This document shows positions 1 through 64,000 of a stretch of 64,000 nt of DNA, one piece after another. The translations under genes were made by a program, and so were the position numbers. Within the stretch, counting starts at the first letter, position 1. The number at the start of each line of letters is the position of its first letter. Where the stretch lies: NCBI RefSeq assembly GCF_003574735.1, contig NZ_QORW01000008.1, forward strand, positions 186,001 to 250,000, given 5' to 3'. The stretch is from Dongia deserti. Lineage in GTDB: Bacteria > Pseudomonadota > Alphaproteobacteria > Dongiales > Dongiaceae. The notes under the pieces were generated by a model. That model was not told where the DNA came from and made no database searches. It was given only the letters and a program-made list of their open reading frames with translations.

Positions 1-356
1 CTGCCCGCGCCAAGCTCCGTGCTGTCGGGACCGGCTACCTGCGCTTCGCCTTTACAGAGACGGGATTGTTCCGCACCGCATTCGCCGCACCCGAACCGTT
101 GGGCTTCACTCGTGATCCTGCGCGGAAGGGCGCGAGCGGGCTGGATCCCCTCGAACTCCTGGGTGCCGCCCTGGACGACCTCACCGCAGCCGGTCTGCTG
201 CCGCTGGAGCGGCGGCCAGGCGCGGAGTTCCTCGCCTGGTCCTCCGTCCACGGCTTTGCCATGCTGGTGATCAACGGCCCGCTGCATACCGTGCCGCGCA
301 GCGACATCGATGCGATCGGCGCCCGTGTCGTCGCGATGGTGGAGAAGGGGCTCTAG
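1..356 (+). CDS. TetR/AcrR-family regulator, C-terminal part (5' end outside window)
   Basis: The frame is open from base 3 to the TAG at 354-356, so only the ligand-binding C-terminal domain is in the window. The in-frame residues before the first possible start (GYLRFAFTETGLFRTAF) and the following helical stretch match the WHG-type C-terminal domain of TetR regulators, in which an aromatic 'Y-x-x-F-A' helix precedes a 'P-x-x-F-R-x-x-F' segment. The DNA-binding HTH lies upstream of the window, so neither operator nor target can be judged. It lies 54 bp before a LysE-type exporter on the same strand, which could be its target, but that is inference. The family call is fairly sure; the identity of the regulator is not. 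Confidence 0.7.
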   Translation, partial: ARAKLRAVGTGYLRFAFTETGLFRTAFAAPEPLGFTRDPARKGASGLDPLELLGAALDDLTAAGLLPLERRPGAEFLAWSSVHGFAMLVINGPLHTVPRSDIDAIGARVVAMVEKGL

Positions 357-410
357 ACAGCAGCGCGGCTCCGGATAAGCTGAGCGCCTTCAGCGCATGG
401 GAGGGGGCGG

Positions 411-1025
411 ATGAGCATCGATTTCCTGATCACATCCCTGATCATCGTCGCATCTCCTGGCACCGGGGTGCTCTATACGCTAGCGGCCGGCCTTTCGCGC
501 GGCTCGCGCGCCAGCGTGGTGGCGGCGGTCGGCTGCACGCTCGGGATCGTGCCGCACATGGCGGCCGCCATCATGGGCCTTGCGGCTCTGCTGCATACCA
601 GCGCGCTTGCCTTCCAGACGCTCAAGTATCTCGGTGTCGCCTATCTGCTCTACATGGCCTGGAATGCGCTTCGGGAGCGTGGCGCCTTGCGGGTGGAGAG
701 CGAAGTCGACGCGAAATCGGCGACCCAAGTCATCATCTCCGCCATCCTGATCAACATCCTCAATCCGAAGCTCTCGATCTTTTTCTTCGCCTTCCTGCCC
801 CAGTTCGTGAGCGCAGATGAGGCCCGGCCGCTCGCGCGCATGCTGGAGCTGAGCGGAATCTTCATGCTGATGACGCTGGTGGTGTTTGCGATCTACGGCC
901 TGTTCGCCGCCGCGGTGCGCAACCAGATCATCTCCCGCCCGCGCGTGCTGACCTGGATGCGCCGCAGCTTCGCCGCGGCCTTCGCCGCGCTCGGTGCGAA
1001 GCTGGCATTTGCCGAACGCCCGTAG
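411..1025 (+). CDS. LysE/RhtB-family amino acid exporter
   Basis: A 204-residue inner-membrane protein with five or six hydrophobic segments. It begins with the family hallmark of a membrane helix followed by S-P-G-T/P-G (residues 15-19, SPGTG) and has the conserved 'NPK' loop (ILNPKLSIFFFAFLPQF, about residues 116-132) typical of LysE/RhtB exporters. The length is normal for the family, which exports amino acids or their derivatives by proton antiport. The ATG follows a purine-rich ribosome site (GGGAGGGGGCGG). It follows a TetR-type gene by 54 bp in the same direction, so regulator and exporter may be linked. The substrate cannot be predicted. Confidence 0.85.
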   Translation: MSIDFLITSLIIVASPGTGVLYTLAAGLSRGSRASVVAAVGCTLGIVPHMAAAIMGLAALLHTSALAFQTLKYLGVAYLLYMAWNALRERGALRVESEVDAKSATQVIISAILINILNPKLSIFFFAFLPQFVSADEARPLARMLELSGIFMLMTLVVFAIYGLFAAAVRNQIISRPRVLTWMRRSFAAAFAALGAKLAFAERP

Positions 1026-1031
1026 GTTCTC

Positions 1032-2582
1032 CTACTCTGCCGCCCGGCGCGACCTTGCCGGCACTCCACCTTGGCTCTTGAGATACGCATTCTGGTCATG
1101 CATGAGCGCGCCCTCGGGCAGCGCCTTCCACAACGGCCCTAGGCTCTCGCGCACGCGGTTTGCATAGAACTGGGGCAGTTCGTCGCTTTCGCCCTCGAAG
1201 AAACGGCGAATCGGGACGTCCTTGTCAAGCAAGCGGCGGATCTTCGCTTGCCACGCGGCCCGGCCCGAGCTGACAGCGCGCACGCCGTTGAGAAAGCGCG
1301 TGTTGACACCACGATTGGCCAAGAAGCGCCGGCGTACCCGAGCGCCGGACAGTGCGTAGCGCGTCAGATCAACCGCGTAGTCGTAGAACTCCGGCCAGGT
1401 GTAATTGAGCGGCCGCACGTTCATTGCATGATTGCTGTCGAGAAAGTGGAACGGGAACGGCAGCACGCGACCCGCTCGTTGAAGGTCGAGGTTGAGCGGA
1501 GCTGCCTGACCGTAACACGTGAGCAGTGAGAACGCCGGATACGCACCGGGCGCCAGATCAACAAACTGCTTGGTCAGCTCGAACGGCTCCGGGCCGCTGT
1601 CGCAATCCAGTCCCAGCACGAAGTTGGTCTGCACGTAAGGCACGTGCCGCAAGATCATGTTCACGTGGTCGGCCACGCGACGGACCTTGGCCTCGCCGGT
1701 CGCGATACCGGTCTTCGACTTGTTGCCGAGGTCGTACCAGGATTCGATGCCCGGAAGCAGCGCGTCGAATCCGTTGCGAGCCAGGCGCTTCACATGCGCC
1801 TCCGACAACAGCGACAGGCTGCTCTCTGCGACAAACCGCATGCGCCGGGATGGCACGACCTCCTCGATGACGTTCATATAGTCATCGAAGCGCACGCCAA
1901 AGTTCGGGTCGTGCCAGGAAACACGCGGGCGCCTGAACTTGCCGAGCAGGAAACGCAGATCATCGCGGATCTGATCGAAAGGCAGAGGCTGATAGGGCAC
2001 CACCGAGTCGATGCAGAAGCTGCAGGTATAGGGACATCCCAAGCTACCAACCATTGGCACCATCTTGAAGAATGGCGATTTGGCAATGGTCGGTTCGATG
2101 AACTTCCAGCGCTCGCGCAGGCCTGGAACGGTCGCCGGCTGCCGTTTGGCGCTCAGCTGCAGCCCCAAGGGTCGCTGCGGCGCTGGATCGCGAAGGACGT
2201 CCTCAACGATATGCTTGTCGGTAAAGCCGAGCACGTAGTCGAAGTACCTGGCGGCGTTCTGCGGATAGGAGCGGGCATGCGGTCCACCCAGGACGGTCAC
2301 CGCACCGCTGCGCCGATGCAGGTTGCTGATGGCGTAGGCGGTCTGCGCAGAGCGCGTGAACGCCCCGACGAACAGCACGTCGGTTTCATGCAGCACCTCG
2401 CTCGTCAGATCCTCGACGCCGGTGTAGCAGATGAACCGCACATCGTGACCAAGCTCCTCGCACCACACGGCAATTGCCTGCGGCATGATGCTCGCGAGGT
2501 TGGCATTCATGATGCGGTTGAAGAGCCGTCGCGTCGGCCCCTTGGTCACGAGGTCGAGAACGGTAACCCGAAGTTTGCGCAA
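1032..2582 (-). CDS. B12-binding-domain radical SAM protein of unknown function
   Basis: The open frame extends far upstream over the neighbouring dehydrogenase gene, but similarity to the family starts at RVTVLDLV. I therefore place the start at a TTG preceded by AAAGGG six bases upstream, giving 516 aa. Residues 1-135 form a Rossmann-like cobalamin-binding type domain (FVGAFTRSAQ, VLGGPHA) without the DxHxxG motif. Residues 183-190 hold the radical SAM CxxxCxxC signature (CPYTCSFC), with a TIM-barrel-like region after it and a C-terminal segment of about 200 residues. The family performs radical methylations, ring contractions or other rearrangements. It is the last gene of a reverse-strand group after kdd and a CaiB CoA transferase, with a 281-bp gap before it, so co-transcription is uncertain. 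Confidence 0.75.
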   Translation of the reverse strand: MRKLRVTVLDLVTKGPTRRLFNRIMNANLASIMPQAIAVWCEELGHDVRFICYTGVEDLTSEVLHETDVLFVGAFTRSAQTAYAISNLHRRSGAVTVLGGPHARSYPQNAARYFDYVLGFTDKHIVEDVLRDPAPQRPLGLQLSAKRQPATVPGLRERWKFIEPTIAKSPFFKMVPMVGSLGCPYTCSFCIDSVVPYQPLPFDQIRDDLRFLLGKFRRPRVSWHDPNFGVRFDDYMNVIEEVVPSRRMRFVAESSLSLLSEAHVKRLARNGFDALLPGIESWYDLGNKSKTGIATGEAKVRRVADHVNMILRHVPYVQTNFVLGLDCDSGPEPFELTKQFVDLAPGAYPAFSLLTCYGQAAPLNLDLQRAGRVLPFPFHFLDSNHAMNVRPLNYTWPEFYDYAVDLTRYALSGARVRRRFLANRGVNTRFLNGVRAVSSGRAAWQAKIRRLLDKDVPIRRFFEGESDELPQFYANRVRESLGPLWKALPEGALMHDQNAYLKSQGGVPARSRRAAE

Positions 2583-2863
2583 GACTTGCCCTTTGAACAC
2601 ACTGAACGCGAAGATGACGGGGCTATTCGGTGCCAAGTCGATGAAACAGGTAGATAGGTGCCAGTTCCGCGTCGTCGCAAGGCAGACAGTCCATGCTGGC
2701 GCAATCTCCCACAGCTTTGTCACGGGCGCGGGCCCGTTGTCACATTTCAAATGCAGCTTCCTTGGACCTGACGCGCAGCAACCTCGAAGGGTCGCCGACA
2801 TCGTGTGCGCGCTACGGCGCCGCAGCGGATTGCCGAGGCTTTCGCGAGAACCTTCGCGGAACG

Positions 2864-3880
2864 CTAGAGCTGCTGGAAGGCGGCGGTGAGCGTCGGGTTG
2901 GACCGGTAAAGCGAGAATGCGGTCTCGACCCAGCCGTCGGTGTAGCCGTTCCCGATGATCATCTCGACGTCGCGCCCGACGCCCTCCGCAGTCAGGGCGG
3001 CCGCAGTGAAAGAGGTCGCCATGCTGAAAAAGAGGACGCGACCTTTCGGACGTGTCGCGAGGATCGCGCCACCCTCGCATCCGGGCACATTGGTCGTCAC
3101 GATGGTCAGGTCCGCCAGCCGTCCATCGGTCGCACGGGCGACTGCCTGGTGCGTCGCCAGCGCATCACGCAGATCGACTTCTGGCAGTGCGTCGGCGACA
3201 TGGAGCGAATTCGCGCGATTGAGCGCGTTCCTGCTCGCATCAAGGCCGATCAGCAGACCATCCCGACCCATCGCCTGGCGCGCCGCGCACAAGGACAGCA
3301 GGCCGGCCCGGCCACACCCCAGCACGCAGATGGTCTGGTCCGGCTGCGCCAACTTCGCGACGTGGCCTGGCGCGCCTGCAACGTCGCACAGCGCCATTGC
3401 GGCATTCTGGGGAATGTCGCTCGGCAGCTTGGTGTAGAGCCCGCTCGCGAACAGGATCGCGTGTCCCTCGGCCTCCACCCGCGCCGACCTCTCATCGATC
3501 GTTCCGATCTTGTGCAGGTGCAACGGCGTCAAGGTGAGCGAGACCAGCGTGCAGATGACATCGCCGACCGCGATGTCCCGCACGGGAAAATCGGGCCCGA
3601 TCTCGCTGATGCGCCCGACCAGCACGCCGCCGGAACCCGTGACCGGATTGTGCATCTTGCCGCGCGTGCGCACGATCTCCGCGATCTGCGCGCGCATGCG
3701 CTCATCGTCGTGCCCGCAGCTCTCACCGATCTGCCGCATCGAGGAAGAGTCGAGGTGAAGATGCTCAATAGCGATCAGCAGTTCATTGCAGCGGATCGGC
3801 AAAGAAGCGTCCAGCCGCTCGGCCGATTGCGGCAGTCCGCCGCCGGCGCGATGCGATCCGAAGGGGCAGGGCGCAGGCAA
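2864..3880 (-). CDS. kdd: L-erythro-3,5-diaminohexanoate dehydrogenase
   Basis: A 338-residue protein that oxidises 3,5-diaminohexanoate to 5-amino-3-oxohexanoate with NAD(P) in the beta-lysine route of lysine fermentation. Family landmarks are the N-terminal 'GSHR...LPQ...RLD' stretch, 'NELLI..EHLHLDSSS', 'RGKMHNPVTGSGGVLVG' and a Rossmann loop GCGRAG. The frame is open upstream, but homology begins at PAPCPFGSHR. The matching TTG start lies 8 bp after the stop of the upstream CaiB gene and has GAGG within that stop region, so the two genes look coupled. KamA, KamDE, Kce and Kal are not visible in this window. The family call rests on remembered motifs and is fairly strong; the physiological substrate is inference. 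Confidence 0.75.
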   Translation of the reverse strand: MPAPCPFGSHRAGGGLPQSAERLDASLPIRCNELLIAIEHLHLDSSSMRQIGESCGHDDERMRAQIAEIVRTRGKMHNPVTGSGGVLVGRISEIGPDFPVRDIAVGDVICTLVSLTLTPLHLHKIGTIDERSARVEAEGHAILFASGLYTKLPSDIPQNAAMALCDVAGAPGHVAKLAQPDQTICVLGCGRAGLLSLCAARQAMGRDGLLIGLDASRNALNRANSLHVADALPEVDLRDALATHQAVARATDGRLADLTIVTTNVPGCEGGAILATRPKGRVLFFSMATSFTAAALTAEGVGRDVEMIIGNGYTDGWVETAFSLYRSNPTLTAAFQQL

Positions 3881-3888
3881 CGCGCGCC

Positions 3889-5106
3889 TCAGATCACCTT
3901 CTTCGCACGCAGCGCGGTGATCTCGTCGTCGCGCAGGTGCAGCATCTCGCGCAGCACGTCCTCGGTATGCTGGCCGCAGGTCGGCGGCGGCAGGTGATAG
4001 TCGACCGGCGTCTCCGACAGCTTGATCGGGCTGCCGATCAGATCGACGGTGCCTTGACCGGAGAGCGGATGCGGCATCGAGACCTTCATGCCCCGGAACA
4101 GCACCTGCGGATCCTGGAACACCTGATCGACATTGTTGACCGGGCCGCACGGCACGCCGAGATCGGTCAGGCCTTCGTACCAATAGGCCTGGGATTTCTG
4201 CGACGTGACTTCGTGGATCAGGCGATAGAGCTCGACACGGTTCTTCACGCGCGCGGGGTTGGTCTTGAACTTGCCGTCCGCCGCCCATTCCGGCTTGCCG
4301 GCGAACTTGGCGAACTTCTCGAACTGGCTGTCATTGCCGACTGCCAGAATGAAGAAGCCATCGGAGCAGGGCACGACCGAATAAGGCACGATGCTGGGAT
4401 GCTCGTTGCCCAGGCGCTTCGGCACCTGACCCGACGTCAGGTATTGCAGCCCGATGTTGGCGAGCCAGCTCACCTGCGTGTCAAGCAGTGCCATGTCGAC
4501 CAGCTGGCCGCGCCCGGTCAGGTGCCGGTGCTGCAGCGCGGCCAGGATGCCGATCACGGAGTAGATGCCGCAGATGATGTCCGTGACCGCGACTCCGACC
4601 TTCTGTGGCGGGGTTGATGGGTCGCCGGTCACCGACATGATACCGCCCATGCCCTGCGCCAGGAAATCGTAGCCGGCGCGCGGCGCATAGGGTCCGCTCT
4701 GGCCGAAGCCGGTGATCGAGCAATAGATCAGGCGCGGAAAGTCGTATTTGATCTGCTCGTAGGCGAGATTGTAGCGCGCCATGTCGCCGACCTTGAAATT
4801 CTCCACGAACACGTCGCAGCGCGCGATCAGCAGCTTCGCGATCGCCTGTCCCTCGGGCTGCGCGATGTCGAGCGTGACCGACCGCTTGTTGCGGTTGACC
4901 GCGAGATAATAGGCGCTTTCGCTGGTATCATGGCCGGCCGCATCCTGCACGAAGGGCGGGCCCCACTTGCGCGTATCGTCGCCCTGGCCGGGCCGCTCGA
5001 TCTTGATCACGTCGGCGCCAAGGTCGCCGAGAATTTGTGTGCCGGTCGGGCCGGCCAAGATGCGGCTCAGGTCAAAAACGCGGATGCCGGACAATGGTCC
5101 CGACAT
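3889..5106 (-). CDS. CaiB/BaiF family CoA-transferase
   Basis: A class III CoA transferase of 405 aa that moves CoA between carboxylic acids through a mixed anhydride on an aspartate. Visible family signs are the N-terminal 'MSGPLSGIRVFDLSRILAGP', 'LGDLGADVIKIERPG.GDD.R', 'NRNKRSVTLD', and the 'LVDMALLD' region that carries the catalytic Asp, followed by 'P..PCGPVN' near residues 310-325. The start used here has AAGGGG six bases upstream; a longer frame adds 13 residues with no support. It lies 8 bp upstream of the kdd gene on the same strand and is probably co-transcribed with it. The acyl substrate is unknown, although a role on an acid from the same pathway is plausible. Confidence 0.88.
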   Translation of the reverse strand: MSGPLSGIRVFDLSRILAGPTGTQILGDLGADVIKIERPGQGDDTRKWGPPFVQDAAGHDTSESAYYLAVNRNKRSVTLDIAQPEGQAIAKLLIARCDVFVENFKVGDMARYNLAYEQIKYDFPRLIYCSITGFGQSGPYAPRAGYDFLAQGMGGIMSVTGDPSTPPQKVGVAVTDIICGIYSVIGILAALQHRHLTGRGQLVDMALLDTQVSWLANIGLQYLTSGQVPKRLGNEHPSIVPYSVVPCSDGFFILAVGNDSQFEKFAKFAGKPEWAADGKFKTNPARVKNRVELYRLIHEVTSQKSQAYWYEGLTDLGVPCGPVNNVDQVFQDPQVLFRGMKVSMPHPLSGQGTVDLIGSPIKLSETPVDYHLPPPTCGQHTEDVLREMLHLRDDEITALRAKKVI

Positions 5107-5283
5107 GTCATGCCCCTTGAGAGTGTGCGGGAAAGTCCCCTGCACTCTCTAGGGGCGGCTAAGCAAAATCAAGGGGGCCGACGCCGGACGGCTCGGCTGG
5201 GCGATGACACGCAGCTGTCTATAGGCGTCAGTGGCGAGTGATATGGTCCGTGCCGCCTTCCCGCTTAATCAAGGAGCCAGACC

Positions 5284-5646
5284 ATGACAACACTCGAACT
5301 CGCCCGGGATTTTACCAGCATGCTCAAGCGACACGATCACGACGGCGCTGCCGCGAAATACAATGCGGACGATATCGTGAGCTATGAGGCCATGGAGGGA
5401 CCGATGGCGGTCTGCCGCGGCAAGGCTAGTGTCAAGGCGAAGGGCGATTGGTGGCAGGCCAACCATGAGGTTCATGGCGGCACGGTGGAAGGTCCGTACG
5501 TCAACGGTGACCAGTTCGTCGTCCGGTTCACGATAGACGTAACGGCGAAAGAGAGCGGTCAGCGCATGATGATGGATGAAGTCGGCATCTATACGGTCAA
5601 GGACGGAAAGATCGTCGAGGAACGCTTCTGCTACCTTGAAGCCTGA
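5284..5646 (+). CDS. SnoaL-like / NTF2-fold protein
   Basis: A small soluble protein of 120 aa with the alternating pattern of a cone-shaped NTF2 fold: an N-terminal helix (TTLELARDFTSMLKRHD), a 'Y.ADDIVSYEAMEGPMAVCRGK' segment and a C-terminal sheet (VVRFTIDVT...GQRMMMDEVGIYTVKDGKIVEERF). Proteins of this family serve as isomerases, hydrolases or binding scaffolds, and the specific activity cannot be read from the sequence. AAGGAG precedes the ATG at a good distance. It is a single-gene unit: the gene to the right is convergent and the two share a strong hairpin terminator. Confidence 0.75.
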   Translation: MTTLELARDFTSMLKRHDHDGAAAKYNADDIVSYEAMEGPMAVCRGKASVKAKGDWWQANHEVHGGTVEGPYVNGDQFVVRFTIDVTAKESGQRMMMDEVGIYTVKDGKIVEERFCYLEA

Positions 5647-5653
5647 CCATGCG

Positions 5654-5685
5654 GGCACCTTCCCCAAGCAAGAGGGGAAGGTGCC
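5654..5685. terminator. Bidirectional hairpin between convergent genes
   Basis: Perfect 12-bp inverted repeat (GGCACCTTCCCC / GGGGAAGGTGCC) with an 8-nt loop, lying between the stop of the SnoaL-like gene and the stop of the convergent phytase-like gene. No long T run is present on either side, so this is inferred from the symmetry and the position between convergent stops. Confidence 0.75.
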
Positions 5686-5700
5686 TCCGGTTGGCTACGT

Positions 5701-7008
5701 TCAGAACGCCGCCCTTGGCATGGTGAGGCGCACGATGCGGGTCTTGGCGCCTTCGATGCCGAAATCGTCATCGTTGATGAGGACGAGTTCCTTGCCATCG
5801 ACGATCGCAACGCCCTCGATCTTCGACGGCAGCTCCGCATAGTCGCTGCTGTCCAGCCACAGCTTCTTGCTCACCGGCGTAACGCCCTTCGCGGACAGGT
5901 CGGCCGCCGTCAGTTGCTCCAGGCTCGGTGAAGTCTCGATCTTGTCCCAATCGCTGCGTAGGATGTTGGTCGCGCCGGAAAGGTCGACCGCCTGCAGCTT
6001 GGTGGTCTTGGAGATGCGTTCCAGCACGATCAGCTTGTCGATGCCGACGGCAACGAGCTCGCTGATGCGCACGTCGCTCTGCTTGTCCGACTTATCGCGC
6101 TTGAAGCTCTCGGCTGGGTCCAACGTGTAGACATACTCGCCGACCACCTGCCGGGTCTTGAGATCCAGCTTCAGGATGCGCGTCGCCACGGCTGCCTTGT
6201 ACGCATTGGCATCGGGGTTCGCGAGCGGGTTCTGCACGATCGTGTAGAGCGCCGATTCATCCGGCGCAACGGCGATGCCTTCGATGCCGCGATTGAGATG
6301 GCGCTTCATGAGGATGGCAGGCAGAGAGCCCGTCACTGTGTAGGTCGCATCGCTGAGATCGCCTTCGAGGCCGGCCGGCACCAGCCGCTCGATGATCTTG
6401 CCGTCGGCGGCGACGTGCACGAGGCCCGGCCCATATTCCTCGCCGATCCAGAACGTGCCGTCCTTCAGCCGTACGAGCCCTTCCGTGTCGAGACCGTTGG
6501 GATCGAACGGCATCTGCTTGCCATCCTTGTCATAGGCGGCTTCGGTCTTCGTGGCCTTCAAGGGATTGCTCAAGCCGGTAATCGTCTTGCCCGCCGCATC
6601 CCTGAGGGGAATCCATCCGGTCGTGACGAAGGTGCCATTCTGGTTCAGCTTCACCTTCACGATCGAGGGCACGAAATCCGGACGGGGAAACAGCTTGGCC
6701 TTTTCATCGCCGCCGCAGGCTTGGTCGAGCAACATGCCGGCGATCTTCTCCGAATCGGCGCAATCGATGTTCGGGCCGCGATCTGTCAGGGCATAGAATT
6801 CATCCGCCGGATCGCCCGGCATGTGGAACAGAGCGCTGCCGATGCCGATCGTCAGATCCAGGCTCTTGCCGCCGGCGAACGTGACCTGGCCCAATTGCAG
6901 CTTCGCATCCATGCTTTCCAGCACCTTCACAGATTCGTCAGCGCGCGCCACCCCAGCGCATGCCAGCAATGCCGTCGCCATCAGCAGGCCACAACGCACA
7001 TTCCCCAT
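5701..7008 (-). CDS. Esterase-like activity of phytase family protein, exported
   Basis: A 435-residue protein that starts with a typical Sec signal peptide (residues 1-23, MGNVRCGLLMATALLACAGV followed by ARA). The rest matches the beta-propeller 'phytase-like' domain (PF13449 type): 'FYALTDRGPN', 'PRPDFVPSIVKVKLN', 'GLDTEGLVRLKDGTFWIGEEYGP' (about residues 175-197) and 'GIEGIAVAPDES'. Such proteins are periplasmic or secreted and are often annotated as phytase or esterase, but few have a proven substrate. Its stop is convergent with the SnoaL-like gene. ruvX lies 61 bp upstream on the same strand, so the two may share a transcript. Confidence 0.82.
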   Translation of the reverse strand: MGNVRCGLLMATALLACAGVARADESVKVLESMDAKLQLGQVTFAGGKSLDLTIGIGSALFHMPGDPADEFYALTDRGPNIDCADSEKIAGMLLDQACGGDEKAKLFPRPDFVPSIVKVKLNQNGTFVTTGWIPLRDAAGKTITGLSNPLKATKTEAAYDKDGKQMPFDPNGLDTEGLVRLKDGTFWIGEEYGPGLVHVAADGKIIERLVPAGLEGDLSDATYTVTGSLPAILMKRHLNRGIEGIAVAPDESALYTIVQNPLANPDANAYKAAVATRILKLDLKTRQVVGEYVYTLDPAESFKRDKSDKQSDVRISELVAVGIDKLIVLERISKTTKLQAVDLSGATNILRSDWDKIETSPSLEQLTAADLSAKGVTPVSKKLWLDSSDYAELPSKIEGVAIVDGKELVLINDDDFGIEGAKTRIVRLTMPRAAF

Positions 7009-7069
7009 CTTACCCTCCTTGTTGGAAACCAGCGGAGGAGGGTTAGGCCGCTCTGATGACAGATTCGTT

Positions 7070-7546
7070 TCAGTTGCTTGAAGCTTTTCTGCCGAGAGAG
7101 TCGAGCACGCCTTGCAGGATGAAGGCGGCCGCCGCCTGGTCCACCACCTTATCCCGCTTCGCGCGGGTGACGTCGTGGGCGATCATCGCGCGCTCCACCG
7201 CCATGGTGGAGAGGCGCTCATCCCAGAACAGGATCGGCAAATCTTTCAGTTTCAGTAGATTGGCGGCGAATTGTCGTACCGACTGGCAGCGTGGGCCTTC
7301 GCTGCCGTCCATGTTCAGCGGCAGGCCGATCACCAATCCGCCGACGCCGCGCTCCGCTGCCAGCTTGAACAGGGCGTTGGCGTCGGCCGTGAACTTGGTG
7401 CGCTTGATGGTGGTGATGGGCGAGGCCACGCTGAGCGCGGGATCGCTCAGCGCCAGCCCGATCGTCTTCTCGCCCACGTCGAGTCCCAGCAGCCGCTGGT
7501 TCCGCGGCAGCGCCTCGCGCAGCTCGGCAGCATCGGGAACGATCAC
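7070..7546 (-). CDS. ruvX: Putative pre-16S rRNA nuclease / Holliday junction resolvase YqgF
   Basis: A 158-residue RNase H-fold protein. The first catalytic acid is in 'LLGLDVGEKTIGLALSD' (around residues 19-35), the second acid in 'FWDERLST', and the third in the C-terminal 'KVVDQAAAAFILQ'. This is the standard layout for YqgF/RuvX (135-160 aa), which matures the 5' end of 16S rRNA in several bacteria. It starts with GTG seven bases after the stop of the upstream MFS gene, with GAGG overlapping that stop, so translation of the two is probably linked. Confidence 0.92.
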   Translation of the reverse strand: MIVPDAAELREALPRNQRLLGLDVGEKTIGLALSDPALSVASPITTIKRTKFTADANALFKLAAERGVGGLVIGLPLNMDGSEGPRCQSVRQFAANLLKLKDLPILFWDERLSTMAVERAMIAHDVTRAKRDKVVDQAAAAFILQGVLDSLGRKASSN

Positions 7547-7552
7547 GGAACC

Positions 7553-8755
7553 TCAGGCGATCGCCGGAACCGGCGCGCGCTCGCGGATCGGCAGATGGAC
7601 GATGGCGGCCAGAACGCCGAGCGCAATGGAGACCCACCAGACCGCGTCATAATTTCCCTGCGTCTCGAACAACCAGCCCGCCCAATAGGCGCCGATGAAG
7701 GCGCCGACCTGGTGGCTGAAGAAAGCAATGCCGAACAGCATGGTAAGATAGCGCGTGCCGAACAGCCGCGCCACCAGTCCGCTGGTCGGCGGCACGGTCG
7801 AGAGCCAGAGCAACCCCATCGCCGCGCCGAAAACGCGAATCGAAACCTCGGTGATTGGCAGCAGGAAGAAGGCGGCGATCGCCACCGAGCGCAGGAAGTA
7901 GATCCAGCTCAGCAGATACTTCGACTGCATCCTTTTCATCATTACGCCGATCAGGATGCAGCCGGCAGCATTGAACCCGCCCACCAGCGCCAGTGAATCC
8001 GAGGCCGCGGTCGGCGACAATCCGCACAAAGCGGCGAATTGCGGCAGATGGAACCCGATGAAGGCGAGATGAAAGCCGCAAACGAAGAAACCCGACACGA
8101 GCAGGATATAGGAGCGATCCTCAAAGGCGGTGCGCAACGCCTCGCCGATCGAGGTCGCGCCGGGCTTGTCGGTCGGTGCGGCAGCCTGCTTATGCTCGCG
8201 CGGCAGCGCAAAGGCGCAGAGCGCGATGGCGATGCCGATGACGGTCAGGATCTGCAGCGTCGGCTGCCAGTCCCACTTCGCGATCATCGCTTGCGTCGCC
8301 GGCATGAATATCAGCTGCCCGACCGAGCCGCCGGCGGTGACAATGCCGCCATAAAGGCCGCGCTTCTCCGGCGGCGACGCGCGCATGACGGCGCCTAACA
8401 CCACCGACATGCCGCTGCAGGCAAGCCCGATGCCGACCAGCACACCGCTGCCGATGCCGTAGCTCAGCGGCGAGTGCGCCTCGCTCATCAGCCAGAGGCC
8501 GGCGACGTAAGCGACGCCGCCGAAGAAGGCGACCCAGGTGGGACCTCTCGTATCGGCGATGGCGCCGGCGATCGGCTGGAACGCGCCCCACAGCAGATTC
8601 TGGATCGCCCAGGCAAAGGACAGCCCGGCAATGCTCCAGCCCAGCTCCGCATGAATCGGCGGCAAAAATAGGCCGAAGGTCTGGCGGATGCCGAAGGTCA
8701 GGATCATCGACAAAGCGCCGATGCTGAGGACAAAGATCGAAGCTCTACGCGACAC
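7553..8755 (-). CDS. MFS transporter, 12 membrane segments
   Basis: A 400-aa protein with about 12 hydrophobic helices, an N-terminal half beginning 'SMILTFGIRQTFGLFLPPI' and a central loop near residues 190-205 (PREHKQAAAPTDKPG). This layout is seen in MFS carriers related to the oxalate/formate and monocarboxylate groups. It will be in the inner membrane and couple uptake or efflux to the proton gradient, but the substrate is not predictable. It is 7 bp upstream of ruvX on the same strand and separated by 134 bp from a second, unrelated MFS gene. Confidence 0.85.
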   Translation of the reverse strand: MSRRASIFVLSIGALSMILTFGIRQTFGLFLPPIHAELGWSIAGLSFAWAIQNLLWGAFQPIAGAIADTRGPTWVAFFGGVAYVAGLWLMSEAHSPLSYGIGSGVLVGIGLACSGMSVVLGAVMRASPPEKRGLYGGIVTAGGSVGQLIFMPATQAMIAKWDWQPTLQILTVIGIAIALCAFALPREHKQAAAPTDKPGATSIGEALRTAFEDRSYILLVSGFFVCGFHLAFIGFHLPQFAALCGLSPTAASDSLALVGGFNAAGCILIGVMMKRMQSKYLLSWIYFLRSVAIAAFFLLPITEVSIRVFGAAMGLLWLSTVPPTSGLVARLFGTRYLTMLFGIAFFSHQVGAFIGAYWAGWLFETQGNYDAVWWVSIALGVLAAIVHLPIRERAPVPAIA

Positions 8756-8889
8756 GACTTAGGCACCCCCGGAACACGCGTGCTCTCGGCAACCATGCTA
8801 GTGACAGTTCAGCATGCGTGATAGGGCGCCGTCCGACATGGGGCGTTGTCGAGCGCGCATAGCTGTGATGGTCTTTGTAACGAGACAAT

Positions 8890-10308
8890 CTATTCGGCGG
8901 GCTGCGTCTCCAGGGACACAGAAGAGGTCTGCCGCGCAAAGCGAATGGCGGCGAGGATCGCCGGCAGGCCGAGCAATCCGCCGATCACGAATGACCAGAC
9001 GATTGGCCGCGTGCTGGAATCGAGTTCGGGAAAACCTGCACCGATCGCAATGATGCCGGAGAAGGCCGCACCCAAGGCGGCGCCCAGGCCTTCGAAAGTG
9101 GGGATCGCGCCGGAGGTCACGTCACGCTCGGCATTGCCACTCGTGCCGATCGTGCGCTGGCAGATGAAGCCGTTGCTGATGCCGAAGCCGATCCCGCACG
9201 CAGCGAGCGCGATGGCGGTGCCAAGCAGGGTCTCGGCATTCACCGCCCACGCCAGCATGAACATACCGAACGTCAGCACGGCAGGGCCGAGAACGATGAG
9301 GCGTGTCGCCTGCTTCTCCGCCAGGCGTGCAACCAGCATCGCACTGAACGACCAGGCGAGTGCCACGATCGACGCCATCTGCCCCGCATGCATGACGTTG
9401 AGCCCCAGATGCACCTGGCCGACGTAAGGGATGAACAGGAACACGCTGGCCTCGGCCAGCGGCATCAGCCCGATGATCCACAGGCCGAGGGAGCTCGCTG
9501 GCCGCGCCGACAGCAGCCGCGCGGGAAACAGCGGCGAGCGTGCGTGCCGGTCGATGCGTAGGCCGATCCATAGAGCGACCAGCCCAGCGAGCACGATCGC
9601 AGCTGCCAGCAGCGGCGTCTCGGATTTGCTGGCGACACAGATGGCCAGACTGCCGCCGGTCAGGAAGATGAGGCGCAGAAGCGGCCAACCCTTGCCGCCG
9701 TCCGCCTTCGGCCGGGCCGGCAGGACGATCAGAGCAAGCACAAGAAATATGATGGCGAGCGGCGCGAGGGAAGCGGCCGCGATCCGCCACGACCAGAGGT
9801 GCGCCAATGCACCTCCCAGGATCGGCCCGCCCACGGTTGCCAGTGCCCACACGGCCGCCAGCAGACCGAACAGAGGGGGTAGGGCATCTTCGCCCACGGC
9901 ATCCGCGGCGATCACATAGCAGAGCGCCATGATGATGCCTTCCGCGAAGCCCTGCACGATCCGACCGACGAGCAGCACTTCCATGTTCGGTGCGACCGCG
10001 ATGATCAGGCTGCCGGCGATCGCGAGCAGGGACGAGCCGATCAGCACGGCGCGCAATCCAAGCCGGCCTTTCAGGAACGCCGCACCGGATGAGCCGACAA
10101 TCGAGAAGACGAGGAAGAACGCGGTGACCCAGCTCAGCAGCTCTGCGCCGCCCAGCTCCAGGACGGCGGATGGCGTGATCGTATTGACCACGAACCAGTT
10201 GAAGGCGTGCAGGGAGACACCCAGGCAAATGGTCCAGACGGCCGCCCGCCGGGGTCCCAGCAGCAGATCCCGCCATCCGATGGTTGCCTGCGCAGTCGAT
10301 TGGGTCAT
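8890..10308 (-). CDS. MFS transporter, DHA2-like multidrug efflux type
   Basis: A 472-aa membrane protein with around 14 hydrophobic segments. Family landmarks are 'LVGRIVQGFAEGIIMALCYVIAADA' (about residues 113-138), matching the G-R-x-x-Q-G-x-x-x-G of DHA2 proteins, and 'GGPILGGALAHLWSWR' (about residues 160-175), which fits antiporter motif C, G-x-x-x-G-P-x-x-G-G. The family exports drugs, dyes or metabolites. It lies downstream of an FMN reductase with a 90-bp gap on the same strand. Substrate unknown. Confidence 0.85.
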   Translation of the reverse strand: MTQSTAQATIGWRDLLLGPRRAAVWTICLGVSLHAFNWFVVNTITPSAVLELGGAELLSWVTAFFLVFSIVGSSGAAFLKGRLGLRAVLIGSSLLAIAGSLIIAVAPNMEVLLVGRIVQGFAEGIIMALCYVIAADAVGEDALPPLFGLLAAVWALATVGGPILGGALAHLWSWRIAAASLAPLAIIFLVLALIVLPARPKADGGKGWPLLRLIFLTGGSLAICVASKSETPLLAAAIVLAGLVALWIGLRIDRHARSPLFPARLLSARPASSLGLWIIGLMPLAEASVFLFIPYVGQVHLGLNVMHAGQMASIVALAWSFSAMLVARLAEKQATRLIVLGPAVLTFGMFMLAWAVNAETLLGTAIALAACGIGFGISNGFICQRTIGTSGNAERDVTSGAIPTFEGLGAALGAAFSGIIAIGAGFPELDSSTRPIVWSFVIGGLLGLPAILAAIRFARQTSSVSLETQPAE

Positions 10309-10398
10309 GAAAAGGGGCCGGCGATGGACCGACTCGGTCCGGGAAGAGCGCCCACTCGACCACAGAGCGCGCGTGCACTCAAGACAGAGTTGTCTCCT

Positions 10399-10974
10399 CT
10401 AGCGTTTGATGTAGGGCCGGGAATCCCGCGCAGCGCGCAGCGCGTCGGCCCACCAGGCAAGCCGGTCCAGCATGGTCTTTGCAGCACTCCCTGGTCCCTC
10501 CGGATCGATCGGATTGCCGTCGGCATTGAACTGGCGCCGCGCATTGATAAAGCACAGATAGTCGCGAATGGTTGCCGCATGCAACTCGGCGAAGACATGG
10601 CGTAGATGCTCGATGGCGCGCACGCCGCCGACCGTTCCGCCGTAGGATACGAACCCGACCGGCTTCGCCATCCATTCGACATAGCCCTGGTCGATCGCGT
10701 GCTTCAGCGAAGCGGGATAGGAGTGGTTGTATTCCGGCGTCACGATCACGAATGCATCGGCCGCTGCGAGACGTGCGCGGAAGGCATCGACCTCGGGTGT
10801 CGGTTTGGCGCGATGGCTCGGTGGCAGCTGGATGTCGATGAGATCGATGAGGTCGACGGAGAAGCCGCCATGGGCCGCCGCCTGTTTCGCGAACCAGCGA
10901 CCGACGGTGTCGCCGAAGCGGCCTTCGCGGGTGCTGCCGATGATGATGGCGAGGTTGAGCGGGCGATCCGACAC
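10399..10974 (-). CDS. NADPH-dependent FMN reductase-like flavoprotein
   Basis: A 191-aa flavodoxin-fold enzyme. The FMN phosphate loop is 'IIGSTREGRFGDTVGRWF' at residues 11-28, and the second hallmark is 'VTPEYNHSYPASLKHAID', typical of the FMN_red family (azoreductase, chromate reductase and quinone reductase relatives). 'GFVSYGGTVGGVRA' contributes the flavin edge. It may donate electrons for quinone detoxification. The gene sits between a DUF1127 gene and an MFS efflux gene on the same strand, so a detoxification role is possible but unproven. Confidence 0.88.
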   Translation of the reverse strand: MSDRPLNLAIIIGSTREGRFGDTVGRWFAKQAAAHGGFSVDLIDLIDIQLPPSHRAKPTPEVDAFRARLAAADAFVIVTPEYNHSYPASLKHAIDQGYVEWMAKPVGFVSYGGTVGGVRAIEHLRHVFAELHAATIRDYLCFINARRQFNADGNPIDPEGPGSAAKTMLDRLAWWADALRAARDSRPYIKR

Positions 10975-10997
10975 GGGCTTCTTCCTATCAACTGAGA

Positions 10998-11180
10998 CTA
11001 TGTTAGCAGCCGATCCCAGTCCGGGTCGCGGCGTTCGCTGAGGCCGATGTCGCGCAGCAGATAGGGCGGCAGGTTGCGAACGTCGTCATATCTTGTGAGT
11101 ATCGGGAACAAGCCAGCCAGGAGCGACTGCAATCCGACGCGGAACTGATCCTTCCGTACCAGCAAGGGAAAGAACCGCAT
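10998..11180 (-). CDS. DUF1127-type small protein
   Basis: A 60-aa protein whose C-terminal half reads 'YDDVRNLPPYLLRDIGLSERRDPDW', close to the DUF1127 consensus 'L..LpdhlLrDIGLsR.di'. In alphaproteobacteria such proteins are short arginine-rich factors, some of which act in RNA turnover or phosphate and stress physiology. GAGG lies seven bases before the ATG. It is divergent from the SufR-like regulator gene across a 97-bp AT-rich spacer, so it could be a target of that regulator. Confidence 0.65.
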   Translation of the reverse strand: MRFFPLLVRKDQFRVGLQSLLAGLFPILTRYDDVRNLPPYLLRDIGLSERRDPDWDRLLT

Positions 11181-11277
11181 CGCAGCCTCGCAATTAGAAT
11201 GCGTGTATGTTTCTATATTCTCCTAATAAGGAAAGCAAGATATTTCTTTATGTGCGAGGCCGTGTTAGGGTCTCGGC

Positions 11278-11907
11278 ATGGAAGATAAAGGCGCCACGCG
11301 CGTTCTCTACGCCCTCAAATCCGCCGGTCCGCAGAGCGCCGACGCGCTTGCGCGTCGCCTCAAGGTGACCGTGGTGGCCGCTCGCCAACAGCTCGGTCGT
11401 CTATTGGACAAGGGGCTTGTGACGTTCGAAGATCGGCGGGAAGGTGTCGGTCGTCCGAAGCGTGTCTGGTCGCTCAGCGAAGCCGGCAACGCCCGCTTCC
11501 CGGATTCCCACGCGGCCATGACCGTCGACGTCATCCAGGCGATCAGCGCGGTGTTTGGTCCGGAGGGACTAGAACGCGTGATCGCCGAGCGCGAGAAGGT
11601 GACGCGCCGACTCTATGCCGAGCGTTTGCGGCCGGGTCGCTCGCTCGCGGAGCGCGCCAAGCTATTGGCCGAGCAGCGCGCCGAAGAAGGCTACATGGCG
11701 GAGGTGAAGCGCCAGCCGGACGGATCTTTGCTGCTGATCGAGAACCACTGCCCGATCTGCGTAGCCGCCAAGGCGTGCCAAGGCTTCTGCCGTTCGGAGC
11801 TCAACCTGTTCCGCGATACGCTAGGCTCCGACGCCAAGGTCGAACGCGAAGAACACATCCTCGCCGGCGCGAGGCGCTGCGCGTACCGCATCACGGCGGG
11901 GAAATAG
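11278..11907 (+). CDS. SufR-like HTH regulator with C-terminal cysteine cluster
   Basis: A 209-aa regulator. The N-terminal winged helix (residues 1-75, 'RVLYALKSAGPQSADALARR' and 'GRPKRVWSLSEAGNARFPDS') is followed by a helical middle and a C-terminal cysteine-rich part. The five Cys (HCPIC, KACQGFC and ARRCAYR) are placed as in SufR-type regulators, which bind an iron-sulfur cluster and repress suf operons. No suf gene is in this window. The nearest divergent gene encodes a DUF1127 protein, and the 97-bp spacer between them is notably AT-rich. The family call is good; cluster binding and targets are inference. Paralogues of SufR with other regulons are common in proteobacteria. Confidence 0.75.
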   Translation: MEDKGATRVLYALKSAGPQSADALARRLKVTVVAARQQLGRLLDKGLVTFEDRREGVGRPKRVWSLSEAGNARFPDSHAAMTVDVIQAISAVFGPEGLERVIAEREKVTRRLYAERLRPGRSLAERAKLLAEQRAEEGYMAEVKRQPDGSLLLIENHCPICVAAKACQGFCRSELNLFRDTLGSDAKVEREEHILAGARRCAYRITAGK

Positions 11908-11987
11908 AACTCCACTGTCACCTCAACGCCGTCATGGCAAGGCCGAGGGCCTTGCCATGACGAATGTGTTGAGATTCGATCTCGTTT

Positions 11988-13364
11988 CTACTTCTTCCCC
12001 ACGTCCTTCGCCGTGAGGTCGAGCGCGATGGTTGCCAGGCGCATGAACTCGTCGACGTTCTCCTTGGTCCAGGTGAGGGGCGGGGAGATCATCATCGTGT
12101 CCTTGGTCGCGCGCATAACGAGGCCGTTGGCGAAGCAGTGGTCGCGGCACAGGGTGCCGACCTCACCGACCGGCTCGAAGGTCTTGCGCGTCTTCTTGTC
12201 CTTCACGAGCTCGATCGCGCCCATCAGGCCGACATTGCGCACCTCGCCCACCAGCGGATGGTCGAGCAGCTCCCGCAGCCGCTTGGCGAGATAGGGGCCG
12301 GTCTCATCGTGCACGCGCTCGACCAGCTTCTCGTCCTCGAGGATGCGAATGTTCTCGATCGCGACCGCACACGCCGCCGGGTGGCCGGAGTAGGTGTAGC
12401 CGTGATTGAAATCGACGCCGCTGGAGAGCACCTCCGCCACGCGATCGGAGATCATGACTGCCGAGATCGGCAAGTAGCCGGAGCTCAAGCCCTTCGCCAG
12501 GGTCATGAAATCGGCGCTGTCGATGCCGAAATGCTCCGAGCCGAACCAGTGGCCGGTGCGCCCGAACCCGCAGATCACCTCGTCGGCGATCAGCAGCAGA
12601 TCGTATTTCTTGCAGATGTCCTGCACCGCCGGCCAATAGGTCGATGGCGGGATGACGACGCCGCCCGCACCCATGATCGGCTCGCCGATGAAGGCACCGA
12701 CATTGTCAGGCCCAAGCTCGAGGATCTTGTCTTCGATCGCCTTGGCGCAGAGTTTGCCGAATTCCTCCGGCGACAGATCGCCGCCTTCGGCATACCAGTA
12801 TGGCCTGCGCACATGCACGAATCCGGGCAGCGGCAGGTCCGCGAGCTCGTGCATGTAGTTCATGCCGCCGAGCGAGGCGGAGGCCATGGTCGAGCCGTGA
12901 TAGGCGTAGATGCGGCTGATGATGGTCTTCTTGTTCGGCTTCTTCTGAAGGTTCCAATACGTCCGCACCATGCGCACGATCGTGTCGTTGGCGTCGGAGC
13001 CGCTGAGGCCATAGAAGACATGATTGAACTGCTTTGGCGTCAAGCCGACCAGGATCTCGCTCAGCTCCGCAACGGCGGGGTGCGTAGTCTTGAAGAAGGT
13101 GTTGTAGTAGGGCAGCTCCTGCAGCTGCCTATACGCGGCCTCGGCAATCGACTTGCGGCCATAGCCGACGTTCACGCACCACAGGCCGGCGAAGGCATCC
13201 AGCAGCTGGTTGCCTTCGGAATCCCAGAGATAGGTACCCTCGGCCCTGGTGATGACGCGGCTGCCATGCCGGTGCAGGTCGGCGTGATCGGTGAAGGGAT
13301 GCACATGGCGGCGATCCTGCGCCTGCCACGCGGCGGTCGAATTGCGCTTCGGTAAGACGGTCAT
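11988..13364 (-). CDS. Class III aminotransferase, putrescine-pyruvate type
   Basis: A 458-aa PLP enzyme of the omega-amino acid:pyruvate family, closest by motif to SpuC. Visible parts are 'GLWCVNVGYGR', 'YNTFFKTTHPAVAELSE', the phosphate-binding 'GLSGSDANDT', 'IADEVICGFGRTGHWFG' with the cofactor Asp, and 'LAKGLSSGYLPI' with the PLP lysine. The family moves the amino group of putrescine or another diamine to pyruvate. The start used here (MTVLPKR) has GAGG upstream; a frame open 13 codons further up lacks support. It is 221 bp downstream of a PuuA-like ligase on the same strand, which together suggests polyamine catabolism. The exact amine is inferred. Confidence 0.85.
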   Translation of the reverse strand: MTVLPKRNSTAAWQAQDRRHVHPFTDHADLHRHGSRVITRAEGTYLWDSEGNQLLDAFAGLWCVNVGYGRKSIAEAAYRQLQELPYYNTFFKTTHPAVAELSEILVGLTPKQFNHVFYGLSGSDANDTIVRMVRTYWNLQKKPNKKTIISRIYAYHGSTMASASLGGMNYMHELADLPLPGFVHVRRPYWYAEGGDLSPEEFGKLCAKAIEDKILELGPDNVGAFIGEPIMGAGGVVIPPSTYWPAVQDICKKYDLLLIADEVICGFGRTGHWFGSEHFGIDSADFMTLAKGLSSGYLPISAVMISDRVAEVLSSGVDFNHGYTYSGHPAACAVAIENIRILEDEKLVERVHDETGPYLAKRLRELLDHPLVGEVRNVGLMGAIELVKDKKTRKTFEPVGEVGTLCRDHCFANGLVMRATKDTMMISPPLTWTKENVDEFMRLATIALDLTAKDVGKK

Positions 13365-13585
13365 GATGATCCTCGCATTGAAACGGACAGACTGAACCGG
13401 CATCTCATCGACGTATGCCGGCCTCTTTCGCTCAATGCCTGATCAGGGATTGAAATTGATACGCGCAGTCAGGATCAGGATCTCGGCGCGCAGGGACCGC
13501 CGGCTGGCCGGGCCGTGATGCCGGCCGGCGCTCAACAAAGCCAACGGATCGGTCCTCATCCACATGATGACAGTCTATCAGCCGC

Positions 13586-14935
13586 TTACACGTTCAACAA
13601 CAGATGCTCGCGCTCCCACGAGCTGATGACGTTCTGATAGGCTTCCAGCTCCGCCATCTTCACGATGTAGAGCGCCTTCACGAACTTCTCGCCGAGCAGC
13701 GCCTTCACCGGCTTGCAGGCCAGGAACTTCGACAAGGCTTCGTGCGCCGTCTTGGGCAGCGTGTGCGCCATGCGATAGGCGCTGCCCTCGATCTGGTTGG
13801 TCGGCTTCAGCCGCTCCGTCATGCCGATATAGCCGCATAGCAGCGATGCAGCGATCGCCAGGTACGGATTCGCGTCGGCACCTGCCAGGCGGTTCTCGAT
13901 GCGCCGGCTGGAGGCGTTGGAGATCGGCACGCGCAAACCGCAGGAGCGGTTGTCGATGCCCCATTGCACGTTGATCGGCGCATCGAAGCGCGGGCGCAGA
14001 CGGCGGTACGAATTGATGTTGGGTGCCAGCATCGGCACGACCTGCGGCAGATAGCGCTGAAGGCCGGCGACGTGAGTGCGGAAGAGGGCGGTGTCGCGCC
14101 CCTTGCTGTCGGCGAATAGGTTCTTGCCGGTGCGCTTTTCAACCACAGACTGGTGGATGTGCATGGAACTGCCCGGCTGGTTGGCCAGCGGCTTCGCCAT
14201 GAAGGTCGCATAGACACTGTGCTTCATGGCCGCCTGGCGGACGGTGCGCTTGAACAGGAACGCCTGATCGGCGAGCTCCAGCGGATTGCCGTGGTTGAAG
14301 TTGATCTCCATCTGCGCCGCGCCGGATTCATGCGTCAGCGTGTCGACGTCGATCTCGGACTGTTCGCAGAACTCGTAGACATCCTCGAAGATCTGGTCGA
14401 ACTCGTTGGTGGCATCGATGCCGTACGCCTGACTGCCGGTCTCCGGTCGTCCGGAGCGGCCTGTTGGCGGCACCAGCGGGAGGTCCGGGTCGGTGTTGAC
14501 GCTGACGAGATAGAATTCGAGTTCGGGCGCCACGATCGGCTTCCAGCCCTTTTCATCATAGAGCTCCAGCACCTTCTTCAGCACATAGCGCGACGAATGC
14601 TGCACGGGCGTATCGTCGGCGTTGTAGGCATCGTGGATCACCTGCGCGGTCGGGTCGGTGTACCATGGCACCATGCGGATGGTGTCCGGGTCCGGGCGCA
14701 GATAGATGTCCGGATCCTCGTCAGAGCCGATATCGTCCTCGTCCAGATCGGGATACTCGCCGGTCACGGTCTGGAGGAAGATGCTCTCCGGCAGGCGCAA
14801 TCCGTACTCACGCACGCTCTTGGTGAATTTCTGCGCCGGCAGGATCTTGCCGCGCGGGATGCCGTTCATGTCAGGGACAAGGCACTCGACCTCATCGACC
14901 TTCCGTTCGTCGAGCCATTCTTCCAGGTATTTCAT
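13586..14935 (-). CDS. puuA: Glutamine synthetase family protein, gamma-glutamylputrescine synthetase-like
   Basis: A 449-aa GS-fold ligase. It carries the beta-grasp N-terminus (residues 1-100), 'APELEFYLV' for metal and substrate binding, 'TLTHESGAAQMEINF', 'FMAKPLANQPGSSMHIHQSV' and 'NRLAGADANPYLAIAA', matching PuuA and related type III synthetases rather than the nitrogen-assimilating GlnA, since there is no adenylylation tyrosine context. PuuA ligates glutamate to putrescine in the first step of its breakdown. The downstream SpuC-like aminotransferase points the same way. No puuC or puuD lies beside it, so the rest of the pathway must be elsewhere. Confidence 0.82.
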   Translation of the reverse strand: MKYLEEWLDERKVDEVECLVPDMNGIPRGKILPAQKFTKSVREYGLRLPESIFLQTVTGEYPDLDEDDIGSDEDPDIYLRPDPDTIRMVPWYTDPTAQVIHDAYNADDTPVQHSSRYVLKKVLELYDEKGWKPIVAPELEFYLVSVNTDPDLPLVPPTGRSGRPETGSQAYGIDATNEFDQIFEDVYEFCEQSEIDVDTLTHESGAAQMEINFNHGNPLELADQAFLFKRTVRQAAMKHSVYATFMAKPLANQPGSSMHIHQSVVEKRTGKNLFADSKGRDTALFRTHVAGLQRYLPQVVPMLAPNINSYRRLRPRFDAPINVQWGIDNRSCGLRVPISNASSRRIENRLAGADANPYLAIAASLLCGYIGMTERLKPTNQIEGSAYRMAHTLPKTAHEALSKFLACKPVKALLGEKFVKALYIVKMAELEAYQNVISSWEREHLLLNV

Positions 14936-15126
14936 GATAACCGCTTGATGGTGGGGCGCCGGCAGTCCCCGTTTTGGGGCTCTGCACTCGCCCTGCTGAG
15001 ACTAGCCGATCCCTCAAAGGGCTGGCAATTCATGTGAAAATTATTATATAATACATTGATATTAAAGGAAATACTTTACCAAGCCAAGGGATGCCAGCGT
15101 AAGGCAAGGGCATCGCCGCCGTTTTC

Positions 15127-15154
15127 TTGACTTGCAGGCTTTTGCCACTATAGT
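15127..15154 (+). promoter_or_regulatory. Likely sigma70-type promoter of rpsD
   Basis: TTGACT at 15127-15132 and TATAGT at 15149-15154, 16 bp apart, 118 bp before the rpsD start codon. It is the best promoter-like pair in the 336-bp gap 14936-15271. The left part of that gap is AT-rich (around 15035-15065) and holds no gene I can support. Confidence 0.5.
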
Positions 15155-15190
15155 CCGCGCGCTCCCGAGCCGGGCAGGGTCGTTAAGAAC

Positions 15191-15227
15191 CTGTCCAGCC
15201 GCCGCCCTGAAAGGGCGGAGCGGACAG
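15191..15227 (+). promoter_or_regulatory. Structured hairpin in the rpsD 5' leader
   Basis: Outer stem CTGTCC (15191-15196) pairs with GGACAG (15222-15227), and inner stem CCGCCCT (15202-15208) pairs with AGGGCGG (15212-15218) around a GAA loop. It lies between the proposed promoter and the rpsD ribosome site. It could be a leader element for S4-mediated autogenous control, which is known for rpsD operons in other bacteria, but the link is inferred. Confidence 0.45.
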
Positions 15228-15271
15228 CCGGGATAACAACAACATCGCACGCAGCGAGAAAGGAAACCACC

Positions 15272-15886
15272 ATGTCAAAGCGCATCAGCGCCAAGCACAA
15301 GATTGACCGCCGTCTGGGCGTCAATCTCTGGGGCCGTCCCAAGAGCCCCATCAACGATCGCGAATATGGTCCCGGCCAGCACGGTCAGCGCCGCAAGAAG
15401 CCGACCGACTTCGGCCTGCAGCTGATGGCCAAGCAGCGCCTGAAGGGCTACTACGGCAATATCGGCGAGCGCCAGTTCCGCCGCATGTATCAGGAAGCTT
15501 CGCGCCGCCGCGGCGACACGTCGGAGAACATGATCGGCCTGCTCGAGCGCCGGCTTGAGAGCGTGGTCTATCGCGCCAAGTTCGTGCCGACCGTGTTCGC
15601 TGCCCGCCAGTTCATCAATCACGGCCACGTCAAGGTCAACGGCAAGCGCGTCAACATCGGCTCCTACCAGCTGAAGGAAGGCGATGTTGTCGAGGTGAAG
15701 GACAAGTCCAAGGATTTGACCATCGTCCTCGGCGCCACCCAGATGGGTGAGCGCGACGTGCCGGATTACATCGAGGTCGACCACAGGAAGATGACGGCCA
15801 GGCTGGTTCGCATCCCGCAACTCGCGGACGTGCCCTATCCGGTGACCATGGAACCGCACCTGGTGGTCGAGTTCTACTCGCGCTAA
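15272..15886 (+). CDS. rpsD: 30S ribosomal protein S4
   Basis: A 204-aa primary 16S rRNA-binding protein that nucleates assembly of the small subunit body. The N-terminal '[20 protein letters not shown]' and '[20 protein letters not shown]' are typical of alphaproteobacterial S4, which lacks the zinc-knuckle cysteines. The S4 RNA-binding domain spans about residues 93-155 ('[15 protein letters not shown]', '[20 protein letters not shown]'). AAAGGA precedes the ATG, and the gene is followed within 25 bp by a strong hairpin terminator, so it is transcribed as a single gene here, as in many alphaproteobacteria. Confidence 0.98.
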
Positions 15887-15908
15887 CGGCCACAGCAATG
15901 AATGCAAG

Positions 15909-15937
15909 AAGGCCCGCCGTTCGTCGCGGCGGGCCTT
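15909..15937 (+). terminator. Rho-independent terminator of rpsD
   Basis: An 11-bp stem (AAGGCCCGCCG / CGGCGGGCCTT) with a 7-nt loop followed by CGTTTGT, beginning 23 bp after the rpsD stop. Confidence 0.85.
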
Positions 15938-16196
15938 CGTTTGTACGCGCCTGCTCACATGGCTGAGCCTGCCGGCCGCGGCTGCTCGTGCTGCAGACCA
16001 AGCGCAGGCGCACCGTGAACGTCATGAATGCGTGGATGGAGGTGGAGACGATCTCAATGCCCGCGAGAGGTGTTGCGGGTCAGCCACTGGCGCAGATCGA
16101 TCTTGCTGCCGTCAACCAGGCCCTGGATGAACTGGGAGGTCCCGCCGCACCCGGGCTCCTCCGCCGTCTCCTTGATTCGGTATTGCGGTAGCCACG
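15938..16196 (+). other. Gap between rpsD terminator and EamA gene
   Basis: A 259-bp stretch with one short forward frame (15988-16191, 67 codons; a shorter version begins MNAWMEVETISMPARG). It has no recognisable domain and no convincing ribosome site. It ends 5 bp before the GTG start of the transporter, so a small leader protein is possible but not supported. Nothing else is seen. Confidence 0.3.
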
Positions 16197-17132
16197 GTGG
16201 ACCAGCGCAAGCTCGGTAACCTAGCACTGGTCGCGGTGGCCTGCGCCTGGGGCACCATGATCCCGGTCATCGCCCATCTGGCGCAGACCTGGGATCCGTT
16301 TTTCCTGGGAGCGGTGCGCTATGTGGGAGGCGTGCCTCTGCTCTATGTCGCTCTCTGGACGGCGGAGGGGTTCGCACGTCCCGCCGTGCGGCCGGCCATC
16401 TGGCGCGCGCTGGTGCCCGGCTGGTTCGGTCTCGGCGCCTTCGCATTCATCTATACAATCGGCGTCGCGCATGCGAACCCCATCATCGCCGCCGTGTTGA
16501 GCGCGGCCAATCCGGTGATCGCCGCGTTCGTCGGCGGCCTGGTTTTCCGCATTCCGTTCGACCGGCGCTTGGCGCCCGCGGTGATTCTGGCAGTCATCGG
16601 CTGTGCGCTGGCGAGCATCGATTGGTCGGGCGACGATCTCAGCCTCGAGCTGCGCGGCGGCGAGGTGCTGGTCTTGATCGCCTCCGGCCTGTGGGCTTGG
16701 TATTCCATCGCCGTTCACCGCTGGCTGAGCGGCTGGTCGCAGCTGCGCAAGGCCGCGAACACCATGGCGCACGGCGCCGTCCCCTTGATCGTCGGCTACT
16801 TCCTCGCCCGCGAACTGGGCTGGGCGCACCAAACGCCATCCATGCCGCGAAGCTGGGACCTCGGTATTTTCATCTGGATGATCGCGGGCTCGGTGGTCGT
16901 CGGCCTCCTGCTGTGGAATTTCGGTGTCGCCAAGACCAATCTGGTTATTGCCTCGCTCTACACAAATCTTGTGCCGATCGTCGCCGTTGCGCTGCTCGCA
17001 ATCGGCGGGCAGGCGCCGACGCTGGCGCAGATCACAGGTGGCGCGCTGGTCGTCGGCGGAGTCGCCTGGTGCGAATGGCGGCTGCTGCGCGCAAGGGCTG
17101 CCGCCGAAATGAGCAGCGCGGCCAAATCATAA
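16197..17132 (+). CDS. EamA/DMT-family transporter
   Basis: A 311-aa inner-membrane protein with ten hydrophobic helices arranged as two EamA repeats. The first repeat starts at 'LVAVACAWGTMIPVIAHLAQ' with the conserved 'R..GG..LL' at the second helix, and the second repeat covers 'GGEVLVLIASGLWAWYSIAV' to 'ITGGALVVGGVAWCEW'. Members export or import small metabolites such as amino acids, nucleotides or sugars. The start is GTG. The substrate is not predictable, and no linked regulator is visible. Confidence 0.85.
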   Translation: MDQRKLGNLALVAVACAWGTMIPVIAHLAQTWDPFFLGAVRYVGGVPLLYVALWTAEGFARPAVRPAIWRALVPGWFGLGAFAFIYTIGVAHANPIIAAVLSAANPVIAAFVGGLVFRIPFDRRLAPAVILAVIGCALASIDWSGDDLSLELRGGEVLVLIASGLWAWYSIAVHRWLSGWSQLRKAANTMAHGAVPLIVGYFLARELGWAHQTPSMPRSWDLGIFIWMIAGSVVVGLLLWNFGVAKTNLVIASLYTNLVPIVAVALLAIGGQAPTLAQITGGALVVGGVAWCEWRLLRARAAAEMSSAAKS

Positions 17133-17182
17133 CTCTCGGCCACTGCATCGATCGGTCGCTGACCATTTTCACGAAAACTTTC

Positions 17183-17210
17183 CTGTGACATATGAAGCGC
17201 AATGTCACAG
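17183..17210. promoter_or_regulatory. Perfect 9-bp inverted repeat, operator-like
   Basis: CTGTGACAT (17183-17191) and ATGTCACAG (17202-17210) form exact arms around 10 bp, 51 bp after the EamA stop and about 210 bp before the next small gene. There is no T run, so it is unlikely to be an intrinsic terminator. The rest of the gap 17133-17421 shows no gene. Confidence 0.45.
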
Positions 17211-17421
17211 CGGTACAGAGATATGCGCGCGCGAGACCAGAAAGCGCGTGTGTCAAACGTTACTTCAGCAAGAAATGCGCGATCTGTCGGGAACTTCGTG
17301 ATAGGCTTTGCATTATTGTCGCCGGCGGAAAGAACGCGTTCTGCCACGGGTGTGGCGGCGGCTGTATCGGGTCCTGGATGGTCGACGCGTTGGATTTTCG
17401 CTGAGACGCAAGAGGACCGAA

Positions 17422-17631
17422 ATGAATGCGAAGAACATTGACGGTCTGATGCGCGCGATGGAACTTGAAGGGAGCGCGCGTATCGATATCATTCGCATCG
17501 GCAAAGACATACAGACCGCCGGTCATGCTCATAGATCGCCGTCGGTCCAACAATATGAAGAGCTGCGGCGCGCCGTGGTGCATTGGCAGCGGATCGCTGA
17601 CGACATAGGCCGCATCATGGGCAGCGGGTGA
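17422..17631 (+). CDS. Small hypothetical protein
   Basis: A 69-aa soluble protein (MNAKNIDGLMRAMELEGSAR...) with a basic C-terminal half, mostly predicted helical. The frame is open further upstream, but AGAGGA six bases before this ATG supports the start. I do not recognise a family. It is followed 104 bp later by a HicB-like gene on the same strand. Coding is likely from the ribosome site and even codon use, but unproven. Confidence 0.5.
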   Translation: MNAKNIDGLMRAMELEGSARIDIIRIGKDIQTAGHAHRSPSVQQYEELRRAVVHWQRIADDIGRIMGSG

Positions 17632-17735
17632 GCGCTGCCCGTTAAGGGAGCGAAATTCTTCACGTCGGGGGGAAGGCAGGGCCGAACTGGCAATTCGGCT
17701 GATAAGACGCGCTGTACGCGCTATCGGAGGGCAGG

Positions 17736-18146
17736 ATGGTCGACTATTTGGTTGTGACGCTCCAGCATCCTTCTGGCGGCTGGGTGGCAGTACTTCCCGA
17801 CTTTGTTGGCGTGACCGGACGGGCGACGTCGATGCAACATGCCATCGACCGCGCCGCGGCAGGAGCAAGAGAGGTCTGCGCCGTCATCTTCGACATCAAG
17901 AAAGCCATGCCGCAGCCATGCGACATAGGCGCCGCGCAAAAGAATCACCGTTGGGCCAAGGAATACGGCATCGACTGGCAACAGGCGGTCATTCAGAAAG
18001 TGACGCTGTCGCACCCCGGCACCGGCTTGCGCCGCCGTCCTGCCAAACGCGAGAGCAAGGTCGTGGAATGGTCGCGCCGAGCGGCGGCCAGGCGGGCGAG
18101 CATCGCCGTGGCGTCCGCAGCGTCTTACGCACCGCAGGCAGAGTAG
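17736..18146 (+). CDS. HicB-like fold protein, orphan
   Basis: A 136-aa protein. Residues 1-50 ('YLVVTLQHPSGGWVAVLPDFVG' then 'VTGRATSMQHAIDRAAAGA') match the partial RNase-H-like beta-beta-beta-alpha pattern of HicB antitoxins, in which a strand pair with G-G-W and P-D-x-x-G is followed by 'A...A...A...'. The C-terminal 60 residues are basic (RRRPAKRESK, RRAAARRAS) and could bind nucleic acid. No hicA toxin reading frame is adjacent on either side. It could be a stand-alone HicB-type regulator. The HicB call is moderate. Confidence 0.5.
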   Translation: MVDYLVVTLQHPSGGWVAVLPDFVGVTGRATSMQHAIDRAAAGAREVCAVIFDIKKAMPQPCDIGAAQKNHRWAKEYGIDWQQAVIQKVTLSHPGTGLRRRPAKRESKVVEWSRRAAARRASIAVASAASYAPQAE

Positions 18147-18155
18147 CGTCGCGCT

Positions 18156-18728
18156 TTATACCGCTTCGGTTCCGGCACCACGCAGCTTGAGAAGCGTGAA
18201 GCACGCGAGTCCGAAGCACAGCGCGACCGTGGCGCACAGCAAGCCGATCGCCACGATGACGGTCGAGCTCGAATAGGCGCCGGTCAGCTGGCCGGTGCTC
18301 GGCAAAGCGTCTTGTGCGAGCGGGACGGCGCTTTCTTGCAAGACGTCCCGCCAGTTCGGTAGAGGCGTCAGCTCGACTTTGCTGATCACATCGCGGGCCC
18401 GCAGCAATTCGTCACCGAACTGCTTGGCGATCGCGCCACAGATGGCGCCGCAGCCATGATAGATCGACACCCGCGCCCGGAGATTGGCGGCTGCCTTTTC
18501 CAGCCGTTCCGCCGCGTCGCCGATCGCTTCGTCGAAGCGGACTTGTGCGTCACCGCGATCCGAATCCCAGCGAACGCCGAATGCATGAATGGCCGCGGCA
18601 GCGTGCTGCTCGCTGTGCCGTTCACCCGCCATGTAGCCGACGAGGCCACTGCCGATACCGAATAAGAGCAAAGCAGTGGCTAGCAGAAGCAGGGATCTCG
18701 CCGGCAATCCCTCTTGATCCAGGGCCAT
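18156..18728 (-). CDS. Hypothetical membrane protein with two terminal TM helices
   Basis: A 190-aa protein. A transmembrane helix at about residues 11-32 (SLLLLATALLLFGIGSGLVG) and another at about residues 155-180 (TVIVAIGLLCATVALCFGLA) flank a region of about 120 residues that is likely periplasmic. That region is helical, acidic-basic and coiled-coil-like ('AERLEKAAANLRARV'), with three Cys (HGCGAICG). The arrangement resembles sensor-type or chemoreceptor-like periplasmic domains without a signalling module. No family recognised. It is convergent with the HicB-like gene, with only 9 bp between the stops. Confidence 0.6.
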   Translation of the reverse strand: MALDQEGLPARSLLLLATALLLFGIGSGLVGYMAGERHSEQHAAAAIHAFGVRWDSDRGDAQVRFDEAIGDAAERLEKAAANLRARVSIYHGCGAICGAIAKQFGDELLRARDVISKVELTPLPNWRDVLQESAVPLAQDALPSTGQLTGAYSSSTVIVAIGLLCATVALCFGLACFTLLKLRGAGTEAV

Positions 18729-18883
18729 GGCACTTCCCGCGCTGGTATGTCGAAAAACTGCAATAGAGCCAAATTTGGCTGCATTTTAACGAAAATTAAA
18801 GGTTTTGACGTCACGGTCACGTCATGCGGGAAAGGCGGTCCATCGGGATCGCCGCGCTTTGGGGGTGTGAAGGAGCGCACCAC

Positions 18884-19060
18884 ATGATCGACGGCATCGG
18901 ACTCAGCCAATCTCTCGCCGGCCTGTTGGAGGCCGGATCGCCCGAAGCCGACGATTGGGACACCAGCGCTCTGGCCGATTGGCCCAAGATCGCCTTCACG
19001 ACCGCTACACCGATTTCATCGGCCGAGCTTCTGGCCGCAGACTTTGACCAAGCACGTTAG
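18884..19060 (+). CDS. Small hypothetical protein
   Basis: A 58-aa acidic protein (MIDGIGLSQSLAGLLEAGSP...). AAGGAG lies nine bases before the ATG; the frame is open for 20 further codons upstream without such a site. The composition is soluble, with no recognised domain. Isolated between two reverse-strand genes. Low to moderate support. Confidence 0.4.
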   Translation: MIDGIGLSQSLAGLLEAGSPEADDWDTSALADWPKIAFTTATPISSAELLAADFDQAR

Positions 19061-19121
19061 TTCGACCGAGTAGCCCTCCAATCCTCCCCGACCTCGACGG
19101 CCGCACCCCACAGTGCGGCCG

Positions 19122-19730
19122 TTACTTTGAGTCCGACAGCGAGGCGACGATGAGGGCGGCAAAAGCCTCTTCTGCCTTCGCGGCGCTCACGCGGCCACGG
19201 CCAACTTCCCCGGTAATCGCGTCGCCGGCGCCGATAATGGCAAGGCACCGCAGGCGCAGTTCCTCCGTCGGCAGCTTCGTATGGGGCGCGAAGGCCCCGC
19301 AGTAGATCGTCACATAGCGATCGATCAGCGATTGATGGAACCTTTCCATCTGTTCGTCGCCCTTGAGGGCGGCGGAGACAGCATGCCACTCCGGCCCGAT
19401 GGCGCAATAGCAATCGATGAATGCCTTGGCGAGCACGCGCGCGACATTGCTCAACCGCGGCTTGGTGCGCTTCAGCGCATTCATGAGCGAGGCGACCTGC
19501 CGGTCGTCTATCTCTTGATAGAGCGCGACCAGAAGCCCGGCGCGCGTTTTGAAATGCTCATAAGCAATCGGCTTGGTTACGCCAGCGCGCTCAGCCAGGT
19601 AGCCGAGCGTTAGCGCGTCGGTACCCTCATCGCGCACAATCTCATGCGCCGTCGCAAGGAGCTGCTGGCGGCGTTCGGCCTTGGGTAGCTTCTTCGCCGG
19701 TGTTTTGCGCCGGCGCGCGGATTTCTCCAT
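19122..19730 (-). CDS. TetR-family transcriptional regulator
   Basis: A 202-aa repressor. The N-terminal basic tail (RRRKTPAKKLPKAERRQQLL) leads into the TetR HTH ('AHEIVRDEGTDALTLGYLAE', 'RAGVTKPIAYEHFKTRAGLL', about residues 17-70), and the C-terminal ligand domain is poorly conserved, as usual. Homology starts near the Met used here. The GGAG before it is very close, so a start at the upstream MVSERSV codon, inside the operator, is a possible alternative. It is divergent from the saccharopine-dehydrogenase-like gene, and the shared spacer holds two 13-bp palindromes, so it probably represses both itself and that operon. Confidence 0.85.
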   Translation of the reverse strand: MEKSARRRKTPAKKLPKAERRQQLLATAHEIVRDEGTDALTLGYLAERAGVTKPIAYEHFKTRAGLLVALYQEIDDRQVASLMNALKRTKPRLSNVARVLAKAFIDCYCAIGPEWHAVSAALKGDEQMERFHQSLIDRYVTIYCGAFAPHTKLPTEELRLRCLAIIGAGDAITGEVGRGRVSAAKAEEAFAALIVASLSDSK

Positions 19731-19777
19731 CTCCAAAAAATTCCACGAAAGGCGACGGTTGAAAACCGACCGCTCAC

Positions 19778-19804
19778 TTACCATTAGTAACTTACCAACG
19801 GTAA
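19778..19804. promoter_or_regulatory. Tandem palindromic TetR operator
   Basis: Two adjacent 13-bp sites of the form TTAC-N5-GTAA: TTACCATTAGTAA (19778-19790) and the perfect palindrome TTACCAACGGTAA (19792-19804), centred 14 bp apart. They lie in the divergent spacer between the TetR gene and the operon it faces, directly before the ribosome site of the latter. This is the expected position of an autoregulatory TetR operator. Confidence 0.7.
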
Positions 19805-19816
19805 TGGAGAATGGCA

Positions 19817-20857
19817 ATGCCTACCAGCAAGCACTACCCAGTCCTCATCGTCGGCGGATCGGGCATCGTCGGCTCGCAGGCGGCGCAGACGTTGCGCCGG
19901 CTTCATCCCGAACTTCCCATCGCGATCGGTGGCCGCAATCTGGAGCGCGCGAAAAAGACGGCGGGCGACGTTGGCAATGCCGAAGCCGTCAAGGTCGATG
20001 TCGCCGAAGCTGATCTCGGCCTATCCGACCAGCGCTTCAGCGCGGTTGTGATGTTCGCGAAGGACGACACGCTCAACGGCTTGAAACACGCCCAGGCCAA
20101 GAAGATCCCCTATATCGGCATTTCGTCCGGCGTCTTCGAAGTAGGGCCGGAGATGGCACTTCATATTCGCGCCCCAAGGAGCGCACCCATCCTGATGGGC
20201 AGCCAGTGGCTGGTCGGCGCCGCAACTCTGCCGACGCTGGAATTCGCGCGGGAGTTTGAGTCACTTGAGTCAATCGAGCTGGCCGCGGTGTTCGATGAAC
20301 AGGACATGGGTGGACCGGCGGCGGCCGCCGACTTCGAGCGGCTGACCCAAGCCGCGCCGAGCCCGCTGATTCTCAAGGACGGCAAATGGCGCTGGATCAA
20401 CGGCGCGGAAGCGACGCGCCAAGTGAAGGATCGCGAAGGCGCGGTGCGGGAAGCGAACACCTACACGCCGCTCGACGTGCTGAGCCTCGCAACCGCCACC
20501 GACGCCAAGTCGATCCGCTTCGACCTGGTCTACGGCGAATCCGCAACGCGAAAGCGCGGCGAGCCTTTCTCCACCGAGATTATCATCGAGCTGAAGGGCC
20601 GGCTGAAGAACGGCAAGGCGGGGAGCGCGCGCTACGACCTGTTCCATCCTGGCGGGCAGGCGCCCGTCACCGCTCTGTCCGTCGCGATCGCTGTGGAGCG
20701 CCTGCTTGGCCTTGCCGGTGGAGAGAAAGTCGAGCCGGGCCTCTATTTCCCCGACAGCCTCATCGAGCCGGCCTATGCCCTGCGCCGCCACCAGGAGTTC
20801 GGCATGGAGGTGCGCCGCGCGGCGGCGAATTTCCACCCCTCGAAATCAGGAGTGTAA
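19817..20857 (+). CDS. Saccharopine dehydrogenase-like NAD(P)-binding protein
   Basis: A 346-aa protein starting with a Rossmann fold ('YPVLIVGGSGIVGSQAAQTL', G-G-S-G-x-V-G) and 'IAIGGRNLERAKKTA', as in the saccharopine dehydrogenase / trans-acting enoyl reductase group. The C-terminal domain ('TPLDVLSLATATDAKSIRFD') shows no specific catalytic motif. GGAGA lies six bases before this ATG, so it is preferred over an ATG two codons upstream. It is divergent from TetR and 2 bp from a RidA gene, which together suggest oxidation of an amino compound to an imine that RidA then hydrolyses. That is inference. Confidence 0.75.
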   Translation: MPTSKHYPVLIVGGSGIVGSQAAQTLRRLHPELPIAIGGRNLERAKKTAGDVGNAEAVKVDVAEADLGLSDQRFSAVVMFAKDDTLNGLKHAQAKKIPYIGISSGVFEVGPEMALHIRAPRSAPILMGSQWLVGAATLPTLEFAREFESLESIELAAVFDEQDMGGPAAAADFERLTQAAPSPLILKDGKWRWINGAEATRQVKDREGAVREANTYTPLDVLSLATATDAKSIRFDLVYGESATRKRGEPFSTEIIIELKGRLKNGKAGSARYDLFHPGGQAPVTALSVAIAVERLLGLAGGEKVEPGLYFPDSLIEPAYALRRHQEFGMEVRRAAANFHPSKSGV

Positions 20858-20859
20858 CG

Positions 20860-21258
20860 ATGGCTAAACGCGATGCGATTTTCCCCGCCGGCCGGCAGGC
20901 GCTCTACGAGATGAACCGCTATTCGGCGGCGATCCGCTCGGGCGACTTTCTGTTCGTCTCGGGCCAGGTCGGCAGCCGCGAAGACGGGTCGCCCGAGCCG
21001 GTCTTCGAAAAGCAGGTCCAGCTTGCCTTCGACAATCTCGCGGCCGTGCTGAAAGCGGCCGGTTGCACGTTCGACGACGTCGTCGACGTAACCACGTTCC
21101 ACACCGACCCACGCACGCAGTGGGAGACGTTTGCCGCCGTTCGCCTTAGAGCGATCGGTGACCCGCCCTACCCGAACTGGACCGCGGTGGGTGTGAACTG
21201 GCTGGCGGGCTTCGATTTCGAGATCAAGGTCATCGCGCGCCTTCCTCAGCCAGCCTAA
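20860..21258 (+). CDS. RidA family (YjgF/YER057c/UK114) protein
   Basis: A 132-aa trimeric-fold protein. Motifs 'AIRSGDFLFVSGQVGSREDG', 'QVQLAFDNLAAVLKAAGCTFDDVV' and 'HTDPRTQWETFAAVR', plus the acidic C-terminal stretch, fit the RidA superfamily. The archetypal RidA arginine (around 'P.R') is not obvious, so it may belong to one of the Rid2-7 groups rather than RidA proper. The family deaminates reactive enamine/imine intermediates made by amino acid enzymes. AGGAG precedes the ATG. It is translated just 2 bp after the saccharopine-dehydrogenase-like gene and is probably co-regulated by the TetR protein. Confidence 0.85.
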   Translation: MAKRDAIFPAGRQALYEMNRYSAAIRSGDFLFVSGQVGSREDGSPEPVFEKQVQLAFDNLAAVLKAAGCTFDDVVDVTTFHTDPRTQWETFAAVRLRAIGDPPYPNWTAVGVNWLAGFDFEIKVIARLPQPA

Positions 21259-21282
21259 TCAATGGCGGCAGTGTGTCGCGCG

Positions 21283-23238
21283 TCATAGCTCGGCGGCGAC
21301 CTTGAGCCCTTCCAGCACAGCTTCTTCCGCCGTCCGCGGTGTCTGAGCGTCTCCGATCACGTGCACCTCTCCGCGCCAGCCGGCGAGCTCATCTTCCAGC
21401 TCGGCCACGCGATGGTGGCCGAGCGAGGCGACCAGCGTATCAACCTCCTCGAAGATGAGGGGCTCGCCGCTGGTCGCGTGCTGGAAATAGACAGTGTTGC
21501 CGTCGACGCCGTAGATGCGGGCGTAGGGCACGATCTCGACGCCGAGCTTGTGCAGCTGTCCGACCCAATGGTCGCGGACATATTGGTGGATGCGCTGGCC
21601 CGCCATGTAGCCGTCGACACAGAGCCGTACGCGGCAGCCCTGCCGTGCCAGCATCTCCGCGACACCCATACCGATCCAGTCACAGCGCCAATCAGCGATC
21701 ACGACGGACTGGCCGACATTGGCCTCGTTCCGGATCACCTGCCAGGCATTGACGACATGCCCAGTCTCGACTCCCTCGATCTCCGCCGCGCGCGGCTTGG
21801 CACCTGTGGCGATGATCACCGCGTCGGGCTCTTCCGCGTCTACAAGGGCGCGCGTCACTTTGGTGCGCAGCGCAACGCACGCCCCAGCCAGCTGCATTTC
21901 GCGCGACAGGTTGGTGACGATGCCGCCGAACTCCGCGCGGCCAGGCAGCATCTGCGCCAGCAGCGCCTGACCGCCGAGGCGTTCGCTCGCCTCGTAGAGC
22001 GTGATGTCGTGGCCGCGCTCGGCTGCGATGGCCGCGGCTTTCATGCCGCCCGGCCCTCCGCCGGCAATGATGATCTTCTTCTTGCGTGCAGCCGGCTTGA
22101 GCGTGCCGTAGGCGAGCTCGCGCCCGGTCTCCGGGTGCTGAATGCAGGAGATGGGATAGCCGAGATGGAAGTGCCCGATGCAGGCCTGGTTGCAGCCGAT
22201 GCAGGCACGGATGTCGTCCAGCCGTCCGACCTCGGCTTTCCCCGCCATCTCGGGATCGCAGATCATCGCGCGGGTCATGCCGACCATGTCGGCCTGGCCG
22301 GAGGCGATCACCTTCTCGGCGTCCTGCGGCTGGTTGATGCGGCCGGCGACGAACACCGCCGCCTTGACCTTGGACTTCACCGCCGCCGCGAACGGCGCGA
22401 CATAGGCATTGGCGATCGCCATTGGCGGCGCGATGTGAACAGCGCTGCCGAAGCCGGCGGATGAGCCGGCGATGACGTTCACATAATCGAGCAGCCCATC
22501 GAGCGCGACGATCGCCTGCAGGCTTTCCGACTCTTGCAATCCGTCCGGATCCTTTTCATCGCCGCTGATGCGCAAGCCAACGATCGTGTCTTCGTCGACA
22601 TGCGCGCGCACCGCCTGGATGACTTCGCGCAGGAAGCGCAGCCGGTTCTCGAAAGGCCCGCCATATTCATCCTCGCGCTGGTTGATGCGCGGATTGAGGA
22701 ACTGCGCCGGGAGATAGCCATGGCTCGCGACGATCTCCAAACCATCGAGACCCGCGCCGCGCAGCCGCCGAGCCGAAATGCCGTAGCCTTCGATCACCTC
22801 GGCGATCAACGCCTTCGACATCGGCCTCGGCATCACGTGGAAGCGCTCGTTCGGAACGGCCGACGGTGCATAGGCGACCGGCGCGCTGCCATCCTGGCTT
22901 TCCATGATTTCGCGGCCCGGATGGAACAATTGCCCAAAGATCTTGCAGCCGTGCTTGTGCACGGTTTCGGCCAGGCGGCGATAGCCGGGAACGCTCTCTT
23001 CCGAGGCCATCAGCACATGCGACGTATATTTCGCGGTCTCGTGGATGCCGGCGGCCTGCACCACGATCAGGCCCGCGCCGCCTTTGGCGCGCGCTTCGTG
23101 ATAGGCGATCAGCGCATCATTCGGCACGCCGCCGGTGATGAGCGTCGTGTCGTGGCCGGTGGAGAGGATGCGGTTCTTGATCTCCAAACCGCGGATGCGG
23201 ATGGGGGAGAAGAGGTGCGAGAATCCCGGTGCTGCCAC
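21283..23238 (-). CDS. OYE-type flavin oxidoreductase with Fe-S cluster and FAD domain
   Basis: A 651-aa enzyme of the 2,4-dienoyl-CoA reductase / trimethylamine dehydrogenase / N-methylproline demethylase group. The FMN TIM barrel covers residues 1-340 ('IKNRILSTGHDT', 'GLIVVQAAGIHETAKY', 'NPRINQREDEYGGPFENRLRF', the NxRxDxYGG-like motif). The 4Fe-4S site has C346, C349, C353 and C365 (CIGCNQAC...C). The FAD/NAD domain starts with 'IIIAGGGPGGMKAA' at 389-402. The CIGCNQ-CIG pattern is seen in demethylases of betaine-type amines and in related reductases. It is followed by its upstream partner cupin gene on the same strand. The substrate cannot be fixed. Confidence 0.85.
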   Translation of the reverse strand: MAAPGFSHLFSPIRIRGLEIKNRILSTGHDTTLITGGVPNDALIAYHEARAKGGAGLIVVQAAGIHETAKYTSHVLMASEESVPGYRRLAETVHKHGCKIFGQLFHPGREIMESQDGSAPVAYAPSAVPNERFHVMPRPMSKALIAEVIEGYGISARRLRGAGLDGLEIVASHGYLPAQFLNPRINQREDEYGGPFENRLRFLREVIQAVRAHVDEDTIVGLRISGDEKDPDGLQESESLQAIVALDGLLDYVNVIAGSSAGFGSAVHIAPPMAIANAYVAPFAAAVKSKVKAAVFVAGRINQPQDAEKVIASGQADMVGMTRAMICDPEMAGKAEVGRLDDIRACIGCNQACIGHFHLGYPISCIQHPETGRELAYGTLKPAARKKKIIIAGGGPGGMKAAAIAAERGHDITLYEASERLGGQALLAQMLPGRAEFGGIVTNLSREMQLAGACVALRTKVTRALVDAEEPDAVIIATGAKPRAAEIEGVETGHVVNAWQVIRNEANVGQSVVIADWRCDWIGMGVAEMLARQGCRVRLCVDGYMAGQRIHQYVRDHWVGQLHKLGVEIVPYARIYGVDGNTVYFQHATSGEPLIFEEVDTLVASLGHHRVAELEDELAGWRGEVHVIGDAQTPRTAEEAVLEGLKVAAEL

Positions 23239-23247
23239 GTCAGTGCC

Positions 23248-23619
23248 TCACGCCAGTCCGTGCTTCTGCCGCCAGTCGACCGGATGCAGCGCGTAGAACA
23301 CCGTCGCCTTGTCGCCCTCGTACTTGATCGACGTGTTTTCCGGGATCCAGATCACGTCACCCGGCGCGCAGGAATAGGTCTCGCTGCCAGCGACTAACCG
23401 GAACGTGCCTTCCAGCACCACGATCACCTCGTCGTACAGCACGGTCCAATCGATCGAGCAGCCATCGAAGGTTGCGACGCCCGCACCCATGCTCTTGCTC
23501 ATCTCCGGCCCGACCAGCCGTGCAATGGTCGCCGTGCCCGGCGGTCCGCCGAACGCGGCGAAACTCATCTCCGACTTGCGGAAGTGAGCGACCTTCGCCG
23601 CGGTTTTCGTCTCTGCCAT
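23248..23619 (-). CDS. Cupin protein, EutQ-like
   Basis: A 123-aa protein. A single cupin barrel covers about residues 45-112 ('VLYDEVIVVLEGTFRLVAGS', 'CAPGDVIWIPENTSIKYEGD'), with the two cupin motifs present but few His ligands, as in EutQ-like cupins. GGGAGAG precedes this Met, and a Met nine codons upstream lacks a site. The gene lies 9 bp upstream of the OYE-type oxidoreductase and is probably its operon partner. It may act as an isomerase or binding protein for the same substrate, but this is inference. Confidence 0.75.
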   Translation of the reverse strand: MAETKTAAKVAHFRKSEMSFAAFGGPPGTATIARLVGPEMSKSMGAGVATFDGCSIDWTVLYDEVIVVLEGTFRLVAGSETYSCAPGDVIWIPENTSIKYEGDKATVFYALHPVDWRQKHGLA

Positions 23620-23772
23620 GTGGCTCTCCCAGATCTTTCGCCGCAAACCTAGCGACGCGCCTCCAGCGGTGCAACTCGCGCGGAATGGTAGGCTAGGTCT
23701 GGATTCCGGTTGACAAGGGCAGGGCTGCCGGTTCGTTTAGCGCCGACAATCCATCCACTGAGGTCGCCGCCG

Positions 23773-25065
23773 ATGATTCCCCGCTATTCCCGTCCTGAAA
23801 TGGCCAAGATCTGGGAGCCGGAGAACCGGTTCCGTATCTGGTTCGAGATAGAGGCCCATGCCTGCGATGCGCAGGCGGAACTGGGCGTAATCCCAAAGGA
23901 AGCGGCCAAGGAAGTCTGGGCCAAGGGCAAATGGGAGATCGCACGCATCGACGAGATCGAGCGCGAGACCAAGCACGATGTGATCGCCTTCCTCACCAAC
24001 CTTGCGGAGCATGTAGGCCCTTCCGCGCGCTTCGTGCATCAGGGCATGACCTCCTCCGACGTGCTGGACACCTGTCTCGCGGTGCAGCTGAAGCAGGCAT
24101 CGGACCTGCTGCTGAAGGATCTGGATCTCATCCTCGCGGCCCTGAAGAGGCGCGCGCTCGAGCACAAGATGACGCCGACCATCGGCCGCAGCCACGGCAT
24201 CCATGCCGAGCCGACGACCTTCGGCCTCAAGCTCGCGGGCCACTACGCCGCCTTCGACCGTGCCAAGCGGCGCCTCATCGCTGCGCGCGACGAGGTCGCG
24301 ACCTGCGCCATCTCCGGCGCGGTCGGCACCTTCGCCAACATCGATCCCAAGGTCGAGGCGCATGTCGCCGCCAAGCTCGGCCTGAAGATCGAGCCGGTCT
24401 CCACCCAGATCATCCCGCGCGATCGGCACGCGATGTTCTTCGCGACGCTCGGCGTCATCGCCTCCTCGATCGAGAACCTGGCGATCGAGATCCGGCATCT
24501 GCAGCGCTCCGAGATGCGCGAGGCGGAGGAATATTTCTCGCCGGGCCAGAAGGGCTCTTCAGCCATGCCGCACAAGCGCAATCCGGTGCTCACGGAGAAT
24601 CTGACTGGCCTTGCGCGCATCGTGCGCGCAGCGGTCACGCCCGCGCTGGAGAACGTCGCGCTCTGGCATGAGCGCGATATCTCGCACTCCGCCGTCGAGC
24701 GCGTGTTCGGCCCGGACGCGACCATTGCGCTTGACTTTGCCCTGGTGCGCCTCGCCGGCGTGATCGATAAGCTGATCGTCTATCCCGAGGCCATGGCAAA
24801 GAATGTCGAGACCTATGGCGGCCTGGTCCATTCTCAGCGCGTGCTGCTGGCTCTCACGCAAGCGGGAGTCAGCCGCGAGGATTCCTACAAGTTGGTTCAG
24901 CGCAACGCGATGAAAGTGTGGCTGGAAGGCAAGGACTTCCTGGCCGAGCTCAAGGCCGATCCTGACGTGACCGCGCGCCTGAAGCCCGCCGAGATCGAGG
25001 AATGCTTCGATCTCGCTTATCACACCAAGCATGTGGATACGATTTTTGCCCGAGTCTTCGCATAG
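23773..25065 (+). CDS. purB: Adenylosuccinate lyase
   Basis: A 430-aa enzyme that cleaves SAICAR to AICAR and adenylosuccinate to AMP in purine synthesis. The fumarase-superfamily signature '[11 protein letters not shown]' is at about residues 264-274, with '[16 protein letters not shown]' carrying the catalytic His and '[12 protein letters not shown]' the substrate loop. The length is standard for the type that starts '[14 protein letters not shown]'. The upstream in-frame 21 codons contain no ribosome site. It overlaps the GNAT start by 35 bp. The rest of the purine genes lie 6 kb further on. Confidence 0.97.
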
Positions 25066-25918
25066 CGCGTCGTGGGTCAATAGAGCACCGTCGATTACCA
25101 TCGAGGAGGCATTTGCCTACTGTCGGTCGCACCCTGTCGCCGGCATCGATCTCGAGCGCTTCCTCGGCATCTTCACGACCGATGCCCATCGTATCGTCGA
25201 TGCGCGCGATGTCGGGCTGGTCGGGATCATCATGGACCGCCTGACCATCGTCGACGGCGCGAAGCCGTTCGAGTGGATCGGCGGCGATGTCGAGAAGATC
25301 GACGCGACGACATTTCCCATCGTCGTCGAACGTCTGCGCCGAACGGCCCGCGAACTCGGGATCCCGTCCATCGATCTGGCCTTGAGCGCCCACTGGTCGA
25401 ACGTGCGGGATTTGCTGGCACGGGAGGGCGCTCATCCGCAGTTCGTCGATCTCGAGCTTACCCATGCGGATTGCAATTGGGGGCCTGACCGCCCGCTGCC
25501 GGAAGGCTGGCGCTGGGCCCTGGTCACACCGGACCGCGAGCCGGCTTATATTTCGCTGCTCAATTGTGGCATGGGACCGATGCCCGGCGTTTATGTGCCG
25601 CCGGAGGCCGAGGCGCTGGCCTCCATGCGCACCACCGCGGATGGCACCAAGCTGCTGCTGGATGCGCAGGGGCAAGCGCAAGCGATGATCCGCTGCAAAC
25701 TGGCAAACCGCTATCTGCACCTGATCTGCTGTGCGTCCGAGATGCGGGGCAGGGGGCTCGGCCGCCTTGCGCTGGACGAGGTGCGCCGTATGCTGGGACC
25801 AGGACCTCTGCATCTGACGGTCGTGAAACAGAACGAGCATGCGCACGGTTTCTATCTGCACATGGGCTTTGTGGAGACGGAGCAGATCGAGATCTGGCGA
25901 TTGCCGATTGTGCCATGA
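25031..25918 (+). CDS. GNAT-family N-acetyltransferase
   Basis: A 295-aa protein whose C-terminal half holds the acetyl-CoA fold: 'YLHLICCASEMRGRGLGRLALDEVRRML' (about residues 236-263, R-x-x-G-x-G/A) and 'ELTVVKQNEHAHGFYLHMGFVETE'-like strand-helix (about residues 265-288). The N-terminal half (1-180) has no recognised motif and may select the substrate. The ATG overlaps the end of purB by 35 bp and the stop overlaps the desaturase start (ATGA), so the three genes look translationally coupled. The substrate is unknown. Confidence 0.7.
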   Translation: MWIRFLPESSHSASWVNRAPSITIEEAFAYCRSHPVAGIDLERFLGIFTTDAHRIVDARDVGLVGIIMDRLTIVDGAKPFEWIGGDVEKIDATTFPIVVERLRRTARELGIPSIDLALSAHWSNVRDLLAREGAHPQFVDLELTHADCNWGPDRPLPEGWRWALVTPDREPAYISLLNCGMGPMPGVYVPPEAEALASMRTTADGTKLLLDAQGQAQAMIRCKLANRYLHLICCASEMRGRGLGRLALDEVRRMLGPGPLHLTVVKQNEHAHGFYLHMGFVETEQIEIWRLPIVP

Positions 25919-26832
25919 ATGATTGGGCTCACATTGCCACGGAAGTGATCGGGCGGACGGAATTGAAGCGCCTGTCCGAGCGCCGCGACGCGCCCGGGCT
26001 GCTCCAGCTCGCCGGGCACGTCGCGCTGCTCGTGGTGACCGGCACGCTCGTCCATCGCAGCTTCGGCACGATCTGGCTATGGCCGGCAATGTTCGCGCAC
26101 GGCGTCGCACTGACCTTCCTGTTCGCGCCCTTGCACGAAACCATTCACCGCACGGCATTCCACAATCGCGCGCTGAACGATGGAGTGGCGTTCGTCATCG
26201 GTGTGCTGCTGGTCCTGCCGCGAGAGTTCTTCCGCGCCTTCCATTTCGCGCATCATCGCTTCACGCAGGAAGCGACCGATCCCGAGCTCGGCATCCCGAA
26301 GCCGGCCAACGCGCGACAGTTCTTGTGGTGCGTTTCCGGCATGCCGTACTGGATCGCGGGATTTCGCGGATTGGCGTTGCACGCCGCCGGCATCCTGCGC
26401 GAGCCGTTCTACGCAACCGACCGCGTGCGCCGCAGCGTCATCCTGGAAGCGCGTTGGGTGCTGGCGATCTATGCCATTGCGCTGGTGGGCTCTATCGCCG
26501 CGGGCAGCACGGTGCTGCTGTGGTACTGGGTGATCCCGGCTCTGCTAGGCCAGCCGGTCTTGCGGCTCTATCTGCTGGCTGAGCATTCCGGATGTCCGCG
26601 CAGTCGCGACATGCTGGAGAATTCGCGCACCACCTATACCAACGGGCTCGTGCGCTTTCTGGCCTGGAACATGCCCTTCCACGCCGAGCACCACGCCTGG
26701 CCTTCGATCCCGTTTCACGCGCTGCCCCAGGCAAACGCACTGGTCCGCACGAAGTTGCGGACGACCGCGCCCGGCTACCGCGCGGCCTTGGGCGAGATCT
26801 GGGCGGCGATGCGGGCAGGGCGGCAGCTCTAA
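25915..26832 (+). CDS. Fatty acid desaturase family protein
   Basis: A 305-aa membrane di-iron enzyme with three histidine boxes: HETIH (74-78), HFAHH (110-114) and HAEHH (near 260). Hydrophobic stretches between them fit four transmembrane helices. The family desaturates or hydroxylates acyl chains, carotenoids or alkanes. The ATG overlaps the GNAT stop (ATGA). Its pairing with a GNAT could imply an amide-linked acyl substrate, but this is inference from position only. Confidence 0.85.
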   Translation: MNDWAHIATEVIGRTELKRLSERRDAPGLLQLAGHVALLVVTGTLVHRSFGTIWLWPAMFAHGVALTFLFAPLHETIHRTAFHNRALNDGVAFVIGVLLVLPREFFRAFHFAHHRFTQEATDPELGIPKPANARQFLWCVSGMPYWIAGFRGLALHAAGILREPFYATDRVRRSVILEARWVLAIYAIALVGSIAAGSTVLLWYWVIPALLGQPVLRLYLLAEHSGCPRSRDMLENSRTTYTNGLVRFLAWNMPFHAEHHAWPSIPFHALPQANALVRTKLRTTAPGYRAALGEIWAAMRAGRQL

Positions 26833-26838
26833 TCTACC

Positions 26839-26956
26839 CCGTCATCACCGGGCCGCCGCGCAGCGGCGAGATCCGGTGATCCAAATATCATCGTGTGGCC
26901 GTGTGCAAACCTGGATCACCGGGTCTCGACACTTCGTGTCGGCCCGGTGATGACGG
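26839..26956. repeat. 118-bp nested palindromic element (REP/MITE-like)
   Basis: Exact 16-bp inverted ends CCGTCATCACCGGGCC (26839-26854) and GGCCCGGTGATGACGG (26941-26956) enclose a second inverted pair CCGGTGATCC (26873-26882) / GGATCACCGG (26913-26922). The motif G-TCATCACCGGG recurs in all arms. It sits between the desaturase stop and the convergent zeta-subunit stop, where dispersed alphaproteobacterial palindromes are usual; it may also end transcription from both sides. Confidence 0.65.
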
Positions 26957-26998
26957 TTAGAGGGTAGTCGGCAGCGGAAGGAGGAGCGTGACGAGCGC

Positions 26999-27331
26999 CT
27001 ATCCCTCTTTCACTTCCGTCCGGATCTGGTCGGTGGCGATCTTCATCAGATCGTCCATCTGCTTGCGCAGGCGGTGCTCGCTCATTTCGACTTTCTTGGC
27101 CTGGAAGTCGGTCAGCACCTTGTGCAGGACGTCGTGATCGCCGGGCGTGGCGAAATCGGACTTGATCACTTCCTTGGCGTAGGTCTCAGCGTCGGCGCCG
27201 TGGATGCCGAGCAGGTTCGCCGCCCACAAGCCCAGGAGCTTGTTGCGGCGGGCATTCACGCGGAACTGCAGTTCCTTGTCGTGCTTGAACTTTGTTTCGA
27301 AGGTGCTCTCGCGCTCGTCGAACGTGGTCAT
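26999..27331 (-). CDS. F1F0-ATPase inhibitory subunit zeta (DUF1476)
   Basis: A 110-aa helical protein beginning 'MTTFDEREST', with 'FKHDKELQFRVNARRNKLLG' and 'LWAANLLGIHGADAETYAKE', the DUF1476 signature restricted to Alphaproteobacteria. In Paracoccus the zeta subunit blocks ATP hydrolysis by F1. The N-terminal inhibitory segment and the four-helix bundle both fit the length. An in-frame extension of 24 codons upstream has no family match. It is divergent from the NRDE gene. The lineage marker is as informative as the function. Confidence 0.88.
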   Translation of the reverse strand: MTTFDERESTFETKFKHDKELQFRVNARRNKLLGLWAANLLGIHGADAETYAKEVIKSDFATPGDHDVLHKVLTDFQAKKVEMSEHRLRKQMDDLMKIATDQIRTEVKEG

Positions 27332-27408
27332 TGATACTAGCCCCTTGCTGGACGTAAGGCCTAAGATGGTCGCGGGGCAGGTCCCCGTCAAGGTTAACCG
27401 CACCGCTC

Positions 27409-28155
27409 ATGTGCTCCGTCATAGTGCTCTACCGGCCCGGCCACAACTGGCCTTTGCTGTGGGCCAGCAACCGCGACGAAATGGCCGATCGCCCCTGGTC
27501 GCCGCCTGCGCGCCATTGGCCCGACAGGAACGATGTCGTGGCCGGACGCGACGATCTCGCAGGCGGGTCGTGGCTCGGCATCAATGATGCGGGTGTGGTG
27601 GCAGGCGTGCTCAACCGCCGCAACACGCTCGGCCCGCAGCCGGGCAAACGCAGCCGCGGCGAGCTCGTGCTCGATGCGCTGGATTTTCCCGATGCCGCCG
27701 ACGCGGTGGAGACGCTGCGTCAGCTCGATGCGCACGCCTTTCGCCCTTTCAACATGGTCGTGTGTGACAACCGCGACGCCTACTGGGTGCGCAATCTCGG
27801 CATGCAGGTCGAGGTGGAGACGCTGCCGCCGGGCCTCTCCATGGTCACCGCGTCGGACCGCAACGATCTCAACAGCAAGCGCATCCGCTGGTATCTGCCG
27901 CGCTGGAAGGATGCGAAGACTCCGGATCCCGATACCGGCGATTGGCAGGACTGGCAGGCGCTGCTGTGCGATCGCAGCCACGATCCCGCCGGCACTGTCT
28001 TCGACGCCATGAACATCGTCTCCAATACCGGCTTCGGCACCGTCTCTTCATCGCTGATCGCGCTACCGGCGCCGCAATTCGCCACCCGGCGTCCGATCTG
28101 GAAGTTCGTCGGCGGCCGGCCGGACAAGTCCGCCTGGCAGGACGTCCAGCTCTAG
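27409..28155 (+). CDS. NRDE family protein (TANGO2-like)
   Basis: A 248-aa protein of the NRDE/TANGO2 family. The hallmark 'LLWASNRDEMADRPW' is at residues 16-30, followed by 'GRDDLAGGSWLGINDAGVVAGVLNRR' and 'SRGELVLDAL'. The eukaryotic homologue TANGO2 influences membrane and acyl-CoA homeostasis, and the fold is like N-terminal nucleophile hydrolases, with the conserved Cys2 here as MC in 'MCSVIVLY'. The bacterial role is unclear. Start at 27409, divergent from the zeta gene 77 bp away. Confidence 0.85.
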   Translation: MCSVIVLYRPGHNWPLLWASNRDEMADRPWSPPARHWPDRNDVVAGRDDLAGGSWLGINDAGVVAGVLNRRNTLGPQPGKRSRGELVLDALDFPDAADAVETLRQLDAHAFRPFNMVVCDNRDAYWVRNLGMQVEVETLPPGLSMVTASDRNDLNSKRIRWYLPRWKDAKTPDPDTGDWQDWQALLCDRSHDPAGTVFDAMNIVSNTGFGTVSSSLIALPAPQFATRRPIWKFVGGRPDKSAWQDVQL

Positions 28156-28196
28156 AGGAGGCGAAGCCTCTTGCGCCGGTTCTTCGCCTGTGTATT

Positions 28197-28213
28197 GTTA
28201 CGTTATAACATTC
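28197..28213. promoter_or_regulatory. Zur-box-like palindrome
   Basis: GTTACGTTATAACATTC has the core GTTATAAC, perfectly symmetric, with partly matching flanks. This resembles the alphaproteobacterial Zur/Fur-type operators built on GTTATAAC. It lies 15 bp before the start codon of the zinc-binding protein gene, where a repressor would block it. Symmetry outside the core is imperfect. Confidence 0.5.
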
Positions 28214-28228
28214 TTAATGGAGCGCAGA

Positions 28229-29170
28229 ATGCGTCGTTTGGTGTGGGTGGCCGGATTGCTGGCCATGATGGCGGCTGTTCCGGGTGTGGCCTGGTCGCAA
28301 GAGAAGCTGGCTGTGGTGGCGACCTTTTCCATTCTGGGCGACCTCACCCAGCGAATCGGCGGCGATCACGTCCAGGTCCTGACCCTGGTGGGCCCGAATG
28401 GCGATGCGCACGTGTTCCAGCCGGGCCCGAAGGAATCCGCCGCGCTCGGCAAGGCCAGCGTCCTGATCGCCAACGGCCTCGGGTTCGAGCCGTGGCTGCA
28501 TCGCCTGGAAGAATCGTCCGGCTTCAAAGGCAAGCTGCTGGTCGCCACCGAGGGCATTACGCCACTCGCGGGTGCCGAAGAGCATGAAGGCGAAGAGGAA
28601 GAGCATGAGGGCGAGGAAGCCCACGAGGAGCATCACGATCACGGCGGCACAGATCCGCACGCCTTTCAGAACCTTTCCAACGCGCTGGTCTATGTCACCA
28701 ACATTGCGAAGGGCCTGTCCGAAGCCGCACCGGCCCATGCCGCTGATTTCAAGCTCAATGCCGACAAACTGAGCGCCGAGATCGCGGCGCTCGATGCGCA
28801 GCTGAAGGCCGATTTCGCGGCCATCCCGCAGGAACGCCGGCGCGTCCTCACCTCGCACGATGCCTTCCAGTATTTCGGCCGGGCCTACGGCATCGAATTC
28901 ATCTCCGTCCAGGGTGTCAGCACCGAAGCGGAGGCGTCCGCGGAGGATCTCGCGAAGATCGTGCGCCAGGCGCGGGACGGGCATCTGTCCGCGATCTTCC
29001 TGGAGAACATGAGCGACCCGCGGCTCGCGGAGACGGTAGCCCAGGAATCCGGGATTCGCGTGGGCGGCGAACTCTATGCCGATGCCTTGTCCGATCCCAC
29101 CGGCCCGGCGCCGGACTATTTGTCGCTCGTCCGCTACAACGCGAAGCAATTGCTCGCCGCCATGCAGTGA
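28229..29170 (+). CDS. Zinc-binding periplasmic protein, ZnuA/AztC-like
   Basis: A 313-aa cluster A-I metal-binding protein with a Sec signal (residues 1-23, ending AWSQ). The ligand His is in 'GDAHVFQP' (H61), the next in 'GTDPHAFQN' (H144) and a third in 'VLTSHDAFQYF'. Residues 116-140 form an acidic His-rich loop (AEEHEGEEEEHEGEE...HHDHGG) like the flexible loops of ZnuA. GGAG five bases before the ATG decides the start over an ATG four codons upstream. No permease or ATPase gene is near, so it either serves a distant ABC system or hands zinc to the ZevAB-like pair downstream. Confidence 0.85.
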   Translation: MRRLVWVAGLLAMMAAVPGVAWSQEKLAVVATFSILGDLTQRIGGDHVQVLTLVGPNGDAHVFQPGPKESAALGKASVLIANGLGFEPWLHRLEESSGFKGKLLVATEGITPLAGAEEHEGEEEEHEGEEAHEEHHDHGGTDPHAFQNLSNALVYVTNIAKGLSEAAPAHAADFKLNADKLSAEIAALDAQLKADFAAIPQERRRVLTSHDAFQYFGRAYGIEFISVQGVSTEAEASAEDLAKIVRQARDGHLSAIFLENMSDPRLAETVAQESGIRVGGELYADALSDPTGPAPDYLSLVRYNAKQLLAAMQ

Positions 29171-29176
29171 CGTAAA

Positions 29177-29200
29177 CTCCGCGCCCATTCAGACGCGGAG
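29177..29200 (+). other. Intercistronic hairpin
   Basis: CTCCGCG (29177-29183) pairs with CGCGGAG (29194-29200) around a 10-nt loop between the binding-protein gene and the small Cys-motif gene. There is no T run. It may protect or trim the upstream mRNA, but no function is shown. Confidence 0.35.
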
Positions 29201-29207
29201 CTGAGAG

Positions 29208-29513
29208 ATGAATGCTCGCCGGGAAGTGCTGCTCGGACTGGTGGCCGGTGCCGCCGGCTTTGGCCTGCTCTCGAGCCGTGCTTTCGCTTGGTATCTCGAA
29301 GAGATGACGCCGGATCAGGAAGCGGCCTTTCTCGAGGCCTGCCGTGCTGCGCCGGTCAAGCAGGCGGAGAATCATACCGGCCTCATTGCCGCTGCGCGCC
29401 AGAGCCTCGCACAGCGCATCGCCAACGGTCAGTTGCCGTCCGGTACGACCGAGCAGGTCGGCTGCCCGGTCTGCGGCTGCAGCTTCGTCGTGACTGCGGA
29501 CGGGACGAATTGA
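29208..29513 (+). CDS. Small exported protein with C-terminal CPVCGC motif
   Basis: A 101-aa protein. Residues 1-27 form a twin-arginine-like or Sec signal (MNARREVLLGLVAGAAGFGL, then SRAFA), then a helix rich in acidic residues ('WYLEEMTPDQEAAFLEACR') and a C-terminal 'GCPVCGCSF' that could bind a metal or form a redox pair. I do not recognise a family. It is placed in the zinc cluster between the binding protein and ZevA-like gene, and its stop TGA overlaps the TTG start of the next gene, so it is surely co-translated with it. A zinc chaperone or an assembly factor is a guess. Confidence 0.7.
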   Translation: MNARREVLLGLVAGAAGFGLLSSRAFAWYLEEMTPDQEAAFLEACRAAPVKQAENHTGLIAAARQSLAQRIANGQLPSGTTEQVGCPVCGCSFVVTADGTN

Positions 29514-30109
29514 TCCGGCGATTTGCCGCTATCACGCTTGCTCTATCCTGCCTGGTCGCCGCCCAACCGGCGGCGGCGCATCCGCACGTGTTCATCGACA
29601 ACAGGGTCACGTTCGTGTTCGACGGCGGGAAGGTTACTGCGCTGCGCCTCCACTGGGTGTTCGACGAGATCTTCAGCGATTCTCTGCTCGGCCAGTTCGA
29701 TGCCGATGGCGACGGAACGTTTGACAAGCTGGAAAGCGGAGCTGTCGGAGAAGGCGTTCTGCCCAACCTGCAGATGTTCAACTACTTCACCTACATCTGG
29801 ATCGACGGCAAGCAGCTCGATCCGATCAAACCGACCGATTTCATCGCGAGCGCGGATGACGCACGCATGGTGACGTTCCAGATGAAAGTGCCGCTGCCTC
29901 AACCCGTCGATCCGCGCACCGCTGCGGTGGCGGCAGAGATCTATGATCGCGAATACTACGTACAGGTGGATCTCGCCCAGCAGGACCCGGTGCTTCTCGA
30001 AAATGCCGATGGCGTTCCATGCAGCACCATGGTGCGCGATGATACGGAGAGCGCCTATTTCGGCGGTGTCATCATCCCGCAGGAGATTTCACTCCAATGT
30101 CGCCAATGA
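29510..30109 (+). CDS. DUF1007 family protein, ZevA-like
   Basis: A 199-aa exported protein. Sec signal to residue 24 (ending AQPAAA), and the mature protein begins 'HPHVFIDNRV', an exposed His pair typical of DUF1007. 'LHWVFDEIFSDSLLGQFDAD' followed by 'GDGTFDKLE' (an EF-hand-like acidic loop) also fits. In Haemophilus the homologue ZevA acts with ZevB in zinc uptake; other relatives accompany nickel/cobalt exporters. TTG start in the overlap TTGA. Overlaps the next gene by 13 bp. Confidence 0.82.
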   Translation: MIRRFAAITLALSCLVAAQPAAAHPHVFIDNRVTFVFDGGKVTALRLHWVFDEIFSDSLLGQFDADGDGTFDKLESGAVGEGVLPNLQMFNYFTYIWIDGKQLDPIKPTDFIASADDARMVTFQMKVPLPQPVDPRTAAVAAEIYDREYYVQVDLAQQDPVLLENADGVPCSTMVRDDTESAYFGGVIIPQEISLQCRQ

Positions 30110-31047
30110 AGCGGCGCGTACTGCCGCTGGTTGCGCTGGTCGTGCTTCTGCTCTCGTGGCCCCTGATTGTTCACGCTCAGCAGGCCGCACCATTGTTCCC
30201 GCCGCCGAGCAGCGATGCCGCCGAGCCGGCTGAGCCTGCCGCATCGCCGTCGCTGTGGCGCCAGGCCGCCGGCTTCGTCGTTCGCACGGAAAGCCAGTTC
30301 AGCCGTCAGCTCAACAAGCAGCTGGGCGCGATCCGCCGCGGCGATGGTTCGACTGCGCTTTTGGCCGGCGTCCTCGCCGCCTTTCTCTACGGCATCTTTC
30401 ACACGCTGGCCGTCGGTCACGGCAAGACCGTAGTGGTTGGCTACTTCCTGGGCAATCGCGCGCGACCCATGCATGGCATCGGGATGGCGAGCTGGATTGC
30501 AGTCAGCCACGTCATGGGCGCCGTCGTGGTCGCGCTCGTCGCGCACTGGATCCTCGCGCGCACCCTGATATCGCCGATCGAGCAGAATCACTGGATTCGC
30601 CTTGTCAGCTTCGGCGCCATCGCGCTGATCGGCGGCTGGATGCTGGCAGCGGCGTGGCGGCGCGTGCGCGGCACCGGCGACCATCATCACCACGACCATG
30701 ATCACCATCATCACGGCGGTGGGGTAGGGCATCGACGCCTCCTGGCAGTGGCGGCAGGCTTCGTGCCGTGCTCCGGCGCCATCCTGATCCTGACCTTCGC
30801 CTTCGCGAACGGGATCCTGGGCAGCGGGCTGGTGATGGTGCTGGCGATCGCCCTCGGCATGGCGCTCACCCTGGCCGGGCTGGGCCTGGTCAGCATGCTG
30901 GTGCATCACCAGGTTTCGCTCCGGCTGGCGAGCCGCAGCACCGCGACCCGGTGGCTCGGCCTCCTCGGGCCGCTCCTCATTCTGATCATAGGTGGGTTGT
31001 TGTTTTTGGCCGAACTCTCGATCCTCATTGTCGGGTCAAGCGGCTGA
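30097..31047 (+). CDS. NicO/RcnA-family metal transporter, ZevB-like
   Basis: A 316-aa inner-membrane protein with a signal-anchor N-terminus and six further hydrophobic segments. The NicO hallmark is 'GIFHTLAVGHGKTVVVGYFL' (about residues 100-120), and 'GDHHHHDHDHHHHGGG' (about 193-208) is a cytoplasmic-type His loop as in RcnA and ZevB. RcnA exports nickel/cobalt, whereas ZevB takes up zinc. The company of a ZnuA-like protein and DUF1007 favours zinc, but export cannot be excluded. The start lies inside the upstream gene's tail; ATGA at 30106 is an alternative start three codons later. Confidence 0.82.
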   Translation: MSPMKRRVLPLVALVVLLLSWPLIVHAQQAAPLFPPPSSDAAEPAEPAASPSLWRQAAGFVVRTESQFSRQLNKQLGAIRRGDGSTALLAGVLAAFLYGIFHTLAVGHGKTVVVGYFLGNRARPMHGIGMASWIAVSHVMGAVVVALVAHWILARTLISPIEQNHWIRLVSFGAIALIGGWMLAAAWRRVRGTGDHHHHDHDHHHHGGGVGHRRLLAVAAGFVPCSGAILILTFAFANGILGSGLVMVLAIALGMALTLAGLGLVSMLVHHQVSLRLASRSTATRWLGLLGPLLILIIGGLLFLAELSILIVGSSG

Positions 31048-31190
31048 TTCACAAGCAAAATTTCCGTCTCGGCGAGTCGCGCTGCACCTGCGAGATTGAT
31101 TGAGTTTCGAGGGGTCCCCTGCTAGAAGGATGCCGATTCCGACCTCGGCCCCCTTGGTTGGCCCCCTTTTTCAGAATTGGAGAGCCCCGG

Positions 31191-31955
31191 ATGACCCGTC
31201 GCCGGCGCATTTACGAAGGCAAGGCGAAGGTCTTGTTTGAAGGTCCGGAGCCAGGGACCCTGGTCCAGTATTTCAAGGACGATGCGACGGCGTTCAACAA
31301 TCAGAAGAAGGGGACGATCACTGGGAAGGGCGTCCTCAACAACCGCATCTCCGAATACCTGATGGTGAAGCTGGGCGAGATCGGCGTGCCGACGCATTTC
31401 GTACGCCGCCTCAACATGCGCGAGCAGCTGGTGCGCGAGGTGGAGATCATCCCGCTCGAGGTCGTGGTGCGCAACATCGTGGCCGGCTCGCTCGCCAAAC
31501 GCTTCGGCATCCCGGAAGGGACGCAGCTGCCGCGCTCGATCATCGAGTACTATTACAAGTCGGATGAGCTCGGCGACCCGATGGTCTCGGAAGAGCACAT
31601 CACGGCCTTCGGCTGGGCGACGCCGCAGGACATCGACGAGATGCTGTCGCTGGCCCTGCGCATAAATGATTTCCTGCTGGGGCTCTTCCTGGGCGTCGGC
31701 CTCAAGCTGGTCGATTTCAAGCTGGAGTTCGGCCGGCTGTACGAGAATGACGAGATGCGGATCGTGCTGGCGGACGAGATCAGCCCGGACAATTGCCGCC
31801 TGTGGGATGTGAAGACCAACGAGAAGCTGGACAAGGACCGCTTCCGCCGCGACCTCGGCAATGTCGAGGAAGCGTATCAGGAAGTGGCGCGGCGGCTCGG
31901 CATCTTCCCCGAAGGCGGACCGAGGGACATGAAGGGTCCCTCGACCATGCAGTGA
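31191..31955 (+). CDS. purC: SAICAR synthetase
   Basis: A 254-aa ligase that joins aspartate to CAIR in purine synthesis. '[20 protein letters not shown]' (N-terminal ATP-binding strand pair), '[20 protein letters not shown]' and '[10 protein letters not shown]' (nucleotide and metal site) are all present, and '[13 protein letters not shown]' carries the conserved acid. The start with GGAGAG upstream is preferred over an in-frame extension of 11 codons. It opens the purC-purS-purQ-purL group and is 25 bp from purS. Confidence 0.97.
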
Positions 31956-31979
31956 CTTGGATCAGGAGACAGACAAGAC

Positions 31980-32222
31980 ATGAAGGCGCGCGTTCACATC
32001 ACCTTGAAATCCGGCGTGCTGGACCCGCAAGGCCGCGCGATCGCCCACGCGCTCGGCACCTTGGGGTTTGGCGGTGTCAATGACGTGCGCCAGGGCAAGT
32101 ATATCGAGATCGACCTCAATGAGCGCGACAAGGCCAAGGCCAAGCAGCAGGTCGATCAGATGTGCGCCAAGCTGCTGGCAAACACCGTGATCGAGAATTA
32201 CGCAATCGATCTCGTCGACTGA
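31980..32222 (+). CDS. purS: FGAM synthase subunit PurS
   Basis: An 80-aa protein, the small tetrameric subunit that channels ammonia between PurQ and PurL. '[20 protein letters not shown]', '[16 protein letters not shown]' and '[16 protein letters not shown]' are the family signature. The gene lies 12 bp upstream of purQ. AGGAG lies 13 bp before the ATG. Confidence 0.96.
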
Positions 32223-32233
32223 CGGGGATACTC

Positions 32234-32919
32234 ATGAAAGCTGCCATTGTCGTCTTCCCTGGCTCCAACCGGGAGCGGGATGCCGAAGCGGCTCTGACCC
32301 AGGCGATGGGCAAGAAGCCGCTCATGGTCTGGCACCGCGATACCGAGCTGCCGGATGTCGATCTCGTCCTGGTGCCGGGCGGTTTCTCCTACGGTGACTA
32401 CCTGCGTTGCGGTGCCATCGCCGCGCATTCGCCGATTCTACGCGAGGTGAAGGCGCGTGCCGACAAGGGCATGGCGGTCATCGGCGTGTGCAACGGGTTC
32501 CAGATCATCACGGAGGCGGGGCTGCTGCCGGGCGTGCTGCTGCGCAATGCCAGTCTCAAGTTCGTCTGCAAGAATGTCCGGCTGAAGGTCGAGACCTCGC
32601 AGTCGCTGTTCACCAGCCAGTACGAGCAGGGCCAGGTGCTCAGCATCCCGGTCGCACATCACGACGGCAACTACTTTGCCGACGAGCGGACATTGGATGA
32701 GCTCGAGGCCAACGGGCAAGTGGCCTTCCGTTATTGCAGTCCCGACGGCGAGTTCGGCGACGAGCACAATCCAAACGGCTCAGCGCGCTATATCGCCGGC
32801 ATCTTTAATCGGACCAAGAATGTGCTCGGCCTGATGCCGCATCCGGAGAACGCGATCGAGCCGCTGCAGGGCTCGACTGATGGCATCCCTCTGTTCAAGA
32901 GCATGGTGGAGGCGCTGTC

Positions 32920-32923
<4 letters not shown>
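32234..32923 (+). CDS. purQ: FGAM synthase subunit PurQ (glutaminase)
   Basis: A 229-aa class I glutamine amidotransferase domain that supplies ammonia for FGAM synthesis. The nucleophile Cys is in '[11 protein letters not shown]' and the catalytic His-Glu in the C-terminal '[13 protein letters not shown]'. The start ([12 protein letters not shown]) matches the family start, and longer in-frame residues do not. The GTGA overlap with purL indicates translational coupling. Confidence 0.97.
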
Positions 32924-35136
<2,213 letters not shown>

Positions 35137-35138
35137 TC

Positions 35139-35378
35139 ATGGCAATGGAAGCAAGCGAGATCGCGCGTCTGATCAAGGAGGCGCTGCCGGATGCCGAGGT
35201 GAAGATCGAGGATCTGCGCGGCGACGGCGATCACTATGCCGCCCAGGTCGTTTCGGCGGCTTTTGCGGGAAAGACTCGCGTCCAGCAGCACCAGATGGTC
35301 TACGAGGCCCTGCGCGGGCGGATGGGCGACCAGCTCCACGCTCTGGCACTCCAGACCTCGGCGCCCAAAGCGGGTTAA
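35139..35378 (+). CDS. bolA: BolA family protein
   Basis: A 79-aa protein with the class II KH-like fold: 'SEIARLIKEALPDAEVKIED', then 'DGDHYAAQVVSAAFAGKTRVQQHQMVYEAL' with the conserved D-H and 'F.GK...R.H' residues. It partners with monothiol glutaredoxins in Fe-S trafficking, and the grxD gene lies 128 bp downstream, which supports the pair. A start two codons later (MEASEI) is equally possible. Confidence 0.95.
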   Translation: MAMEASEIARLIKEALPDAEVKIEDLRGDGDHYAAQVVSAAFAGKTRVQQHQMVYEALRGRMGDQLHALALQTSAPKAG

Positions 35379-35506
35379 CCGCAACGAACTTGTGGTCTTG
35401 GAGTTAACCAAAGGGCGAGGCGGCAAGGCGCGCGATTGACAGGGCCGCGATTTGCCCTCATATGCGGGGTTAAGGAATTCGGCGAGCTTCGCCGCAGGAG
35501 ATGAGA

Positions 35507-35848
35507 ATGAGCGATAATCCGGTCTTCGACCGCATCCGTGACGATATCACCAGCAACGACGTGGTGCTCTACATGAAGGGCACGCCGGTCTTTCCGCAGT
35601 GCGGTTTCTCCGCGACGGTGGTTCAGGTGCTCTCGCACATCGGCGTGAAGTTCAAGGGCATCGACGTGCTGGCCGACCCGGGCCTGCGCCAGGGCATCAA
35701 GGACTTCGCCAGCTGGCCGACCATCCCGCAGCTCTATGTGAAGGGCGAGTTCGTCGGCGGCTGCGATATCATCCGCGAGATGTTCCAGAGCGGCGAGCTG
35801 CAGGAGCTGCTGAAGAGCAAGGGCGTCGCCGTCACCCAAGCGGCCTGA
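35507..35848 (+). CDS. grxD: Monothiol glutaredoxin, CGFS type
   Basis: A 113-aa Grx4-type protein that carries [2Fe-2S] clusters bridging to BolA. '[20 protein letters not shown]' has the single active-site cysteine at residue 32, with '[20 protein letters not shown]' giving the TVP-like loop and the glutathione site. AGGAG six bases before this ATG decides against the ATG two codons upstream. A hairpin terminator follows at 35871. The last 85 bases are copied downstream in the tandem duplication. Confidence 0.97.
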
Positions 35849-35870
35849 TCGGCGTACCGGGTTTCGAGGC

Positions 35871-35897
35871 AAGGGCCGGGCGCATGCGCCGGCCCTT
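35871..35897 (+). terminator. Rho-independent terminator after grxD
   Basis: A 9-bp stem AAGGGCCGG / CCGGCCCTT with a GCGCATGCG loop, then CCTCTTTC, 22 bp after the grxD stop. A decayed copy is at about 36302-36330 in the second duplication unit. Confidence 0.75.
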
Positions 35898-35903
35898 CCT
35901 CTT

Positions 35904-36089
35904 TCAGCGGTTTGCGCCGCCTTTGTCGCCGCGATCGTTTCCTCCGCCGCCATGTTGCCACCACCGACGCTGCCGTCGGTAGGCGTCCGGATTGCTGGCG
36001 CAAGCGGCAAGTGCAAGGGCCGGAAACACGAGCGATCCCAGAGACACCATCTGCAAGAGCCGGCGGCGTTCGAATGTCTGCTGATCCAT
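35904..36089 (-). CDS. Small lipoprotein, copy 1
   Basis: A 61-aa protein with an RRRLL signal start (residues 8-12), a hydrophobic core 'MVSLGSLVFPALALAACAS' and a lipobox LAAC at its end, then a basic, glycine-rich tail (RRQRRWWQHGGGGNDRG). AGGTG lies upstream of the ATG. Its paralogue, copy 2, lies 414 bp downstream. It is convergent with grxD and ends near the terminator. No known family. Coding is supported by the paralogous copy having the same signal design. Confidence 0.65.
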   Translation of the reverse strand: MDQQTFERRRLLQMVSLGSLVFPALALAACASNPDAYRRQRRWWQHGGGGNDRGDKGGANR

Positions 36090-36329
36090 CACACACCTGT
36101 TGAAAGCGGCGATATCACTGTGAAGTGGGTGGTAAGCTGCAACGTGCACGGGTGCGATACCATTGGTGCAACGCGGTCTTTGCCAGGGTCGGCACTGTGT
36201 ATCATCGTGCGCGAGATGGTCTACCGGCGAATTGCAGGATCTGCTGAAGAGCACGGCGTCGCCGTCACCCAGGTCCTGATCGACACATCGGGTTTCCAGG
36301 CAAGAGCCGGCGCGTGCGCCGACCGGTTT

Positions 36330-36503
36330 TCAGTTCCGGCCGCCCCCGCCGCCACTCCTGTTTCCTACCGGAAAGGGCCGGTTAGGCCTCCGTATCGAAG
36401 TCGGGTGTCCGTTACACGCCGCCAGCATAGCGGCCGAAAATGCGAGCGATCCAAGGGTGAACAACTGCAATAAACGGCGACGTTTGACGATGCGGCTACC
36501 CAT
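36330..36503 (-). CDS. Small lipoprotein, copy 2
   Basis: A 57-aa paralogue of the gene at 35904, with the same basic start (KRRRLLQL), a hydrophobic core 'FTLGSLAFSAAMLAACNGHP' containing lipobox LAAC and a Gly-rich tail (GGGGGRN). The upstream 'AACAGGTGC' and start position match copy 1. It survived with its signal and lipobox intact while the grxD tail in the same duplicated unit decayed, which suggests selection on the lipoprotein. Confidence 0.6.
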   Translation of the reverse strand: MGSRIVKRRRLLQLFTLGSLAFSAAMLAACNGHPTSIRRPNRPFPVGNRSGGGGGRN

Positions 36504-36622
36504 CATGCACCTGTTGAAAAGCGACGGTCGCCTGTGCATGTGGGTGTTGAGAAGCGCGGCCGCAACCCAAAGTCCGTGCCACTCGCCGCGACGCGGTCTT
36601 TCGCGGACCGGAATGGACGGGC

Positions 36623-37402
36623 CTACATCCCCCACCCATAGCTCGCCATGCCGAGGCTGCCGAGGGTGAAGCTGCCGTGCAGCTTGGTCGCGCCGCCGTC
36701 TTTGTGGCTGGCGCCGAGCGCGACGTAGAGCGGCATCAAATGATCCTCGGTCGGCTGCGCCATCGCGGCGACGTCGAGGCTGCGATAGTTGGCAAGCGCG
36801 GCGAGATCGTTCGCGGCTAGGGACTTGTCGAGCCAGTCCTGGAACTCAGATGCCCAGCGTGGCGTGCGGCCGCCATCCCACGAGACCTGCCGCAGGTTAT
36901 GGACCGAGCCGCCGGATCCCAGGATCAGCACGCCTTCATCACGCAGCGGCGCGATGGCTTCGCCGAGCGCGATATGCTCGCGCGTGGACTTGCCGCGCAG
37001 CAGCGACATCTGGATCAGCGGGATCTCGCCGGCTGGCCACGCCAGCATCGTCGGCACCCAAACGCCATGATCGCGGCCGCGCTCCGTATCAAGGCGTGGA
37101 TCATAACCCGCGGCACGCAGGAGTTCGGCCGCACGCTGCGCCACGTCCGGCGCGCCTGGCGCGTCATAGCTCAGCTCATAGAGCGCCTTCGGGAAGCCGG
37201 AGAAGTCGTGGATCGTGCCGAGCTGCGGCGCTGCGGTCAGGCTCGGCACCGGTGCTTCCCAATGCGCGGACACGCAGAGGATCGCTTTCGGCCGCGGCAC
37301 CTTGCGCGCAAGTTCGATCAGGAAACGCCGCGCCGGCACATCGTCGAACGGCAAAGTCGGCGCGCCGTGCGAGACGAACAAAACTGGCATGCGTTCGGAC
37401 AT
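36623..37402 (-). CDS. Extradiol dioxygenase, class III (YgiD/DODA-type)
   Basis: A 259-aa enzyme with the LigB fold. 'PVLFVSHGAPTLPFDD' (His of the metal site), 'VSAHWEAPVPSL' (second His), 'DHGVWVPTMLAWP' (third ligand region) and 'ILGSGGSVHNLR' are all family landmarks of the 4,5-DOPA dioxygenase extradiol family, which opens catechol-like rings. GGA six bases before the second of two Met codons favours 37402. It is a single gene near the lipoprotein copies; the substrate is not known. Confidence 0.88.
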   Translation of the reverse strand: MSERMPVLFVSHGAPTLPFDDVPARRFLIELARKVPRPKAILCVSAHWEAPVPSLTAAPQLGTIHDFSGFPKALYELSYDAPGAPDVAQRAAELLRAAGYDPRLDTERGRDHGVWVPTMLAWPAGEIPLIQMSLLRGKSTREHIALGEAIAPLRDEGVLILGSGGSVHNLRQVSWDGGRTPRWASEFQDWLDKSLAANDLAALANYRSLDVAAMAQPTEDHLMPLYVALGASHKDGGATKLHGSFTLGSLGMASYGWGM

Positions 37403-37508
37403 GATCATTCCAGGTGGTTCAATCGAAGGCGGTCAGCATAGGAGATAGCGCCATCTTTCGCTATGGGCTTAGCCTCGGCTCTTGAAGGTCTTGGTCGGTC
37501 CGCAGGGA

Positions 37509-38334
37509 TCAGAAGCTAAGCTCATCGAGAAATTGGCGGAGCCTAAAAATGACGGCCGCAGGGTTCTCAAAAGGCGCGACATGACCCGCGTCAGGAACTA
37601 TCTCGAACCTTGCGCCGGGTATCTGGTCGGCCATCGCCTGCATCGAGGCGCGAGGCGTCCGCGCGTCACATTCCCCGATGAGAAGCAGTGTCGGCACACT
37701 CGCGAGCGTCCGCAGTACCGGCGCGCTGTCGGGCCGGTCGCGCATGGCCTCCAGCGCTCCAACGATCCCGTTTCGGGGCGTGCGCTCCATCATCTCTCGA
37801 AGCTGCTTCCTCACCTCATCCGGCGCGCTTTCGGCCAGGAACTTTGCCGCGAGTTCGTCCGCAAGCGCATTTGAACCGCCGTCCAGCGCGCGAGCGATCA
37901 TGACGTTGCGCCTCGCCCGTCGCTCCGGAGAGTCCCGCCTCCGCACGCGCATCCATGATGACAAGTCCCGCCACGCGCTCACGATGCCGACGGAGGAACT
38001 CGAAGGCGATGTAGCCACCCATGCTCAGCGCACAGACTACCGTCCGCCCGACACCCAAAGCGTCGAGCAAGGCCGCGAGGTCGTCAGCGTAGGTCGCCAT
38101 GCTGTAGCCGCGCTCAGGTGCTGTGCTCAGGCCTGCGCCGCGAAGGTCAGGCGCGATCCGTCGCCAGCCTTCGAGCGCCGCGACGTGGCTGCGCCACAGC
38201 GCGCGGTCGAGCATGAATCCATGGATGAACACTATCGCCGGGCCTTCGCCCACGTCGTCGTAGGCGAGGCGGACGCCGTTCACTTCGCGGTACCGGAGAT
38301 CGGGCACGGCGGCGACGCTACGGTCGGAGCACAT
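37509..38334 (-). pseudogene. Alpha/beta hydrolase with a single-base frameshift
   Basis: The N-terminal half lies in one frame (start 38334, MCSDRSVAAVPDLRYREVNG) with 'IVFIHGFMLDRALWRSHV', the nucleophile elbow 'CALSMGGYIAFE' and 'IMDARAEA'. The C-terminal half continues in another frame from 'DSPERRARRNVMIARALDGG' to 'RLRQFLDELSF', including 'PTLLLIGECDARTP' and 'DAGHVAPFENP' with the catalytic His. Removing one G from the GGG run (CCC at 37934-37936 on the plus strand) restores one frame. It could be a real mutation or a base-call error in a homopolymer. It starts inside the tail of the next hydrolase gene, so both were one operon. Confidence 0.8.
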
Positions 38335-39247
38335 GACCGCTAGCGTGATCGGACGAATCCGCGGGGGAGACTCCCGTTTGTTCGCTTTCACGTTGGGTAT
38401 GCCTGATGAAATCGAGCATGAGCGACACGGCCGCGCCCGCGTGCGTCTCGAGCAGGAGGTGGCCGGCGTCAAAAACGTGGGCTTCCATCCTGGGCAGAGC
38501 CCGCATCCACGACAGGATCTCGGCGAGATCGAAGAATGCATCGTGCCTTCCCCAGAGCATCAGGGAAGGCGGCTGCCAGCGCGCGAGATATTCGGCGATG
38601 GCATCGAACCGGGCAACGTAGTTCGCATAGTCCGCGATGAGCGTACGCTGCGTGTCGATCCGGCCCGGCAAGCACATCACCCGCCAGTCCTCCTCCCAGC
38701 TTTCGGCCGGGATCCGCGCGGCCACGTCCGGCGGGACACCGGCGAGATACTGGTCGCGCGTGCCCTCGAATGTCAGATGCGCAGTCGCCGCCGCCTCGTT
38801 TTCCGGGTTCGGCTGCCACCAGTAGGCCAGCGTCCCGGCCCATTGCGGCCCGAACCCCGTTGGATGAGCGTTGGCGTTCTGGACGATCAGGCCCAAAACG
38901 CGCTCTGGCGCCTGCATGGCGATATGGAAACCCACTGGAGCCCCGAAGTCATGAAGGTAGATATAGCGCGGGCCGATCGCGAGCTGGTCCAGCAGCTCCG
39001 AGATCGCCTGACCGAAGGCAGGGAACGAGACCTCCGGCAGGACGTCCGACTCGCCAAAGCCAGGCAGATCGGGCGCAATCACGTACGCGGCCTGCGACAG
39101 CTCGGGCACGACCTTCCGAAACGTTCGCGCGGAGCTCGGAAATCCATGCACGAGCAGCACGGCGGGTTTGGACGCCTCACCTGCCGTGATGAAGGACAAC
39201 TCCGTGCCGCCAGACAGGCGAAGTCGTTGCCGGGTCGCCGGGCGCAT
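38318..39247 (-). CDS. Alpha/beta hydrolase, epoxide hydrolase/haloalkane dehalogenase-like
   Basis: A 309-aa hydrolase. The oxyanion loop is 'LLVHGFPSSARTF', the nucleophile elbow 'YLHDFGAPVGFHI' has Asp instead of Ser, a further acid lies in 'LMLWGRHDAFFDL' and the catalytic His in 'VFDAGHLLLETHAG'. An Asp nucleophile points to epoxide hydrolase or haloalkane dehalogenase activity rather than an esterase. It overlaps the start of the frameshifted hydrolase by 17 bp. The natural substrate is unknown. Confidence 0.82.
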   Translation of the reverse strand: MRPATRQRLRLSGGTELSFITAGEASKPAVLLVHGFPSSARTFRKVVPELSQAAYVIAPDLPGFGESDVLPEVSFPAFGQAISELLDQLAIGPRYIYLHDFGAPVGFHIAMQAPERVLGLIVQNANAHPTGFGPQWAGTLAYWWQPNPENEAAATAHLTFEGTRDQYLAGVPPDVAARIPAESWEEDWRVMCLPGRIDTQRTLIADYANYVARFDAIAEYLARWQPPSLMLWGRHDAFFDLAEILSWMRALPRMEAHVFDAGHLLLETHAGAAVSLMLDFIRHTQRESEQTGVSPADSSDHASGHVLRP

Positions 39248-39309
39248 GTCCGGACTCCTCTCCTCGATCGTCTGATCGCTCGCAAGCGGCGCGACGGGAG
39301 CCGCGCGTG

Positions 39310-39918
39310 CTACACCTCCCGGTCGTCGCGATGATCGGCGAGCTCGCTCGTCACGCGCCGGGTGACCTCGTTCATGTCCATGTCCACGCCGCTGCCGGCT
39401 TGGCGCTCCAGGCCGTAGACTTCTTCGGCGAAGTTCATCCTAGCGAGGATCACGTCGATGTCCTCGTGCTTGTCGGGCGGGAACAGCTGGGCGGGATCGC
39501 CGACCGCCACCCATTTGATCGGGACAAGCGAGTTCGGCGGCAGGACGCTGCGCACGTGGACCACGCCATCGATGCGGACCTCTGTGCGCCGCCCAATGAC
39601 CGCGCCTTGATAGATCTTAACTCCCGTCGCCAGGAAGCACTCGTCCTCGACGATGCAGCCCTTGAGCGAAGATTGCGGCCCGATCAGGACATGGTCGCCG
39701 ATCTCGACGGCGTTCCGGCTTGTGCTGCGGATGTTGAGGTTCTCGCGGACGACGCACTGGGCGCCGATCCGCACCGGCGCGCCGTGCGCCTCGATCACCG
39801 CTCCGAATGAGACGTGCGTGCGTGGCCCGATCGTCACATCGCCGCAGATCACCGCCGTCGAGGCCACATGGGCGGTGGGATCGATGTTCGGCCGCTTGCC
39901 CTGATGCTCGATAAGCAT
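39310..39918 (-). CDS. Hexapeptide-repeat protein, gamma-carbonic-anhydrase-like without zinc histidines
   Basis: A 202-aa left-handed beta-helix protein with imperfect hexapeptides ('AVICGDVTIGPRTHVSFGAV', 'NAVEIGDHVLIGPQSSLKGC'). In true gamma-CA the strand equivalent to the last motif reads G-H-x-x-x-x-H-G-C with zinc His. Here Pro and Lys sit at those places, so the metal site is missing and catalysis is unlikely. The C-terminal 50 residues (PPDKHEDIDVILARM...) are extra. No strong ribosome site is seen before the Met used; a frame open upstream lacks homology. The role is unknown. Confidence 0.7.
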   Translation of the reverse strand: MLIEHQGKRPNIDPTAHVASTAVICGDVTIGPRTHVSFGAVIEAHGAPVRIGAQCVVRENLNIRSTSRNAVEIGDHVLIGPQSSLKGCIVEDECFLATGVKIYQGAVIGRRTEVRIDGVVHVRSVLPPNSLVPIKWVAVGDPAQLFPPDKHEDIDVILARMNFAEEVYGLERQAGSGVDMDMNEVTRRVTSELADHRDDREV

Positions 39919-40044
39919 TGGTGGACATGAAGGATATTGACTGAACGGTTCAACAGGCGAGACCGGTGCGCGTTCCGCCGCGCTGAGGTGAATTGACCAC
40001 GCGATTGGTCGGAACGGCGCAGTCAAGGCTAGCGCGAACGGGGC

Positions 40045-40230
40045 CTACTTCCAGCCATCGATCACGCGCAGCGAGCGCAGGGAGCAATGGCCTTTGCGCC
40101 CGATGATGATGTGGTCGTGCAGGGCGACGCCGACGGCATCGAGTGCCTTGCGCACCTCGCGGGTCAACGCGATGTCGTCGCGCGAGGGCGAAGGGTCGCC
40201 GGTCGGGTGGTTGTGCGGCAGACTACTCAT
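40045..40230 (-). pseudogene. radC: Truncated RadC (C-terminal JAB/JAMM fragment)
   Basis: The 61 codons cover only the last quarter of RadC: 'HNHPTGDPSPSRDDI' (the JAMM zinc motif H-x-H...D) followed by 'LTREVRKALDAVGVALHDHIIIGRKGHCSL'. The usual protein is about 220-240 aa, so the N-terminal domain is gone. Homology stops at about 40215, where the repeat that recurs at 60.9 kb begins, so the gene was cut by that insertion. It is almost certainly not functional. Confidence 0.8.
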
Positions 40231-40590
40231 GCTTCCATCTAATTGATAATATTGGAATTTTTGACCACTTGGTTCTGATGGGGCCGGAGATTGGAGGCGG
40301 TAAACCTTGACGCTTCGTGATCATTCCGCTGCTTCACGCTCGTTCCCATTCAGAGTTTTTACAGCACGACGGGTCATGAGATTTTCTTCGATCCAAGCAT
40401 CCAACTCCGGCCGCACGTCCGACCTCAAGGATGATGGACCGATTTTCACCGTATGCCAAACGTACCCCTGGCGAAACAGTCCTCGATCGCGATCGTAAAC
40501 CTCTTCGAGAGTAACGAAACACCTGACGGCAAGCATGCGGAATAGGACGCGACTTGAGAGATCGTCAAGCGCACGAGACAGCCATCTCGG
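40211..40590. repeat. Island flank repeat, left copy
   Basis: About 380 bp that recurs in the same orientation at 60938-61318. Matching blocks include TTGTGCGGCA, GGAGATTGGAGGCGGTAAA, TGATCATTCCGCTGCTTCAC, GATTTTCACCGTATGCCAA, CGATCGTAAACCTCTTCG and GACTTGAGAGATCGTCA. The overall identity is roughly three quarters. It carries a decayed excisionase-like HTH reading frame. On its left edge it joins the truncated radC; on its right edge an IS5-like remnant. Confidence 0.8.
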
Positions 40591-40596
40591 TCGCAT
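40321..40596 (-). pseudogene. Decayed excisionase-like HTH gene in left flank repeat
   Basis: A 91-codon frame. 'LEEVYDRDRGLFRQGYVWHT' and 'VKIGPSSL' with 'ELDAWIEENL' line up with the more readable right copy 'FTPEEVYDRYRGGISQGTLR' + 'NW', the layout of a MerR-type helix-turn-helix excisionase/AlpA protein. The segment 'GGISQGTLRNW' has been altered to 'GLFRQGYVWH', so the recognition helix is spoiled. Probably not functional. Confidence 0.55.
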
Positions 40597-40603
40597 GCCA
40601 GGG

Positions 40604-40838
40604 TGCGCGCACGACAGGCGTATCGATCATCTGCACACTTCCGCGTCATGAGCGGCGGTCAGCGCAATCCATGAGGGCTGCCCGCCGCCAGCCGACGAGG
40701 CGGTTGTAGCAAGCCGTCGGATCCTGCGGCAGATCGCGCCAAGGTGCGCCTGACCGGAGGCTCCAGAAGATGCCGCTAAGGATGCGCCGATCCATATGGG
40801 GCACACCGCATGGTTTGCGGAGCGTCGGATTGTGTGCC
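40604..40838 (-). mobile_element. IS5-family transposase remnant
   Basis: Reverse-strand pieces 'MDRRILSGIFWSLRSGAPWR' + 'DLPQDPTACYNRLVGWRRAAL', then after a shift 'WIALTAAHDAEV' and after another 'QMIDTPVVRAPWH', match the N-terminal part of IS5-group transposases (D-D-R-R-V-L-x-G-I-F-W-x-L-R-S-G-A-P-W-R-D-L-P and M-I-D-T). Two frameshifts and the missing rest of the gene show that it is dead. No terminal inverted repeats could be seen. The rest of the 40.6-40.93 kb gap holds nothing else I can support. Confidence 0.75.
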
Positions 40839-40934
40839 GAGCTTGAATCACGGCCAGCCCTTTGGCGGTGGCAGATCTCGCGCAAGCCGACCTCTTAGCC
40901 GAACTCTTCAAACGGCAACGGCAATATCGTTCGA

Positions 40935-42824
40935 CTATCCCGATATCACAGGTATGAGGAGGTGTGACGAATACTCGCCACCGCGGAAGATGGTTTGTGT
41001 TGGCTTGATCGATGGCCCAGGTGATCCCCCGCGATTTCGATTGCGCTGAAACTTGGGAAAGTCGGCGGAGGAAATATCCAGGCGGAGGCGGTGGCCGGCG
41101 GCAAACCGGTTGGCTGTCGCCCACATATCCACCTCAAAGCGATAGACGACGCCAGGGCGCAGCGCCGCCGGCTCGGCGCCACGATAGCGTGTCCGCAGCA
41201 CGCCGCTCTGGAGCTGGATTGCCCGTCCATCCGGAAAGACATCGCTGATGCGCCCATAGAAGTCGGTTTCGACCGCGGATGAGCTCGCGTAGAGAATGAG
41301 TCTGATCGGACCCACGACGTCCAGATCATCGATCAGGACAGCGGTCGTGTAGCTCAGGACGTCCGAACGCCGCTGGACCGCGGCAATGTCGACGCTGCCG
41401 GCTCGGTGCACGTGAGACAGAATGCTCCCGCCCATCGTCGGGGTTGGATCGTCTGGGTCATAGATGTAGCTATCTGACGCCCTCGGCCCTGCGGCAGGGC
41501 TCCACGCAAGGGTTCCGGCCGACCCAAGATAGAGCTGTCGCACTTGGGATTGCTGTGGCGGCCAGGTCGAAGAGGTGCGCCATTCGTTCGCGCCCATCAG
41601 GTAATAGGTCACGGGCGGAATCTCACCGACAGTTCCTCCCTGCACGGCACTGTACCAGAAATGAAGCAAGTCGAGGTTCTCGGCCGTTCGGTGGGTCCGC
41701 TGAAGGGCAGGGACGTCTCTTTCCCCTTCATGGTACCCAGGCGCATTGTGGGCGCTCGGCGTGATTAGCAGCCGGCTTTGCGTGCGCACGCCAGCGGTAC
41801 CGTTCTGACAAAGCTGCTCCCAGCTGAACAGTGTGTCGCCCAGGCACCAGTCGTACCATCCCGTGATAAACATGGCCGGCGCCCGGAGAGCACTGCAGAG
41901 TTGCTGCGCGCTGGATCTCGGATAGAGCAACGCATCCGGGTCGACGTCGTGGCCGAACAGGGCATTGAGCCTAGTCGTGCTATCGAACGTGATGCTGTCC
42001 TCGCCCAGGGCGGTCTTGAGCAGTTCGGCGCGTTTCTTCGGCTCGAGACTATTGTAGTACTTCCATAACCAGCTCTTTCGTTCCTGGGCGGGTACGTCGA
42101 TCAGAGCGGGACAATACTCAAGCAGGACTGCAGGCAGCGGCACGTCCATTGGCTCATTGAAGTAGCCCGTCGCCAGCGTCTCCTCTTTCATCCGAGCTTC
42201 CATCTCGGCATAGGAGATCGGGACCTTGTCCTTGCCTTTCCCGATTGTGCGCGAATAGGCGTTGAGAAACATGTGGAACCGCACACCGTGGCTGGGCGCC
42301 AACCCGAGGCCGGCCACCTCTGGCGCAATGGCCGTCATCTTCGGATGGGCTGCCATGCAGAACTGGGTGCCACCGTCATATGAGCCGCCCATCGAACCGA
42401 TGAACCCGTTGCACCAGGATTGATGGGTTATCCACTCAACGAAATCGAAGCTGTCCTCCCACTCGTAGACATAGAAGTCCCAGGTATCAGGTTCGCTGTC
42501 GCCGGTACCTCGCACATCCTGACAGATCACCACATAGCCGCGCTGACACAGCGCAGTCGAGATCGCCTCATACCGACTGCGGCCATAGGGGCTGCGAACG
42601 GCAACGCAGGGTGCAGGGGTGCTTGGCGGCAGATGCAAATACGTTGCAAGGCGGACGCCGTCGCGCATTGCCACCCATTGCGTTGCACGCTTGATCGCCG
42701 ATTCCGGGTAGATGGGCGGTGTTTCCACCTCGCCGGCCAGCACCGCGGCAAAGCCAGGCGCGGCGATCTTCAGCTGGAGCTGCGGAGAGTCAGCCCTCTG
42801 CTCCGGAAGCTGCTGTTTGTGCAT
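40935..42824 (-). CDS. CocE/NonD family hydrolase (X-Pro dipeptidyl-peptidase-like)
   Basis: A 629-aa serine hydrolase. The alpha/beta domain carries 'VAMRDGVRLATYLHLPP', 'VVICQDVRGTGDSEPD' and the nucleophile elbow 'GSMGGSYDGGTQF' (Ser in G-G-S-Y). The catalytic His is likely in 'LLITPSAHNAPG', and the C-terminal jelly-roll domain covers 'PIRLILYASSSAVETDFYGR' to the end. Family members cleave X-Pro peptides, cocaine-type esters or glutaryl-cephalosporins. AGGACAGGAC precedes the Met used; a longer frame runs into the dipeptidase gene. It follows the dipeptidase by 23 bp in an import operon. Confidence 0.85.
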   Translation of the reverse strand: MHKQQLPEQRADSPQLQLKIAAPGFAAVLAGEVETPPIYPESAIKRATQWVAMRDGVRLATYLHLPPSTPAPCVAVRSPYGRSRYEAISTALCQRGYVVICQDVRGTGDSEPDTWDFYVYEWEDSFDFVEWITHQSWCNGFIGSMGGSYDGGTQFCMAAHPKMTAIAPEVAGLGLAPSHGVRFHMFLNAYSRTIGKGKDKVPISYAEMEARMKEETLATGYFNEPMDVPLPAVLLEYCPALIDVPAQERKSWLWKYYNSLEPKKRAELLKTALGEDSITFDSTTRLNALFGHDVDPDALLYPRSSAQQLCSALRAPAMFITGWYDWCLGDTLFSWEQLCQNGTAGVRTQSRLLITPSAHNAPGYHEGERDVPALQRTHRTAENLDLLHFWYSAVQGGTVGEIPPVTYYLMGANEWRTSSTWPPQQSQVRQLYLGSAGTLAWSPAAGPRASDSYIYDPDDPTPTMGGSILSHVHRAGSVDIAAVQRRSDVLSYTTAVLIDDLDVVGPIRLILYASSSAVETDFYGRISDVFPDGRAIQLQSGVLRTRYRGAEPAALRPGVVYRFEVDMWATANRFAAGHRLRLDISSADFPKFQRNRNRGGSPGPSIKPTQTIFRGGEYSSHLLIPVISG

Positions 42825-42847
42825 GGCGTCCTGTCCTGCTACCGATG

Positions 42848-43828
42848 CTAGGCACCCCAGATCTCTGCAAACACGCGCAAGAAATTTTCCCCCAGCACGT
42901 TCGTGACATCGCTTGCCGAGAAGCCGCGTGCCCTGAGAGCGGAGGCGACGTTTCCGGCCTCCGCGTGGCTGGAAATGCCGATCGGGAACTGCCAGGGCGG
43001 CATGGGGACATAGCGTTCGTCGTAGCCATAATAGATGTAGTCGTCGGCATCCTCCTCCGCGAAGTCGAAGCCAAGGCCGACATGAGCGATGCCGACAAGG
43101 TCGGCCACGTAGGCGGCATGATCGATAAGCATCTCGAGCGTCGGCTGACCCACCCTGGTGAGGAAGAACGGTACGGCGCAGATGCCGATGACCCCGCCTG
43201 AGGCGGCGACCGCCTTGATGAGATCGTCCGGGACGTTCCTCGGCGTGTCCATAAGGGCGCGTGCGTTGGCGTGTGTGACGACCACAGGTCTGGTCGCAAC
43301 CTCGGTTGTTTCTAGCGCGGTGCGATTGCCTGCATGCGCGAGGTCGACCGCCACACGAAGCGCTTCCATGCGACGGATGACTTGCTTTCCGAACTTGCTT
43401 AGGCCGGCATCGGTCGGCTCGAAGCACCCGTCACCCAATCGGTTGCGAGCATTGTATGTCAGTTGCATAACCCGCAGACCTGCGGCGTGAAACACATTGA
43501 TGAAATCCAGCTCGTCCTCGATCGGGTCAGCGCCCTGGAAGTGGAGCACCATTGCAGTCTCGCCCGCGCGCTTCGCGGCGCGTATGTCGGAGACTGACCG
43601 CGCAATCCGGATCTTCTGGCTGCCGCTTCTTTCGATCTCGAGCCACTTCCCGATCACTTCCATTGTGGTCCGAAAGTCCTCAATGGCGCCCGCGGACGTA
43701 AGGAGCGCATCGATGCCGCCGGCCTGGACTGCCGGCAGTCGTCGACTGAGCTCCCTGGGCTGCAGCAGTGGCGCGGTGGCATCGAGGTAGATCGCGTGAC
43801 TTGGATGGGACTGGGAGGTGACTGACAT
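42848..43828 (-). CDS. Membrane dipeptidase, peptidase M19
   Basis: A 326-aa metallodipeptidase with a TIM-barrel fold. 'VDLAHAGNRTALETTEVATR' contributes a metal His and 'PVVVTHANARALMDTPRNVP' the next one, with 'IAHVGLGFDFA' near the end containing the conserved D-F. The usual N-terminal 'HxD' of M19 is replaced by 'IYLDATAP', so one ligand of the first zinc is changed or remote. Cleaves dipeptides, in relatives also D-amino acid or beta-lactam-like amides. GGAG before the ATG. In the same operon as the upstream ABC importer, so it likely degrades what that imports. Confidence 0.8.
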   Translation of the reverse strand: MSVTSQSHPSHAIYLDATAPLLQPRELSRRLPAVQAGGIDALLTSAGAIEDFRTTMEVIGKWLEIERSGSQKIRIARSVSDIRAAKRAGETAMVLHFQGADPIEDELDFINVFHAAGLRVMQLTYNARNRLGDGCFEPTDAGLSKFGKQVIRRMEALRVAVDLAHAGNRTALETTEVATRPVVVTHANARALMDTPRNVPDDLIKAVAASGGVIGICAVPFFLTRVGQPTLEMLIDHAAYVADLVGIAHVGLGFDFAEEDADDYIYYGYDERYVPMPPWQFPIGISSHAEAGNVASALRARGFSASDVTNVLGENFLRVFAEIWGA

Positions 43829-43866
43829 GCTCCGTGACTCTCCTTTTACATTACCCTGCTGCGCCT

Positions 43867-44874
43867 TCAGCATGAGGGTTTGCCCTCGTCCGCGAGCCAG
43901 CAGCGCGCCGACCGGCCGGGTCCGACCGAGAAGGCCGGGGGGCGCTCCGTCCGGCAGGTCTCGATGCGATCCTGGCATCGATCGAAGAAGGCGCAGCCGG
44001 CAGGCAGGCGCGCAAGATCCGGCGGTCGGCCGCCGATCGTAGTCAGCCCCTGGGGCAGTTTCCTGTCGATGCGCGGCAGTGCGCTGAGCAGTGCGCGCGT
44101 GTAGGGATGCTTTGGCTGGTGGAAGAGTTCGGCTGTGGGACCTTCTTCCACGATGCGGCCGGCATACATGACGAGAACCCGCGAGCAAAACCGGGAGACG
44201 AGCGCAATATTGTGCGAAATCAGAAGAATGGCAGTACCGGTTTCGGCATTCATGCTGCGCAGCAGATCCATGATTTGTGCCTGAACCGTCACGTCGAGAG
44301 CAGTGGTGGGCTCATCTGCAATCAAGAGCTTCGGACGGTTTGCCATGCCGATTGCGATCATCACCCTTTGCCGCATCCCGCCTGAGTATTGGTGCGGGTA
44401 GTCGCGGACACGTCGTTGCGGATCGGGAATGCTGACGGAGCGCAACATGTCGACCGACTGCTGCCAGGAATCGGCGGCCGGGTGATGCGCCTCGATCGTC
44501 TCCGCCACTTGGCGGCCGACGCGTAAGACGGGATTCAGCGAAGTCGACGGATCCTGGAAGATCATGCCGACCTCGTTTCCCCGCACTTGGCGCATCTCCC
44601 GTTCCGACAGCTGAAGAAGATCGCGTCCAGCTAGGGAAATCCGGCCACTTGCGATGCGACCCGGCCGGGGAACGAGCTGCATGATCGAGAGCGCCAGCAT
44701 CGATTTGCCGGAGCCAGACTCTCCCACAATCCCGACCGCTTCACCGGCACGAACGGAGAGTGTCACGCTATCCACCGCTTTGACCATGCCGCGCGCCGTT
44801 GGGATCTCAACGTGAAGATCCGCGATGTCGAGCAGTTGGGACTGGATCTTGGTCATTGTCGGTTCGCCCGCCAT
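43867..44874 (-). CDS. Peptide ABC transporter ATPase, DppD-like
   Basis: A 335-aa ATPase. Walker A '[17 protein letters not shown]', Q-loop '[16 protein letters not shown]', signature '[16 protein letters not shown]', Walker B '[20 protein letters not shown]' and the H-loop '[10 protein letters not shown]' are complete. The C-terminal '[17 protein letters not shown]' cysteine cluster is typical of DppD/OppD. It starts 8 bp after the DppF-like gene, with a possible second start six codons in. Confidence 0.93.
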
Positions 44875-44881
44875 TGCGTCT

Positions 44882-45949
44882 TCATCCGCTGGTGACACTA
44901 GAATTGGCGCAGTGGTCGTTCGTGCCGCTGGCGCGAAGTTCCGCGGAAAAATGACAGGCGGCCCGTTGCTGTGGACCTCCAGCCAGCACGGGCTCCTCCG
45001 TCGTGCAGATTGCGGGGTCGCCGAGCTTCCGGCGCAACCAGCACCTGGTATGGAAGCGGCACCCGCTTGGCACATTGGCCGGGGAAGGCGGATCGCCTGC
45101 GAGCAACACTGGTTGTTCGACCGCGGCGCCAGCCTCGGCCAAGGTCGGGACAGCTGAAAGCAGTGCGACGGTGTAGGGGTGGCCTGGCGAGCGGAACAAG
45201 GTATCCGTTTCAGCCAATTCCACGATCCTGCCGAGATACATCACCGCGACACGCGTTGCGATCTGTCGCACCACCGCAAGGTCATGCGAAATGAAGACGT
45301 AGGTCAGCAGGAGCTCCGCCTGAAGGTTCAGTAGGAGATTCACGATCTGCGCCTGGATCGAGACGTCGAGCGAGCTCAAGGGCTCGTCACAGATCACCAG
45401 GCGAGGATCAGCCGCGAGGGCGCGGGCAATTCCGATACGCTGTCGCTGGCCGCCGCTGAATTCTCTTGGCAGCCTCGCGGCCATTTCGCCACTGAGCCCG
45501 ACCATCTCCAGGAGTTCGGCGACTCGCCGTCTGCGAGCGGCGGCATTCACACCGGCTATGCGCATGGGCTCGCCTACGATCTCGCCGACACGCTGGCGTG
45601 GATCCAGGCTGGCATAGGGATCCTGGAAGATCATCTGCAGATGCCGCCGAGCGACGCGCAGCCTGCGTTGGCTAAGCCGCGTGAGATCGGTGCCGGCGAA
45701 CACCACCCTTCCTTTGGTTGGTCGCTGCAGGAGAGTGATGGCGCGCCCAAGCGTCGTCTTGCCGCATCCGCTTTCTCCCACAACGGCAAGCGTCTCACCC
45801 GCGACCACGTCGAGATCGACCCCATCGACCGCCCGCACGCCATTGTCAAAGTGGACGTGCAGATCAAGGACCTGGAGCAATGGCCCGATTTGCGCCATGG
45901 TCGCTTGGCTTCCCTGCGCCAGCGGCGCGCGTTTCAGCACCATCGTCAT
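44882..45949 (-). CDS. Peptide ABC transporter ATPase, DppF-like
   Basis: A 355-aa ATPase. Walker A '[16 protein letters not shown]', Q-loop '[16 protein letters not shown]', signature '[16 protein letters not shown]', Walker B '[20 protein letters not shown]', H-loop '[10 protein letters not shown]', and the C-terminal Cys cluster '[19 protein letters not shown]'. The ATG sits on the TGA of the permease gene (ATGA) with AGAAGG upstream. It energises uptake together with the DppD-like partner. Confidence 0.93.
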
Positions 45950-46899
45950 GCCTTCTGTGCTCCGGCTAGTGCCGGATCGAATATGTCGCGAAGCGCGTCG
46001 CCTATGACATTGAGCGAAAGCAGGGTCAGCCCAATAGCGAGTGCGGGACAGATAAGGAGATGCGGGTAAGACTGGATGGACTGTGCTCCGGTGGCAATCA
46101 TGGTTCCCCAGCTGGGCGTCGGGGGATCGACGCCGATGCCGATGAAGCTGAGACCGGCCTCCAGCAGAATTGCATTGGGCACCACGAGCGTGACCGCGAC
46201 CAGGATGACTGGGATGGTGTTGGGCAGCAAGTGCGTGCGGATGATGAACCAGTCCGACGCACCGGAGAGCCGGCACGCCAATACGTACTCGGCGTGCTTG
46301 AGCGACAGGACTTGGGAACGGACAAGGCGCGAGGTCGTGAGCCAACCGGTGAGGCCCAAGGTCAGGAGAACGCCGAGCATGCCTCCGGACAGACGATATG
46401 CCTCGACCAGCGGTGCCAGAAATCCGTTTGCCTCGCCGCTCAGCTGCCCCTTCACCAGGGCCGCCATGAGAATGGCGAAGAGCGTTTCGGGAAAGGCGTA
46501 CATGCTGTCCACAAAACGCATCACGATGCTGTCGGTCACCCCGCCGAGATAGGCGGAGATCGTCCCGACCATCACGCCGATTGCGATGGCAATGAGTGTC
46601 GTGGCGACAGCAACGACCAGCGACACGCGCGCCCCAACCGCGATGCGTGCGAGCACGTCGCGACCGAGCTCGTCCGTTCCGAGCCAGTGCTGCAGCGTGG
46701 GCAACTCATTCCGATGCAGCACGTCCTGCCGGTAGGCGTCGTAGGGGAGAAGCGGTGCAAGAATGGCCAGCCCGACTATAAGGACGAGGAAGGCGAGGCT
46801 GGCCGTCAAACCCGGGTTGTGAACGATCTGCCGTCCCAAGTGCCAGGCGTGCCGGGTGGCACCGCCGCCGTTCCGGTAGTCGGCATCGAGCGTGCTCAT
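45946..46899 (-). CDS. Peptide ABC transporter permease, DppC-like
   Basis: A 317-aa membrane protein with six hydrophobic helices. '[20 protein letters not shown]' precedes the core, and the cytoplasmic EAA-type loop is at '[20 protein letters not shown]' + '[20 protein letters not shown]' (about residues 200-235). '[20 protein letters not shown]' near the end is characteristic of the DppC group. It overlaps the DppB and DppF partners by four bases each (ATGA). Confidence 0.93.
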
Positions 46900-47834
46900 C
46901 GCGCATGCTCCGTGCGGACCCTCGGATCGAGCAGGTAATAGCTCAGGTCGACGATCAAGTTGATGACAATGACGAACAGCGCGTAGATGAGGGTCGTGCC
47001 GATGATGACGGGATAATCGCGGGCGGCGACGGCAAGCACGAAATACCGCCCGAAGCCCGGTATGCCGGCAATGGATTCCACGAAGAACGACCCCACCAGG
47101 ATGTAAGAGGTATACGCGCCGACCACCGTGACGGCCGGGATCAGGGCGTTGCGTCCCATGTGGTGGACGATGATGGTCATCGGCCGCAGGCCTTTCGCAC
47201 GTGCAGTCCTGATGAAGTCCAGGTTCATGACTTCGAGCATGCTGGTGCGGAAGCACCGGATCACTGCCGCGAGAGGGGCGAGCGCCAGCGAGAATACCGG
47301 GACCAGCGACGAGGCCGAGAACAGGCCCTTCCAACCGAAGGTCGGCACCCAGCCGAGGCCGACCCCAAACGCGACGATCAGGATCGAGGTGACGACATAG
47401 GTGGGCATCGAGATCCCGAGTGTACTGATGACCCGGATCGCTCCATCGACCGCGGGATGCCGGCTCAGCGCCGCCAGTGCCCCGAATGGCAGGCCAAGCA
47501 GCACGGCCAGCAACATCGCGGCGCCGCCGAGCTTCAGCGATACGGGAAGGAACTGTGCGACGATATCGGCGACACTCTTCGTCCGGTCCCGGAACGACGG
47601 GCCGAAGTCGCCGCGCAGCGCGCCAGCTAGGTAGTCGACGTACTGGACGTACAGCGGATCATCGAGATGGTACTTGGCGTCCAGTCTTGCCTTCACGGCG
47701 GGCTCGAGCGGCCGGTTTGAGCTCGAATCCCAGGGTGACCCTGGCGTCGCATGCGCGATGAAGAACACGAGCGTAAAGGAGATCAGCAGGGTCGGAATGC
47801 CAGCCAGCAGGCGCTTACAGAAGTATGAGAGCAT
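46896..47834 (-). CDS. Peptide ABC transporter permease, DppB-like
   Basis: A 312-aa permease. N-terminal membrane anchor 'MLSYFCKRLLAGIPTLLISF', then 'GDFGPSFRDRTKSVADIVAQ' and the EAA loop 'FIRTARAKGLRPMTIIVHHM' + 'GRNALIPAVTV' (about residues 205-235). It dimerises with the DppC partner to make the channel. First permease of the operon, 39 bp after the binding-protein gene. Confidence 0.93.
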   Translation of the reverse strand: MLSYFCKRLLAGIPTLLISFTLVFFIAHATPGSPWDSSSNRPLEPAVKARLDAKYHLDDPLYVQYVDYLAGALRGDFGPSFRDRTKSVADIVAQFLPVSLKLGGAAMLLAVLLGLPFGALAALSRHPAVDGAIRVISTLGISMPTYVVTSILIVAFGVGLGWVPTFGWKGLFSASSLVPVFSLALAPLAAVIRCFRTSMLEVMNLDFIRTARAKGLRPMTIIVHHMGRNALIPAVTVVGAYTSYILVGSFFVESIAGIPGFGRYFVLAVAARDYPVIIGTTLIYALFVIVINLIVDLSYYLLDPRVRTEHAR

Positions 47835-47873
47835 GTGGCATTCCGTCCCGCTGTTCCCCCGGTGAGGTCCCCG

Positions 47874-49457
47874 TTACTGAAGGCTGGCCTCCTCGATATG
47901 ATACATGTTGAGCACACCCTCGTGCTTCAGGCCAAGGACATGGGGCTTCACCATCCACAGATCGGTCGGATTCTGGATTGCGCTCATCGGTTGCTCTTCC
48001 TCGAGGATCTTGTTTGCGGCCCGGAAGAATTCGAGCCGCTTAGCCGGATCCGGCTCGGTATTGCCCTTCTCGACCAGCGCGGCGAACTCGGCATTCGAAA
48101 AGTGGTTCTGCCGATAGTCGGATAGCACCAGGTCGCCGTACCAGTTGGCCGGATCCGCGTAGTCCGACCACCAGCCCTGGATGGCAGTGTCATACTTCTC
48201 GGTTTTGCGGCTCTGCACCCAGGCGCGAAAGGCGTTCTCCTCGAGGACATTGATCGTGGATTGGATCCCGAGATTTTCCGACCACATCTGCTGAAGCAGC
48301 TGCGCTATCAGCGGTCTGCCACGATTGGCCGTGGTCGCGATCGTGAATTGCGGGAAGCCCTTGCCGTCCGGATAACCGGCATCTGCCAGCAGTTTTCGCG
48401 CGTCCTCGATGGATCCCTGGATTGCGTCGCCGGAACTTCCGCCTGGAATCGATTCTGGTACGACGGTCACTGCCGGACGCGCGGTGCCGTTGCTGACCGC
48501 CGTAACGATTGCATTGCGGTCAATCGCAAGGCCCAGCGCATGCCTAATCCGCTTGTCGGCCCAGAGGGGATTTGTCATGTCGTACTGGACCCATTCGCTC
48601 GCCGCGAGTGGAAATGGGTCGAGCTGCTTACTGAGCTCCGGATCCTTCTGTATGCGGGCGATGTCCTGCGAGGGCAGGCAGGTTACGAAGTCGATCTCGT
48701 CCGCTTCGTAGGCGCGCAGCTGCGCCGTGCACAAATCGCCGGACGCAATCGTCATCTCGATCCGAGAGATGGCCGGCTTCTTGCCGCCGTAGTGGGGGTT
48801 TGCCTCCATCACAATCGACTGGTCGTTGACCCTGCTGACCAGCTTGTAGGGCCCGTTGGTGAGCATGTGCTCCGGCGCGACCCAGCCATCGCCGAACTGC
48901 TCAACCACCGCCTTGGGCACCGGCGTAAGGTAGGGCAGCGCGAGCTTGGCGCGGAACTGCGGCGCGACCTTCCCCGTTACGACCTGGAGCGTGTAGTCAC
49001 CGGTCGCCTTGATACCAACCTGGCTGGCATCAGTGATCGTGCCCTTGTTGTAGGCTTCGGCATTTTCGATATCACTCAGGAAGACCGCGACTTCGCTCGC
49101 GACCTTGGGATTGAGAATGCGCTTCCAGGAATACTCCCAGTCAGCGGCAGTGATCGGCTCGCCATTGGACCATTTGTAGTCCGGATTGAGCGTGATGGTC
49201 CAAGTTCGACCGTCCGCGCCAAGATCTATGCTCTTGGCCTGGAGCATTTCGAGCTGGCCGTCGCCGCCGATGCGGGCCAGCGGTTGGAACAGCTGCGCAT
49301 TGACGTAGATCGAGAAGTCGGAAGCGAGGTTGGGATCCATGTATCGCGGCTCGCCGACGATCATCCGGAACACGCCCTGAAAGTCAGCGACGGCAGATTG
49401 CGTTGATCCAACCCATAGTGCGATGGCGGAAGCCATCAGTGCATGAGAGAGTCGCAT
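47874..49457 (-). CDS. Peptide-type ABC substrate-binding protein (SBP family 5)
   Basis: A 527-aa periplasmic protein with a Sec signal (residues 1-24, ending SAVA). The SBP_bac_5 pattern is clear in 'FRMIVGEPRYMDPNLASDFS', 'GRTWTITLNPDYKWSNGEPI' + 'TAADWEYSWKRIL' and 'IRHALGLAIDRNAIV'. The domain layout is that of DppA/OppA. It leads the importer operon and defines its specificity, which the sequence does not reveal. Linked to a dipeptidase and a CocE-type hydrolase, so the load may be a peptide-like or ester/amide-capped compound. Confidence 0.93.
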   Translation of the reverse strand: MRLSHALMASAIALWVGSTQSAVADFQGVFRMIVGEPRYMDPNLASDFSIYVNAQLFQPLARIGGDGQLEMLQAKSIDLGADGRTWTITLNPDYKWSNGEPITAADWEYSWKRILNPKVASEVAVFLSDIENAEAYNKGTITDASQVGIKATGDYTLQVVTGKVAPQFRAKLALPYLTPVPKAVVEQFGDGWVAPEHMLTNGPYKLVSRVNDQSIVMEANPHYGGKKPAISRIEMTIASGDLCTAQLRAYEADEIDFVTCLPSQDIARIQKDPELSKQLDPFPLAASEWVQYDMTNPLWADKRIRHALGLAIDRNAIVTAVSNGTARPAVTVVPESIPGGSSGDAIQGSIEDARKLLADAGYPDGKGFPQFTIATTANRGRPLIAQLLQQMWSENLGIQSTINVLEENAFRAWVQSRKTEKYDTAIQGWWSDYADPANWYGDLVLSDYRQNHFSNAEFAALVEKGNTEPDPAKRLEFFRAANKILEEEQPMSAIQNPTDLWMVKPHVLGLKHEGVLNMYHIEEASLQ

Positions 49458-49587
49458 TTGCCTTCCCCGTTGCTTTGTGCTTGCAGTCGACGAGACCAGC
49501 GCCGACGATGGGAACGATAGCGACAGGTTAATTGCCGGGCCAATACCGATTTGGGACGAATTGAGGCCTGTTGGGCATCAGTGGGGC

Positions 49588-50553
49588 CTATCGGACAGTC
49601 AGCCGGGCCCTGCTTGCCGTCTTTTCCGGCGCGACATTCGCAGCTCTGCGGTGTGGCCGTGAAGATGCGGCCACCACGGTGCGCGTTACACCGACGAAGT
49701 TTTCCACGATCTTGGATTTGAGATCTGGATGCCAGGCCGCCAGGCTGGCGATCAGCGGTGGCCGCTCGACGAAGGGGAGCATCACGACATCGCGGCGCGC
49801 TCGGACCCAGCGCGCATCGATGTAAATTGAAATGCCGACGCCGGCCGCAACTAGGTTCACGATACCATCGCTATGTGCGGCTTCCTGGACGATGCGCGGC
49901 CGGAAGCCGGCCGACATGCAATAGGCGTTGACGACGTCGTGGAAGATTCCCCATGTCGCTGCCGCTCCCATTACGAACGGCTCTTGTGCGAGCTGGGACA
50001 GGGAAACCGCTGAGCCGCTGGTCAGTGGATGATTGCGTGGTACCAGGCAAACCAGCCAGTCCCGTCGAAGGACGAGATTGGGCAGATCGCCGACCAGGTG
50101 CGCGCCGGTCAGGAACCCGATGTCGAGGCGCCGCTTTCGGATCGCCTCGGCCATCTCGGGGGACGTCATCGACCTGAGATCGATGTTGACATTGGGAAAG
50201 CGCGTGCGGAAGCGCATGACAATCGGCGGCAGGGCATCGTTGATCGCGAAGTCATTGAAGCCGACTGTGAGCGAGCCCATCTCGCCACTTTCAAATCGCT
50301 GGGCGTTGCGCACCGCGGCCGAAAGATGGTCCAGAATTTCTCGCGCTTCCGTCAGGAAGGACATGGCCGCCGGCGTCAGGCGCACCACCCGTGTCGACCG
50401 CTCGAACAATGTGACGCCCATGAGATCCTCGAGATCCCGAATGGTGCGGCTTAAGGCGGGCTGCGCGACATGGAGACGTTCCGAGGCGCGCCGAAAATTC
50501 AGCTCTTCAGCGACCGCCACGAAAGCCCGCAGATGGCGAAGCTCAATCGACAT
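49588..50553 (-). CDS. LysR-family transcriptional regulator
   Basis: A 321-aa regulator. The winged HTH ('MSIELRHLRAFVAVAEELNF', 'RRASERLHVAQPALSRTIRD', residues 1-60) leads to a PBP-like effector domain ('LPNLVLRRDWLVCLVPRNHP', 'GVGISIYIDARWVR'). GAGGG six bases before the Met used, with an in-frame extension of 16 codons unsupported. It lies 130 bp upstream of the substrate-binding-protein gene in the same direction and probably controls the importer operon, although LysR genes are more often divergent. Confidence 0.9.
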   Translation of the reverse strand: MSIELRHLRAFVAVAEELNFRRASERLHVAQPALSRTIRDLEDLMGVTLFERSTRVVRLTPAAMSFLTEAREILDHLSAAVRNAQRFESGEMGSLTVGFNDFAINDALPPIVMRFRTRFPNVNIDLRSMTSPEMAEAIRKRRLDIGFLTGAHLVGDLPNLVLRRDWLVCLVPRNHPLTSGSAVSLSQLAQEPFVMGAAATWGIFHDVVNAYCMSAGFRPRIVQEAAHSDGIVNLVAAGVGISIYIDARWVRARRDVVMLPFVERPPLIASLAAWHPDLKSKIVENFVGVTRTVVAASSRPHRRAANVAPEKTASRARLTVR

Positions 50554-50995
50554 GATGACCCTCTGCCGCACAAATCTGGATCGATGCACATCAGGTATCA
50601 ATAATACAGGATCGTGCGTCCGTATGCAGTAGTGAAGCGACGGGAAAGCGAGTTGACGGCCTGCCTGCTGTCATCAGATCAAGACGTAAAGCATTCGCGG
50701 CAGCGACGGCAATCCGCAACCGCGGGCATTTCGACTATTGATGGATGATCGAGCCCGAGGCCTAGGATCGGACCGGCCCCCATATGTACCAGGCCACGTC
50801 GGCATCTACTGACAATGTCCATAGTGGAATTCGCCCATCATTCTATTGACAGTTTCCATAGTAGAAACTTACCATCATTCTATCACCGGATGGCTCAGAC
50901 AGTGGTGAGCCGCAGAGTTTCATCTGCCGGCACAAGCGCGCCGGCAGGCAAGAAGAATTGTCTCCGTTTGGAAGCAGAACTTCGGAACGCGCCGC
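50554..50995. other. Regulatory gap between LysR and a decayed DAO gene
   Basis: A 442-bp gap. Its main feature is the tandem 37-bp repeat at 50810-50883, described separately. Otherwise I see no gene, hairpin with a T run or promoter that I can support. TTGACA at 50846-50851 could be a -35 box within repeat 2, but no matching -10 is clear. Confidence 0.5.
50810..50883. repeat. Two tandem 37-bp repeats with palindromic operator-like cores
   Basis: Units 50810-50846 and 50847-50883 abut exactly and agree in 29 of 37 positions; both start TGACA and end ACCATCATTCTAT or CCCATCATTCTAT. Unit 2 has a perfect inverted repeat AGTTTC (50851-50856) / GAAACT (50864-50869) around CATAGTA; unit 1 retains the shorter TCC-N5-GGA. 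This looks like a doubled binding site for a dimeric regulator, such as the MarR protein encoded 1.2 kb downstream. Confidence 0.65.
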
Positions 50996-51936
50996 GTGAA
51001 GATACAAGACGCACCGATCGAGCCATCTCTCTGGCATGCGACGGCGGCACCAGCGCCGGAGACCCGGCCGCTCGAAGGCCGCATCAGCGCGCATGTCTGC
51101 GTCATCGGCGGCGGTTATACCGGGCTCTCTTCGGCGCTGCATCTGGCGGAGAAAGGGATCGACGTCGTCCTGCTCGAAGCCAAGGAGATCGGCAACGGCG
51201 GGTCCGGGCGCAATGCCGGCCATTGCACGCCGACCTTCCATTTCTATGAGATCCCGGCGATCCGGAAGATGCCGGTCGCTGGCGGGTCGACACGCTGCGG
51301 GGTTCAGTCACCGCCGACAAGGTGATCTGCGGCACCGGCGCCTATACGACCGGCTTCTGGCCCGGGCTTGAAAAGACCTTCAGCACGCTGGGCGTTGCGG
51401 TGATGGCGACACAGCCGATTGGCGACAACCCGCGCAGGGTCATCGCGCCGAGCAACACGACGGTGGTCGACAGCCGCGCCGACGCGATGATCTACAAATA
51501 CAACAAGGAAGGGCGGCTGGTGACCTCCGCCTTCATCGAGGGGCGGCGCGGCGGCGACATCGCATTCACCAAGGCGATGATGCGCGACAAGTTGACGTGG
51601 GTGTTGCCACAGCTCACCGAGGTGGACTGGCAATATTACTGGGTCGGTGCGCTCGACATGCAGCCCCGGACCATTCCTCGGCTGTTCGACCTGGCGCCCG
51701 GCGTAATCGCCTCGCTCGGCTATTCGGGCCGCGGCGTTCCGACCGGCACGATGATGGGCACCGTCCTCGCGGAATGGGCCATGGGCACCCGGCCGGAGGA
51801 CCTCGCCGTGCCGCTGGAGCCGCTGCGCGCGGCGCCGCTCTACATGAGTTTCGCGCCCCGGCTCTTTCTGGCCTGGTCGCGCATCCGTGATCAACGGCTG
51901 GCGCGGGCCGGCGGAGCCAATCCGCCGCCTTTCTAG
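50996..51936 (+). pseudogene. DAO-family FAD oxidoreductase with internal deletion
   Basis: The N-terminal piece (start 50996) has 'VCVIGGGYTGLSSALHLAEK' and 'GGSGRNAGHCTPTFHFYEIP', the FAD-binding part seen in PuuB-type oxidases. After about 51270 the frame breaks into another frame that continues with 'WRVDTLRGSVTADKVICGTG' and 'AYTTGFWPGL' through 'GYSGRGVPTGTMMGTVLAEW' to the stop at 51936. The combined length is about 310 residues instead of about 430, so roughly 110-120 codons and the frame were lost together. It resembles gamma-glutamylputrescine oxidase (PuuB), but the exact family is uncertain. Confidence 0.8.
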
Positions 51937-52034
51937 CCGGTATTGCCTAAGTGAAACGCAAGGGATTGCAGATTCGATGACCATCTGCCATCACGACTTG
52001 GGGAGATTAACGGCGAAAGGGGGGCACCGCGGCT

Positions 52035-52595
52035 ATGAGTCCGAGCGATATGGCACGACGCGATATGGCGCGGCGACGCAGCGAGGCGCAGCGGCGCAAT
52101 CCCGGCAAGACGCCGAGGACGATCGACTACCAAAACATCGATTTCGATATCTTCTCGGCGCTGCTCAGCTTCTATGTCAGGAGCGTCAATCTCCTGGTGA
52201 GCCAGGACCTCGATCATCACACCGAAAGCCTCGGTCTCGCCGGCGGAACCGGCAAGATATCAACCATCCTGCTCACCGATTCAAATCCCGGCCTTCGGCC
52301 CTCGGTGATCGCGCATTACATCCGCAAGGACCGGTCGGCCATGGCCAAGCTGCTCTGGCAGATGGAGCATGCCGGCTTTCTCGAACAGCGCATATCGCCG
52401 GCCGAGCGCCGCGCACGGGAGCTTTACCTGACGAAGAAAGGCGAGGCGGTGGCCAAGCGCTTGCGGCAGGTCGTCAAAGCCCAGGACGACGACTTCTTCG
52501 CCATGTTGACCAAATCGGAACGCGAGACGCTGCTCGGCCTTCTGCGCAAAGTCTACGAAAGCTACATCGAGACGGACTCCGTCAGCGAAGACTGA
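52035..52595 (+). CDS. MarR-family regulator
   Basis: A 186-aa winged-helix regulator. A basic N-terminal arm (ARRDMARRRSEAQRRNPGK) is followed by the dimerisation helix and the wHTH ('RPSVIAHYIRKDRSAMAKLL' and 'MEHAGFLEQRISPAERRARE', about residues 95-140). The wing pattern 'R.LYLTKKGEAVAKRL' is typical. It is 33 bp upstream of an SDR gene, and the tandem repeat at 50.8 kb is a candidate site for it. It probably governs the SDR-DAO-ABC operon. Confidence 0.88.
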   Translation: MSPSDMARRDMARRRSEAQRRNPGKTPRTIDYQNIDFDIFSALLSFYVRSVNLLVSQDLDHHTESLGLAGGTGKISTILLTDSNPGLRPSVIAHYIRKDRSAMAKLLWQMEHAGFLEQRISPAERRARELYLTKKGEAVAKRLRQVVKAQDDDFFAMLTKSERETLLGLLRKVYESYIETDSVSED

Positions 52596-52628
52596 CGCCT
52601 CCGTCCAGCTCTCATCCCGAGGCCTGCG

Positions 52629-53324
52629 ATGGCTGAGCGGGTGGCGATGATCTCGGGGGCCAACCGCGGCATCGGCGCCGCCATCGCCGCGCATCTCGGC
52701 GGGCGCGGCTGGAGCCTGAGCCTTGGCGTGCGCCGACCTGAACTTTGTGCGCCATCTTGCGGCAGTTTCACCGTCGCCCACCGCTATGACGCAACGGACA
52801 CCGCGAGCGAAAGTGCCTGGGTGCAGGCTACGGCCGAACGCTTCGGCCGGATCGACGCGGTCATCGCAAATGCCGGGATCATGATTCCCAAGACCGTCAT
52901 CGAAGCGGACGACAAGGATCTCGATCTCCTGCTCCAGGTCAACGTTCGCTCGCCGCTGCGGCTGGTGCGCGCTGCCTGGCCGTGGCTAACGCAGTCGGGG
53001 CAGGGGCGGGTGGTAACCTTGGTCTCGCTATCAGGCAAGCGCGTGAAGTCCGCCAGGTCCGGCCTCTATGCCACCAGTAAATTCGCCGCGCTCGCCACGA
53101 CCCATGCAATCCGCCAGGCCGGTTGGGAGCTCGGCGTGCGCGCGACCGCGATCTGTCCCGGCTTCGTCGCCACCGACATGGCGGTCGGGCTGACCGATCG
53201 CGCACCACAAGACATGACGCAGCCGGCCGATGTCGCGCGCCTGGTTAGTATGGTTCTGGACTTGCCGAACACCGCGAGCGTCGCGGAGATCCCGATCAAC
53301 TCAACCCTGGAAGAGATGGTGTGA
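52629..53324 (+). CDS. Short-chain dehydrogenase/reductase
   Basis: A 231-aa classical SDR. The cofactor motif 'ISGANRGIGAAIA' is at residues 8-20, 'DAVIANAGIM' is the NAG strand, and the catalytic Tyr-Lys is in 'SGLYATSKFAAL' (Y-x-x-x-K). The Ser partner is in 'VTLVSLSGKRV'. The substrate is probably a keto or hydroxy compound from the same pathway. It lies between the MarR gene and the DAO gene. Confidence 0.9.
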   Translation: MAERVAMISGANRGIGAAIAAHLGGRGWSLSLGVRRPELCAPSCGSFTVAHRYDATDTASESAWVQATAERFGRIDAVIANAGIMIPKTVIEADDKDLDLLLQVNVRSPLRLVRAAWPWLTQSGQGRVVTLVSLSGKRVKSARSGLYATSKFAALATTHAIRQAGWELGVRATAICPGFVATDMAVGLTDRAPQDMTQPADVARLVSMVLDLPNTASVAEIPINSTLEEMV

Positions 53325-53357
53325 TGACGACTGATTGCGCGACGGGAGCACATTGAG

Positions 53358-54686
53358 ATGGGTCCTACCGTCGATCCGGTTCCCGCGGAAGATCGTGTGC
53401 CTGAACGCGCCGACGTCGTGATCGTAGGCGGCGGAATCGTCGGCACCAGCGCCGCGCTCTATCTCGCCCGCAAAGGCATCGCTGTGGCGCTTTGCGAGAA
53501 GGGGCATATCGCCGGCGAGCAATCGAGCCGCAACTGGGGCTGGGTGAGGAAGGCGCGCCGCGATCCGCGGGAGATTCCTCTTATCGTCGAAAGCCTCCGC
53601 CTCTGGGAAGGTATGAACGAGCAGGTACAGGGGGAGACCGGATTCCGCCGCGCCGGAATCGTCTTCGCTGCGGAGAGCGACGAGGATGTCAACCGCTATG
53701 AGACCTGGCTCAGCTATGCGCAGCCCTATCAGATCGATGCCCGCCTGATCTCCGGTTCCGAACTGGATCGCGTGATGCCGGGCGGCGGCAAGCGCTGGAA
53801 AGCGGCGCTCTATTGTGCCAGCGACGGTCGGGCGGAGCCGCAGAAGGCGGCGCCTGCGATCGCGGCGGCGGCGCGTCGCGCAGGCGCTGCAGTACTCACC
53901 AGCTGCGCCGTGCGCGGCGTTGAGCACGCCGGTGGCAGGATCTCGGCCGTCGTCACCGAGCATGGGCGCATTTCCTGCGGCACAGTGGTGGTGGCGGCGG
54001 GCGGGTGGTCACGGCGCTTCCTCAAAGATCTCGGCCTCACCCTGCCACAGTTGAAGGTGCGCGCCAGCGTGATGCGCACGGCGCCCATCCACGGACCACC
54101 GGAATCCGCGCTTTGGTGCAGCGATTTCGCGTTCCGGAAGAGACTCGATGGCGGCTACAACATTGCGAACGGACATGTGAACGTCGTACCGATCGTTCCC
54201 GACAGCTTCCGCTTCTTCGGCAAGTTCCTGCCGGCCTTCATGATGGACACTAAGAGCCTGAAGTTGCGTTTCGATGGGCGTTTCGCCCAGGAACTGCAAG
54301 AGGCAAAGCCCGTACCCCTCGACCACGTTTCACCCTACGAGAAGACCCGCGTGCTCGATCCCGTGCCGGACAGCCGGTATCTGCGCGAAGCTCTGGACGG
54401 GCTGGCGAAGATGTACCCGGCCTTCGGATCGGCCAAGGTCGTGCAGGAATGGGCCGGGCTGATCGACGTCACGCCCGATGCCATTCCAGTCATCTCAGCG
54501 GTGGACGATGTGCCTGGCCTCATCATTGCGACCGGATTCTCAGGCCACGGCTTCGGTATCGGCCCAGGCGCCGGTCGCCTGATCGCTGATCTCGTGATGG
54601 GCGTGGAGCCGATCGTCGACCCAAAGGAGTTCCGCTACTCGCGTTTCAGCGACGGCACGCGCGTGCGGCCGATCGCCGGTATTTGA
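53358..54686 (+). CDS. DAO-family FAD-dependent oxidoreductase
   Basis: A 442-aa flavoenzyme. The Rossmann loop 'VVIVGGGIVGTSAALYLARK' is at about residues 20-39, the family motif 'SSRNWGWVRKARRDPREIPL' follows at 55-75, and the C-terminal FAD segment is 'GLIIATGFSGHGFGIGPGAG'. The group oxidises amines, opines or amino acids. It is directly upstream of a binding-protein gene in the second importer operon, so it likely acts on what that importer brings in. Confidence 0.9.
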   Translation: MGPTVDPVPAEDRVPERADVVIVGGGIVGTSAALYLARKGIAVALCEKGHIAGEQSSRNWGWVRKARRDPREIPLIVESLRLWEGMNEQVQGETGFRRAGIVFAAESDEDVNRYETWLSYAQPYQIDARLISGSELDRVMPGGGKRWKAALYCASDGRAEPQKAAPAIAAAARRAGAAVLTSCAVRGVEHAGGRISAVVTEHGRISCGTVVVAAGGWSRRFLKDLGLTLPQLKVRASVMRTAPIHGPPESALWCSDFAFRKRLDGGYNIANGHVNVVPIVPDSFRFFGKFLPAFMMDTKSLKLRFDGRFAQELQEAKPVPLDHVSPYEKTRVLDPVPDSRYLREALDGLAKMYPAFGSAKVVQEWAGLIDVTPDAIPVISAVDDVPGLIIATGFSGHGFGIGPGAGRLIADLVMGVEPIVDPKEFRYSRFSDGTRVRPIAGI

Positions 54687-54764
54687 AGGAGGTGCATAGC
54701 CCGATCCGTGGCGGGCCAGTTCTGAAGCCGCGGTCATCGAAGTTCGACAACAGGGAGAATGGAC

Positions 54765-56465
54765 ATGAACAAATATCGGAAGAATGAGATCACGTCGAAC
54801 GCTCAGTCGCTGCTCACCACGAGCCGGCGTCGCCTGCTGGCGCTCGGCGCATCGGCTGGCGCCCTGGCCTGGGCCGGACCGAAGGCGGGCTGGATCGCGT
54901 CCGCCGAGGCTGCGACGCCGCCGTCCAAGCCAACCGGCCAGGCCGTCATCGGGTTGTCGCAGGAGCCGACCGTGTTCCTGCCGCTGCTCGCCCATATCGA
55001 GGTGGACGAGGGCGTCTATTTCAATCTCTTCAGCGCGCTCTGGCGGGTCGATGAGCAGGGCAACTTTCAGCCCGACCTGGTCGCCGAGGTGCCGACGGTG
55101 GAGAATGGCGGCATCTCCGCGGACGGATTGCAGTGGCATCTGAAGCTCAACCCGAAGGCCAAGTGGCATGACGGCACGCCGTTCAATGCCGACGACGTGA
55201 AGTTCAACATCGAGCTCATCCAGAACCCGAAATTCCTGGCCGGCCGCCGCGCCGGCATTGACCTCATCGAGGACGTCAAGGTCGTCAGTCCGACCGAGGT
55301 GACCTTCAAGCTGAAGAAGCCTTATGCGCCGCTGCCCTCGATCCTGTCGTGGACCTTCCTGGTGCCGAAGCATCTGCTGGAGAAGGCGAGCGACATCAAC
55401 AAACCACAAGATTTCCTCGCGCATCCGGTAGGCACCGGAGCGTTCAAGTGGGTCGAGCGCGTGCCAGGAGATCACATCACGCTCACGGCCGCGGACTCCT
55501 ATCACGGAACCGGCCCCTATCTCGAGAAGCTGATCTTCAAGTACGTGCCTGAGCTGACGGTGCTCTATACCCAATTCCAGACCGGCGACGTCGACTATGT
55601 CGGCATTCAGGGCATCACGCCGGATCACTACGAGGAAGCGAAGACGCTGCCGGATCGGCACGTGACGCCGGTGCCGCAGCCCTTCATCGAGAATATCGCC
55701 TTCAATCTCGGGAAGCCGGTGTTCCAGGATCCGGCCGTGCGCGAGGCGCTCTATCTCGCCATGGACAAGCAGAGCATCATCGAGCAAATCTATTACGGCC
55801 TGCCCAGCCAGACGGAATCCTTCCTGCCGAAGCAGTCCTGGGCTTTCAACGCCGATCTGCCGAAGCACGCCTATGATCCGGAGAAGGCGAAGAAACTGCT
55901 CGACGATGCCGGCTGGAAGCCGGGCGGCGACGGCATACGCGAAAAAAACGGCGTGCGGCTCGAGTTCATCAACTCGACGACCGCCGGCAACCACGTCCGC
56001 GAGCAGGCGCAGCAGCTGCTGCAGCAGAACTGGGCCGATATCGGTGCCAAGATGTCGATCCAGAACTTCCCGCCCGCGGTGATGTGGGGCGACAACTGGA
56101 CCAACTCCAAGTTCGATTCGGCCATGGTCGGCATCGACTTCATGATCGGGCCGGATCCAGATTCGACCCAGTATTTTGCCAGCACGGGCATCCCGGCCAA
56201 GGGCGGCGGCGGCGACAACACCACGCAATATGCCAATGCGGAGGTGGACAAGTTACTGGCGGAGGGCGCTTCGACCGTGGACGTCGCCAAGCGCAAGGCC
56301 GCCTATCTGAAGATGCAGGAGCTGACACGGAAGGACTTGCCCTACCTGCCGATCTTCCAGTACGCGATGGTGCAGGGCGTGAAGGGCAAGCTGGAAGGCT
56401 TTACCCCGAACGTCAACGTCCAGGAGAATTGCTGGAACGCCTACACTTGGTACTGGGCGAGCTGA
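54765..56465 (+). CDS. Peptide-type ABC substrate-binding protein with Tat signal
   Basis: A 566-aa SBP family 5 protein. The N-terminus has a Tat-type signal 'SRRRLLALGASAGALAWAG' (about residues 20-38), preceded by a basic stretch, with cleavage near 'AEA-ATPP'. 'IGLSQEPTVFLPLLAHIEVD', 'WHLKLNPKAKWHDGTPFNAD' and 'AVREALYLAMDKQSIIEQIY' are family landmarks. GGGAGA six bases before this ATG favours it over the one two codons upstream. It starts the BCDF transporter set of the second operon. Confidence 0.93.
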   Translation: MNKYRKNEITSNAQSLLTTSRRRLLALGASAGALAWAGPKAGWIASAEAATPPSKPTGQAVIGLSQEPTVFLPLLAHIEVDEGVYFNLFSALWRVDEQGNFQPDLVAEVPTVENGGISADGLQWHLKLNPKAKWHDGTPFNADDVKFNIELIQNPKFLAGRRAGIDLIEDVKVVSPTEVTFKLKKPYAPLPSILSWTFLVPKHLLEKASDINKPQDFLAHPVGTGAFKWVERVPGDHITLTAADSYHGTGPYLEKLIFKYVPELTVLYTQFQTGDVDYVGIQGITPDHYEEAKTLPDRHVTPVPQPFIENIAFNLGKPVFQDPAVREALYLAMDKQSIIEQIYYGLPSQTESFLPKQSWAFNADLPKHAYDPEKAKKLLDDAGWKPGGDGIREKNGVRLEFINSTTAGNHVREQAQQLLQQNWADIGAKMSIQNFPPAVMWGDNWTNSKFDSAMVGIDFMIGPDPDSTQYFASTGIPAKGGGGDNTTQYANAEVDKLLAEGASTVDVAKRKAAYLKMQELTRKDLPYLPIFQYAMVQGVKGKLEGFTPNVNVQENCWNAYTWYWAS

Positions 56466-56543
56466 CGGCATAGCGTTGCGAGGGCGTTCGACAGGTCTCC
56501 AGCGAGACGGTCGGGCGCCCATCGACCTCTTTTGGAGAACGCA

Positions 56544-57497
56544 ATGGCGAATTTCCTGTTCGGCCGCCTGCTGCAGAGCCTCGTGCTCCTGCTCATCGTC
56601 TCGGTGATCGGCTTCGCCGTGTTGCATCTGGCACCCGGCGGACCGCTGGCGCAGTTCGCGCTCGTCCCCGGCCTCTCCAAGGAGGATCTCGCGCGTATGG
56701 CGCATGAGATGGGCCTCGATCGCCCGCTGCCAGTGCAGTATTGGGAATGGCTGACCCGCCTGCTCGGCGGCGACTGGGGCCATTCCTACCGCGACAACCG
56801 GCCGGTCCTCGATGTGATCGCCGGGCGCCTGCCGGCGACGTTGGAGCTGATGGGGGCGGCCATCCTGATCTCCGTCCTGGTCGGCGCCTGGATCGGCGTG
56901 ATGGGCGCCATCCGGCGTTATTCGACCTTCGACATGCTGGCGACAATCGGGGCCATGGTTGCGCTCTCAATTCCGACGTTCTGGTTCGGCCTGATCGTCA
57001 TCTACGTCTTCTCGGTCCACCTCGGCTGGCTGCCGCCCGGCAATCGCACGACGGTCGGCGGCGATGGATCCTTCCTCGACTACCTGCATCATCTGATCGC
57101 GCCGGCGGCCGTGCTGGCGCTGGTCGAAGTGGCGATCTGGAGCCGCTACATGCGGGCCTCCATGCTGGATGTGGTCAACCAGGACTTCATTCGCACCGCG
57201 CGTGCCAAGGGGTTGCCGGAACGGACCGTGCTTTGGCATCACGCCTTGCGCAACGCCTTGCTGCCGATGATCGCGCTCGCCGGCGTAGAGATCCCGACCT
57301 TGCTCGGCGGTGCGCTGGTCGCCGAGACGGTTTTCACCTGGCCCGGCATGGGCCGGCTGCTGCTCGACTCTCTCGGCTATCGCGACTATCCGGTGGTGAT
57401 GGGTATTCTGATGTTCTCGGCGGTGCTGGCCCTGCTCGGCAATCTGCTGGCAGATATCTTCGCCGCGGTCGCCGATCCACGCATCCGAATGGCATGA
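56544..57497 (+). CDS. Peptide ABC transporter permease, DppB-like
   Basis: A 317-aa permease. 'FGRLLQSLVLLLIVSVIGFA' anchor, 'GDWGHSYRDNRPVLDVIAGR', and the EAA loop 'QDFIRTARAKGLPERTVLWH' + 'HALRNALLPMIALAG'. GGAGAACGCA before this Met; an extra four codons upstream (TTG) have no site. It forms the channel with the DppC-like partner downstream. Confidence 0.93.
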   Translation: MANFLFGRLLQSLVLLLIVSVIGFAVLHLAPGGPLAQFALVPGLSKEDLARMAHEMGLDRPLPVQYWEWLTRLLGGDWGHSYRDNRPVLDVIAGRLPATLELMGAAILISVLVGAWIGVMGAIRRYSTFDMLATIGAMVALSIPTFWFGLIVIYVFSVHLGWLPPGNRTTVGGDGSFLDYLHHLIAPAAVLALVEVAIWSRYMRASMLDVVNQDFIRTARAKGLPERTVLWHHALRNALLPMIALAGVEIPTLLGGALVAETVFTWPGMGRLLLDSLGYRDYPVVMGILMFSAVLALLGNLLADIFAAVADPRIRMA

Positions 57498-57505
57498 GGC
57501 CGACG

Positions 57506-58384
57506 ATGACAGCCTCACTCGCCCAATCCAGTCCCGCGGTTAAGACCGGGAGCCGTGCCTGGCGCCGCTTCTGCCGGCACCGTCTTGCGCTCTTCGGCAT
57601 CGCAGCCATCGTGCTGCTGGTGCTAGCGAGCGTTGTCGGTCCGTCGCTGATTCCCTTCGACTCACTGAAGATCGATATCCGCCACCGCTTCGCCCCACCG
57701 CCATTTGAGGGGCATCTGTTCGGCACCGATCAGCTCGGCCGCGATCTGCTGGTCCGCCTGCTGATGGCGGGTCGCATCTCGCTCTCCATCGGATTTGCGG
57801 CGATGATCGTCAGCACGGCTTTCGGCACGCTGATCGGCGTCGCCGCCGGCTATTACGGCGGCGCGGTCCGCGTCGCGCTGATGCGTTTCGTCGATGCCAT
57901 GCTGTGCTTTCCGCAGATTTTCCTGCTGCTGGTGCTGGCTGCCTTCATCCAGCCGAACGTCGTCACGCTCACGCTTGTCATCGCCGCCAGCAGCTGGATG
58001 GAAGTGGCACGGGTTGTCGAAGGCCAGGTCCGCTCGCTGCGCGAGCGCGATTTCATCCTGGCGGCCGAGATGCTCGGTGCCTCCGGCCGCTACGTCATGT
58101 TCCGGGAGCTGCTGCCGAATGCCATCGGCCCGATCATCGTGGCGGCGACCCTGACCGTGGCCCGTGCCATCCTGCTGGAAGCCTATGTGAGCTTCCTGGG
58201 CTATGGCATCCAGCCGCCGATGGCGAGCTGGGGCAACATGCTGAACAATGCGCAGCAATATCTCGGTTCGGCACCGTGGCTCGCAATATTCCCCGGCCTC
58301 ATGATCACGCTGGCGGTTTCAAGCTTCAACTTCGTCGGCGATGGGCTGCGCGATGCGCTCGACGCCCGTTTCGATCTGAACTGA
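57506..58384 (+). CDS. Peptide ABC transporter permease, DppC-like
   Basis: A 292-aa permease. 'LFGTDQLGRDLLVRLLMAGR' and the EAA loop 'GQVRSLRERDFILAAEMLGA' + 'SGRYVMFRELLPNAIGPIIV' with 'ILLEAYVSFLGYGIQPPMAS' at the end. GAGG six bases before this ATG makes it the better start than the ATGA overlap four codons upstream. Overlapping or near-overlapping with both neighbours. Confidence 0.92.
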   Translation: MTASLAQSSPAVKTGSRAWRRFCRHRLALFGIAAIVLLVLASVVGPSLIPFDSLKIDIRHRFAPPPFEGHLFGTDQLGRDLLVRLLMAGRISLSIGFAAMIVSTAFGTLIGVAAGYYGGAVRVALMRFVDAMLCFPQIFLLLVLAAFIQPNVVTLTLVIAASSWMEVARVVEGQVRSLRERDFILAAEMLGASGRYVMFRELLPNAIGPIIVAATLTVARAILLEAYVSFLGYGIQPPMASWGNMLNNAQQYLGSAPWLAIFPGLMITLAVSSFNFVGDGLRDALDARFDLN

Positions 58385-58392
58385 GGGGCGCG

Positions 58393-59457
58393 ATGCAAGG
58401 CACGCTCAGCCCCGCCCGCGTTGCAATGCCCGCCGCCCGGACTGCGGCGGAGGCCGTGCTCAATGTGCGGGACCTATCGGTGACTTTTGCCACCGAGAAG
58501 GGACCGCTCGTCGCCGTGCGGGAGGTCTCCTTCGATCTCCGGGCCGGTGAGACGCTGGCACTGGTCGGCGAGTCCGGGTCCGGCAAGAGCGTCACCAGCC
58601 TCGCCATCATGCGCCTCACGCCGTCGGCACCGCGGGTGAAGCTCGGCGGCAGTGTGCAATTCACCGATGGCAAGGGGCGTACTCGCGACCTATTGACGCT
58701 CGAGGCCGATGCCATGCGGGGGATCCGCGGCAATGAGATCTCCATGATCTTTCAGGAGCCGATGACCTCGCTCAATCCGGTTCATAGGATCGGCGACCAG
58801 ATCGCCGAGGCGATCACCTTCCATGAGAAAACAGGCACGCGCGCGGCGCTGGAGCGCGCCGCGCAATTGCTCGACCAGGTTGGAATCCCGGATGCGCGGC
58901 GGCGGCTCTCCGCCTATCCGCATCAGCTTTCCGGCGGCATGCGCCAGCGGGTGATGATCGCGATGGCGCTGGCCTGCAATCCGCGGGTACTGATCGCCGA
59001 CGAGCCGACGACGGCGCTCGACGTGACGGTGCAGGCGCAGATTCTGGAACTCTTGAAGGAGCTTCAGTCGGCGACCGGCATGGCGGTGATCTTCGTGACA
59101 CACAATCTCGGCGTCGTCGCGGAGGTCGCTGACCGGGTCATGGTGATGTATGCCGGGGCGATCGTCGAGCGCGGCGACGTGGTGCCGGTGATGACGCGGC
59201 CACTCATGCCCTATACCCAGGGCCTTCTGCATTCGGTGCCGCGGCTCGATCCCGAAGCGCTGGGCCGCGAACCCCTGGAGGCAATTCCGGGCAACGTGCC
59301 CGATCCGTTACGGCAGCCCCCGGGCTGCGCCTTTGCGCCGCGCTGCCGGCATGTGGAGCCGGCCTGCGAAGCGGCCATGCCGGCGCTCGAGGAGGCTGAT
59401 GGCGGGCGTCAGGTGCGCTGCCGCCGTTGGCGCGCGATCGACGAGGCGCAGCGATGA
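58393..59457 (+). CDS. Peptide ABC transporter ATPase, DppD-like
   Basis: A 354-aa ATPase. Walker A '[20 protein letters not shown]', Q-loop '[16 protein letters not shown]', signature '[16 protein letters not shown]', Walker B '[20 protein letters not shown]' and H-loop '[16 protein letters not shown]', with the C-terminal cluster '[15 protein letters not shown]'. Start with GAGGGG directly upstream. Stop overlaps the DppF-like start. Confidence 0.93.
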
Positions 59458-60503
59458 CCGAAGCGACCATGGCCATCGCCGGTGACGGAGTGTCGCTGGT
59501 CGAGGCCCGGGCGCTTCGGCAGTGGTTTCCGGTCGGCGGATCGCTGTTGCAGCGCCGGCGCGATGTGGTGCGCGCGGTTGACGACGTCTCCTTCACCATT
59601 ACGCGCGGTGAGGTTCTGGGACTGGTGGGTGAATCCGGTTCGGGCAAGAGCACGCTTGGACGCGCGCTGCTGCGCATGACCGAACCGACCGAGGGACAGA
59701 TTCTGTTCGAGGGGCGCGATATCACTCGACTCGGGCGAAGTGCGCTTCGACCGATCCGACCGCGCATGCAATTCGTCTTCCAGGATCCGTTCGCTTCGCT
59801 CAATCCGCGGATGACGGTGCGTCAGATCGTCGGCGCGCCGCTCGTCATCCAGCGGCCGGAGCTCGACACGGCGGCATGCAGCGCGCGGATCGCCGAAGCG
59901 CTGCAGACCGTCGGACTTTCGACGCAATACGCCGACCGCTATCCCCACGAATTCTCTGGCGGCCAGCGTCAACGCATCGGCATTGCTCGTGCCCTGATCC
60001 TGCATCCGAGCTTCCTGGTCGCTGATGAGCCTGTCTCCGCCCTCGATGTCTCAATCCAGGCGCAAATCGTCAATCTGCTGATTGAGGTGCGAAAGCGGCT
60101 CGGCGTGGCGATGCTGTTCATCAGCCACGACCTCGCCGTGGTGGGTCATCTCTGCGACCGGGTCGCCGTCATGTACCTCGGGCGCATCGTCGAGATCGCG
60201 CCGACTCGCACGCTGTTTCGGCAACCGCGCCATCCTTATACCGAGGCGTTGTTCTCCGCAGTGCCAGTGCCAGACCCGACCATGCGACGCGAACGAATTA
60301 TCCTGCGCGGTGACATGCCGAGCCCGCTAGCACCGCCTTCCGGTTGCGCCTTCCGTGGCCGCTGCCGCTATGCGCTACCCGAATGCGCGAGCGCCGTGCC
60401 GCCCCTCCGAGCGGTTGATGGCGACCACTGGACACGATGCATCCGCGACGATCTGGCACTCGGCTGTGCGAAAACTTCGGGCCGAGTGCAGCCATCTTTC
60501 TGA
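59454..60503 (+). CDS. Peptide ABC transporter ATPase, DppF-like
   Basis: A 349-aa ATPase. Walker A '[20 protein letters not shown]', Q-loop 'FVFQDPFASLNPRMTV', signature '[16 protein letters not shown]', Walker B '[20 protein letters not shown]' and H-loop '[15 protein letters not shown]'. The start lies on the previous stop (ATGA) with GAGG upstream. Last gene of the second importer operon; the region after it decays into non-coding sequence. Confidence 0.93.
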   Translation: MTEATMAIAGDGVSLVEARALRQWFPVGGSLLQRRRDVVRAVDDVSFTITRGEVLGLVGESGSGKSTLGRALLRMTEPTEGQILFEGRDITRLGRSALRPIRPRMQFVFQDPFASLNPRMTVRQIVGAPLVIQRPELDTAACSARIAEALQTVGLSTQYADRYPHEFSGGQRQRIGIARALILHPSFLVADEPVSALDVSIQAQIVNLLIEVRKRLGVAMLFISHDLAVVGHLCDRVAVMYLGRIVEIAPTRTLFRQPRHPYTEALFSAVPVPDPTMRRERIILRGDMPSPLAPPSGCAFRGRCRYALPECASAVPPLRAVDGDHWTRCIRDDLALGCAKTSGRVQPSF

Positions 60504-60937
60504 GGTCGAACTGGGTCGGCGGGTGTGCTGGGCCCGCGTAGCCGCGCGATGTGCCAGTCGGGCTACCAACCGTCCTCGGGTTCAAATGACCGAGCACAGT
60601 CGAGCTGTTTGTGCGTATCCTCGTCGAACGGGACTCGGTTTACGCCCATGCCGCTCAGCGGTACAGGGGGATCGCGGAATCCGAGACACTCTTGGGCGAA
60701 TGGGCCGTAATCCTTGGGATCGCACCGGCCAAAAAGGTCCGACCCTTGTGGCATGCAAGCCTAAGCCGGATTAGTCATTGGGTTGCCATGTCCGCTAGTG
60801 CCACCTTCAGGAGAAGCCGGCATCGGCAGGCGAGGTCAGCTATCGTATCTGAACTGGACTCATGGGAGCAGAGAGAATTCAGAACGAAGCGTGACACCTT
60901 GTGACCAAAAATGCCCGTGGGGTAACGAGCGGGATCC
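60504..60937. other. Non-coding or decayed stretch before the right flank repeat
   Basis: No family is recognisable. One reverse frame (60563-60754) reads 'SDLFGRCDPKDYGPFAQECL', 'GFRDPPVPLSGMGVNRVPF' and 'DEDTHKQLDCARSFEPEDGW', which looks like real but orphaned protein sequence of unknown origin, with no ribosome site. It could be the end of a lost gene. Confidence 0.35.
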
Positions 60938-61318
60938 TTGTGCGGCAAGCTACTCAGGCCACTATCGTATTGACAATATTGACGTTAATTGAATCATTGA
61001 TTCGGCTGGGGTCGGAGATTGGAGGCGGTAAATCGTGACACTTTGTGATCATTCCGCTGCTTCACGCTCGTTCCCATGCAGTATTCTTACAGCACGACAG
61101 ATCATGCGATTTCTTTGTTCCCCACGCATCCAGCTCCGCAGCCGCACGTCCGGCGTTCAAGGATGATGGACTGATTTTCACCGTATGCCAATTGCGCAAC
61201 GTGCCCTGGCTGATCCCTCCTCGATAGCGATCGTAAACCTCTTCGGGAGTGAAGAGCCGATAACGGGATGCATGTTGAAAAGGACGTGACTTGAGAGATC
61301 GTCAGGCGCACGGGACTA
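60938..61318. repeat. Island flank repeat, right copy
   Basis: The same roughly 380-bp repeat as at 40211, in the same orientation, again starting TTGTGCGGCA and ending GACTTGAGAGATCGTCAGGCGCACG. The two copies bracket about 20.3 kb with the two importer operons. Similarity ends just after the GCGCACG shared by both. Confidence 0.8.
61062..61278 (-). pseudogene. Decayed excisionase-like HTH gene in right flank repeat
   Basis: Reverse frame 'SRYRLFTPEEVYDRYRGGIS' + 'QGTLRNWHTVKISPSSLNAG' + 'RAAAELDAW', then an unrelated Cys-rich tail to TGA. This fits a MerR-type HTH (excisionase/AlpA-like): an F/Y-L-T-P-E-E-V helix, R-x-x-G-G-x-S-x-x-T-L-x-N-W recognition helix, and an E-L-D-A-W end. No start codon is present and the end is frameshifted, so it is a relic. 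It is more readable than the left copy. Confidence 0.6.
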
Positions 61319-61444
61319 CCGATGGAGTGGCTGCGCGGCCATTATCAGCTTAGTAGGAGCCGAAGAAGATGGGCACTTAGCAGACATCATGCATGTCGCT
61401 CCCACGGCCATTTTTTAAATGGCGCAGGAGATCGCAATTATAGG

Positions 61445-61837
61445 TTACCCCGGCTTGTCACAGCCGGCACTCAGTTTATTGCCCGTTGGATCGCGCACAA
61501 AGGCGGCATAATAGTTCGGGACAAAACCATCTTCGACACTGCGAATGCCTGGTTTGCCCTCATCGTAGCCGCCGTTGTCGAGTGCCGCAGCGTGGAACTC
61601 GTCGACTGCCTTTCGGCTCGGCGCATCGAAGCAAATCATCGTGCCGTTGCCGTAGGTAGCCGGCAGGCGGTTGACCGGACTCAAGACCCAGATGCGTGGT
61701 CTGTCCCCTTTGGGACCATACCCGATCTCGGTGGCAAGCTCCTTCAGCCGCACATAACCGAGTGGCTTCAGTACTGCGTCGTAAAATTTGTAGCTGGTTT
61801 TCAGATCATGCGCACCGACGGTAGTGTACAACAGCAT
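61445..61837 (-). CDS. VOC/glyoxalase-family protein
   Basis: A 130-aa protein with a single vicinal-oxygen-chelate unit. 'MLLYTTVGAHDLKTSYKFYD' with 'AVLKPLGYVRL' is the standard start, with H10 as the likely first metal ligand, and 'NYYAAFVRDPTGNKLSAGCD' is the typical VOC end. In many relatives a conserved Glu closes the metal site, but here the terminal segment reads N-K-L-S-A, so that ligand is missing. Reaction unknown. Confidence 0.8.
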   Translation of the reverse strand: MLLYTTVGAHDLKTSYKFYDAVLKPLGYVRLKELATEIGYGPKGDRPRIWVLSPVNRLPATYGNGTMICFDAPSRKAVDEFHAAALDNGGYDEGKPGIRSVEDGFVPNYYAAFVRDPTGNKLSAGCDKPG

Positions 61838-62355
61838 GTGGCGCTCCTACGAAGATGTATTTACACTCGAGCTACCGGATACTCACCGGAACCTAGTTTC
61901 ACCAGAACCTCGCCGCCCTTTTCAGCCGCTGCCGCATGACCGCGTCGCTAAGCCCGACATAGGACAGGTCGAAGTCATTCATGGTTGCGTGATTAATCAG
62001 CCACTTCCGCTGATATTCAGTCACATCCGTCGCCTCGGCGATGCTTCGCAACGTGGGCCTCATATTCGTGCAGGATCAGGTGGCGGCCGATGGTCTTGGC
62101 CGCGATCCCGGACGAACCATCGCGGCCCCACCGGTGACCAGATAGCACGGCTGGAAACACCTGGTCGACAGATCGTGCCTACCGGACCGCAAGTCCGCCA
62201 ACAGCATAAGTCACTCTAGGCGTCGGCAAGAGGAACTCATTGCTGCTCTTGTTGCGCGGCCCTCTGTTCACCGCCGGCGCTCATCCCGCTACTCCCAAGC
62301 GCGATTTCAGCGTCGCCACCGGCCAAGAGCGGCGACCGCACGGTCGAATGGGTTG
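61838..62355. other. Gap with recombinase remnant
   Basis: Of the 518 bp only 61899-62063 carries recognisable sequence, a tyrosine-recombinase C-terminal relic. 62064-62355 shows no gene, repeat or terminator I can support; one reverse frame (RDGSSGIAAKTIGRHLILHE) upstream of the relic is open but unidentified. Confidence 0.5.
61899..62063 (-). pseudogene. Tyrosine recombinase (phage-type integrase) C-terminal remnant
   Basis: A 54-codon reverse frame that begins at 62063 with 'MRPTLRSIAEATDVTEYQRK', continues 'WLINHATMNDFDLSYVGLSD' and ends 'AVMRQRLKRAARFW' at TGA 61899. This lines up with the C-terminal catalytic part of integrases: the 'R-x-T-x-x-S/T' motif with the Arg, 'L-L-N-H' as L-I-N-H, and the 'D-V-x-x-x-Y-V' region. 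The rest of the gene is missing. It lies about 600 bp outside the right flank repeat and marks an old integration boundary. Confidence 0.6.
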
Positions 62356-63075
62356 CTATTCGAAGTTGACGTTTCCAATGTCGATCGAGACCAAGAGAAC
62401 ATCCTCGATGGGTTGACGATCGGGGGCGCGCGCATAAGCGCGGCGCTTTGTCGGCAGCCGGATGCCGCCAGCCTCCGTGTAATCCGAGGTGAGTTGAGCC
62501 GCCGCGAAGCCACCAGCGATGGTTAAGGCGTAGTCGTGCCGGCGCAGCAGGAAGTCAGCCCCGAAGAAAAAATCCTGAACAAGACAGTGCGTCTCAATCG
62601 ACCCGGGGAAATATGCGCGCAGCACACTCCAGGTCTCGGTCCCTTCACGCCAGGGCTCCATTTCCTCGACGCGCACGCCGTTGATGGCCAGAAGGAAGGG
62701 CGTCGTGAGATAGGTCCAGAGCGCCGCACCGTTGAAATATGCACGGTGGAGCGCATCCCAGGGGGTGTTCATCTGATGGCCCGCGAAGGAATCACGCGGA
62801 GCGTGTCGCTCCGCCACCAACGCACCATCAAGCTTCTCAATCGCGATTCGGTCTGGCGTGAACATCGTGCGCTGGTCCGGCGCGCCGAACGGCCGGACAG
62901 AGGCGCGTTGCTCGTGCAGCCAGACCGTCATGCGGCGCGGCTCCGAATCCTGGGGTAGACCTTTGAGCGCGAACAGGCCGCCGCCGCTCACGATGCTTGC
63001 CTCGACCTTAGTGTAGTGCTCCCAGCGTTCAATACCGCCGTGTGCGTCGATAACCTTGCTCAATAAGGCGTTCAT
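62356..63075 (-). CDS. Conserved hypothetical protein, LolA-like beta-fold type
   Basis: A 239-aa protein with many short alternating strands: 'HYTKVEASIVSGGGLFALKG', 'MTVWLHEQRASVRPFG', 'DFFFGADFLLRRHDYALTIA' and 'TSDYTEAGGIRLPTKRRAYA', followed by 'DVLLVSIDIGNVNFE'. That pattern of an antiparallel sheet with an 'R.LP..R' turn recalls LolA/LppX-like proteins, but no signal peptide is present and the match is by pattern only. It lies 51 bp upstream of the alcohol dehydrogenase on the other side of the shared spacer, both on the reverse strand. Confidence 0.55.
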   Translation of the reverse strand: MNALLSKVIDAHGGIERWEHYTKVEASIVSGGGLFALKGLPQDSEPRRMTVWLHEQRASVRPFGAPDQRTMFTPDRIAIEKLDGALVAERHAPRDSFAGHQMNTPWDALHRAYFNGAALWTYLTTPFLLAINGVRVEEMEPWREGTETWSVLRAYFPGSIETHCLVQDFFFGADFLLRRHDYALTIAGGFAAAQLTSDYTEAGGIRLPTKRRAYARAPDRQPIEDVLLVSIDIGNVNFE

Positions 63076-63126
63076 GGAGTTCCTTGGACTAAGCGATGGT
63101 GAGGGCCCAGGGTGTGGAGCATGGGT

Positions 63127-64000
63127 CTATTGCCCAGTCATGATCACCATGCGGAAACGAGCCGCACCGCTCATCATCTTCTCATAGGCTTCGGACGCTC
63201 GCTCGAGGGGCATCGTTTCGATCATAGGCCTAATGCTGGCGAGAGCGCTGAAAGCCAACGTATCTTCAGAATCCTGCGAGGTCCCGGAAGGCCAGCCCTG
63301 GATCGCCCGTCGGCCGCCGATGAGCAGAAATGGCGAGACCTCGATGGGATCAGGCGAAGCTCCAACGACGATCATCTTGCCATCCACGGACAATCCGCCG
63401 AGCACCGTGCTCATCGCCTGCGAACTGGTGACGGTGGACAAGATGACACGCGCGCCACCCAGCTTGTTGAGTTCAGCGGCGACATCCTGGTTCGTGCTAT
63501 CCAAATAATGATGAGCGCCAAGCTTGCGGGCCAGCGGCCCCTTGTCGGTGCCGCGCGCGATGGCGACGGTGCGGCACCCCATGTTTGCGGCGAACTGCAC
63601 ACCGAGATGACCGAGGCCGCCGATGCCAAGCACCGCCACTGTGTCGCCCGGGCGGAGCCCGCTGTTCCGCAATGCGTTGTAAGTTGTGATGCCGGCGCAA
63701 AGCAGTGGTGCAGCTTCGGCCGCCTGCAGTCCGTCCGGAATAGCAGCGAGGGCTTCGAACGGGGCGAGCATGTAATCGGCATAGCCGCCATCGTAGGTGA
63801 TCCCAGGAATCTGCCCATTCGCACAGGTGATGAAGTCGCCGCGACGGCAGGAGGGGCAATGGCCACAATGGCCACCGTGCCAGCCGACGCCCACCCGCTG
63901 CCCAGGTTTCCAGCCGACCACACGCTTGCCGACCTGTTCGATGACACCAACAACTTCGTGCCCTGGCACACGCGGATAGCTGATGCCTGGGAATGCTCCC
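63127..64000 (-). CDS. Zinc-dependent alcohol dehydrogenase (5' end outside window)
   Basis: The window holds the region from 'GAFPGISYPRVPGHEVVGVI' to the stop, about 290 of the usual 340 aa, so the start lies beyond base 64000. 'GHE' supplies the catalytic zinc ligands, 'GHCGHCPSCRRGDFITC' the four structural Cys, and 'VLGIGGLGHLGVQFAANMGC' the NAD-binding Rossmann loop. The family oxidises alcohols or reduces aldehydes. The downstream 'LolA-like' gene is 51 bp away. Substrate unknown. Confidence 0.92.
   Translation of the reverse strand, partial: GAFPGISYPRVPGHEVVGVIEQVGKRVVGWKPGQRVGVGWHGGHCGHCPSCRRGDFITCANGQIPGITYDGGYADYMLAPFEALAAIPDGLQAAEAAPLLCAGITTYNALRNSGLRPGDTVAVLGIGGLGHLGVQFAANMGCRTVAIARGTDKGPLARKLGAHHYLDSTNQDVAAELNKLGGARVILSTVTSSQAMSTVLGGLSVDGKMIVVGASPDPIEVSPFLLIGGRRAIQGWPSGTSQDSEDTLAFSALASIRPMIETMPLERASEAYEKMMSGAARFRMVIMTGQ

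Follow-up and report, generated by a model that had tools for sequence, protein, structure and literature searches.

The zinc cluster studied here raises the question of where a zinc-binding protein delivers its metal when its gene is followed by a small gene for a 101-aa cysteine protein and a ZevAB-like DUF1007/NicO gene pair, apparently with no pump at hand. The initial annotation had proposed a zinc cluster lacking an ABC transporter, in which the binding protein would feed the Zev-type transporter. We analysed the locus within a window of 64,000 nucleotides (Dongia deserti, contig NZ_QORW01000008.1, positions 186,001 to 250,000 of the forward strand), the whole genome (rated 100% complete, 6.13 Mb, 51 contigs) and related genomes. 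The zinc reading itself was supported. The explanation that we consider very probable is a Zur-type zinc-starvation regulon of three operons, comprising a split AztABC-type pump, a ZevAB-type importer and a Tat-exported 101-aa protein with a zinc site.

Organization of the locus

All four genes of the initial annotation were found again by sequence reading and Pfam searches (Table 1), and its finer description was borne out as well: the palindrome upstream of the binding-protein gene is present and of Zur type, the binding protein has its acidic, His-rich loop and the NicO-type transporter its long His stretch, and in the DUF1007 protein the leader is followed by 'AHPHVF', which contains the His-Pro-His. 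Since the box TGTTACGTTATAACA falls within the mechanically called GTG open reading frame of the binding protein, the ATG at 28229 is the likelier start; a GGAG at 28219-28222 lies ahead of it. The binding-protein gene and the 101-aa gene are separated by 37 bases, and from the latter onwards the genes overlap as had been noted, the start of the DUF1007 gene reaching 4 bases into the end of the 101-aa gene. An inverted repeat (CTCCGCG/CGCGGAG, 29178-29201) that is not followed by a T run lies between the binding-protein and 101-aa genes and could affect the relative expression of its flanking genes. No Rfam family was found in the window.

Table 1. Position of the genes, motifs and predicted operator of the zinc cluster within the window
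Feature	Position	Strand	Basis
Zur-type operator TGTTACGTTATAACA	28196-28210	+	sequence reading; predicted site
AztC-like zinc-binding protein (ZnuA family), signal peptide	28229-29170	+	PF01297, 276 bits; probable ATG start
Acidic His-rich loop of the binding protein, EEHEGEEEEHEGEEAHEEHHDHGG	28571-28645	+	translation
101-aa protein with Tat leader and C...H...CPVCGC	29208-29513	+	family alignments A1, A4
DUF1007 (ZevA-like) exported protein	29510-30109	+	PF06226, 133 bits; TTG start
EF-hand-like loop of the DUF1007 protein, DADGDGTFDKLE	29699-29734	+	translation
NicO family (ZevB-like) membrane transporter	30097-31047	+	PF03824, 49.1 bits, cut-off 27.7
His-rich loop of the NicO protein, HHHHDHDHHHH	30682-30714	+	translation

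The binding protein and its probable ABC pump

The designation of the binding protein as ZnuA-like holds at the level of the family (PF01297, 276 bits) but not of the subtype, as its best model was NCBIfam AztC with 279.9 bits (below the cut-off of 350), whereas the ZnuA equivalog model reached 64.4 bits (below the cut-off of 268). Alignment to 5kzj/5w56 showed that the zinc-ligand positions of AztC, three His and one Asp, are kept as His61, His144, His210 and Asp285, counted from the protein starting at 28229. Among the AztC ligands, His138 and His204 are given in the literature (PMC7463823).

The binding protein is the sole ZnuA-family (PF01297) protein of the genome, which also encodes one strong ABC-3 permease (contig C1, position 426573; 184.5 bits) with an ATPase gene adjoining. 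The best models of this pair were AztB for the permease (262.3 bits, cut-off 280 missed) and AztA for the ATPase (216.1 bits, cut-off 220 missed). A second ABC-3 match (29.4 bits) was discarded on inspection as a permease of the FecCD type whose locus resembles one for haem uptake, and NF040872, tried as a model of AztD, was dropped because the accession belongs to another family. The claim that an ABC transporter is missing is thus contradicted by a permease and an AztA-like ATPase on C1, preceded by a Zur-type box. As this pair goes with a single binding protein, the pump-less reading fails, and the binding protein of the window together with the AztAB-like pump on C1 would form a split transporter of the AztABC type.

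A Zur-type box common to distant operons

The motif TGTTANNNNATAAC is rare, with 4 copies in 6.13 Mb where about 1.6 would be expected by base composition. This copy number is ordinary by itself, but the placement is unusual: the copies lie at the window cluster, at the ATPase-permease pair on C1, at a DUF1826 gene on contig C48 and at one contig edge, so that two of the four stand before the separate halves of a single predicted zinc transporter. The sequence TGTTAYGTTATAAC is common to the window operon and the ATPase-permease operon, the box upstream of the C1 ATPase gene being TGTTATGTTATAAC. Between the third Zur-type box (G000:C48, L099 5786-6777) and the DUF1826 gene downstream of it lies a 90-aa open reading frame, for which no Pfam match was found.

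The operator core of zrpW in C. crescentus, TGTTACTTTATAACA, differs from the window box by one base (PMC4176598). A candidate regulator is encoded on contig C33 by a Fur paralogue whose best model was Zur (138 bits against a cut-off of 167). Judged by sequence, the position of the window cluster behind a predicted Zur-type operator is supported.

Conservation of the split arrangement

The order binding protein, 101-aa protein, DUF1007, NicO is kept in ten further species, in one of which it is cut by a contig end, and in these ten the cluster is flanked by TANGO2 and SAICAR-synthase genes. Each of the 11 cluster-bearing species has a single PF01297 protein, which the cluster encodes, and a single strong permease, encoded on another contig. 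The strict box stands ahead of the binding-protein gene in 11 of 11 species and ahead of aztA in 9 of 11; of the two that remain, one begins at a contig end. Trees of the binding proteins and of the permeases resolve the same three main groups.

In other relatives the pump genes lie next to the binding-protein gene. The azt genes are contiguous in G108, G009 and G006 (azt group); in G250, G331 and G150 the ABC genes and zur are divergent from znuA-101aa-DUF1007-NicO; and in G005 (L149), which belongs to the same family, a single block holds NicO-DUF1007, the inverted 101-aa gene, znuA and zur-znuC-znuB. The initial annotation had itself named znuBC next to the binding-protein gene in relatives as a finding that would speak against its arrangement, and such neighbourhoods occur in L072, L074, L080, G108 and G005, which by its own measure counts against that arrangement. 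Conversely, the trio of 101-aa, DUF1007 and NicO genes also occurs without an adjoining binding-protein gene (L023, L076, L077, L084). In G009, the 101-aa gene alone is left between the TANGO2 and SAICAR-synthase genes (L028 8135-10458), and aztABC is contiguous on a contig other than this one.

These patterns bear on the proposal that the DUF1007/NicO transporter, and no ABC pump, receives the zinc of the binding protein, the 101-aa protein acting as go-between. A single operon with overlapping genes, conserved in 11 species while the ABC genes lie elsewhere, speaks for this proposal. We nevertheless give it next to no credence, considering the presence of one ABC zinc permease for one binding protein under the same box, the contiguity of ABC and binding-protein genes in all seven relatives mentioned above (G108, G009, G006, G005, G150, G250, G331), the four loci in which the trio stands apart from any binding-protein gene, and the specific pairing of binding protein and permease reported for P. 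denitrificans (PMC7731109).

The DUF1007/NicO pair

The assignment of the cluster's last two proteins as ZevA- and ZevB-like was supported (PF06226, 133 bits; PF03824, 49.1 bits). The DUF1007 protein is encoded in a single copy in the genome, the NicO protein is the best NicO match of the genome, and their adjoining, overlapping genes show the ZevAB-type arrangement. An EF-hand-like DxDxDGxxxxxE loop in the DUF1007 protein, possibly a site for calcium or another metal, has a similar acidic counterpart in 12 relatives.

NicO proteins include nickel and cobalt exporters, and the pair might accordingly move nickel or cobalt, or export metal, and only share an operon with zinc uptake. This would agree with the naming of PF03824 for nickel transport and with the NCBIfam model that the NicO protein matched best, one for nickel/cobalt efflux, which reached 44 of 195 bits and so stayed far under its cut-off. 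We regard it as quite improbable, since in 11 species the pair shares an operon under a Zur-type box with a zinc-binding protein, and in other relatives its neighbours are zur-znuCB and znuA. A role in zinc import is the reading that we prefer for the pair. We take H. influenzae ZevA and ZevB to be of the DUF1007 and NicO types, respectively. ZevAB of this organism has a role in zinc supply (PMC3872050, PMC10563805), and supports growth on low zinc (PMC3872050).

A small exported cysteine protein family

The protein with the CPVCGC motif had been described as belonging to no known family, and indeed no Pfam or NCBIfam match was obtained for it. Likewise, the plasmid collection gave no match, PHROGs nothing significant, and the literature no description of the family. 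The predicted structure is weak (pLDDT 61), and this model had no match in the PDB. The protein carries a twin-arginine (Tat-like) leader, and in 30 diverse members R4, R5, C45, H56, C86, P87 and C89 never vary, whereas C91 is almost invariant. The leader together with this Cys/His/CPxC set suggests that a metal site is formed before export. Family matches were present in 31 of the 385 genomes of an even sample of the class; in a phylum sample of 397 genomes, whose make-up outside the class is not listed, they were confined to the same class. Scanning genome contigs with a profile of the narrow alignment returned only three close relatives, all metagenome-assembled according to their titles.

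Among 26 neighbourhoods of homologues from outside the organism's own family, 13 are linked to zinc: DUF1007/NicO or a binding protein is close by in nine, and in four a Zur-type gene follows the 101-aa gene immediately and in the same orientation (L062, L070, L073, L075). A crude null with four zinc loci per genome would predict about 0.4 zinc-linked neighbourhoods, giving a chance of about 1e-17 that is not to be read literally, since related genomes are counted as independent. The other 13 have no recognised zinc gene in the stretch fetched (L063, L064, L065, L066, L069, L071, L078, L079, L081, L082, L085, L086, L087), and Pfam searches with ten genes near such homologues revealed no zinc gene. 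This half favours the view of a redox or structural protein that has no tie to zinc handling and was placed here by chance, a view that deserves limited weight against the zinc-linked half, the four genomes in which the gene immediately precedes zur and the invariant Cys/His/CPxC set. We favour a periplasmic zinc-site protein, for which the role of a chaperone or reservoir would be likeliest.

Members of the family accompany three classes of binding proteins, namely AztC-like proteins, ZnuA and a third group (G010), which suggests that the 101-aa protein is a portable accessory. The same co-location with three classes of zinc ABC systems, along with the stable co-operonic placement, might point to a binding protein that serves AztAB and in addition shares zinc with the ZevA-like protein, either directly or via the 101-aa protein. 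Such sharing seems rather unlikely to us, and it cannot be obligatory, as the trio also occurs without a neighbouring binding protein.

The family is the new and most interesting part of the cluster: a small, apparently undescribed exported Cys protein recurring beside genes of zinc uptake and of zinc regulators. A broader reading can be offered tentatively, in which the 101-aa protein would be the founder of an as yet undescribed family of the Alphaproteobacteria, whose Cys/His proteins would use the Tat route to carry zinc out of the cytoplasm in folded form. In the periplasm they would act as a zinc chaperone or as a signal of zinc status, and their synthesis would be coupled to that of Zur or of zinc importers of three classes.

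A proposed model for zinc acquisition

The mechanism that we favour starts with falling zinc, upon which Zur would leave three boxes, those of the window operon, of the aztA-aztB-like operon on C1 and of the DUF1826 gene on C48. The binding protein would then take up periplasmic zinc and pass it to the ABC pump of AztAB type whose genes lie on C1, while the DUF1007 and NicO proteins may constitute a second zinc importer of the ZevAB type. Tat export would bring the 101-aa protein, probably folded with its metal beforehand, to the periplasm, where it could be a small Cys/His zinc-site protein that aids one or both importers as chaperone or reservoir. Derepression at low zinc, zinc delivery to the pump on C1 and a second route of the ZevAB type working in parallel are proposed by analogy with characterized systems (PMC7731109, PMC7463823, PMC4176598, PMC3872050); the direction of transport and the binding of Zur to its boxes are likewise presumed.

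An apparently pump-less zinc cluster would thus be half of a split ABC system, which was traced through genome context and a common operator. Moreover, a testable role in zinc is now proposed for an unnamed small exported family and, in this class, for the DUF1007/NicO pair.

Comparison with known systems

The closest counterpart is AztABC(D) of P. denitrificans. The ATPase and permease genes of such a system are present in the genome (C1), and binding protein, permease and ATPase score best with the models of AztC, AztB and AztA, with the aligned ligand positions kept and a Zur-type box. Unlike in AztABC(D), the genes are split over two operons on different contigs, the scores stay under the strict cut-offs, and the gene of the binding protein shares an operon with ZevAB-like genes. 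The ZnuABC-Zur loci of relatives (L072, L074, L080, L149) have the same trio beside znuA and zur-znuC-znuB, whereas the binding protein of the window is AztC-like and zur and aztAB lie elsewhere. The Zur regulon of C. crescentus has Zur-type operators as well, but with other targets, and DUF1007/NicO is absent from those described in the accessible text (PMC4176598). Finally, H. influenzae ZevAB resembles our pair at the level of families, an exported protein of the DUF1007 type coming before a transporter of the NicO type; in D. deserti, in contrast, the pair is preceded, under a Zur-type box, by the genes for the binding protein of a zinc ABC system and for the 101-aa protein.
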